DNA from: a virus
Direction: 5' to 3' (one strand)
DNA: 31,539 nt
IMG/VR virus record: IMGVR_UViG_3300025168_000375
Coordinates: 1-31,539 of that record
The number at the start of each line of letters is the position of its first letter. The stretch's first letter is position 1. This document shows positions 1 through 31,539 of the stretch, in pieces. A program made the translations under genes and the position numbers. Below the pieces are notes generated by a model. It did not search any database. It was not told where the DNA came from and was given only the letters and a program-made list of their open reading frames with translations.

Positions 1-453
1 ACCACCGCCCACGGCAGCATCAACGGCTGCGGTTACTGGGTCTATGGCTTCGGTTGCTGCGGCTTCGGTTGCTGCGGCTTCGGTTGCTGCGGCTTCGGTT
101 GCTGCGGCTTCGGTTGCTGCGGCTTCTTCCATCGCAGGAGTTACTGCTCCAGGTTTCTTTACAAAACCTTCGCCCATTTTAAACGTGTAGTTACCTGATT
201 GTATGGCTTCTAGGATACTGTTATAGCCGTCATTCGCCCACCATTGCATATTAGGCATACCCATTTCAATTGGATTTTTTGCTACTGGAGTTGCCATTTC
301 AATTGGATTTTTAGCAGCGGGAAGGGTCATTTCAATTGGATTTTTTCCTAAAGAAGGCAGCCCAGCTGAAGAACCGGGGTCCATAAAACCAAGGTCTTTT
401 GCTTGTGATCCTGCAAAATTTGGTAGCCCTTGAAAATTAAAGTTAAAAGACAT
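1..453 (-). CDS. Repeat-rich protein downstream of portal (3' end outside window)
   Basis: The open frame runs from an ATG at 453 off the window edge (151 codons visible). The start overlaps the portal stop in a TAATG junction, so it should be translated by coupling with the portal gene. The N-terminus is Phe/Asn-rich. It is followed by three 11-residue repeats built on KNPIEM (about residues 36-66), a WW-containing segment, and then five AAATE pentapeptides near the visible end. I do not recognise a family. The position after portal suggests a virion or scaffold-type protein, but that is inference from gene order only. The low-complexity Ala/Thr/Glu stretch could be a flexible linker. Confidence 0.75.
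   Translation of the reverse strand, partial: MSFNFNFQGLPNFAGSQAKDLGFMDPGSSAGLPSLGKNPIEMTLPAAKNPIEMATPVAKNPIEMGMPNMQWWANDGYNSILEAIQSGNYTFKMGEGFVKKPGAVTPAMEEAAATEAAATEAAATEAAATEAAATEAIDPVTAAVDAAVGGG
46..120 (-). repeat. 15-nt tandem repeat, five copies
   Basis: Five exact copies of GGCTTCGGTTGCTGC (plus strand) lie head to tail. Read on the minus strand in frame they encode AAATE five times. Because the unit is a multiple of three, copy-number change by slippage would lengthen or shorten the protein without breaking the frame. A partial sixth unit follows at 121. Confidence 0.95.
262..345 (-). repeat. 33-nt in-frame repeat, three copies
   Basis: The block CATTTCAATTGGATTTTT occurs at 262, 295 and 328, exactly 33 nt apart. 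It encodes the KNPIEM core of three 11-residue repeats in the gene downstream of portal. The bases between blocks vary, so the duplication is not very recent. Confidence 0.9.
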
Positions 454-2843
454 TACCTTTTACCTCTGTCTTGTCGAGAACGTTCTCTTTCTGCTCCGAC
501 TCTCATCGCGGCTATGTCTTCTTGTGATTTCAACTTCTCTTCTTCCGATTGATCTTTTTGTTTTAGCTTGGCTGCATCCAGCTTTAATTTCTTCTCGGCA
601 ATAAGTTTATCATCTTCATTCTCTTTTGCACGAATTTGAAGTTCTTTCTCTTTAAGCTGTACAACACCGTCTTCTGGTGGCTTCATAATTTCTTCAAGAC
701 GTGGAAGAATTTCACTCATAAGTTTAACTTCAATCTTAGCCTTCAACGAATCTTTCTGTGGATTCGGTTGAGGTTCTTGTGGTGCTCCGTCAGGTTGCAC
801 AGGTTGTTCTTGTTCAGGCATTTGTTGGTCGGCCATGTTCTGTGCTTGTAATGATATGTGTTGGAACATGTGAGACACCACACCCGGGGCCACCATTGGA
901 TTGACCATGGCTATAGAACTTGCTAAGAAAGATAAATGCGCCTCTATGTGTACAGCGTGATCTTGTTCTGGGAAAGCTGATAGCGGCGCACCCATCAATG
1001 CCGCGCCATTCTCTTGGGCGGGATCCACAGGAGCGGGAGGTGGTGGATCTGGAAGCAATAAAGCTTCAATGTTTTCAGAACCTAATGCTTGATACATTCT
1101 TCTGTAAGCTTCTTTAATGTTATGTAATTCTGGATTGCTTTGTACTAATTGTAATTCTTGTTGGGCCAACGTAATACGTTGAGACATAGAAAAGAAATTG
1201 GGATCACTAACAGGGATAACGTCTACGCGATCATCAAAGTCTGACTGTTTAATTGCTTGGTCCCCTCCAACCACTTGATACGGATATTCGGGGGGTAGGT
1301 ACTCTGCAAATAACCTTGCTAGTATTTGGAACTCTAATTTTTGTGCGTAATGCAAACGCTTGTGGACGGCAGACATAACTCGTGTGCCTTGTTCCAATAA
1401 CGCCATGGTTGTTCCAACTGGCATTTCTTGATTGCCTTCGCCAACGTTCATGTTGGTGATAGAAGCAAAACGTTGTCCGGCTTCTACACAGAATCCAAGC
1501 AACTGCATTAATGTGGCTGACGGTTCTTTATAAGGTAATGGTATCAGTGAATCTTTTAATACTCCGCCCGGTGCGTCCACGTCTCTGAACTCTCCCGGCT
1601 CCAACGGTGTCTCGTCGTCCCTGATCCTTAGACCTCTGGCTTTGAAACCAGCAGGGAGATTGGCTAACGTACCCGCGTCTATTAATTGTCTTAATGCACC
1701 AGTGGCGGTTCTCGACAGACCACCGATCATGTGTATCAGTCCAAAGCCGTAGAACCCAAGACCGGGTAAGAACTTGTAGTGTACAAAATATTGGACTTTG
1801 TTTTTAAGTGGGTCGCCCTCTCTGTAGTTTCTTCTGATGGATAAAATCTGGCTGGACGTTCTGTCCACTGTAATTATAAAAGGTAGGTGGTATCCATCGG
1901 GATCTTCAAAGCCTGGTACGTCCATGGAAACGTGGAACTCCAAGAGTTCGTACATCATTTCTACGCTGCCCTGTCGAATGCCTTCTAACTCATCTACCTT
2001 GTCGGCTACGTCTGTGTTCGTTGGATCACTGGCTTTTAATTCTATGTCACGATAGAACCCAGCAAGCTGATGACTGCGTATTTCATTGTAAGACATCTTT
2101 ACAACGTGAGTAATCCGTTCGCACGTTTCAAGATCGCTGGCAGTGTATGGGACTACCAAATCCTCTGTAGGGACAAAGGTGCTTACAGCGCGTTGCTTGC
2201 TGGGGTCAAAATAAACTTTCTTAAATGCAGAGCCTGCAAGGGGTAAATAGAACAATAATTGGTCCATTTCAGGGGTATATTCCTGCATTACCGTGGTTAT
2301 TTGGTAATTCATGAAGTCTTCTACCCTTCTTGCTTGATCCTCTGTTTCAGGTGTTTCCGCCCCCATAACACGGGTTTTGACCGGTCCTTTAGGTGGAAGT
2401 AACTCTTTAAATGCTTGTGCTTGGAATTGCGTAACGGATTCGGCTAATAATGGGTGAGTTACCCCAGACGCTCCGGGGAATGGACGATCTCTGTCCTCGT
2501 ATTTGAATCCTAGTAGATCCAGTCCTTTAATGTAAGTCTCTTCCCATTCAGCGCGACTGGCGTGGTCATCTTCAAAATCACCAATCAACTCATTGGCTAT
2601 CATTCCTAAGTCTTGGTCGGATAGGTATTCAGATAAGTTGGCATCAAACGGAGCTTCCATTTGCGTGGGCTCATCGTCGGGGAAATAATTTACTTCTGCA
2701 CTGCCGTCTTCTTCTATCTCTACAGCAATGTCACTGTCCGTGGGCGTTGGTTCTTCGATCTGAACCTCTTGACCGTCTTCAACTTCCAGATCAATAAGAT
2801 CCGACAACCTCTCTATGTTGGTTGGTTTATTATTTTCTGCCAT
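453..2843 (-). CDS. Portal protein
   Basis: At 796 aa this is the size of podovirus-type portal proteins, the dodecameric ring through which DNA enters and leaves the capsid. After an acidic N-terminus (about residues 1-75), the central region has the usual portal-like alternation, including a segment on filling and shape (residues near 190-260, with FYLPLAGSAFKKVYFDP) and a long helix-rich C-terminus of Lys/Glu/Gln. It sits downstream of the large terminase with a 53-aa gene between, the standard packaging order. The ATG at 2843 follows the previous stop by seven bases and has no clear ribosome site, so coupled translation is likely. Family recognition is from sequence pattern, not from a search. 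Confidence 0.85.
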   Translation of the reverse strand: MAENNKPTNIERLSDLIDLEVEDGQEVQIEEPTPTDSDIAVEIEEDGSAEVNYFPDDEPTQMEAPFDANLSEYLSDQDLGMIANELIGDFEDDHASRAEWEETYIKGLDLLGFKYEDRDRPFPGASGVTHPLLAESVTQFQAQAFKELLPPKGPVKTRVMGAETPETEDQARRVEDFMNYQITTVMQEYTPEMDQLLFYLPLAGSAFKKVYFDPSKQRAVSTFVPTEDLVVPYTASDLETCERITHVVKMSYNEIRSHQLAGFYRDIELKASDPTNTDVADKVDELEGIRQGSVEMMYELLEFHVSMDVPGFEDPDGYHLPFIITVDRTSSQILSIRRNYREGDPLKNKVQYFVHYKFLPGLGFYGFGLIHMIGGLSRTATGALRQLIDAGTLANLPAGFKARGLRIRDDETPLEPGEFRDVDAPGGVLKDSLIPLPYKEPSATLMQLLGFCVEAGQRFASITNMNVGEGNQEMPVGTTMALLEQGTRVMSAVHKRLHYAQKLEFQILARLFAEYLPPEYPYQVVGGDQAIKQSDFDDRVDVIPVSDPNFFSMSQRITLAQQELQLVQSNPELHNIKEAYRRMYQALGSENIEALLLPDPPPPAPVDPAQENGAALMGAPLSAFPEQDHAVHIEAHLSFLASSIAMVNPMVAPGVVSHMFQHISLQAQNMADQQMPEQEQPVQPDGAPQEPQPNPQKDSLKAKIEVKLMSEILPRLEEIMKPPEDGVVQLKEKELQIRAKENEDDKLIAEKKLKLDAAKLKQKDQSEEEKLKSQEDIAAMRVGAERERSRQDRGKR

Positions 2844-2850
2844 CTAAAGT

Positions 2851-3012
2851 TTAATAGACGCCAGTAAAATTAGTTCCTCTAAGGGCTGCTCCGCCTCCAC
2901 GACTTTTGCCTTTGCCAGCGCCGGGTGTTGGTCCTTTAGAAGTTTTTTCCATCTTTGTTTTTGCGTAAGGAACGAATCCTTGGTCTTTTATTTCTTCACC
3001 TTTCTTAGACAT
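2851..3012 (-). CDS. Small basic protein between terL and portal
   Basis: This 53-aa gene is easy to miss but has an excellent AGGAG six bases before its ATG at 3012, and it fills the gap between terL and portal. The protein starts MSKKGEEIKDQGFVPYAK. It is Lys/Gly-rich, with a GAGKGKSRGGG stretch near residues 31-41 and no membrane helix. I do not recognise a domain. Its place in the packaging operon suggests an accessory to DNA packaging or to portal assembly, but nothing in the sequence proves this. Confidence 0.75.
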   Translation of the reverse strand: MSKKGEEIKDQGFVPYAKTKMEKTSKGPTPGAGKGKSRGGGAALRGTNFTGVY

Positions 3013-3021
3013 TATATGCTC

Positions 3022-4428
3022 CTAATAATATTCTCGTAGTCTGCGTGGGTAATTATCTTGCAGATCATCGTCAGATTCTAAACCAATAAATCCACCCTGT
3101 CGATAACGCATTAATGCTTGCGTTGTCGAGTCCACCAAATCGTCGTGATCTCCAAAAGGAAACGCGGCGCATTCTTCCACTAATTCGTCCGCCCATCTTG
3201 TGTCTGGAACGTACACCATTCCCGATTCTAACATCGGAGCAACGGCATTTACCCTAGCAATTTTGTCCTGACCTTTGCCCGGTGAATAATTCACTACTGG
3301 TATACCGGAATGTCGTAATTCGTCGGTGAGCGGCAGACCACTGGCTTTTGCTTCAACAATCACGGTGTCGGGATCCCAATATTGATACTGCTTGTAAGCT
3401 TCGCGTTTTAATTCTGGGAAGTCCCATCGTCCTTTTTTAACGTCGAGGAGGAGGAGAGCTGGTCGCGACGAGCCTTCATCAGGGTAAAATACGCACCACG
3501 TCGTAATCGCTGAAAAGTCAGATGTTTCTTTTTTCGTGTATGCCGTGTCATACGACTGGATAACGTACTGCATTTGCGGTACTTCTTCCTTGTCCCATTT
3601 TTTCCACCATTCTCTCTTCAGTATAGCACCTTCTTCAGAAGTTGGATTTTGCATCCACTGGGCTTCCCATTTGCTGACGGGAATGGACGCTTTTACTCCT
3701 TCTAATTCTTCCAACTTCCAATATTCGGGCCAAAGAGGTTTGTGACTATCAGGAAAAATAGCTGGGAATTCCACCACTTCCCATTGGTCTGCATGGTCTT
3801 CTACCTGTCTGCTGAGTAATCTTCCTGTTAAGTCCTTGGTCGACCATCGCGTCATCACAATGACAATAGCACCGCCCGGTTGTAATCTTTGTCGTGGTCC
3901 AGAAGAGTAGTAATCCCACGCATTGTCTAAAGCTGTTAATGAAAGCGCGTCTTGCTCTGAGTGAATATCATCCAACACCAATAAATCCGCACCACGTCCT
4001 GTTACCGCTCCGCCTATTCCTGAGTAGAACGCTTCTCCTCCGCCATTGGTTTCCCAACGACCAGCAGATTTTGAATCCGCTTTCAGTCGAACGCCCGGAA
4101 AAACTTTTTGATATTCGTCGGAGTCGATTAAGTCCCTTACTTTTCTACCGAAACGAAAGGCCAGTTCGGCGGTGTGCGTTATTTGCATGACCTTTAACTT
4201 AGGATTACGGCCCAAGATCCAAGAAGGGAAGAACGTTGACGCGAATTCAGACTTAGTATGACGAGGCGGCATGTTAACAATAAGGCGTTTAAGCTCTCCG
4301 CGGGCTACTCGTTCGAGTTTTTCAGCAAATATTTTGTGGTGCTCTCCTTCTACGAAATCTGGCCACATGTGTTTAACATAGCGAATGAAGTTATCGTACC
4401 CCTCTCGCTGAAGCGTCTTAGCGCCCAA
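3022..4428 (-). CDS. terL: Terminase large subunit (packaging ATPase/nuclease)
   Basis: This is the motor that cuts concatemeric DNA and pumps it through the portal. The N-terminal ATPase has a Walker A variant MPPRHTKS (residues 53-60), Walker B LLVLDD (149-154) and a VMTRW coupling motif (191-195). The C-terminal nuclease has SYDTAY (Asp294) and a DHDDLVDS acidic motif near the end. The only standard start before these motifs is TTG at 4428, but the same frame stays open to 4539 with protein-like sequence (IEQLADRYPDATKQLLEL). It is closed by a TAA at 4540-4542, two codons after an ATG at 4548. The true N-terminus is therefore probably longer, through a non-standard start, a mutated codon or an assembly error. 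Confidence 0.9.
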   Translation of the reverse strand: MGAKTLQREGYDNFIRYVKHMWPDFVEGEHHKIFAEKLERVARGELKRLIVNMPPRHTKSEFASTFFPSWILGRNPKLKVMQITHTAELAFRFGRKVRDLIDSDEYQKVFPGVRLKADSKSAGRWETNGGGEAFYSGIGGAVTGRGADLLVLDDIHSEQDALSLTALDNAWDYYSSGPRQRLQPGGAIVIVMTRWSTKDLTGRLLSRQVEDHADQWEVVEFPAIFPDSHKPLWPEYWKLEELEGVKASIPVSKWEAQWMQNPTSEEGAILKREWWKKWDKEEVPQMQYVIQSYDTAYTKKETSDFSAITTWCVFYPDEGSSRPALLLLDVKKGRWDFPELKREAYKQYQYWDPDTVIVEAKASGLPLTDELRHSGIPVVNYSPGKGQDKIARVNAVAPMLESGMVYVPDTRWADELVEECAAFPFGDHDDLVDSTTQALMRYRQGGFIGLESDDDLQDNYPRRLREYY

Positions 4429-4567
4429 AGCCTCTGTTAATTCAAGTAGTTGTTTTGTTGCATCAGGGTATCTATCCGCTAACTGCTCTATGTTAATGTC
4501 AAACTCTGGTGTCAGATTTTTTGAAATTTTTGAAATTTTTTACACCATATCGTTTTTGGGTAATTAC

Positions 4568-4596
4568 ATATTGAATTGGCAGAACAACTTTGTCAA
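4568..4596 (-). promoter_or_regulatory. Possible promoter for the terL-portal operon
   Basis: The minus strand has an exact TTGACA (plus 4591-4596), and 17 bases further on CAATAT (plus 4568-4573), a weak -10. Transcription would begin near 4561, only about 13 bases before the ATG at 4548. There is no strong ribosome site in this leader. Confidence 0.35.
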
Positions 4597-4649
4597 ATTT
4601 TTTGATATCTCCCTCCCTGTCTGTTTTCTTCTCTATATACAAACTCACT

Positions 4650-4740
4650 CGCTTCGCTCGTAAGGGGGGATAGGGGTCATAGATTCAATGCAATGCAAAT
4701 AGTAACCCAGGTCTTTTAGGTATTTGTCATTACTTTCATT
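4650..4740. repeat. 34-bp perfect inverted repeat around a 56-nt loop
   Basis: The arm at 4650-4683 (core TAAGGGGGGATAGGGGTCAT) is the exact reverse complement of the DNA beginning at 4740 and running to 4773, where the second arm ends; the loop is 4684-4739. It lies just upstream of the first early promoter. It has no T-run, so it is not a simple terminator. The G-run arms and GCTTCGCTCG end could form a cruciform or a long RNA hairpin. Confidence 0.9.
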
Positions 4741-4813
4741 CTATGACCCCTATCCCCCCTTACGAGCGAAGCGCGAGCGAAGCGAGCCAAGGCGGACACA
4801 CGCGCGAAAGTAG

Positions 4814-4843
4814 TTGACAGTATGGGATATATGTGCCTATGTA
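4814..4843 (+). promoter_or_regulatory. Early promoter P1
   Basis: TTGACA at 4814-4819 is followed by the shared spacer motif TATGGGATA (4821-4829) and, 18 bases from the -35, a weak -10 TATGTA (4838-4843). It drives the small genes at 4909-5355. Confidence 0.6.
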
Positions 4844-4908
4844 TATGTACATCTTATAGGTGTTTGTATACTATGTATGTATTCATTAATAATCATAGGA
4901 GAAATAAA

Positions 4909-5106
4909 ATGAAGTTAAAGATAAGTATGTTCAACAACAATGGCCAAGAAGTAGCCAAGGCAATTGAGCCTAACTGCTCTAGCCTAATAATCAATGGCAT
5001 AGTATGTGTGGCTAATGGTTCTATAGTAGAGGAGACACCTTTTCTAGAAGATCATGAAGCTGAGCATGGAGTCATTCAGATTCAGAACTCAGAGGTGTTG
5101 AACTAA
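4909..5106 (+). CDS. Small early protein, unknown
   Basis: This 65-aa protein starts at ATG 4909, seven bases after AGGAG; the same frame is open further upstream but that part overlaps the promoter. The protein starts MKLKISMFNNNGQEVAKAIE, has two Cys (residues 23 and 33), and is acidic in its C-terminal half with an EDHEAEH stretch. No domain is recognised and there is no membrane helix. It is the first gene of a three-gene early transcript ending at the terminator at 5365. Genes at this position in phages often encode host-takeover factors; that is context, not evidence of function. Confidence 0.75.
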   Translation: MKLKISMFNNNGQEVAKAIEPNCSSLIINGIVCVANGSIVEETPFLEDHEAEHGVIQIQNSEVLN

Positions 5107-5234
5107 TGTTAAATCATAACGAAGCTAATGCATTGATTGAAGTATTAATTGCAGATAAAGAAATGGACGACGTACTAAAATACGGAATCCTTGGTAAGTT
5201 AGTTCTTATCAAATGTTTTAATGAACAGCTTTAA
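5106..5234 (+). CDS. 42-aa early protein, unknown
   Basis: The ATG shares its A with the stop of the preceding gene (TAATG), the same coupling used elsewhere in this genome. The product starts MLNHNEANALIEVLIADKEM and looks helical and acidic with a hydrophobic end (KLVLIKCF). It overlaps the next gene by 14 bases in another frame. No family is recognised. Support comes from the coupling, the clean fit into the operon and plausible composition. Confidence 0.55.
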   Translation: MLNHNEANALIEVLIADKEMDDVLKYGILGKLVLIKCFNEQL

Positions 5235-5355
5235 TATCTGTCCGAAGTGCAACGGCAAAGGTTACGTCTTTGTCGTTGGCGAACCACACGAGGATATTAA
5301 CAAAGTGACTTGTGACAATTGTGACGGTCAAGGAGATATGTTCATGGTCAAATAA
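5221..5355 (+). CDS. DnaJ-type zinc-finger miniprotein
   Basis: This 44-aa protein consists almost wholly of two CxxCxGxG modules, CPKCNGKG (residues 7-14) and CDNCDGQG (residues 31-38). The pairing matches one zinc-binding half of the DnaJ/Hsp40 cysteine-rich domain. There is no J domain, so it is not a chaperone by itself. Small free-standing DnaJ-like zinc fingers are common in phage and plasmid genomes, usually with unknown partners. It ends ten bases before a strong terminator. The start ATG overlaps the previous gene and has no strong ribosome site. Confidence 0.75.
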   Translation: MNSFNICPKCNGKGYVFVVGEPHEDINKVTCDNCDGQGDMFMVK

Positions 5356-5364
5356 CTTTTTAAG

Positions 5365-5401
5365 AAGGGCGGATAGTTGAAAGATTATCCGCCCTTTTTT
5401 T
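5365..5401 (+). terminator. Rho-independent terminator after first early operon
   Basis: An 11-bp stem AAGGGCGGATA / TATCCGCCCTT (5365-5375 with 5386-5396), a 10-nt loop and a T-run to 5401. The run is followed by ATGCC, close to the GTGCC seen after the next two terminators. Confidence 0.92.
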
Positions 5402-5413
5402 ATGCCCCAGCAG

Positions 5414-5551
5414 CCAGGATCCCGCGGCAGTGATGAAGATAGAACAGACAAGCAAGCAACCCACTCACTCTCTTTAATTCTAAGTCAAGGTAGTTTTTCT
5501 ATTACGAAACTTCCACCTTGACTTAGAGAGAGTGAGTGGGTTGCTTGCTTG
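5414..5551 (+). repeat. Palindromic repeat unit A
   Basis: The unit begins with CCAGGATCC (5414) and then the family core AGAACAGACAAGCAAGCAA at 5441-5459. The core runs into a long hairpin: 5449-5473 pairs with 5527-5551, and 5480-5490 with 5516-5526, with a six-base bulge TTAATT on the left side and a 25-nt loop. The unit lies exactly between the terminator at 5365 and promoter P2. Confidence 0.9.
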
Positions 5552-5580
5552 GGCGAGCGCGAAGCGCGAGCCGATAACGA

Positions 5581-5609
5581 TTGACAGTATAAGACATTTA
5601 ATGTAATCT
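5581..5609 (+). promoter_or_regulatory. Early promoter P2
   Basis: TTGACA (5581-5586), 17 bases, then TAATCT (5604-5609). The spacer begins GTATAAGACAT, a divergent version of the TATGGGATA motif in the other early promoters. It drives the gene at 5640. Confidence 0.6.
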
Positions 5610-5639
5610 ATGTTAGTTAATAACTAATAGGAGAATGAT

Positions 5640-6200
5640 ATGGGAATGGATATATATGGAGAAAACCCGATAATAAAAGGGAAAGAACCAACACCACCAA
5701 GAGAAGGAAACAACTCATCTTTAGAAGAAGAATGGGCAGTTTATTGGGAGAAGCAGAGCGCTTACCAAAGTGAAAACAAAGGTGTTTACTTTAGGAATAA
5801 TGTTTGGTGGTGGCGTCCTCTTTGGGATTATGTTTGTCAAGCGTGTGATGATGTACTGACCGAAGAAGATTGCTCAAGTGGACACCATAACGACGGACAC
5901 CTAATCACGGAAGCACAATGCAAAGTGATTGCTGTGAGATTAAAAAAAGCATTAGCCGAAGGACATGTTAAAGAATACATGAACAGTCGTCAGACTTATC
6001 TTGATAATTTACCACTTGAAACTTGCAAGCATTGTGAGGGAAGCGGAGAGCGTGATGATAAATATGTTCAGGGAGAATGTAACGGATGCGAAGGAGTAGG
6101 CGAAGTTAAAAGCTACGATACTCATTATCCTTTCAGCGTTGAGAATGTTGAAGAGTTTTTGGGCTTCGTCAGCGAGAGTGGTGGGTTCAGAATTAACTAA
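5640..6200 (+). CDS. Phage early protein with DnaJ-type zinc finger
   Basis: This 186-aa protein starts MGMDIYGENP, a beginning I recognise from a group of uncharacterised phage proteins that also share the WWWRPLWDY stretch seen here (residues 56-64). Near residues 124-146 there are two CxxCxGxG modules (CKHCEGSG and CNGCEGVG), a DnaJ-like zinc finger. A further CxxC (residues 68-71) lies just after the Trp-rich stretch. AGGAG six to seven bases upstream favours the ATG at 5640. It forms its own transcription unit between promoter P2 and the terminator at 6215. Function is unknown. Confidence 0.85.
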   Translation: MGMDIYGENPIIKGKEPTPPREGNNSSLEEEWAVYWEKQSAYQSENKGVYFRNNVWWWRPLWDYVCQACDDVLTEEDCSSGHHNDGHLITEAQCKVIAVRLKKALAEGHVKEYMNSRQTYLDNLPLETCKHCEGSGERDDKYVQGECNGCEGVGEVKSYDTHYPFSVENVEEFLGFVSESGGFRIN

Positions 6201-6214
6201 TAGGAGGAACGAAG

Positions 6215-6243
6215 AAGGGGCGACGAAAGTTGCCCCTTTTTTT
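6215..6243 (+). terminator. Rho-independent terminator with GAAA loop
   Basis: Stem GGGGCGAC / GTTGCCCC (6217-6224 with 6229-6236, one G-T pair), GAAA tetraloop, then seven T. The segment TGCCCCTTTTTTTGTGCC is identical to that of the terminator at 6776. An AGGAGG with no following start codon sits at 6202-6207, which may be a relic of a lost gene. Confidence 0.92.
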
Positions 6244-6266
6244 GTGCCCATAGTCCCCGTAACCAT

Positions 6267-6358
6267 CAGGATCCGCCTGGGCTGGTCCGCAGGAAGAACA
6301 GACAAGCAAGCAAACCAAGGGCTTCGCCTTTAATCTTGGTTTGCTTGCTTGTCAAGGG
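6267..6358 (+). repeat. Palindromic repeat unit B
   Basis: CAGGATCC at 6267 is followed by GGTCCGCAGGA and the core AGAACAGACAAGCAAGCAA (6295-6313). A perfect 19-bp hairpin follows: 6301-6319 pairs with 6335-6353 around a 15-nt loop. The right flank TTGCTTGCTTGTCAAGGG (to 6358) is shared with unit C. It lies between the terminator at 6215 and promoter P3. Confidence 0.92.
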
Positions 6359-6380
6359 CCCGGGGCGCAAGTAGGAAAGA

Positions 6381-6409
6381 TTGACAAGCTATGGGATATG
6401 ACCTATAAT
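6381..6409 (+). promoter_or_regulatory. Early promoter P3 (consensus sigma70)
   Basis: TTGACA (6381-6386) and TATAAT (6404-6409) with exactly 17 bases between, the bacterial sigma70 consensus. The spacer contains TATGGGATAT, shifted two bases relative to P1. Confidence 0.9.
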
Positions 6410-6415
6410 ATAAGG

Positions 6416-6448
6416 GTAGTGAGGCAAAGTCCTTGCTAGCCTCACTAC
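6416..6448 (+). promoter_or_regulatory. 5'-end stem-loop of the P3 transcript
   Basis: A perfect 10-bp stem GTAGTGAGGC / GCCTCACTAC (6416-6425 with 6439-6448) with a 13-nt loop begins at about +1 of the P3 transcript. A hairpin at the extreme 5' end usually protects an mRNA from decay; a regulatory role is possible. Confidence 0.7.
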
Positions 6449-6477
6449 ACTTTTTAAATACACAATAGGAGAATAAT

Positions 6478-6759
6478 ATGAACTATCCAATCTGGAACAT
6501 AGTTACAAGTTGCATCTACAAAGCAAACAAATCATACGGAGTCAGAGAGACGGGAGAAGTGGAAGTTCGGATCGGCACGGGCCAGAACAACAGTTACGAG
6601 TTTGTCAAACACTACACCACACACCGCAAACTGGACGACGGATCAAGAGAGTACAGATTCTATGTCGATGGCAAATGCCTCAAGACTGCGACACTCAACA
6701 AAGGTACAATGACCGCAACAGTTATCAAAAATCAACTGGACTCAGCGCCAGTAACCTAA
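6478..6759 (+). CDS. 93-aa early protein, unknown
   Basis: The ATG at 6478 follows AGGAG by seven bases. The protein starts MNYPIWNIVTSCIYKANKSY and is rich in Lys, Arg, Thr and Tyr, with predicted beta character (SREYRFYVDGKCLKTATL). No domain or membrane helix is seen. It is a single-gene unit between the consensus promoter P3 with its 5' hairpin and the terminator at 6776, so strong early expression is likely. A competing frame of 164 codons over the same DNA was set aside because it has no ribosome site and runs through the terminator and repeat DNA. Confidence 0.8.
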   Translation: MNYPIWNIVTSCIYKANKSYGVRETGEVEVRIGTGQNNSYEFVKHYTTHRKLDDGSREYRFYVDGKCLKTATLNKGTMTATVIKNQLDSAPVT

Positions 6760-6775
6760 CACCCTCCTATGGTGG

Positions 6776-6810
6776 AAAAGGGGTAGTTCTTCGGAGCTGC
6801 CCCTTTTTTT
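6776..6810 (+). terminator. Rho-independent terminator with TTCG loop
   Basis: Stem GGGGTAGTTC / GAGCTGCCCC (6780-6789 with 6794-6803, two G-T pairs) closed by the very stable TTCG tetraloop, then seven T. The A-tract upstream could let it act in both directions. Confidence 0.92.
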
Positions 6811-6871
6811 GTGCCTCACCTATTGCTACGTTTCCATCACCCCTGGCTGCGGGCCGGGGCTGGAAAAAGAT

Positions 6872-6937
6872 AGAACAGACAAGCAAGCAACTTGGTCCTT
6901 CGGACGACGCTTCGCTAAGTTGCTTGCTTGTCAAGGG
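6872..6937 (+). repeat. Palindromic repeat unit C
   Basis: Core AGAACAGACAAGCAAGCAA at 6872-6890. The hairpin pairs 6878-6893 with 6917-6932 (16 bp), and a small GTCC-TTCG-GAC hairpin lies in the loop. The right flank to 6937 equals that of unit B. No promoter follows it; unit D begins directly after. Confidence 0.9.
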
Positions 6938-6951
6938 AAAAGGGGGCTGCC

Positions 6952-7027
6952 GGTCCGCAGGAAGAACAGACAAGCAAGCAACGGCCCCTGGGCTGCGGGG
7001 CTAATTAGACAGAAAAGACAAGCAAGC
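6952..7027 (+). repeat. Left half of repeat unit D, with a degenerate second core
   Basis: GGTCCGCAGGA plus core AGAACAGACAAGCAAGCAA (6963-6981) repeats 30 bases of unit B exactly. A second, partial core GACAAGCAAGC lies at 7017-7027. The matching right arm TGCTTGCTTGT is not here but at 7488-7498, beyond the nuclease gene and directly against promoter P4. The unit therefore looks split by roughly 460 bases. Confidence 0.8.
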
Positions 7028-7455
7028 TACCCTATCAATTGGTCTTTGGTCCTACCTCTTACGAGGATCACTAATTGTTTTTGGACCAAAGACCAATTGA
7101 TAGGGTCGAAGGCAAACAGACCTGGGACTTTTAGACCATGGTCGGCCAACTCCCGGACTTGCTCCGCTCCGTAGATGTGAAGCTGAGATTTTTTAGGGTT
7201 GCTCTCCAAGAGACGCTTGACCAAGATGAAAGCACAAGAGTTTTTACGCTCTTCATGATACGCGATCTGGTGCGGAGAGAGATTTACTTTGTTACTTTTA
7301 GTTACCTTCAGCTCAGTTGTAAAATAGATGCCGTCTTTAGTTGCACCTAGAACATCAGGAATTCCATGATTAACCCGCGACTCCAACCTTATCCACGAAA
7401 ACGCAGTTAGGTTTTTTCTGATCTGTTGCCAAAATAATTTTTCCGGTTGTGCCAC
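7027..7455 (-). CDS. Small PD-(D/E)XK nuclease
   Basis: This 142-aa protein has the catalytic layout of PD-(D/E)XK nucleases of the VRR-NUC or archaeal Holliday-junction-resolvase type: Glu25, Asp34 in GIPDVLG, Glu48 and Lys50 in ELK, and a QxxY-like motif at HQIAYHEE. It likely cuts DNA, perhaps branched replication intermediates, or acts as a free-standing homing-type nuclease. It is the only minus-strand gene inside the plus-strand early block, and sits between the separated arms of repeat unit D. The start is GTG at 7455, since an in-frame stop lies four codons upstream. A TATAAT eight bases before it suggests a leaderless message. The last residues come from the inverted repeat, so the C-terminus may be recent. 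Confidence 0.8.
   Translation of the reverse strand: MAQPEKLFWQQIRKNLTAFSWIRLESRVNHGIPDVLGATKDGIYFTTELKVTKSNKVNLSPHQIAYHEERKNSCAFILVKRLLESNPKKSQLHIYGAEQVRELADHGLKVPGLFAFDPINWSLVQKQLVILVRGRTKDQLIG
7029..7106. repeat. 24-bp perfect inverted repeat at the 3' end of the nuclease gene
   Basis: Positions 7029-7052 (ACCCTATCAATTGGTCTTTG plus four bases) are the exact reverse complement of 7083-7106, with a 30-nt loop. On the minus strand both arms lie inside the last codons of the nuclease gene, encoding DPINWSLV and TKDQLIG. In RNA it would form a long hairpin ending the transcript, without a clean T-run. Confidence 0.92.
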
Positions 7456-7463
7456 AGTAAAAT

Positions 7464-7469
7464 ATTATA
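7464..7469 (-). promoter_or_regulatory. Possible -10 of the nuclease gene
   Basis: A TATAAT on the minus strand ends eight bases before the GTG start, which would give an mRNA with almost no leader. No good -35 is seen. Confidence 0.4.
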
Positions 7470-7487
7470 CAGTAGAGAGTTAAATAA

Positions 7488-7519
7488 TGCTTGCTTGTAT
7501 GGGATATATAATGTAATGT
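7488..7519 (+). promoter_or_regulatory. Early promoter P4, fused to a repeat arm
   Basis: TTGCTT (7491-7496), spacer with TATGGGATAT, and TAATGT (7514-7519) 17 bases away. A TATAAT also lies at 7507-7512 but is too close to the -35. The -35 is built from TGCTTGCTTGT, the right arm of the palindromic repeat family. It drives the run of small genes from 7554. Confidence 0.6.
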
Positions 7520-7553
7520 AGGTAGTGGAAATTTAATAACAGAGAGAGGAAAT

Positions 7554-7841
7554 ATGAAAAAGAATGTAGTAAGCATCAAGAAGAAAGACGGTACAGACAT
7601 AGTAACGGAATTAGTTAAACATCTAATGGATAGTCATGAAGAGCAATGGAGTGAAAACTCAGATAAAAAATTTAATCCAGTAGTAGGTCTATACGACCAA
7701 ATGTACTGGCTAGTTTTTATGCAACTGTGCAGAGTACCTAGAGAATTTCAAACTAGAGCAGTTGGCATAATGAATGACGCTATTGGAAATGCTGTAGAAA
7801 ACATATCTAAATGCCAAGACGAGCATGACGAAGAAGACTAA
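7554..7841 (+). CDS. 95-aa early protein, unknown
   Basis: The start ATG follows AGAGAGGA by a few bases. The protein starts MKKNVVSIKKKDGTDIVTEL and ends in a very acidic tail (CQDEHDEED). The middle (YDQMYWLVFMQLCRVPREFQ) is amphipathic rather than a clear membrane helix. I recognise no family. It is first in a continuous operon of small genes reaching to 9887, each overlapping or nearly touching the next. The stop overlaps the next start in TAATG. Confidence 0.8.
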   Translation: MKKNVVSIKKKDGTDIVTELVKHLMDSHEEQWSENSDKKFNPVVGLYDQMYWLVFMQLCRVPREFQTRAVGIMNDAIGNAVENISKCQDEHDEED

Positions 7842-8230
7842 TGGATAGGTACTGCGTATGGTGCGAAGAACCAATAATACAGAAAAGGACAACAAACAAA
7901 TTGTACTGCTCCGATCAATGTTTCAACGAACGACACACAGCGGTTAATCACAACGAAGGCTTAGGCCCGGCAGACTACAAAGATCATCTCAACGGAGCGA
8001 AAGAGCAAGGACTGCCGGAAGGCGGACTGCCCTGGGAAGTACAACACGCGCTTGACTTAGAAGAAGACTCCCCACAGATAACGGAAGACCAATCATATAT
8101 AACACAATGTTTAGGGTCACTTCCTTCAGCTAAATACAGCGATGGCTCGCGTTATGTTGCTGAAACAGGAAAAGGAAATAAGTCTGTTTATTTTCACCAA
8201 TTATTAACAAAAAAAGGAAAGAGGAAATAA
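7841..8230 (+). CDS. Zinc-ribbon protein, unknown
   Basis: This 129-aa protein is coupled to the gene before by a TAATG junction. At the N-terminus YCVWCEEP and YCSDQCF (residues 4-7 and 22-26) give four Cys in CxxC and CxxxC spacing, a short treble-clef or zinc-ribbon fold like those found in HNH-associated or MYM-type fingers. The rest is acidic in the middle and basic at the end (LLTKKGKRK). The finger may bind nucleic acid or a host protein. No catalytic motif is seen. Confidence 0.75.
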   Translation: MDRYCVWCEEPIIQKRTTNKLYCSDQCFNERHTAVNHNEGLGPADYKDHLNGAKEQGLPEGGLPWEVQHALDLEEDSPQITEDQSYITQCLGSLPSAKYSDGSRYVAETGKGNKSVYFHQLLTKKGKRK

Positions 8231-8231
8231 T

Positions 8232-8408
8232 ATGAAAATTCAACACCAAGCACCTTACAAAAATATGAAAAAGCAGAAAAAGAGAAAAAGACTTGCCAAT
8301 AAAAACAGACAAAAATCAACTTGGACAGGTGAAAGTCAATGCTCATGCGGGCAACCCCTCAGCAACCCAACACCTGATTGTTATTCGCACATGACTAAGG
8401 GGTATTAA
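8232..8408 (+). CDS. 58-aa basic protein with cysteine cluster
   Basis: The ATG lies one base after the previous stop and seven to nine bases after AGAGG. The first half is strongly basic (NMKKQKKRKRLANKNRQK), suggesting nucleic-acid binding. The second half has CSCG and a further Cys near residue 50, perhaps an incomplete zinc site. No family is recognised. Operon position, ribosome site and composition support it as real. Confidence 0.6.
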   Translation: MKIQHQAPYKNMKKQKKRKRLANKNRQKSTWTGESQCSCGQPLSNPTPDCYSHMTKGY

Positions 8409-8409
8409 T

Positions 8410-8547
8410 ATGAGTAAGAAAGAACTATTAGAACTACTAAATGAAAAAGTAACTTCAAGTTGTGAATGGGAAATTTGGGAAGATAACGAAGATAATGAAG
8501 GTATTATTATTGTGTTTAATACAACAGAGGCGTCCGACAATGAGTAA
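8410..8547 (+). CDS. 45-aa acidic protein, unknown
   Basis: This short gene starts one base after the previous stop and overlaps the start of the next gene by eight bases. The product begins MSKKELLELLNEKVTSSCEW and continues with acidic EIWEDNEDNE and a hydrophobic GIIIVF strand. No domain is recognised. It rests on tight operon packing; there is no clear ribosome site other than a GGGG at 8399-8402. Confidence 0.5.
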   Translation: MSKKELLELLNEKVTSSCEWEIWEDNEDNEGIIIVFNTTEASDNE

Positions 8548-8830
8548 GAAGTATAAATTTAACGAAGAGAATATTATACAACAAGTACAGAGATACGTAG
8601 ATGGAACATACGAAAGACATTACGCACAAGGTAAGTATCAAGCAACTGATATGATTATAGATGCAGGACATGGAAAAGGATTCTGTATGGGTAACATTAT
8701 GAAGTACGCCATGAGGTGTGGTAAGAAAGATGGAACAGATGCAGAAATGGACCTACTTAAAATAATACACTACGCAATCATAGCTATAGCTTTACAAGAT
8801 ACAGAATATCATCTAGAGGAAAAAGAATGA
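8540..8830 (+). CDS. DUF3310-like phage protein
   Basis: The 96-aa product matches the pattern of the phage DUF3310 family: a short N-terminal helix, then FCMGNIMKYAMRCGKKDG, then DLLKIIHYAIIAI. Members are sometimes annotated as nucleotide kinase-like, but no activity is established. The start was set at ATG 8540 because AGAGG lies nine bases upstream and the protein then begins MSKKYKFNEENI; the frame is open further upstream but that part overlaps the 45-aa gene. The stop overlaps the next start (ATGA). Confidence 0.75.
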   Translation: MSKKYKFNEENIIQQVQRYVDGTYERHYAQGKYQATDMIIDAGHGKGFCMGNIMKYAMRCGKKDGTDAEMDLLKIIHYAIIAIALQDTEYHLEEKE

Positions 8831-8991
8831 ACTGGATAGATAAATTCATAGAAAAAAGATCAGATATTGATACAGAGAAAGAAATATATCAGGCCAGATG
8901 GGTTTGGTATCACAGCCTTTTATCTTTGCTTTTATTGATTAATTGCATCGTAATGTTAGGTATCTTTATATTATTATCGGTAAAGTTATGA
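8827..8991 (+). CDS. 54-aa single-pass membrane protein
   Basis: The start overlaps the previous stop (ATGA). A charged N-terminus of about 27 residues (MNWIDKFIEKRSDIDTEK) is followed by one strong hydrophobic helix, roughly residues 31-52 (LLSLLLLINCIVMLGIFILL), ending at the C-terminus. Small early phage membrane proteins of this form can act in superinfection exclusion or host inhibition. A pinholin-like role is less likely given its early position. No family is recognised. Confidence 0.65.
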   Translation: MNWIDKFIEKRSDIDTEKEIYQARWVWYHSLLSLLLLINCIVMLGIFILLSVKL

Positions 8992-9004
8992 GGAGGAAGT
9001 GGTA

Positions 9005-9238
9005 ATGGATAAAACATTATTCGATAAGATTTGGAAAGAGGCAGGAGATGTTTTTGATGGAGTACAAGTAATAGAATCTAAAGTAATTAATAGACCTGTT
9101 AGATACTATGCCTTTCCATATAGAGACGGAGTACCCATAATTACTTTACACGATGATGAATGGAGAATCATGAGTGACAGAAAATTACATAAACAACTTA
9201 TAGGTGAAATAATAAATGAAATCACAAGTTCTTTATAA
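9005..9238 (+). CDS. 77-aa early protein, unknown
   Basis: AGGAGG at 8991-8996 is eight bases before ATG 9005, which was preferred over the in-frame GTG at 8999. The protein starts MDKTLFDKIWKEAGDVFDGV and mixes charged helices with a short beta segment (RYYAFPYRDGVPIITLHDDEW). No domain, signal or membrane helix is seen. It overlaps the next gene by 23 bases. Confidence 0.7.
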   Translation: MDKTLFDKIWKEAGDVFDGVQVIESKVINRPVRYYAFPYRDGVPIITLHDDEWRIMSDRKLHKQLIGEIINEITSSL

Positions 9239-9488
9239 GGATAAACTTCCCTGCTCTCCTTTACTGCATTTTACCTCTGACACAGAGGGCCTAATTGAAT
9301 GGACATGGCGTACGTCTCCTCCTGAAGCTGTCTACTGGAAAACCTACCGGGCTAAAAAAAGAGATCTGAGAATACTATCAAAAGTTTCCCCCCAACAACG
9401 CACGTTATTAATTGAAGAACTTTACAAAGACATTATTAATAACGAGTACCCTAAAAAACTTAAACAACCAAAGGTAAGAAGACTATGA
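9216..9488 (+). CDS. 90-aa basic early protein, unknown
   Basis: The start lies inside the end of the preceding gene, and ATAGGTGAA about nine bases upstream serves as the ribosome site. The product starts MKSQVLYKDKLPCSPLLHF, is rich in Trp and Tyr around residues 28-43, and ends strongly basic (KKLKQPKVRRL). DNA or RNA binding is possible from charge alone. Its stop overlaps the next start in ATGA. Confidence 0.7.
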   Translation: MKSQVLYKDKLPCSPLLHFTSDTEGLIEWTWRTSPPEAVYWKTYRAKKRDLRILSKVSPQQRTLLIEELYKDIINNEYPKKLKQPKVRRL

Positions 9489-9745
9489 TAAGAATGAAAG
9501 CAACATTAGACGAGGCACAGGCAACAGCAGTAGTGCAGATATTTAGAAGAAATCAACTACAGGACTTAATAGTATTTTTGAGGATCTATAGTATATCTAA
9601 AAAACACGCTTATAAATTATGTTTAGATTGTCCATTAGATAGCCATGCCAGGATCCAGGCGAAGCTGCTGGATGTTTCACCGACTTTAGTAGAGACAGAC
9701 AAGCAAGCAATAGAGTCTATTGTTTGGGAGGAGTACGATGACTGA
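9485..9745 (+). CDS. 86-aa early protein carrying an in-frame copy of the dispersed repeat
   Basis: The protein starts MIRMKATLDEAQATAVVQIF and looks alpha-helical, with no family recognised. Its unusual feature is that bases 9648-9710, encoding about residues 55-75 (core translated as ETDKQAI), contain the CCAGGATCC and ACAGACAAGCAAGCAA blocks of the intergenic palindrome family. Either the repeat was inserted into an existing gene without breaking the frame, or the gene end was assembled over it. The stop overlaps the next gene's start. Confidence 0.65.
   Translation: MIRMKATLDEAQATAVVQIFRRNQLQDLIVFLRIYSISKKHAYKLCLDCPLDSHARIQAKLLDVSPTLVETDKQAIESIVWEEYDD
9648..9710 (+). repeat. Repeat family copy E (coding, left half only)
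   Basis: CCAGGATCC at 9648 and AGACAGACAAGCAAGCAA ending at 9710 match the left half of units A and B in the same order. No right arm follows, so no large hairpin forms. Confidence 0.75.
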
Positions 9746-9887
9746 ATACGACATTCAAGTGGAACAAAGACGCGACGCTATCGAAAAAGAAAGATGGGAC
9801 AAACAAGTAAAATATGTCCACATTAACAACGGAATAATGGAAGTGGTCTATAATAATGGGATCAAAGAGATTACTCGCCTTCGATAA
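9738..9887 (+). CDS. 49-aa early protein, unknown
   Basis: GGAGGAG lies five bases before the ATG at 9738, one of the best ribosome sites in the operon. The product starts MTEYDIQVEQRRDAIEKERW and has a charged helix followed by two short strands (KYVHINNGIMEVVYNN). Its last 17 bases overlap the end of the small-terminase gene on the other strand. No domain is recognised. It is the last gene of the 7554-9887 operon, with no terminator hairpin after it. Confidence 0.65.
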   Translation: MTEYDIQVEQRRDAIEKERWDKQVKYVHINNGIMEVVYNNGIKEITRLR

Positions 9888-10377
9888 TTACTGCCTCTTC
9901 AACTTCTAAAAGAGGCTTATAGTCTCCTAAAAGTTTTTTAATCCTATTCTTTATTTCTATTTCGCTCAACGATTCTAAAGTTCCTGTACGAACTTCTTTC
10001 CTTTCCACATACAAACCAGCAGCTCTACCTCTTTGTACTTCAGCGGAAACCGCAGCCGTTAAGTTTCCTTTATCCAGGGCCTTGTCTCTTATCTTAGCTA
10101 ACTCTCTGACATGCCTACCAAAAGTAACTTCATATTTTTTATCCAGCTCACCCTGGAGCTCTTGTATGTAACGAACCACAAGCGGGTATTTCTGGGGATT
10201 AGTTAACTCTGAAGCTCGGACAGCCGCAGAAGTCTCTGCGTAGCCAGCGTCCAAAGCACACTCCGTCTGAGTTTTAGACCCATCGTTGTAAACATACTCT
10301 TTAGCAAACCTGGCTTGCTTAACAGTTAAATGTTTTTCGTTTCTTCCTGAGATGTTTCCTGAGATTCCTTTTGGCAT
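9871..10377 (-). CDS. terS: Terminase small subunit
   Basis: The product is 168 aa. The N-terminal part has the Terminase_2-type DNA-recognition helices: LTVKQARFAKEYV, then ECALDAGYAETSAAVRASEL, then a YPLVVRYIQEL helix. The middle (RELAKIRDKALDKGNLTAAV) is the oligomerisation region, and VQRGRAAGLYVERKEV is a sequence I associate with small terminases of such phages. It selects the packaging site and loads TerL. It is about 5.5 kb from terL, on the same strand but separated by the early block, an unusual split. GGGAG lies about nine bases before the ATG. Confidence 0.8.
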   Translation of the reverse strand: MPKGISGNISGRNEKHLTVKQARFAKEYVYNDGSKTQTECALDAGYAETSAAVRASELTNPQKYPLVVRYIQELQGELDKKYEVTFGRHVRELAKIRDKALDKGNLTAAVSAEVQRGRAAGLYVERKEVRTGTLESLSEIEIKNRIKKLLGDYKPLLEVEEAVIIEGE

Positions 10378-10451
10378 TTTTTATACTCCCATCTTTGGAA
10401 TGTTTCAGTCTCTAGATCCCAAAACAAACCTTTGTAACAATTTTCTTTCAT
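10326..10451 (-). CDS. Possible 41-aa leader gene overlapping terS
   Basis: An ATG at 10451 opens 41 codons (starting MKENCYKGLFWDLETETFQR) that overlap the first 52 bases of terS in another frame. A TATAAT at 10464-10459 on the minus strand ends seven bases before the ATG, so it could be a leaderless first gene. There is no ribosome site and no recognised family. It may equally be chance. Confidence 0.3.
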   Translation of the reverse strand: MKENCYKGLFWDLETETFQRWEYKKCQKESQETSQEETKNI

Positions 10452-10494
10452 GCCGCAAATTATATACCAAAGTAATAAAAAGTATGTAGTTTTT

Positions 10495-10828
10495 CCTCAC
10501 TTCTGTCAGGTTAGATGGCAGACCGCATTCTATAAGGGTTTTTTAACTTTCCTCACCTGACCTCACTTCTGCAAAGTTAGCTCTAAACCTTTATAAGAGC
10601 TATATTTCCAGCACTTCTAACCTGAAAAATTAAATTTCTGTAAATATTTTGTATTTAGGATATCTTTTTGTAAAAAATAGAAGTGAGGTGAGGTTTTATT
10701 GTATAGAGTATCTACAGAAACTAATAAAATCAATGACTTACAGTCTCACCTTGCCAAAGTTAGAAAAAAATAATTATGAGTTAAATCAAGCAGTTAGAGC
10801 TAACTCTTAAATGCGATCTCAGGTGAGG
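10495..10828. other. Gene-free region with CCTCAC repeats and AT-rich core
   Basis: Between terS and the methylase gene about 500 bases hold no gene. CCTCAC occurs at 10495, 10551 and 10561, and in the opposite sense (GTGAGG) at 10683, 10688 and 10823, with a related TCTCACC near 10743. GTTAG blocks accompany several copies, including CAAAGTTAG twice and a palindrome AGTTAGAGCTAACT (10792-10805). An AT-rich segment lies at about 10625-10680 between the two orientations. This symmetry fits a replication origin or a repressor-bound control region, but I see no proof of either. Confidence 0.55.
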
Positions 10829-10897
10829 TCCTTGGTCCTTTACCCCTAATTTCTTATCATTTGTCCTTAGACCCTAGTTATTTAAAAGTAGAACTAC

Positions 10898-10926
10898 TTG
10901 ACATTATGGGATAGCTCTTATATAAT
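10898..10926 (+). promoter_or_regulatory. Early promoter P5 (consensus sigma70)
   Basis: TTGACA (10898-10903), 17 bases, TATAAT (10921-10926). The spacer begins TTATGGGATAG, the same motif and position as in P1. It drives the methylase-like gene. Confidence 0.92.
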
Positions 10927-10950
10927 GGCTTTTTAACAACAGGAGAAACA

Positions 10951-11604
10951 ATGAAAATATTAATAGGATGCGAGACAAGTGGAACTGTCCGCGAGGCATT
11001 TCTAGACCAGGGCCACGATGCCTGGTCTTGCGATATCCTTCCCTCAGATCAGCCGAGCAACAGACACATACAAGACGATGTAAGAAACGTTCTTAAATAT
11101 GAACAATGGGATTTGTTAATGGTTGCACACCCACCTTGCACTAGGCTATGTAATAGTGGAGTTCGGTGGTTAGACAATCCACCTCCAGGTAAGACTAAAG
11201 AACAAATGTGGCAAGAGCTAGAAGAAGGGGCGAGATTGTTTTCGGATTTATGGAACGCTGACGTACCACGAATAGCTGTTGAAAATCCAATTATGCACAA
11301 GTACGCCAAGGCCAGGATACTTAATTTCCAAAAACCGCAGTACGTTCAACCATACGAGTTTGCCGAGAGCGTAGATTCAGAAGACAACGTGAGTAAAAAG
11401 ACTGGCCTTTGGTTGAAGAACCTTCCGCCTTTAGTCAAGACAGGTACGCTTACGAAAGAAACGGCTAGGCAAGATATACATTTAGCCAGTCCTGGGCCTG
11501 ACCGTTGGAAGGTTAGATCTAAGTTTCACAAAGGCTTAGCGAAAGCCATGGCTGACCAATGGGGCTGTTTGGTGGATCTAACCACCACCACCAGGGCCAC
11601 CTAA
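10951..11604 (+). CDS. Cytosine-5 DNA methylase-like protein (minimal)
   Basis: At 217 aa this is far shorter than bacterial Dcm-type enzymes. It keeps the core motifs: an AdoMet-binding start (CETSGTVREAF, residues 7-17), HPPC with the catalytic-position Cys63 (usual form GPPC), and AVENP (residues 109-113, usual form ENV). A clear target-recognition domain is lacking. Such short phage versions are usually annotated as cytosine methylases, but activity is uncertain. It could protect phage DNA from host restriction. It has its own consensus promoter and CAGGAG before the ATG. Its end overlaps the convergent gene by 27 bases. Confidence 0.75.
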   Translation: MKILIGCETSGTVREAFLDQGHDAWSCDILPSDQPSNRHIQDDVRNVLKYEQWDLLMVAHPPCTRLCNSGVRWLDNPPPGKTKEQMWQELEEGARLFSDLWNADVPRIAVENPIMHKYAKARILNFQKPQYVQPYEFAESVDSEDNVSKKTGLWLKNLPPLVKTGTLTKETARQDIHLASPGPDRWKVRSKFHKGLAKAMADQWGCLVDLTTTTRAT

Positions 11605-12315
11605 ACTAGATATGCCTTCTCTTGCTCTTTGTCGAAGCATTTTTATAGCTGCCATTGCCGCGTACACTCCGTTCATACCACCGGATTCATAAGCTTTAGG
11701 AATAACACTACGCATCAATTGTTTTATACCTGCGTCTGTGGCAAAATTTCCAAGTCCTTGGGCCATGTTTTGTTTACCTCGGAGCACATTCATACCTTCC
11801 CCCGCTAATGATCTTTGAGCAGAACTAAGACCAAGGCCTTTGCTACCCATAAACTTACTCATGGCTAAGCCCTTCATTACGTTGCTTACAAATTTTCCTT
11901 TGTCGTCTGAGTTCTGCCAGCCTTTAGCTAATTTACCCATAAGCACGGCGTTAGCAGTTGCCGGGTGTAAAGATGCTATAGTTCCAAGAAATTCTCTAAG
12001 CCCAGATGGGACAGCATTTTTAAGTCTAGGACCAAGCGTACCGCCAAAGATCCCTGTCTCTGGTTCCCCAGTTGAAGGAAATTCTGACGTAGCTTTGTTT
12101 TCTTCTTCCGATTTTTCTTCCTCCGATTTATCTTTTTCCGCGGAGCCCCACTCTATTGTTCCAACAGGATCATTTAAATAACCATGCATATACTTAGAAG
12201 GGTCAAAATTGGCGTAATCAGCGATACCACCGCTAGGCGCAAATCCAAAATTAAAATCGCCAACATTGACATCAAGATCGCCTAATGATCCTAAAGATGT
12301 TACTTCATCAATCAT
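11578..12315 (-). CDS. 245-aa putative virion protein
   Basis: This is the last gene of the long leftward operon. The protein begins MIDEVTSLGSLGDLDVNVGD, has an acidic Lys/Glu stretch near residues 59-75 (EKDKSEEEKSEEENK), a Gly/Ala/Met-rich middle, and ends in a GGPGGGG tail that lies in the overlap with the methylase gene. No domain is recognised. Composition and position after other structural candidates suggest an internal or tail-associated protein. Its start overlaps the previous gene's stop by one base. Confidence 0.7.
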   Translation of the reverse strand: MIDEVTSLGSLGDLDVNVGDFNFGFAPSGGIADYANFDPSKYMHGYLNDPVGTIEWGSAEKDKSEEEKSEEENKATSEFPSTGEPETGIFGGTLGPRLKNAVPSGLREFLGTIASLHPATANAVLMGKLAKGWQNSDDKGKFVSNVMKGLAMSKFMGSKGLGLSSAQRSLAGEGMNVLRGKQNMAQGLGNFATDAGIKQLMRSVIPKAYESGGMNGVYAAMAAIKMLRQRAREGISSLGGPGGGG

Positions 12316-12569
12316 TATGTATTCTTCCTTTTCATAGTAGGAGATTCTATCACAGAATTATATTGTTGTACTTGTCTTGGCCTATAACCTTCGTCCACCG
12401 CCCGTAAGACAATTAACTTCCGCTCTATGGAAGGCAGCGTGTTCCAATCGCGTATCTCTAATGCCGTTCGTCCACAGCCCTTACACGTATCATCGCCCCA
12501 TTGAGTGGTTGAGCATATCCCGATGCAAGGATTATCCGCTAAGCTCTGCGAATCGCCTGTAATGTCCAC
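12315..12569 (-). CDS. DUF1289 family small cysteine protein
   Basis: This 84-aa protein matches the bacterial DUF1289 pattern: NPCIGICSTTQWGDDTCKGC gives Cys15, Cys19, Cys29 and Cys32, followed by GRTALEIRDWNTLPSIERK. The four Cys probably bind zinc or an iron-sulphur cluster; the family's function is not established. The start is GTG at 12569, eight bases after AGGT and five bases after the preceding gene. The family is widespread in proteobacterial chromosomes, so this copy may be host-derived. Confidence 0.85.
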   Translation of the reverse strand: MDITGDSQSLADNPCIGICSTTQWGDDTCKGCGRTALEIRDWNTLPSIERKLIVLRAVDEGYRPRQVQQYNSVIESPTMKRKNT

Positions 12570-12574
12570 GGCTT

Positions 12575-12718
12575 TTACCTGCCCTGACCCCTGTATCTTT
12601 TTCGACCGGGCTTCATTTTAGAGTTCCTGGAGCTTCCTTGCGTCGTGCGTTTTGGGGTAGAAGTGTCTGAACTTTTACCGCGTTTATCTCTGGCGTTGTG
12701 GCTCGGGCTTTTTCTCAC
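12575..12718 (-). CDS. 47-aa highly basic protein
   Basis: The frame opens with GTG in a GTGA overlap with the stop of the upstream gene and closes five bases before the DUF1289 start, filling an otherwise unexplained gap. The product (starting MRKSPSHNARDKRGKSSDTS) has about one third Lys/Arg, with a GRKRYRGQGR tail, and no hydrophobic part. Nucleic-acid binding is plausible from charge. No family is recognised. Confidence 0.55.
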   Translation of the reverse strand: MRKSPSHNARDKRGKSSDTSTPKRTTQGSSRNSKMKPGRKRYRGQGR

Positions 12719-12918
12719 TTAGAAGAATTACCTGAGAATTTTTTGCGTAACCAGTCAAAGTACGAAGACATGCGCTGAGTAACGTTTGACCCAACGGTTT
12801 CGTATTTTGGTTTAACTTCTTCCACCGGTTCCCATGCTTCGTCAATCTCCTTGGTCTTTGGATCATCACCAACGTATTGACCCTTCTTGGTCCTCGCTCT
12901 CTTTCTTTCTTTTTTCAT
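12715..12918 (-). CDS. 67-aa basic protein, unknown
   Basis: The product starts MKKERKRARTKKGQYVGDDP and ends in FDWLRKKFSGNSSK. GGAG lies about ten bases before the ATG. No domain or membrane helix is seen. It sits in the leftward operon between two structural candidates, 33 bases downstream of the 196-aa gene. An overlapping frame of similar length (12684-12872) was set aside as it lacks a ribosome site. Confidence 0.65.
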   Translation of the reverse strand: MKKERKRARTKKGQYVGDDPKTKEIDEAWEPVEEVKPKYETVGSNVTQRMSSYFDWLRKKFSGNSSK

Positions 12919-12951
12919 GTGTAGTTTCTCCCGTAGTTTCCTACTGTAACA

Positions 12952-13542
12952 CTATTCAAAATCTTTAAAAATGTCTCTTATGTTGTTAAGTTCTTTGTTC
13001 TCTTCTGTGATTATTTTCTTTAAAGCGTTTAATTCGTCTTCTGTGGCTCCTTCTTTTATTGGTCTTTCTGTTCTACCAAACATATCGCCCGAACTATGTT
13101 TTAAACTTTCAGCCTCTTTTTCAAGAAATCTTTTTTCAGCCTCCATTTTTTCTTTTTGTTTCATGAGTTTTCTATAAGCTTTTTCACTGCCTCTCTCATT
13201 CATTTTGGAGTTAAGCATAATTAAAGCATTGTCGATTTGTTTTATTTTATTTGTGTTTCTAGCGAGTTGTTTAATAAGCATTGCTCCTGGTAATCCACTT
13301 AAAAGAGCTGAATTAAGGGTAGGCTCGCCTCGTTCTTCCGCTAATTCCATAGCAAAAGGGGTCATTTCGGCAATATTCTCTCCCAGTCCTGTTATTTTGT
13401 TCGCCATTTGATAGGCTCTTCTTTCATCGTAACCAATTGTCATGAGCATTTTTACAACTGCCATTGTTCGTTGCTCAGAAGGATCTGGTTCCCTAGGCTC
13501 AATGCCATACCCTTGCTGTGCTCCTGGTCCTCTTGGGATCAT
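12952..13542 (-). CDS. 196-aa coiled-coil protein, putative virion component
   Basis: The protein starts MIPRGPGAQQGYGIEPREPD. The C-terminal half is a long charged helix with many Lys/Glu (about residues 90-150 and 165-196, for example KQKEKMEAEKRFLEKEAESL), likely coiled coil. It overlaps the end of the 1395-aa gene by four bases, so the two are translated together. No family is recognised. Internal core or scaffold-like proteins of phages often look like this; that is inference. Confidence 0.7.
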   Translation of the reverse strand: MIPRGPGAQQGYGIEPREPDPSEQRTMAVVKMLMTIGYDERRAYQMANKITGLGENIAEMTPFAMELAEERGEPTLNSALLSGLPGAMLIKQLARNTNKIKQIDNALIMLNSKMNERGSEKAYRKLMKQKEKMEAEKRFLEKEAESLKHSSGDMFGRTERPIKEGATEDELNALKKIITEENKELNNIRDIFKDFE

Positions 13543-16500
13543 TTGTAATTCCTGCCGTAGTTTCCTAAGTTCATACTATAACCTGCTCCTTGGGCCTTTG
13601 TCACTAGACCACCTTTCTTGTAGCCTCCTTTAAACCCACCTTCTGTAACTATTTCGTACAGCGCTCTTATATCTATAGCGGTTACTTCTCCTGTTTTCCC
13701 ACCACCTACATCTATAGTTACTGTTTGTATAGGAAGACCATATTCTTTTGCTATTTTTTCCCCTTCTTTTAACATTGAAACATAGTTGCCCATAGGAGCT
13801 GAGCCTTGCCCGTATTGTTCTTGCGTAACAGTTAGGTATTCTTTGCCATTTTTGGTAGCAGGTATAAGAACAAACTCTAGCCCATCTTTCATACTTTGAA
13901 CAATCCATGCTCTTAAATTCATTTGATTAAATTTATTTCTAAACGGAGGATCTGGTTGAATTACGGCATCTCCCATTTCCAAAGAATTTTTAAACTCACG
14001 TATTGTGGTTTCGTCAGGCAATACTTTAAGGACATCAAAATAGTCTTGGATAACGGGAGAGCTTTGTAATGCTTTTTCGAGTGAATTTTTTTGCGTATTA
14101 AGCATTTTGTCTCTTACACTTTCATTATCTATTAATCTGTTTGCTACCTCTCCAATTTTGTCAAAAGCAGTTTCTATTTCTACTTGACTTGTGAAGAGAT
14201 TAATCTCTGGGTTTAAGTCGTTAACCGTTTGTATTAACTCAAATTCATCAAAAATTTTATCTTGTGTTCTAAGTTTAGATTCAAGCCTTTCTTTTATTTT
14301 TTGTTTAGTAAAACTTGTGCCATCAATTAATTTGAAGGGCTGCATTTGAAATATTTCTTCCGCAAAAGCCTCTGCTATTTTTGGGTTTTCTGTTTGAATA
14401 ATGTTCTTGCTATCTTGTTCAAAATTAGGTGCAGACGCAATAATTTGGTGCACTGATCTGTCGTAAGTTGAGACTATTTGATCCTCTGTATACAGTCTAT
14501 TTATATCTCGTAAAGTGTTTTGTAAAAGCTTTTTCTTTGTGCCAGGGTTGTTTAAAAACGCTGTAAAATACCCCTCTGGGTATTGATTTGTTTTCTCCCC
14601 ACCAATAGTTGCAAGCACAGTTGCAAACTCGTTTTCCACTTCAGGCAACATTCCTTCGTACTCAAATAATAATTGCTCTAATTCAGGCTGGCTTGCATTT
14701 TGAATATCTAATTCTTGTTGTTCTTGAAAATCACTACGGAATATTTTTGTTGGGGAGAAATTTCCTTTTTTTGCTTTGGACATAGCTTTTCTTGTTTGTT
14801 GAATCCAGTAACTTTGTGACTCCCCTAACAAGGCCCCTATTTTATTGTCTCCGAATTTTCTTAAACTACCTCTCATCCAACCTACTGTACCAAGACCCCT
14901 TAAATTCCATTTGTTAGACGACCAATTGTGTGTGCCGTCTCTTTCTGTATAAACATGGGGGCTGTCTTCTAATATTTTTCTGCCTGCTTTAATATCATTG
15001 CTATCTACAATCATTTGTTCTTCGGGCTTTAATAGAGGAATATGATTTACGGTGTATTCAGCATAGCCTTCAGTTGGGCCACTTATTCTGTAATCACTAC
15101 CGTGCCTCAACTCATCATCCTCCCAACTTCTGGCTTCACTTATGCTAAAACGGCTTGCATTATCATCAATTAATTTTTGTATGTACTCTATTGAAACCGG
15201 AAGCTCTCCTTGAGACTCTAAGTAAGGTCTAACAGAACTGTCTCTGATTTCATTTATTCTTTCAGCAGTATCTTGAGCGTCTTCTCCCTGTTGTTTTTTG
15301 GGAACCGCTTCAGATATTTCTTTTAAGTTTTCAGGTAATTTTTTGTAAGGCGTACTTAAGTAGGTAAGCATTTCAGAACCAGATAAACTTGCTATACCTT
15401 TGTTGCGTAATTTATCTAAATGACTTCTTGATAAACTGTAAGTTAAAAAATTAGGATCCAACGGTCCGTTTTCTGCTGTGGCTAACTCTTCTCTAGGAGC
15501 AATAAAACTCGGAAGAGGCCCTATAGATGCCCCAACTGGAACTGAAGTGTCTGGTCCTTCAGCCTCGTTTAGAGGTTTTAATTTACTATGACCACTAAAT
15601 CTTTCCGAAACATCTTTTGGTAATCCTGAGCTAATAGATATTTTTTCTTTTGCTTTAGCCATGTTTTGTAATAAAGAACGCATTAAATCGTGTGATTCGT
15701 TAAAGTTAGCTTTTGAGGGGTCTTCTTCGCTCCTGTATATCTCAGAATGATCGTTTATTTCCCCATAAAATTGTTTTTCCAATCTTTTAATATCTCTAGG
15801 AGTAAATTCTTTTGGAATGCCATAAGAAAATCTAGGGGCCTCCTCTAAAATTTCTTGAAAAAAGTTGTTATTTTGTAATTCAGTGTTAAAAGATTCTTGT
15901 TCTAGGTCATTTATATAAGTGGCAAATGCCCCCTCTGTGCTTAAGTCGCGTTGTGCATACGGATACGCAAATGCTTGAAACAATTTTCCTTTAGTTAGAT
16001 CATTTATATCTTGATCAAGAGATTGAACACTATTACGAAGATCTGTTTGGCCTTCTTTCGTTAATGCGTTTAATTGTCCAGAACTATTTATAGCAAATGA
16101 ATTTATTGAACCCATAACTTTTTTAACCAGAGCTTGAAACTCAGGGTTATTAGTATCAAATTTAGATCGTAATAAAAGATTCTTTGCAAATTCTTTTGTA
16201 GTGTCGTTTACCATTAAATCTTGGTACTCTGGAGCAACTATTAAATTTAATTGTTCTTGCATAAATGGCGCAATATATTTTGAAGCGACTTCGTTATATT
16301 GAACTCTGTTTGTTGCCCTAATAAGACGATGATGATTACCCCAAGTTTTGTTTCCATAGTCCGATGTTAGCAGTCCAGTCGTGTTTTCTGCCCTGTCGTC
16401 ACCAAGATTAAATTGCTCCTTTAAAAATTCTTTTTTTACTTTATCTTTAAAACCAGGGTCTTCTGTAATAATATTTTTTTGTATAAACGCCTGATTAGGC

Positions 16501-17726
16501 TTATAGTCATCAATATCATCTGACCCGAGCTCTTCCCCCCATATTTTGTTTGTTTTTTTAACAGAAGAAAGTGTTTTAAGGTCTTTTTCAATTGGTCCTT
16601 CTAAATAAGAAAATAATTCTGAAGCAGCTTCTTTATAGCGAGATTCGCTATAAATACTTTCTCTTAATGAAGTAGGTAAACGAGGCCAAACGTCTTCCCT
16701 CGTAAACAATTCTTTCGCCTGAGACAAGTCTTCTGGAACAGAAAGAATAGGATCTAAAATGTTAAAGTCTTGGTAAGTCTCTGATTGAGGCACAGAAGCC
16801 ATTGCAGTTTCCGATATTGTTTGGTCTTCTCCTAGTGGTAGTAATAATGGCTGAATAGTATCAACAGTATCCGCAGTTAACGTATCTGAAGCGGATGCTG
16901 AACTATCTATCAAGGAACTTATTGTAGGATCTACTGTTGAGCTCATGCTATTTACAGCTTGTGCTACAGCCGCAGGTCCTGTTGCAACCATCCCAGTAGT
17001 GCCGCCTATTAGCCCTTCACCAATTGCTTGTTTAGGATTAATGGTAAGTCCTTTGTCCGTGAACGCTGTACTACCAACCTGTTCCGTAACGCCCTGTAAC
17101 CCTTCGGTTACACCTTCTCTTAATCCTGCCCCCGCAGTTTGAGCTATAGTTTTGCCCGTTGTTCCAAGAACGGCACTGTTTAAACCGGGGATACCTTTCA
17201 CACCTATTGCATTAAGCACTCCACTAAAGCCTGCCGTGCCCATCGCACCTGCCCAATCTTGTCCGTTGGGTTCTTTCTCTACGCCTTGAGGGTCCCTGTT
17301 TCTTGCGCGATCTAAAGCTACTGGACCAGCTATTTGCACGGCTTCAAACAACGCAGGACCACCAAAAGCAAGAATAGCTCCTAATACAGGTGAACCAACC
17401 AACGTTCCTACTCCAGCGCCAGCAGCTCTCAAACCCATAGACCCTGCTAACTGACCCGATTGTTCAACAGTAGCTAATGGAAGATCTTTCCAATTGTAGC
17501 CTTCACCTTCTAGATTCATAAATCGAGCTGCCGCCGATTCGTAGTTTTCAGGCGCGTCTACTAAACTTTGTAGCCCTGCCGCCGCGTCGTCGTAGCCTAA
17601 AAGATCTAATGTTGTAGCTGTATTTTCTGTAGGCTGATCTAAACCGTACTTAAAAGCTTTCCCAGCAGGGGTATCGCTGCGAAATAACGTTTTTAAAAAA
17701 TTTTGTCCACCAACAGGAATAGCCAT
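13539..17726 (-). CDS. 1395-aa giant protein, probable internal/ejected virion protein
   Basis: This is the largest gene of the window. Residues 91-138 form a long Gly/Ala-rich hydrophobic stretch (for example GTLVGSPVLGAILAFGGPAL). More Gly/Ala-rich segments reach to about 260, suiting a protein that enters or crosses a membrane during genome entry. The middle is long, charged and helical. Near the C-terminus NQMNLRAWIVQSMKDGLEFV followed by a YG-containing stretch resembles the C-terminal domain of the large polyvalent proteins of phages and mobile elements. It ends KKGGLVTKAQGAGYSMNLGN. I see no lysozyme or peptidase motif. It starts 14 bases after the cyclase stop. Confidence 0.7.
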   Translation of the reverse strand: MAIPVGGQNFLKTLFRSDTPAGKAFKYGLDQPTENTATTLDLLGYDDAAAGLQSLVDAPENYESAAARFMNLEGEGYNWKDLPLATVEQSGQLAGSMGLRAAGAGVGTLVGSPVLGAILAFGGPALFEAVQIAGPVALDRARNRDPQGVEKEPNGQDWAGAMGTAGFSGVLNAIGVKGIPGLNSAVLGTTGKTIAQTAGAGLREGVTEGLQGVTEQVGSTAFTDKGLTINPKQAIGEGLIGGTTGMVATGPAAVAQAVNSMSSTVDPTISSLIDSSASASDTLTADTVDTIQPLLLPLGEDQTISETAMASVPQSETYQDFNILDPILSVPEDLSQAKELFTREDVWPRLPTSLRESIYSESRYKEAASELFSYLEGPIEKDLKTLSSVKKTNKIWGEELGSDDIDDYKPNQAFIQKNIITEDPGFKDKVKKEFLKEQFNLGDDRAENTTGLLTSDYGNKTWGNHHRLIRATNRVQYNEVASKYIAPFMQEQLNLIVAPEYQDLMVNDTTKEFAKNLLLRSKFDTNNPEFQALVKKVMGSINSFAINSSGQLNALTKEGQTDLRNSVQSLDQDINDLTKGKLFQAFAYPYAQRDLSTEGAFATYINDLEQESFNTELQNNNFFQEILEEAPRFSYGIPKEFTPRDIKRLEKQFYGEINDHSEIYRSEEDPSKANFNESHDLMRSLLQNMAKAKEKISISSGLPKDVSERFSGHSKLKPLNEAEGPDTSVPVGASIGPLPSFIAPREELATAENGPLDPNFLTYSLSRSHLDKLRNKGIASLSGSEMLTYLSTPYKKLPENLKEISEAVPKKQQGEDAQDTAERINEIRDSSVRPYLESQGELPVSIEYIQKLIDDNASRFSISEARSWEDDELRHGSDYRISGPTEGYAEYTVNHIPLLKPEEQMIVDSNDIKAGRKILEDSPHVYTERDGTHNWSSNKWNLRGLGTVGWMRGSLRKFGDNKIGALLGESQSYWIQQTRKAMSKAKKGNFSPTKIFRSDFQEQQELDIQNASQPELEQLLFEYEGMLPEVENEFATVLATIGGEKTNQYPEGYFTAFLNNPGTKKKLLQNTLRDINRLYTEDQIVSTYDRSVHQIIASAPNFEQDSKNIIQTENPKIAEAFAEEIFQMQPFKLIDGTSFTKQKIKERLESKLRTQDKIFDEFELIQTVNDLNPEINLFTSQVEIETAFDKIGEVANRLIDNESVRDKMLNTQKNSLEKALQSSPVIQDYFDVLKVLPDETTIREFKNSLEMGDAVIQPDPPFRNKFNQMNLRAWIVQSMKDGLEFVLIPATKNGKEYLTVTQEQYGQGSAPMGNYVSMLKEGEKIAKEYGLPIQTVTIDVGGGKTGEVTAIDIRALYEIVTEGGFKGGYKKGGLVTKAQGAGYSMNLGNYGRNYK

Positions 17727-17740
17727 TTATCTAGTTTATA

Positions 17741-19525
17741 TCAATACCCTAACAAGGTGTATATCTTTATGTCGTCGGTCTTGCCCTTGACTTTAATAGG
17801 GGGTAACACGGATAACGTGTGCGTGGTTTTCTTGCGGGTAGAGTCTCCTATTAATATAGGTTCTCCCACTTCTTTGGTACTGGACTCAAGGCGAGCCGCT
17901 AAATTTACACTGTCCCCAATGCAAGAGTAATCGAATCGAGTGTCGCTTCCTACGTTACCTACCGTTGCATAGCCTGAGTTGATTCCTACGCCAATTTTAA
18001 TGAACTCATCAATGCCCTGTTCTTTTAACTGCTCGTTGGCCAAGGTCATGTTTTCGATGATCTGTTTACCTGCGTTGATAGCAGCGTCCTCGTGGCTGTG
18101 TAGGTCCAAGGGCGCGTTAAACACCGCCATCATGGCATCGCCAATAAACTTATCCACCATGCCACCGTATTTTTGAACGGCTTCCACTTGTTGCGTGAGC
18201 ACAATGTTAATAATTTTTGTGACTTCCGTGGGGGTAAGTCGCTCTGACATAGCCGTAAAGCCCCTGACGTCTGTGAATAAGTACGTGCAGTACCGCTTCT
18301 CTCCTCCCAATTTAAGTAAAGAGGGGTCTTCCTGCAAACGTTTGATTTGACGAGGATCCAGGTAGTGCTCAAATTGCTTCTTTATCTGTTGGCGAAGGAG
18401 CGATTGTTCTCTAAAATTAAGCCAAAACTGTTCCCCAGATACAATTAGCAGGGCTATTCCGCTATAGGTAGTATCTATTAATAAGGACTTTTTCACTACA
18501 AGATACCACTCCAACCCTCCTGTCAGTACAAGAAGACCTCCAACCCCTAGTGCCATGTACGTATACGTCCATTTACGTCCAATGAAAAGAACCAATGCAC
18601 AGACAGTTAGTAATATAAGTAATTCGTACACCAACCTATCGGGGGGAATCTGTGGGCTATTGGGTAAAAGCAAGCTTTCTGCTAGGGCTGCTTGTATGTA
18701 ATGGGGATTTAATAGACCGGAGGGCGTGGCTAATTGCGGCATTACACCCGCAGCCGTCACTCCAACGAACACAAATTTACCCTCTACTTGAGGGTCTTGT
18801 AACGTAGTCTTAGGAGTATCGACCCAAGAGATCCATTTCCTGCCGTATTCATCCGTAGGAATAACCCCCAACGCCGGTATTCGTACCGCTTGTATCCCGC
18901 TTTCAAATGTTTTTATCTGGTACGTTCCTTCCCCCGTTAACGCCTTTAATACTTGCGTAGCAAAAGAAGCCACCCAACCATCAGGCGTTTGCACAATAAG
19001 AGGGATCCTTCTAACTAAGTTATCCACATCAGTTGGAGCCGACACAATTCCTTGATAAGCAGCTTTTTCTAGCTGGCTTACGTTTGGCAAGTACCCTAGT
19101 AGTGTAATTGTACGCACAGGATTATCCCCAAGGATGACTGTGCCATCTGTCGAGGGAAAGATTCTGTTCTCGTATTCAGGTATAGCCAGTACATTAGTAC
19201 CCTGCTGAAGGCTCGCAGCAAACGCATCATCCCCACCAAAGCGATCCGCTTGAGGGAACATAATTCCCCAACCCACTCCCAATGCTCCACGTTCGATTAG
19301 GTCGAGCTGTATCTCAGCTAAACGTTTCCTAGGAAAAGGCCATCCTCCTTCCTCACTAATATCATTCTCAGTGATATCCAGTATTACAAAGTGCCCACTA
19401 GGAGTTTGTTCTTGTGCAAGTGCATCAAAGGTTTTAAGCCTAAGTACCTCCAGCGCACTCCAATCTAATATAAGTGGCAGTGATAATGCTACAGTAGTAA
19501 GTGCCCCTATTAACCACTTGTTCAT
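17741..19525 (-). CDS. CHASE2-domain adenylate cyclase
   Basis: The 594-aa product has an N-terminal membrane helix (3-20), then a periplasmic CHASE2 sensor (about 30-290, with HFVILDITE, GGWPFPRKRLA and RFGGDDAFAASL), two to three membrane helices (300-365), and a class III cyclase domain (about 410-594). Metal-binding Asp419 (FTDVRGFT) and Asp463 (IGDAMMAVF), Lys459 and Asp532 (the ATP-selecting pair), and Asn541 and Arg545 for the transition state are all present, so it should make cAMP. Its ATGA start overlaps the upstream curlin-like gene. FecR-type proteins next to CHASE2 cyclases are, as I recall, also found in bacteria, pointing to a host-derived pair. No frame damage is seen. Confidence 0.9.
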   Translation of the reverse strand: MNKWLIGALTTVALSLPLILDWSALEVLRLKTFDALAQEQTPSGHFVILDITENDISEEGGWPFPRKRLAEIQLDLIERGALGVGWGIMFPQADRFGGDDAFAASLQQGTNVLAIPEYENRIFPSTDGTVILGDNPVRTITLLGYLPNVSQLEKAAYQGIVSAPTDVDNLVRRIPLIVQTPDGWVASFATQVLKALTGEGTYQIKTFESGIQAVRIPALGVIPTDEYGRKWISWVDTPKTTLQDPQVEGKFVFVGVTAAGVMPQLATPSGLLNPHYIQAALAESLLLPNSPQIPPDRLVYELLILLTVCALVLFIGRKWTYTYMALGVGGLLVLTGGLEWYLVVKKSLLIDTTYSGIALLIVSGEQFWLNFREQSLLRQQIKKQFEHYLDPRQIKRLQEDPSLLKLGGEKRYCTYLFTDVRGFTAMSERLTPTEVTKIINIVLTQQVEAVQKYGGMVDKFIGDAMMAVFNAPLDLHSHEDAAINAGKQIIENMTLANEQLKEQGIDEFIKIGVGINSGYATVGNVGSDTRFDYSCIGDSVNLAARLESSTKEVGEPILIGDSTRKKTTHTLSVLPPIKVKGKTDDIKIYTLLGY

Positions 19526-20322
19526 TGTTGAGTGATGCTAATAGTCTTAGTACAGTTACTAACACAGTTAAAAGTCACAGCGTAGTTTTGGTTTGTGGAC
19601 CCCTTTTGTATTACAGTAACATCATAGTTATTTGTATAGAATTTCATATTTGAAGTGTGGGCTCCATTTCCTTGTTGCGTTAAACTAACATCATTATCAT
19701 CCCCACCGCTATAAAAGAATATGTCTGCGTCTTTATTCCCTGAGCCTTTTTGAATTAATCTAGTGGAGTTATTGTTTCCCCCTGAGTAATTTAAAACGTA
19801 AGCATTATGGTTGCCTGTGCCTTCTTGGGTAATCCAAACATCAGAATCATCTGAAAAGGCGTAGATCTTAGCGTAGTAATCATCTCCTAGCTGCTCTATT
19901 TTATATACGTTGTCGTCTCCAGAACCTAGTATCCACGCTTGGTTATCATCTCCATTTTGTATAATAGTAGAAACATTATCACTTTCATCCATATCTATAA
20001 CTGCGTAATTATCATTTCCATCTACTGTGGTTATCCAACTTTGTCCCGTATGATTAGACCAAACAGACTGTGAATAAACAACATTAGAGTTTCCCGTTAC
20101 CGTTGAAGTAATAGTAGCGTTATTACAATTATGATCCCCAACTAAAGAGTTATCAAAACTTCCTAGCCCACAATAAACACCAGTAGTGTTACTGTTACCA
20201 ACTTGCTTAATAGTTATAGTTGAGCCGCTTCCTTTTGTTTGTAGTGTTATTAGGTTATCACCTGCAAATAAACTACAACTAAGGAGACTGAAAAATAATA
20301 ATAGTGTTGTCGCCCGCACCAT
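19522..20322 (-). CDS. Curlin-repeat (CsgA/CsgB-like) secreted amyloid protein 1
   Basis: The 266-aa product has a signal peptide (cleavage after about residue 20, SLFA-GDN) and then about ten strand-loop-strand repeats of roughly 22 residues. Units such as WITQEGTGNHNAYVLNY and RLIQKGSGNKDADIFFY carry the curlin pattern of Gln-x-Gly-x-x-Asn. It ends with SITQQ. Curlin repeats fold into cross-beta fibres once outside the cell. It is Asp/Asn-rich and more acidic than E. coli CsgA. GGAGGT eight bases before ATG 20322 fixes the start, so it overlaps the FecR gene by 44 bases. It could be a fibre subunit or a nucleator. Confidence 0.85.
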   Translation of the reverse strand: MVRATTLLLFFSLLSCSLFAGDNLITLQTKGSGSTITIKQVGNSNTTGVYCGLGSFDNSLVGDHNCNNATITSTVTGNSNVVYSQSVWSNHTGQSWITTVDGNDNYAVIDMDESDNVSTIIQNGDDNQAWILGSGDDNVYKIEQLGDDYYAKIYAFSDDSDVWITQEGTGNHNAYVLNYSGGNNNSTRLIQKGSGNKDADIFFYSGGDDNDVSLTQQGNGAHTSNMKFYTNNYDVTVIQKGSTNQNYAVTFNCVSNCTKTISITQQ

Positions 20323-21364
20323 TTATTTCTACCTCCATTATTACCCCTGCTGAATTTATATTTACATAAGAAGCAGCATCTTTATCTATTCCTATGTCAA
20401 ATGTATTACTACCTTGGTGGACTAAATACACATGTTGGCCCTCTACAAAAGAGTAGGTTTGGTACACGGGATCGTACCCGGGGGTAATGCCTTTTAGTTC
20501 TACCCCGTTTAAAGTGCCCCCAGAAGTATTTTTCTTTTTTGATCCTGCTTCTACTATAGCTAATAAATCTACGAGAAAATCAAAATTTAATAAATCTATA
20601 TCTAATCTGTTTATTTCTTCCTCTTCTTCTAAAAAATCTTTGTCTAAATCAGGAGCATCTTCAAAGAAATCTTTGTCTACTCCATCTTTAGAAGTGCCTT
20701 CTTGTTCCGCTATGGCTTCTTGTACTTCGGGGGGTTTGTTAACAATAAGCATATTATCAATTAAACCAAGCGTTAAGTTTCCTAACACAACTGCTTTTGT
20801 GGGCTTTGATTCAAAGGTAGATACCATAGTAGCTTGAAAAGGTCGGTTTAATACTTCAGTACCGGACCAAGTTGTTACTGTAATCTCCCCTGAAGTTTTC
20901 CCTGTTTCATCAGGCAATAATATTATTAAACTTCTGCCAAGCTCGTCAACTGTTGTGGTGAAATCTGTCCCTCTAATCGCGATGGTGGCTGAGGGGGTGC
21001 GTATAGAAATGTTTTCTTTATTAATTTTACCTAAAGCACCAGTAATAAAACGAGCAGTACCCGATGCCATGTTAAGAGCCAGTTTACTTTTAGAGGGATC
21101 TGGGTCAAAGATGTAGTTATCTATAACTACTTTAGAATGTTCCGTAAGTTTTAATACAGAAGAGTCCAGAAACTCAATTGCCATACGGCCGTTACCGGTC
21201 CGCACATCATCATAAGAAAAGATATTAAGGTCAAGTTCAGCAAGTAATTTATCTCCCCCTGTTTGTCTAAGGACTTCTCCGTTACCACGGAACTCAGAGA
21301 TCTCTCCGATCTCATTTGCGTTAACTGTACCCGTAAATAATAAAGCTAACAGCCAGAAGCGCAT
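20279..21364 (-). CDS. FecR-domain periplasmic protein
   Basis: The 361-aa product has a signal peptide (cleavage near TVNA-NEIG) and a FecR fold at about residues 20-160: GEISEFRGNGEVLRQ, SYDDVRTGNGRMAIEFLDSS, TPSATIAIRGTDF. FecR domains sense or relay signals in the periplasm. Here there is no membrane anchor or sigma-factor partner; the neighbouring CHASE2 cyclase is the likely partner. An acidic linker (about 225-265, FLEEEEEI) leads to a C-terminal part with YLVHQGSNTFDIGID and GAGDNTIIIFQSP, which resembles curlin strands. It overlaps both neighbouring curlin-like genes, so production is probably coupled. Confidence 0.85.
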   Translation of the reverse strand: MRFWLLALLFTGTVNANEIGEISEFRGNGEVLRQTGGDKLLAELDLNIFSYDDVRTGNGRMAIEFLDSSVLKLTEHSKVVIDNYIFDPDPSKSKLALNMASGTARFITGALGKINKENISIRTPSATIAIRGTDFTTTVDELGRSLIILLPDETGKTSGEITVTTWSGTEVLNRPFQATMVSTFESKPTKAVVLGNLTLGLIDNMLIVNKPPEVQEAIAEQEGTSKDGVDKDFFEDAPDLDKDFLEEEEEINRLDIDLLNFDFLVDLLAIVEAGSKKKNTSGGTLNGVELKGITPGYDPVYQTYSFVEGQHVYLVHQGSNTFDIGIDKDAASYVNINSAGVIMEVEINGAGDNTIIIFQSP

Positions 21365-22047
21365 TGGTCAATATTGACTGAGCTTCCTGAGCCACCGCTG
21401 CTTTGTAGTAATAGATTAGCTACATTAGTGCTGGTAGTATCCGTCTGGTCTATATCAATGTCCATTGAGCTTCCTGTTAGATTAACAGTAATTGCGTGGT
21501 CATTTGAGCCTGACTGAAGTGTATCTATGTCATTAGAACTTCCAGAAACGGTCCAATTATTAATACAACCTATGACTTCACATCTAACATTTAAGTTATT
21601 AGAAGCTCCTGTAATTGAAAAGTCTTGATTACCGCCCGTAGCTGTAGCACTAGAACCCTGGGTAAATATTAAGTCGTTTCCGTCCCCACCAGAAGAAGCC
21701 CAATCAAAATCTGACCCTGCTACATCTCCTGTAGCTCCAACTGCGAAAGTAGCTGTAGCACTAGAACCCGTATTACTGTAAGTCCAACTGGAGCTATTAC
21801 CTTGTAAAATGCTAGCTATAAGACTGTTAGTAGAGCCTACTTGATCAATGTCTACCGTCATAGTAGTACCTGATAAAACTGCTCTAGCTGCGTTAGTACC
21901 TACTTTATTAGTTGCTCCAATTTGATCAATTGTTAAAGTTAGCCCTGTGCCCGTCTGTGTAATATAAATATCATTATTACCAGCGAGCATACTCCCTGAA
22001 ACAATTAAGATAAGAGCACTAATTAGTGTCTTTTTTAACCACCTCAT
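21346..22047 (-). CDS. Curlin-repeat-like secreted amyloid protein 2
   Basis: The 233-aa product has a signal peptide (cleavage near SMLA-GNN). The repeats are Ser/Thr/Asn/Gly-rich, with DIYITQTGTGLTLTIDQIGA, TVDIDQVGSTNSLIASILQG and VNLTGSSMDIDIDQTDTTST as the clearest curlin-type units. They are more irregular than in protein 1. The end has three Cys in its last region (one is CASGC), unusual for curlins. Three ATG codons follow GGAGG in a row; the third, at 22047, has the correct six-base spacing and was chosen. It overlaps csgG by 29-35 bases and the FecR gene by 19. Confidence 0.75.
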   Translation of the reverse strand: MRWLKKTLISALILIVSGSMLAGNNDIYITQTGTGLTLTIDQIGATNKVGTNAARAVLSGTTMTVDIDQVGSTNSLIASILQGNSSSWTYSNTGSSATATFAVGATGDVAGSDFDWASSGGDGNDLIFTQGSSATATGGNQDFSITGASNNLNVRCEVIGCINNWTVSGSSNDIDTLQSGSNDHAITVNLTGSSMDIDIDQTDTTSTNVANLLLQSSGGSGSSVNIDQCASGC

Positions 22048-22870
22048 CATCATCCTCCGGAGTTAGTGTATCATAATTAAAGTCCCAGAGTTGTTTTTCC
22101 AATCCTGCCATCACTAAACCGTATACTGCGGCTTCTATAGAAGATCTTACCGCATAACTTGCAGCCTCATTTTTTGTAAATCCGCTTTCCATTTCTATAA
22201 GTTCTGTGCCCATTTCATAGAAACGAAATAAGTCTGAGCCGGTCCCTGTGGATAAAATGGTTTTAGTGGTAGTTACATTTAGTAGTACCTCTCCTGTTTG
22301 TACCAGTATAGCTCTAAGCGATACAGTCACTATGTCTTCTCGGTACTGGTTTTTGGCCCCCACCCCAAGTGCTCTGGCTCCAGTACCTCCTGTTCTTATA
22401 TTAGAGTCGTACGCTACAATACCTCCCTCTAAAATCATGCCCGCGTACAACAAAGGCTTTAACATATTGCCTTCTTCTCCATCATACGTCTTACGGGTGT
22501 TTACTATAAGTTGACGCTCTCTGCTTAAATTATCCAGCCCGTCGCGCTCTACAACGACAAACCATGTACCTCTACCAGCATCTCGTAAAGCTTCGGTTAA
22601 TATAGCTAAACCTCCTTGAGTAACTGCGGTACTAAAGCTTGCAATGTTATCTTTTGACTTACGCGCCCCAGTTAGATCTGGAAAACTGTACACCGCAACA
22701 ACTGCTTGGTTATTAGGAGAAGGTAAATTTAATAGTTGGTGTGCGGAACTGGGTACAATTTTAGGGCCTTCTGGACAGATTAATAAATCCACACAGTTTG
22801 TTTGTTCTTGAAAAGCTAGATTAGCACAGCCATTGAACAAAAGAAAAAAGATAGGGGTTAACCATTTCAT
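22019..22870 (-). CDS. csgG: CsgG-like outer-membrane secretion pore (lipoprotein)
   Basis: The 283-aa product has a lipoprotein signal ending FNGC (Cys15) and matches CsgG nearly throughout. FSTAVTQGGLAILTEALRDA corresponds to the E. coli FSTAVPQ region, and TGARALGVGAKNQYREDIVT and TTTKTILSTGTGSDLFRFYE to later conserved blocks. CsgG forms a nine-subunit channel that exports unfolded curlins across the outer membrane. The constriction Phe (F56 of E. coli) is kept in IASFSTAV, but the Tyr and Asn beside it are replaced by Asp/Asn-type and Ser residues, with one residue inserted. The start overlaps the csgF stop (ATGA). No CsgE is seen nearby. Confidence 0.92.
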   Translation of the reverse strand: MKWLTPIFFLLFNGCANLAFQEQTNCVDLLICPEGPKIVPSSAHQLLNLPSPNNQAVVAVYSFPDLTGARKSKDNIASFSTAVTQGGLAILTEALRDAGRGTWFVVVERDGLDNLSRERQLIVNTRKTYDGEEGNMLKPLLYAGMILEGGIVAYDSNIRTGGTGARALGVGAKNQYREDIVTVSLRAILVQTGEVLLNVTTTKTILSTGTGSDLFRFYEMGTELIEMESGFTKNEAASYAVRSSIEAAVYGLVMAGLEKQLWDFNYDTLTPEDDDEVVKKDTN

Positions 22871-23385
22871 CCGTCACAATCTACCCAACAGCCCCCGAAG
22901 CTACCAACTGGAATAACAATCTCTGTTGTTGAAACCAGCACTCCATCAAACCATTCTTCTATTATTAAAGTGATTGTATCCCCATTATTTATCCACTTTA
23001 AGATATTACCTTCTAAACTTATCTCTCCTGCTATAGGATTTTCTGAAGTAGGAATACCAGAATAATTAAACAGCGACTCAGAAATATCTTTAGCCAAGGT
23101 AGAATAAATACGCGATTCTAAGTTACGTATAAACTTAGAAAGTACTGTATTATCCGCTTCGCGCTCTGCTTCTTCTAAGGCATCCTGTATATTTTCAGCT
23201 ATTTTTTCAGCTCGTGTTCTTTCTTGCTCATCAATAGTTAAGTAATGAGCAGACTGATTTATACCACTAAAGCTAGGGTTGCCAAATTTATATACGAGTT
23301 CATCTGCACTTAAAGACCCTACTAATACTAAAACAAAAACTATAGCTAGTATCATTACTACTTCTTTAGTCTTTCCTTTGATCAT
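22867..23385 (-). CDS. csgF: CsgF-like partner of CsgG
   Basis: The 172-aa product has a signal peptide (cleavage near SLSA-DEL). Directly after it YKFGNPSFSGINQSAHYLT matches the CsgF N-terminus (E. coli FQFRNPNFGGNPNNG), the part known to enter the CsgG pore and form its second constriction. A charged helix follows, then a beta-rich C-terminal domain ending with two Cys (GGCWVDCDG). In curli systems CsgF carries the nucleator to the cell surface. It lies immediately upstream of csgG, and its own start overlaps the one-helix membrane protein gene by 20 bases. Confidence 0.88.
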   Translation of the reverse strand: MIKGKTKEVVMILAIVFVLVLVGSLSADELVYKFGNPSFSGINQSAHYLTIDEQERTRAEKIAENIQDALEEAEREADNTVLSKFIRNLESRIYSTLAKDISESLFNYSGIPTSENPIAGEISLEGNILKWINNGDTITLIIEEWFDGVLVSTTEIVIPVGSFGGCWVDCDG

Positions 23386-23716
23386 CTCTATCTGCCTTTG
23401 CTATCTTATCTATATTAATAAGGTTAGGTACTCCTAATATAGTTTTAATCATGGTGTCTTGCCGGATAATTTCGTTATCTAAACTACGCACTCTGTCTAT
23501 TAAAGCCACTAAAATTCCATGCTGTGAATCTAATTTACCACCCAATCTTTCTTCCATGGCTGCTATTTGTACAGCTACCTTTTCATCCAACACATCTAAT
23601 TTGGTTTCCATTCCATCAATAATTCGATTAATAAGCTTCCAAATAAAGAAGCCTAAACCAAGTGCTGCGGCAATGGGGAACCCCACTTCATTAATAAACT
23701 GAACTGCGTTTTCCAT
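23366..23716 (-). CDS. One-helix membrane protein with coiled coil, holin-like
   Basis: The 116-aa product has one membrane helix at about residues 11-33 (VGFPIAAALGLGFFIWKLI), then a long amphipathic coiled coil (about 36-95) and a charged end (KADRDDQRKD). This layout resembles BhlA/UviB-type holins and similar small phage membrane proteins. A holin function is plausible but not shown, and no endolysin lies beside it. Its position at the head of csgF-csgG suggests joint use with the secretion pore. AAGG lies about 11 bases upstream, and a TATAAT ends six bases before the ATG. Confidence 0.7.
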   Translation of the reverse strand: MENAVQFINEVGFPIAAALGLGFFIWKLINRIIDGMETKLDVLDEKVAVQIAAMEERLGGKLDSQHGILVALIDRVRSLDNEIIRQDTMIKTILGVPNLINIDKIAKADRDDQRKD

Positions 23717-23730
23717 CTTTTTATTATACC

Positions 23731-25179
23731 TTATTCAAACCAATTACGGACTTCGCCAAGAACTTCGTTACTTATCTTTACTTTACTTAATAGATTTTTA
23801 AGTATTTTTTCATCAACAGTCCCTTCAGAAACCAAATCTACGTATGTGCAACTGCGTTCTTGTCCAATCCTGTGTATTCGATCTTCTGCCTGAACTCTAA
23901 GTTCTAGGTCATAAGAGTTAGAATAAAAAATCATAGTGCTTGCTTCAGTCAACGTAATACCACGACCGCCTGTTTGTGGATTAGACACAAAATATCTAAG
24001 TTCGTTATCCGGGTCTTGAAACTTATCTATAATCTTTTGTCGTTCGTCCTGGGGTGTCTTACCGTAATACGAAGCTACAGCACCAGTGCCAAATTTATTT
24101 GCTATAGCTTTTTCTAGTTCTTCAATATCTGTTCTAAATACAGCAAAAATGACTACTTTCCCAGATGTCTCTTCTAACAGATCTAAGACAGCCTGTACGC
24201 GATTATTTTTTAAAACAATAGTCTCTCCTTCCTCATTACGTAAACTGCCTGCTACGACTTGTTGGAGTCTCATAAGTTGGGTAAGCATATTCATAGTAGA
24301 AAAAAGTTCATCATTAAGAACCATTAAAGCTTCCCTCTTCATAGTGCCGTAAGCTTTCTGTTGTTCGTCAGTTAGTTCAACAAATCTACGAGTGTAGACC
24401 TTTGGTGGAAGATCTAAACATTCATCCTTAACTTTCCTTATAGAGAAATCTTTTATTGATTCTTGAAGTTCTTCTAATTTTTGAAACCCTACTATTTGTT
24501 GAAAGGAATGCCTACCCATGTGTTTATTGTGTGTGATTGCATATCTAGCCTGGAAAGCATAGAAGCTACTGAAGCCCAATAGATTAGGAGATAGAAAATA
24601 ACATTGAGAGTACAAATCAAGAGGGGCCTTAGTAATAGGAAACCCAGTAAGAATTCGTCTATAGTCTGCTAAAGGAGCTAACTTAATTAAATGCTTTGTT
24701 CTTTTAGCTTTAGGATTTTTAATGGTAGTAGACTCATCAATTGCCATCATTGCATCATGAGTCACCAAAAATTCTTCTACAAATTTACAAGCCTTAACAG
24801 TAGCGAAAGCTTCTACATTTACCAAGAAAATATTTAACACTCCGTCGCTATCATCCTTTACCATCTTCTCAAACTCATACGCCCATTTCTGTGTGTGATT
24901 GGGTTGCCAAACCACAACATTTCTTTCGATACGCTCTGGCAAATGCTTGTTTATTTCATGCACATCCCAGTTGCTTAAGTTTCCTTTAGGGGAGATTATA
25001 AGTAGCCCTGATATCTTTCCTTCTTCAAATAACATACCTGCGTTATCTAGAAGAATTTTAGACTTTCCAAGGCCCATTTCCAAAAATAATGCAAATAGGT
25101 TACGATGTGCGCTTGACTTTAAAGTGTCCAGTTGATGTTTATATGGCTCGCTCTTAAATTCATAGTTATTCAGTTTCAT
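23731..25179 (-). CDS. SNF2-type superfamily 2 helicase/ATPase
   Basis: The 482-aa product has Walker A EMGLGKS (residues 34-40), the DExx box as AIDEST, a C-terminal helicase domain with SNPQTGGRGITLTEA, and motif VI QAEDRIHRIGQERSC. This fits SNF2/Rad54-like DNA translocases found in many phages beside replication genes. The start at 25179 was chosen because AAAGGA lies eight to nine bases upstream and the protein then begins MKLNNYEFKSEPYKHQL; the frame is open further upstream but crosses the divergent promoters. It heads the leftward operon that continues into the curli-like genes. Confidence 0.88.
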   Translation of the reverse strand: MKLNNYEFKSEPYKHQLDTLKSSAHRNLFALFLEMGLGKSKILLDNAGMLFEEGKISGLLIISPKGNLSNWDVHEINKHLPERIERNVVVWQPNHTQKWAYEFEKMVKDDSDGVLNIFLVNVEAFATVKACKFVEEFLVTHDAMMAIDESTTIKNPKAKRTKHLIKLAPLADYRRILTGFPITKAPLDLYSQCYFLSPNLLGFSSFYAFQARYAITHNKHMGRHSFQQIVGFQKLEELQESIKDFSIRKVKDECLDLPPKVYTRRFVELTDEQQKAYGTMKREALMVLNDELFSTMNMLTQLMRLQQVVAGSLRNEEGETIVLKNNRVQAVLDLLEETSGKVVIFAVFRTDIEELEKAIANKFGTGAVASYYGKTPQDERQKIIDKFQDPDNELRYFVSNPQTGGRGITLTEASTMIFYSNSYDLELRVQAEDRIHRIGQERSCTYVDLVSEGTVDEKILKNLLSKVKISNEVLGEVRNWFE

Positions 25180-25210
25180 AAGTTTTGTCCTTTGTTCTTC
25201 GTTATGGGTC

Positions 25211-25238
25211 TTGCAATCTATTATATACATGCTATAGT
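25211..25238 (+). promoter_or_regulatory. Rightward promoter of the replication operon
   Basis: TTGCAA (25211-25216), 16 bases, then TATAGT (25233-25238). It overlaps the leftward promoter almost fully, so both cannot be occupied at once. Confidence 0.6.
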
Positions 25239-25248
25239 GCTCTTGCAA
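25220..25248 (-). promoter_or_regulatory. Leftward promoter of the helicase-curli operon
   Basis: On the minus strand TTGCAA (25248-25243) is followed after 17 bases by TATAAT (25225-25220). Transcription would start near 25213 and reach the helicase ATG at 25179. Confidence 0.7.
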
Positions 25249-25261
25249 CTTTGAGTTGATA

Positions 25262-25594
25262 ATGACAGAAAGAAAAGAAAACGGACGAATAACTAAACTA
25301 CAAATAGAAGTATTTCTAGATAGTACCACGAGTGAATATTTTATAGATGTGACGGACCCAACCGGAAGACTAGATGTTCCTTACACCATTGGTGCGTTTC
25401 TAACTCTTGATGAAACATTACGATATGTGTACACCACATTAGATGTACCGAAAGGTATAGTTCAAGTTATGGGTGTTACTGATGGAGAGATAACTTTTAA
25501 TTTAGAGCCTACCCCTCCTAAAGATACACCCCCAGAAGTTGCTGATCACAATAATGTTATAGATATATGGAGTAAACGTGGAAAAGATAAATGA
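25262..25594 (+). CDS. 110-aa protein, unknown, first of replication operon
   Basis: The start is ATG 25262 (an in-frame TTG lies six bases earlier); the ribosome site is weak (TTGAG). The product starts MTERKENGRITKLQIEVFLD and seems beta-rich with an acidic, Pro-containing end (LEPTPPKDTPPE). No family is recognised. It overlaps the next gene by 17 bases. Its position ahead of the putative ssDNA-binding protein and primase suggests a DNA-metabolism accessory. Confidence 0.75.
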   Translation: MTERKENGRITKLQIEVFLDSTTSEYFIDVTDPTGRLDVPYTIGAFLTLDETLRYVYTTLDVPKGIVQVMGVTDGEITFNLEPTPPKDTPPEVADHNNVIDIWSKRGKDK

Positions 25595-26150
25595 ACTATT
25601 TGAAGAGAGCACAACAAAAGCTGTCGAAGGCATACGAGATTCTTCGATTGAAGATCTTAGTGCGTTATGTAATAAGCTACTCAGAGTTGAGGGTGAGATT
25701 GGCAATGTGGAAGAAAGACTTAAAAGACTTAAGGACCAACAGAGAGAACTCTCGGAACAATTAATCCCGGATAAATTAGCACAATTAGGTGTAACAGATT
25801 TAAAACTGAGCGACGGTTCACGTATCTCAGCAGACCCATTTTATAGTGCGCGTATTTCAGCAGACAACTTAACTGCTGCTCATGCGTGGCTACGTGACCA
25901 AGGTCACGGCGACATCATTAAAAACACTTTGACCTTAACTTTTGGTCAAGGCGATGATGCTATCGCAAAAGAATTGGGAGAACTGTTGGCTTCTAAAGGG
26001 CACTTGCCTGAACAGAAGGAAACAGTCCACCCAAGCACCCTGAGAGCATTTGTCAAAGAACAAATAGAATCAGGTAACGGTGAGTTTGACCAAGATATAC
26101 AGAAGAAATTTTCTGTGTATCAAGGCAAGCGCACTAAAATTAATCGTTGA
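25578..26150 (+). CDS. 190-aa coiled-coil protein, unknown
   Basis: GTG at 25578 with GGAG five bases upstream is the start; the nearby ATG is in another frame. Residues about 25-65 form a charged coiled coil (GEIGNVEERLKRLKDQQREL). A compact domain follows with SDGSRISADPFYSARISADN and a helical HPSTLRAFVKEQIESG, ending basic (YQGKRTKINR). I do not recognise the family. Its place just before the putative ssDNA-binding gene suggests a replication or recombination partner. Confidence 0.75.
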   Translation: MEKINELFEESTTKAVEGIRDSSIEDLSALCNKLLRVEGEIGNVEERLKRLKDQQRELSEQLIPDKLAQLGVTDLKLSDGSRISADPFYSARISADNLTAAHAWLRDQGHGDIIKNTLTLTFGQGDDAIAKELGELLASKGHLPEQKETVHPSTLRAFVKEQIESGNGEFDQDIQKKFSVYQGKRTKINR

Positions 26151-26172
26151 ACGAAGAAAGAAGGAGAAAAAA

Positions 26173-26955
26173 ATGGCAACGAAGAAAAATAGTGGGGCGA
26201 TGACGTCCTTGTTTGAAGGCATCGAAGATAAAGGCTTTGGTGATGTAGGAGCGGAAGATCTCAAGACTCCGCGTGTAAGTATAATCCAGGCGCTGTCTCC
26301 GCAAAGACAAAAAGCCTCTGCTGATTATGTACCAGACGCGGAAGAAGGAGATATTTTCTTCTCAGGTAATAACACTTCTATAAGTGGTGATGAGGGGCTA
26401 TTGTTCCTACCTGTTTACTACAACAAAACTCTAGTAGAGTGGCGTTTACGTGAAAAAGGTGGAGGATTAGTCACTGTTCATGGACCTGAATCAGATCTTT
26501 TAAATAGATGCAATCGTGATAGTCAAGGTAGGCTAGTAACACCAGGTGGGGATACTCAACTGACAACTACTGCCAATCATTATGGCTACGCGCTCGTTGA
26601 TGAAACACCTCAAAAGTGTGTTATCAACATGACAGGAGCACAACTAAAACATTCCCGCGCTTGGAACACTTTGATCCAAGGGACTAAACTACAAGGTAGC
26701 AAAGGGTTATATACCCCACCTGCCTATTCTCATTGGTATAGTCTTAAAACGCAGGTTGAATCCAACGATCGTGGTACATGGTATAGCTATAGTATTACAC
26801 AGGAGCGCGTGTTGGAGGAAAGCGAAACGGATCTGTTTACAGATGCAACGGAGTTTTCTAAGTTCTGCTCATCAGGTGGTATGGACCAATTACAGGCTCC
26901 AAAGACCCCTGCTATAGACAGCAAGTCTGATTCCAATAAGGATTGGGAAGACTAG
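26173..26955 (+). CDS. Putative single-stranded DNA-binding protein
   Basis: The start is ATG 26173, six bases after AAGGAG; earlier in-frame starts lie inside the previous gene. The 260-aa product begins MATKKNSGAMTSLFEGIEDK, has a central beta-rich domain (LLFLPVYYNKTLVEWRL and similar), and ends in a short acidic tail DWED. An acidic tail that binds partner proteins is typical of phage ssDNA-binding proteins. Position between replication genes agrees. The fold is not certain from sequence alone, and single-copy motifs are lacking. Confidence 0.6.
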   Translation: MATKKNSGAMTSLFEGIEDKGFGDVGAEDLKTPRVSIIQALSPQRQKASADYVPDAEEGDIFFSGNNTSISGDEGLLFLPVYYNKTLVEWRLREKGGGLVTVHGPESDLLNRCNRDSQGRLVTPGGDTQLTTTANHYGYALVDETPQKCVINMTGAQLKHSRAWNTLIQGTKLQGSKGLYTPPAYSHWYSLKTQVESNDRGTWYSYSITQERVLEESETDLFTDATEFSKFCSSGGMDQLQAPKTPAIDSKSDSNKDWED

Positions 26956-26963
26956 TCTAAACC

Positions 26964-27001
26964 GGACATCACTTTATAGCTCCCACTATAGAGTGGTGTC
27001 C
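26964..27001 (+). promoter_or_regulatory. 16-bp stem-loop between ssDNA-binding and primase genes
   Basis: GGACATCACTTTATAG (26964-26979) pairs over its full length with CTATAGAGTGGTGTCC (26986-27001), with two G-T pairs and a six-base loop. No T-run follows. It is probably an RNA-level element: processing site, partial terminator or shield of the upstream message. Confidence 0.7.
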
Positions 27002-27015
27002 ACCTTTAGGTAAAT

Positions 27016-28608
27016 ATGGAAGAAACCGCAATAAAGTTCAAGGAAGTGTTCTTAGGTCTAGATAGAGCTCATGGTATATACGAAATAACTGGACAGAAAA
27101 GTACCGCCAAAGGAATAAAGAAAGACGGCAAAGGACGAACTCTACAGGAGCCCCTTACGTTAGATCTATGGCAAGATCATTTAAAAGGAAACGTCTCTAT
27201 TGGTGTCATACCTTTAACAGATGATGAGACGTGCAAATGGGGATGCATTGATGTAGATGAGTACCCAATAGATATAAAAAATATACAAAGTATTATTAAA
27301 GACATGGGCCTACCTTTAGTTCCATGCATGACTAAATCAGGTGGGGTGCACCTGTTTCTATTCACCAAGACACCTATCCCTGCATTCAAACTCCAAGGAA
27401 AACTAGAAGAGATAGCCGCAGCCATGGGAAGGACGGGAGATGAAATCTTTCCTAAACAATACGAATGGTCAAAGCAATTACCAAAAGAAAGACAGACAGG
27501 TAACTGGCTTAACATGCCTTATTTTGGTGGTGAAGATACCACTCGTTATGCATTAACAGAAGATGGCGAAGCTGCCAGCATGGAAGAGTTTTTTGAGATT
27601 GTAGAGAAAGCCTCTATAACAGAAAAAGAAATTGATAAGTACGTACCTGTTAAAAAAAGCAGAAGAAAATTAATAGCAAAAGAAGGCAGTATTTGGGACG
27701 AAGCTCCTCCTTGTTTGGTACACATGAAGTTAAACGGAATACCAGAAGGTATGAGGAATAATGCTTTACTTAATTACGGAGTGTTTCTCCGGAAAGTACA
27801 CCCGGAAAGTGAAGAATGGAAAGACAAGCTTCAAGAAATAAATAAAAGCGTCTGCACAAAAGCGTTATCTCATAGCGAATTAAATACAATTATTCAGAGC
27901 CTAGAAAAAAGTGAGTACAGATACCAATGCAACAAGGCCCCTTTAGTAGACTTCTGCCAAAGCGGTATATGCGTAACTCGTCGTTACGGTATTGATGCTT
28001 CTGAAAGAGATCCTAACTTCGGTGGCTTGCGTAAGTATTTAACTGATCCTCCTCTCTGGCATTTAGATGTGGACGGAAGAACTATTGTCTTAGACACAAA
28101 ACAACTACACAACTTCTCTATGTTCCAACAAAGATGTATGGAAGTTTTAAATCAGTGCCCTCCTGATGTTAAAAAATCAGATTGGGTAGCAAGGTTGAAT
28201 GCTTTGCTACAAGAAGTCCAAGAAGTAGATGTACCATTGGACATGACCAAACAAGGGTTACTGCAAGCGGCAGTGCATGAGTTTTGTAGACTATCTGAAT
28301 CCTCCTCTCGTTTGGCTATTGCCTCTTCCGGGGTGTATAGACATGAGGATGATGGAGAGAAGCAGTGGTGGTTTACAGGAAGAGACGTCGTTATCTTTAT
28401 TCAAGAATTTAAAAAGATGCGAACAATAAAAGAAGCAGAAGTTTTCACCGAACTAAAAGAAATGGGTGCTGCTAATATATCAAAGTACATAGATAAATCT
28501 GTTGGTAACAAAAAGATTTGGGTGCTAGACATAGAAGAACTAAACGAAGAAACAATATTAAATAAAGACTTTAAAATTAAGGAAGAATCAAAACCATGGG
28601 AAGAGTAA
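27016..28608 (+). CDS. Archaeo-eukaryotic-type DNA primase
   Basis: The 530-aa product has an AEP catalytic core: WGCIDVDEYP (Asp79 and Asp81, metal ligands) and SGGVHLFLF (108-116, with His112). A primase C-terminal part begins PPCLVHMKLNGIPEGMRNNA and holds Cys233, Cys305, Cys314 and Cys319, spaced as in primases with an iron-sulphur cluster. No helicase domain is fused, so the separate SF1 and SNF2 proteins may supply that function. It makes the primers for the A-family polymerase encoded after it. AGGT lies about six bases upstream, and the end overlaps the helicase gene by 13 bases. Confidence 0.85.
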   Translation: MEETAIKFKEVFLGLDRAHGIYEITGQKSTAKGIKKDGKGRTLQEPLTLDLWQDHLKGNVSIGVIPLTDDETCKWGCIDVDEYPIDIKNIQSIIKDMGLPLVPCMTKSGGVHLFLFTKTPIPAFKLQGKLEEIAAAMGRTGDEIFPKQYEWSKQLPKERQTGNWLNMPYFGGEDTTRYALTEDGEAASMEEFFEIVEKASITEKEIDKYVPVKKSRRKLIAKEGSIWDEAPPCLVHMKLNGIPEGMRNNALLNYGVFLRKVHPESEEWKDKLQEINKSVCTKALSHSELNTIIQSLEKSEYRYQCNKAPLVDFCQSGICVTRRYGIDASERDPNFGGLRKYLTDPPLWHLDVDGRTIVLDTKQLHNFSMFQQRCMEVLNQCPPDVKKSDWVARLNALLQEVQEVDVPLDMTKQGLLQAAVHEFCRLSESSSRLAIASSGVYRHEDDGEKQWWFTGRDVVIFIQEFKKMRTIKEAEVFTELKEMGAANISKYIDKSVGNKKIWVLDIEELNEETILNKDFKIKEESKPWEE

Positions 28609-30143
28609 CAAAGTATTTCGGTCCTCCTGGCACAGGAAAGACAACAACATTAATGAACATAATTGAAAAATATCTAGACGAAGGTACGCCTCCTGAAAAG
28701 ATAGCTTTTATATCTTTCTCAGTTAAAGCTGCTGAAGAAGGCAAGAACAGAGCGCACTTACGTTTTGGCTTAGGTTTTGATGAGATGCCATATTTTTGTA
28801 CCAGTCATGCTTTCTGTAAACGCATCATGGGTATATCTCAGGTAATGAATGGAAAGGATGTGTTTGAATTCTTAGAAGGTCACGACTTTAATCTAACTAA
28901 AAAGTATGGGGTCAACCCAAGAGCTCTTAGGTCCGTGGTCCAAGATCCCTACTTCGATATCATTGAACGTTCAAAAGCTAACTGTCGCTCTCTTAAGGAT
29001 GAACGACTGTCATTAGAAAAAGAACAACGCAAAGGTGTCGTTATACACATGCTTGAACCTATAGCAGATGCGTGGGAGAACTTTCGTTTATCACGAGTGC
29101 CTCCGGTGTATTCTTTTGCCGACATGATTAATAAGTTCTTGGTCGACGGTACACCGCCAGAGTTGGATGTGCTTATTGTCGACGAAGCCCAAGACTTAGC
29201 CGAACTTAACTGGAGACTGGTGGAGAAGCTGGCTACCAACGCTAAGAAAACTTATATTGCTGGGGACGATGATCAGGCTATATATGAATGGAACGGAGCA
29301 AAACCGCAACGTTTTGTTGGGTACGAAGGAGATAACATTATCCTAGATCAGTCTTACAGAATACCTTCTAAAGTACATCCTATTGCAGAAAAGATATCTA
29401 AAAGAATAGCCGTTAGAGAGCCTAAAACTTATCGACCTCGTACAGAAGAAGGCACAGTTAATAAGGTGGGTTCAGTTGAACTTTTACCTGTTGATAAAGG
29501 ACAGTGGTTGATATTAGCCTCATGTGATTACATGTTAACGGACGCTTCTAAAGGATATAATGTTAGAAAGTATTTGATAGATAACGGTCATCCTTTTACA
29601 CATAATCAATACAGGTACGTTCCGCGTAAGATGATGGTGGCCATAGATATTTGGGAGAAGTTATCTAACAAAGAAGATATAACTCTAGGAGATTTAGCGG
29701 ACTTGTATTTTTACTTAGGCAAGACAGGTGTCAAACGAGGCTTCCTTAGCCAAGTAAACCAAGCTCCTAATAAAGCCCAGGTAGTTACCCTAAAAGAGAT
29801 CCTTGATAACTACGGGCTAAGATCCGAATGTTTAGGTCAAGGTTGGAAAGAAGTATTTGAAAAAACGATAGACGTAGAACGAAGAAGTTTCATAGAGAAA
29901 GCACTAAAGAATGACGAAGATTTATACGGAGAACCACGCATTGTCATTTCCACGATTCATCAGGCAAAAGGTGGGGAAGCAGAGAACGTTGCTGTGTATT
30001 TGGACCTATCTAAATCACAGAAGCGGAGCTCTATTTTACAACCAGATGGGCTGCACAGACAATTCTATGTTGCGGTAACACGCACAATAGACAATCTTTA
30101 TTTGATTCAAGCCCAAGATGATTATTACAGGTACGTTATATGA
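28596..30143 (+). CDS. UvrD/Rep-type superfamily 1 DNA helicase
   Basis: The 515-aa product shows all core SF1A motifs: Walker A GPPGTGKTTT (residues 9-18), VDEAQDL (motif II), AGDDDQAIYEWNGA (motif III), STIHQAKGGEAENVAVY (motif V) and FYVAVTRTIDNLYLI (motif VI). It should unwind duplex DNA in the 3'-5' direction during replication or repair. Full UvrD is about 720 aa, so this is a compact version with reduced insertions. Its stop overlaps the polymerase start by four bases. Confidence 0.9.
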   Translation: MGRVTKYFGPPGTGKTTTLMNIIEKYLDEGTPPEKIAFISFSVKAAEEGKNRAHLRFGLGFDEMPYFCTSHAFCKRIMGISQVMNGKDVFEFLEGHDFNLTKKYGVNPRALRSVVQDPYFDIIERSKANCRSLKDERLSLEKEQRKGVVIHMLEPIADAWENFRLSRVPPVYSFADMINKFLVDGTPPELDVLIVDEAQDLAELNWRLVEKLATNAKKTYIAGDDDQAIYEWNGAKPQRFVGYEGDNIILDQSYRIPSKVHPIAEKISKRIAVREPKTYRPRTEEGTVNKVGSVELLPVDKGQWLILASCDYMLTDASKGYNVRKYLIDNGHPFTHNQYRYVPRKMMVAIDIWEKLSNKEDITLGDLADLYFYLGKTGVKRGFLSQVNQAPNKAQVVTLKEILDNYGLRSECLGQGWKEVFEKTIDVERRSFIEKALKNDEDLYGEPRIVISTIHQAKGGEAENVAVYLDLSKSQKRSSILQPDGLHRQFYVAVTRTIDNLYLIQAQDDYYRYVI

Positions 30144-31539
30144 GTTTTGTTTATAAACCACCCACAGAGTGGATTCCCCCAGACGTGTTCCCAACAGAGT
30201 TATTATGCCAAGCCAAGGAAATAGCTATTGATCTTGAAACCAGAGATCCTCGCCTAAAAGAATTAGGTCCTGGGTACATTAGAGGAGATGGAGAAGCCGT
30301 TGGTATTTCTTTTGCTATAGACGGATACGAAGACTATTTTCCTTTTGCGCATGAATCAGGATTTAACTTTTCTAAAAAGAAAGTGTTGGAGTTTACAAAG
30401 AAAATATGTGCGACCAACAGCGATAAGATATTTCATAATTCAACTTACGATGTTGGTTGGTTAACGCATCACGGTGTACCAATTAATGGAAGGATCATTG
30501 ACACAATGATTGTTGCTCCTTTAATTGATGAGAACCAATTCTGGTATTCTTTGAATGCACTTGGCAGAGAGTACATTAATGAAGGTAAGTCAGAAGGTGA
30601 ATTAAGCGCTGCCGCAGAAGAGTGGGGACTGGACCCCAAGGCTGATATGTGGCGCTTACCGTCTGCGTATGTAGGGACTTATGCAACACAGGACGCCGCC
30701 CTCACACTAAAATTATGGAATCACTTTAAAATTTTGCTGGAAGAGCAAAACCTTTGGAACATCTTTGATCTAGAAATGAGAGTGCTCCCAGTGGTTCTTG
30801 CCATGAAACAAAAAGGTGTTCGTGTAGATTTAGAAAGAGCAGAGACACTAAAAGCACAGTTAGTTAAAAGAGAGAAGAAAATTATTAAAAAGATTAAAGA
30901 AGAATCAGGAGTCACAGAAGTACAACTGTGGGCGGCTAATTCTTTAGCTAAAGTTTTTGATGCTTTGGAGCTTACCTATTTAAGAACACCAACAGGTTTA
31001 CCAAGTTTTACAAAAGCTTTCTTGGAAAACCACTCTCACCCCATCGCTCAGATGATTAGAGAAGCTAGAGAAGTTAATAAAACTCATAGCACATTTATCG
31101 ACTCTATTCTGAAGCACGAGCACAACGGTAGGATCCATGCTGAAATTAGACAGCTAAAGGGTGAGAGTGGGGGGACAGTCACAGGTCGGTTGTCCATGAG
31201 CAATCCAAACTTACAACAAGTCCCAGCTCGTAATAAAGAAATAGGCCCCTTGATTCGATCGTTGTTCTTACCCGAAGAAGGAGAGATATGGTGCTCAGCT
31301 GATTTCTCTCAACAAGAGCCAAGGATCCTAACGCATTACGCCAGTCGTTCTAGGTATGACGGAGCAGAAGCTATTGCTGATGCTTACCATGCCGGAGATG
31401 CTGACTTCCACCAAGAGGTGGCTAACCTAGTGGATATTGATAGGAAGACAGCTAAGACCATTGGTCTTGGAATTATGTACGGCATGGGCAAAGGCAAGTT
31501 AGCAGATCAACTGGGTGTTAGCGTAGACGAAGCGTCAGA
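30140..31539 (+). CDS. polA: DNA polymerase I, family A (3' end outside window)
   Basis: About 466 codons are visible. The N-terminus is a 3'-5' proofreading exonuclease with intact motifs: AIDLETRD, FHNSTYDVGW and YATQDAALTLKL. The polymerase domain follows, with SNPNLQQVP, motif A CSADFSQQEPRILTHYA (catalytic Asp, steric-gate Glu kept) and motif B RKTAKTIGLGIMYGMG. The residue equal to Phe762 of E. coli PolI is Leu here. No 5'-3' exonuclease domain is present. Start ATG overlaps the helicase stop (ATGA). It is the replicative polymerase of this phage by context. Confidence 0.93.
   Translation, partial: MSFVYKPPTEWIPPDVFPTELLCQAKEIAIDLETRDPRLKELGPGYIRGDGEAVGISFAIDGYEDYFPFAHESGFNFSKKKVLEFTKKICATNSDKIFHNSTYDVGWLTHHGVPINGRIIDTMIVAPLIDENQFWYSLNALGREYINEGKSEGELSAAAEEWGLDPKADMWRLPSAYVGTYATQDAALTLKLWNHFKILLEEQNLWNIFDLEMRVLPVVLAMKQKGVRVDLERAETLKAQLVKREKKIIKKIKEESGVTEVQLWAANSLAKVFDALELTYLRTPTGLPSFTKAFLENHSHPIAQMIREAREVNKTHSTFIDSILKHEHNGRIHAEIRQLKGESGGTVTGRLSMSNPNLQQVPARNKEIGPLIRSLFLPEEGEIWCSADFSQQEPRILTHYASRSRYDGAEAIADAYHAGDADFHQEVANLVDIDRKTAKTIGLGIMYGMGKGKLADQLGVSVDEAS

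Follow-up and report, generated by a model that had tools for sequence, protein, structure and literature searches.

What are the palindromic units that recur among the small early genes of this phage, and do they mark borders at which genes are exchanged? The window, the whole stretch of DNA analysed, is a 31.5-kb IMG/VR virus contig (IMGVR_UViG_3300025168_000375, 31,539 nt). Judged by sequence, its source is a podovirus of the pelagiphage HTVC023P type, with a TerL 57–65% identical to those of 023Pt_psg01, HTVC027P, DSL-LC04 and HTVC023P and an SU10-type portal. HTVC023P-type phages are common across the ocean, and a T8SS/curli cluster is already known from uncultured pelagiphages of this type (PMC9599517). 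The window carries a leftward curli/T8SS-like cluster (17741–23385) encoding a CHASE2 adenylate cyclase and, by inspection, FecR-like, curlin-like and CsgG-like proteins. The words palindrome, hairpin, terminator and promoter do not occur in the HTVC023P-type genome paper, and we found no earlier description of the palindrome units in the literature.

Cores and palindromes in the window

The unit region spans the interval from the leftward TerL gene (3022–4428), its left limit, to a small leftward PD-(D/E)XK-like nuclease gene at the end of the array (7027–7455, minus strand). A 19-base core, AGAACAGACAAGCAAGCAA, occurs exactly four times in the window, always on the plus strand (5441–5459, 6295–6313, 6872–6890 and 6963–6981). 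Searching for its last 16 bases with up to three mismatches returned 12 window matches against 0.33 expected, and at most three in any of 100 shuffled windows. This excess excludes chance for the core repeats and, with exact coordinates found for four palindromes (A–D), bears out the recurrent core and palindromes reported in the preliminary description.

All further parts of the series lie on the plus strand. Palindrome 0 (4650–4773; 46-nt arms at 4650–4695 and 4728–4773, 91% complementary), outside the coordinates first described, is by position the fifth and first-placed member, and in relatives palindromes with GACAAGCTAGC ends occupy its place. After it comes a promoter-like sequence beginning TTGACAGTATGGGATAT (4814–4843), shared with the site at 5581 and with a weak −10 box. 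Unit A follows an intrinsic terminator with an orthologue in the related locus L008 (5365–5402; 11-bp stem, 10-nt loop, T7). Its core at 5441 leads into palindrome A (5449–5551; 37-nt arms, 89% complementary), in which a perfect 25-bp outer stem encloses a conserved inner CTAAGTCAAGG..CCTTGACTTAG; a promoter-like TTGACA-17-TAATCT (5581–5609) then precedes the small gene g0 (MGMDIYG, 5640–6200). Unit B repeats the arrangement, with a terminator (6215–6244), the core at 6295, palindrome B (6301–6353; perfect 19-bp stem), a TTGACA-17-TATAAT promoter matching the consensus at 12 of 12 positions with TATGGGA in its spacer (6381–6409), and the small gene MNYPIW (6478–6759). Unit C has a terminator (6776–6811), the core at 6872 and palindrome C (6878–6932; perfect 16-bp stem). 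Beyond it lie the half-unit core at 6963, a variant core AGAAAAGACAAGCAAGC (7011–7027), palindrome D (7029–7106; perfect 24-bp stem) and a promoter-like TTGCTT-17-TAATGT (7491–7519), where right-arm-like sequence is present and the left arm absent. A GC-rich insert type, GGGCGAGCGAAGCGAGCC, lies between palindrome and promoter at 4766–4778 and 5559–5571, and also in L008, L036 and L067.

The units are less uniform than first described. The terminators before B and C do have 18 bases in common, TGCCCCTTTTTTTGTGCC. A, B and C share the exact core as claimed, but the copy at 6963 has no hairpin and D is preceded by the variant. The right flank TTGCTTGCTTGTCAAGGG is confined to B and C (6341–6358 and 6920–6937), and the upstream flank CAGGATCC to A and B, being absent from C and D. 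The order terminator, palindrome, promoter, gene describes A and B but not C and D, next to which lies the convergent nuclease gene. Because a consensus promoter and terminator scan of the region as a whole did not exceed shuffles, we assessed individual sites on their position and conservation.

The last 16 bases of the core recur exactly at 9695–9710 within ORF 9485–9745, where 19 of the 24 consensus positions in relatives are matched and a conserved TLVETDKQAIES is encoded. Insertion of a unit into this gene is rejected, because core-less homologues are equally long and the motif encodes that conserved sequence. The copy, in a gene and without a palindrome unit, is either a coincidence or the sequence that gave rise to the repeat.

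Distribution among phages and cells

The core belongs to a family of related phage loci. Pattern scans of viral contigs, keeping loci with at least two core copies, recovered it from 38 other IMG/VR loci with 2–15 copies each, mostly in the form TTTAGATAGAAAAGACAAGCAAGC. These loci come from many different metagenomes, which excludes a single misassembly and with it the assembly artefact raised in the preliminary description. Core copies sit essentially on one strand per contig, in the orientation of the small genes, and in records of 36–49 kb (G003, G004 and G005) they are confined to one few-kb stretch; both the single orientation and the one-slot localisation are direct observations. Cellular genomes, scanned because the host had been proposed earlier as a place to look, held no such family: a scan of 84,980 returned nine isolated single matches, a number that an 18-mer with one degenerate position would reach by chance, and a host origin of the core is rejected.

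The core was not found in the cultured relatives examined, and 14–20 kb of HTVC023P, HTVC027P, 023Pt_psg01 and DSL-LC04 contained zero to one long hairpin. Near the nuclease gene of 023Pt_psg01 lie a few CAAGCAAGC copies, without a palindrome there, and comparison of a relative's array with phage records gave no DNA similarity. More distant relatives (for example L113, L117/L129 and L130–L134), retrieved through gene 9485–9745 and the conserved interior of palindrome A, carry palindromes at corresponding positions, with (CAAG)n at the base. The array is optional, since L108, which is close in TerL and nuclease and carries the nuclease-adjacent promoter, has a slot without units and with a different gene set. 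The same slot of L108 (900–2870) holds other repeats, AAGGTCTCGCTTCGCTCGG, in several copies before and between genes.

Unit anatomy across the family

Across the family a unit reads, from left to right: stop codon, intrinsic terminator with T6–T7, GC-rich spacer, core, palindrome and, usually, a sigma70-type promoter. The spacer of 20–40 bases is GC-rich and includes words like CCAGG, CTGGG and GGATCC. Then come TTTAGATAGAAA and, at the start of the left arm, AGACAAGCAAGC, the core lying within that arm; a variable stem and loop follow, and the right arm mostly ends GCTTGCTTGTCT. The promoter reads TTGACA or TTGCTT, 17, TATAAT, frequently with TATGGGA in the spacer, and in L061, L062, L067 and L129–L131 a likely −35 box TTGCTT lies inside the right arm. 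The motif TATGGGA-N5-9-TAWNNT occurs 44 times on the gene strand versus once on the other, 30 of these within 260 nt after a unit. Units end ahead of the promoter, 80–170 nt before start codons, and arrays adjoining the nuclease gene run to as many as seven units without a promoter. The loops at L059 1515, L062 4463, L066 1642 and L078 1891 contain an inner inverted repeat, GTTGTGAT..ATCACAAC or GTTGTGTT..AACACAAC.

The palindromes are not terminators: they lack a consistent U-tract, and a separate T-run terminator (T6 or longer, within 140 nt upstream) lies ahead of 72 of 97 unit groups. DnaA-box-like sequences, TTATCCACA/TTGTCCACA, come right after the last units in L001, L059, L081 and L095, and those at the array end may represent an origin of replication.

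Two-sided change in the stems

Each palindrome has conserved ends around a hypervariable stem whose arms change together, and the stem covariance suggested earlier as a check proved strong. Across 81 distinct hairpins we counted 1,627 Watson–Crick stem pairs; with hairpins of two tandem half-units excluded, 1,502 Watson–Crick pairs stand beside 3 G-T and 2 A-C. Inner arms differ even among the units of a single genome, pairing fully with their own partner in 36 of 61 cases and with other units in 0.7%. Palindrome D overlaps the coding end of nuclease ORF 7027–7455 (minus strand), its right arm being the coding arm. That arm and the opposite one co-change across seven phages, with 10 pairs changed on both sides and none on one side only; two-sided cells number 23 versus 7.1 in shuffles, with zero one-sided changes. 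In palindrome A, 12 of 24 pairs differ between the window and L008, all on both sides, around an almost identical loop.

Two very close contigs, L062 and L063 (99.8% identical), have 11 differences in 5.4 kb, four of which are two swapped pairs in one stem. Because the changed stem of L062 is identical to that of the neighbouring unit, it suggests conversion between units. A palindrome interior also occurs in opposite orientations, L129 7313–7357 being an exact inversion relative to L124 4136–4180 and likewise to L132. Frequent loop inversion is rejected, with one clear case (two rows) in 62 similar hairpin pairs.

The near absence of G-T pairs and the inversion of one palindrome between relatives suggest, with moderate confidence, that the palindromes are kept up at the DNA level. 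In a control on the same contigs with mismatches allowed, terminators gave 15 G-T versus 6 A-C and palindromes 35 versus 47, a contrast that is suggestive only, the terminator set being small and the tolerance also letting in chance extension. We infer that the palindromes stay perfect because one arm is copied from the other within a folded strand or cruciform, because a DNA hairpin is under selection, or for both reasons.

Cassette turnover between relatives

Between TerL and the nuclease gene, relatives carry the same small genes (g0, g30, g72 and others) variously combined, with units between them. The window reads A, g0, B; L008 has the same palindrome A, then g30 in place of g0, then B and the MNYPIW gene; and L067 has g0 and g30 in two consecutive cassettes. 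Loss of one cassette between units would be the simplest account of this difference. Genes between corresponding, conserved palindromes differ among relatives, and units are themselves duplicated and deleted. Comparison of the flanks, with cassettes gained, lost and replaced, upholds the earlier proposal of modular cassettes. Cores contain 63 intergenic indel breakpoints versus 24 expected by permutation, counts that, like those over relatives, are not independent and that hypervariable stems alone may inflate by ending alignments at units. The palindrome of L072 measures 151 nt versus 28 nt in the same place of L070 and L071, as expected from a deletion inside the palindrome.

Weighing the explanations

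We favour, at a probability of roughly 0.6, a reading in which the units delimit early-gene cassettes that are insulated and exchangeable, making them a distinct variant that resembles the PeSLs of other phages. In a cassette, one or a few small genes would stand between a promoter and a terminator. With the terminator–palindrome–promoter block between genes, any small gene could join the array and still be started and stopped separately, and the repeated core and hairpin-forming arms would be points at which recombination joins, duplicates or removes cassettes and half-units. Recombination at the units would then be the cause of the shuffling, and the palindromes may also block stray transcription ahead of each promoter, an unproven role. 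Against cassette borders weigh the single clear inversion and the two of five window borders (C and D) that a promoter does not immediately follow. Hardest to explain is the long perfect palindrome beside the terminator, which could be a recombination substrate, an insulator or a template-switching by-product carried with the cassette.

An unlikely alternative is that the units work as RNA, as RNase III-type processing sites, stabilisers or bidirectional terminators, with gene shuffling incidental. Long stems whose structure is preserved by two-sided changes would suit such a role, as would the A-rich left and T-rich right flanks of some units, AGAAAAGAC..GTCTTTTC, which resemble bidirectional terminators. 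However, most unit groups already have a separate intrinsic terminator in front; the palindromes precede the local promoter, which leaves them outside the local transcript; and none of A–D has a U-tract on the plus strand. Three G-T pairs in about 1,500, and a palindrome D without one-sided changes, are also unlike typical RNA stems. A known RNA family is rejected, all hairpin matches to Rfam falling below threshold. Somewhat more doubtful is the proposal that the units are protein-binding sites (operators, stoperators or replication iterons), with a phage or host protein on an asymmetric 24-mer, palindromes pairing two sites, and the array by the nuclease gene perhaps a replication origin. 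It would account for the single orientation, the occurrence of half-units without a palindrome and the conservation of TTTAGATAGAAA though this is often outside the hairpin, and the density of DnaA-box-like sequences near units is 2.8 times that elsewhere. Those boxes are few (17), however, the window clade shows little conservation in the 12 bases to the left of the core, and binding leaves both the complementarity of the variable inner stems and their wholesale sequence change unexplained.

About as improbable as protein binding is a more specific mechanism in which a hairpin- or cruciform-processing enzyme reads the units as folded DNA recombination sites, acting on structure and asymmetric core and driving cassette exchange, palindrome inversion and perfect-stem renewal. 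Such an enzyme might be the array-linked nuclease, which appears PD-(D/E)XK-like by its invariant residues E25, D34, E48 and K50. Its similarity to the solved nucleases 4qbo and 4qbn is weak (E 0.08 and 0.24) and its gene also occurs in relatives without units, so its link to the units is a possibility only. Least probable are selfish mobile palindromes of REP/RPE/MITE-like kind, spreading by themselves and lying between genes by chance. Many copies, tandem half-units and a copy number that varies among relatives would fit them, but the units keep to one slot and one orientation, the positions and interiors of A and D persist over deep divergence, cellular copies are not above chance, and the copy in gene 9485–9745 is ancestral coding sequence with no insertion. 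Exchangeable cassettes with palindromic borders remain our preferred reading.

If correct, such a cassette system would explain the turnover of the many small unknown genes of HTVC023P-type phages and would mark the sites of newly acquired, possibly anti-host genes. Changes on both arms of a stem, with almost no G-U step, would offer a natural test of palindrome upkeep at the DNA level.

Comparison with known systems

Several known systems share parts of this design. Integron attC cassettes have conserved ends, a variable self-complementary interior, one site per cassette and one orientation, all of which recur here. In contrast to attC sites, the stems here are perfect, without attC-type bulges, and the cassettes carry promoters and terminators. 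A search for tyrosine recombinases (PF00589) across five records, a 59-kb one among them, gave no match, and an integron-like integrase in the element is rejected within those five. Morons of lambdoid phages lie inserted between other genes, each a small gene that brings its own promoter and terminator. The same equipment per small gene is found here, but morons have no shared palindromic border element or one-slot array. Unlike REP/RPE elements, which disperse over genomes, host chromosomes or coding genes included, the units occupy one few-kb slot per record.

The closest comparison, as the preliminary description proposed, is with PeSLs (promoter-early stem-loops), reportedly elements of T4-like myoviruses. 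There, strong host-type early promoters and stem-loops are said to be packaged at the borders of small genes in a hyperplastic region, and genes to be gained, lost and exchanged at such borders; exchange between neighbouring copies reportedly yields mini-circles that are encapsidated. A predicted strong sigma70-type promoter likewise stands by the stem-loop here, as at 6381–6409 and in the motif enriched after units. Gene strings, breakpoints and the slot of L108 reveal shuffling among close relatives in a hyperplastic region, to which the units would have contributed causally. Architecture and modularity therefore agree with PeSLs, but membership does not follow: the sequence is unrelated, the stem-loop is a long palindrome apart from the terminator rather than the terminator itself, its hypervariable stem changes on both sides, and the genomes are podoviral, with an SU10-type portal and HTVC023P-type TerL, not those of T4-like myoviruses. 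The PeSL papers of Arbiol et al. 2010 and Comeau et al. 2014 are among those cited in PMC4503421.

In cluster K mycobacteriophages, SAS/ESAS repeats lie upstream of small genes, all in one orientation, and include a 17-bp inverted repeat and a variable spacer; ESAS arms are conserved in sequence and imperfect, with spacers of 4–13 bp, located at start codons (PMC3203893). Co-orientation ahead of small genes, the inverted repeat and the variable spacer are shared with our units. Here, however, conservation is limited to the ends of the arms, the inner stem is perfectly paired but hypervariable, the unit precedes the promoter, and the inverted repeat does not adjoin a start codon with a conserved 13-bp start-associated sequence. 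As a description of how the units would work, the PeSL analogy is sound, and PeSL-like modularity would then have arisen outside T4-like phages, with unrelated sequence.
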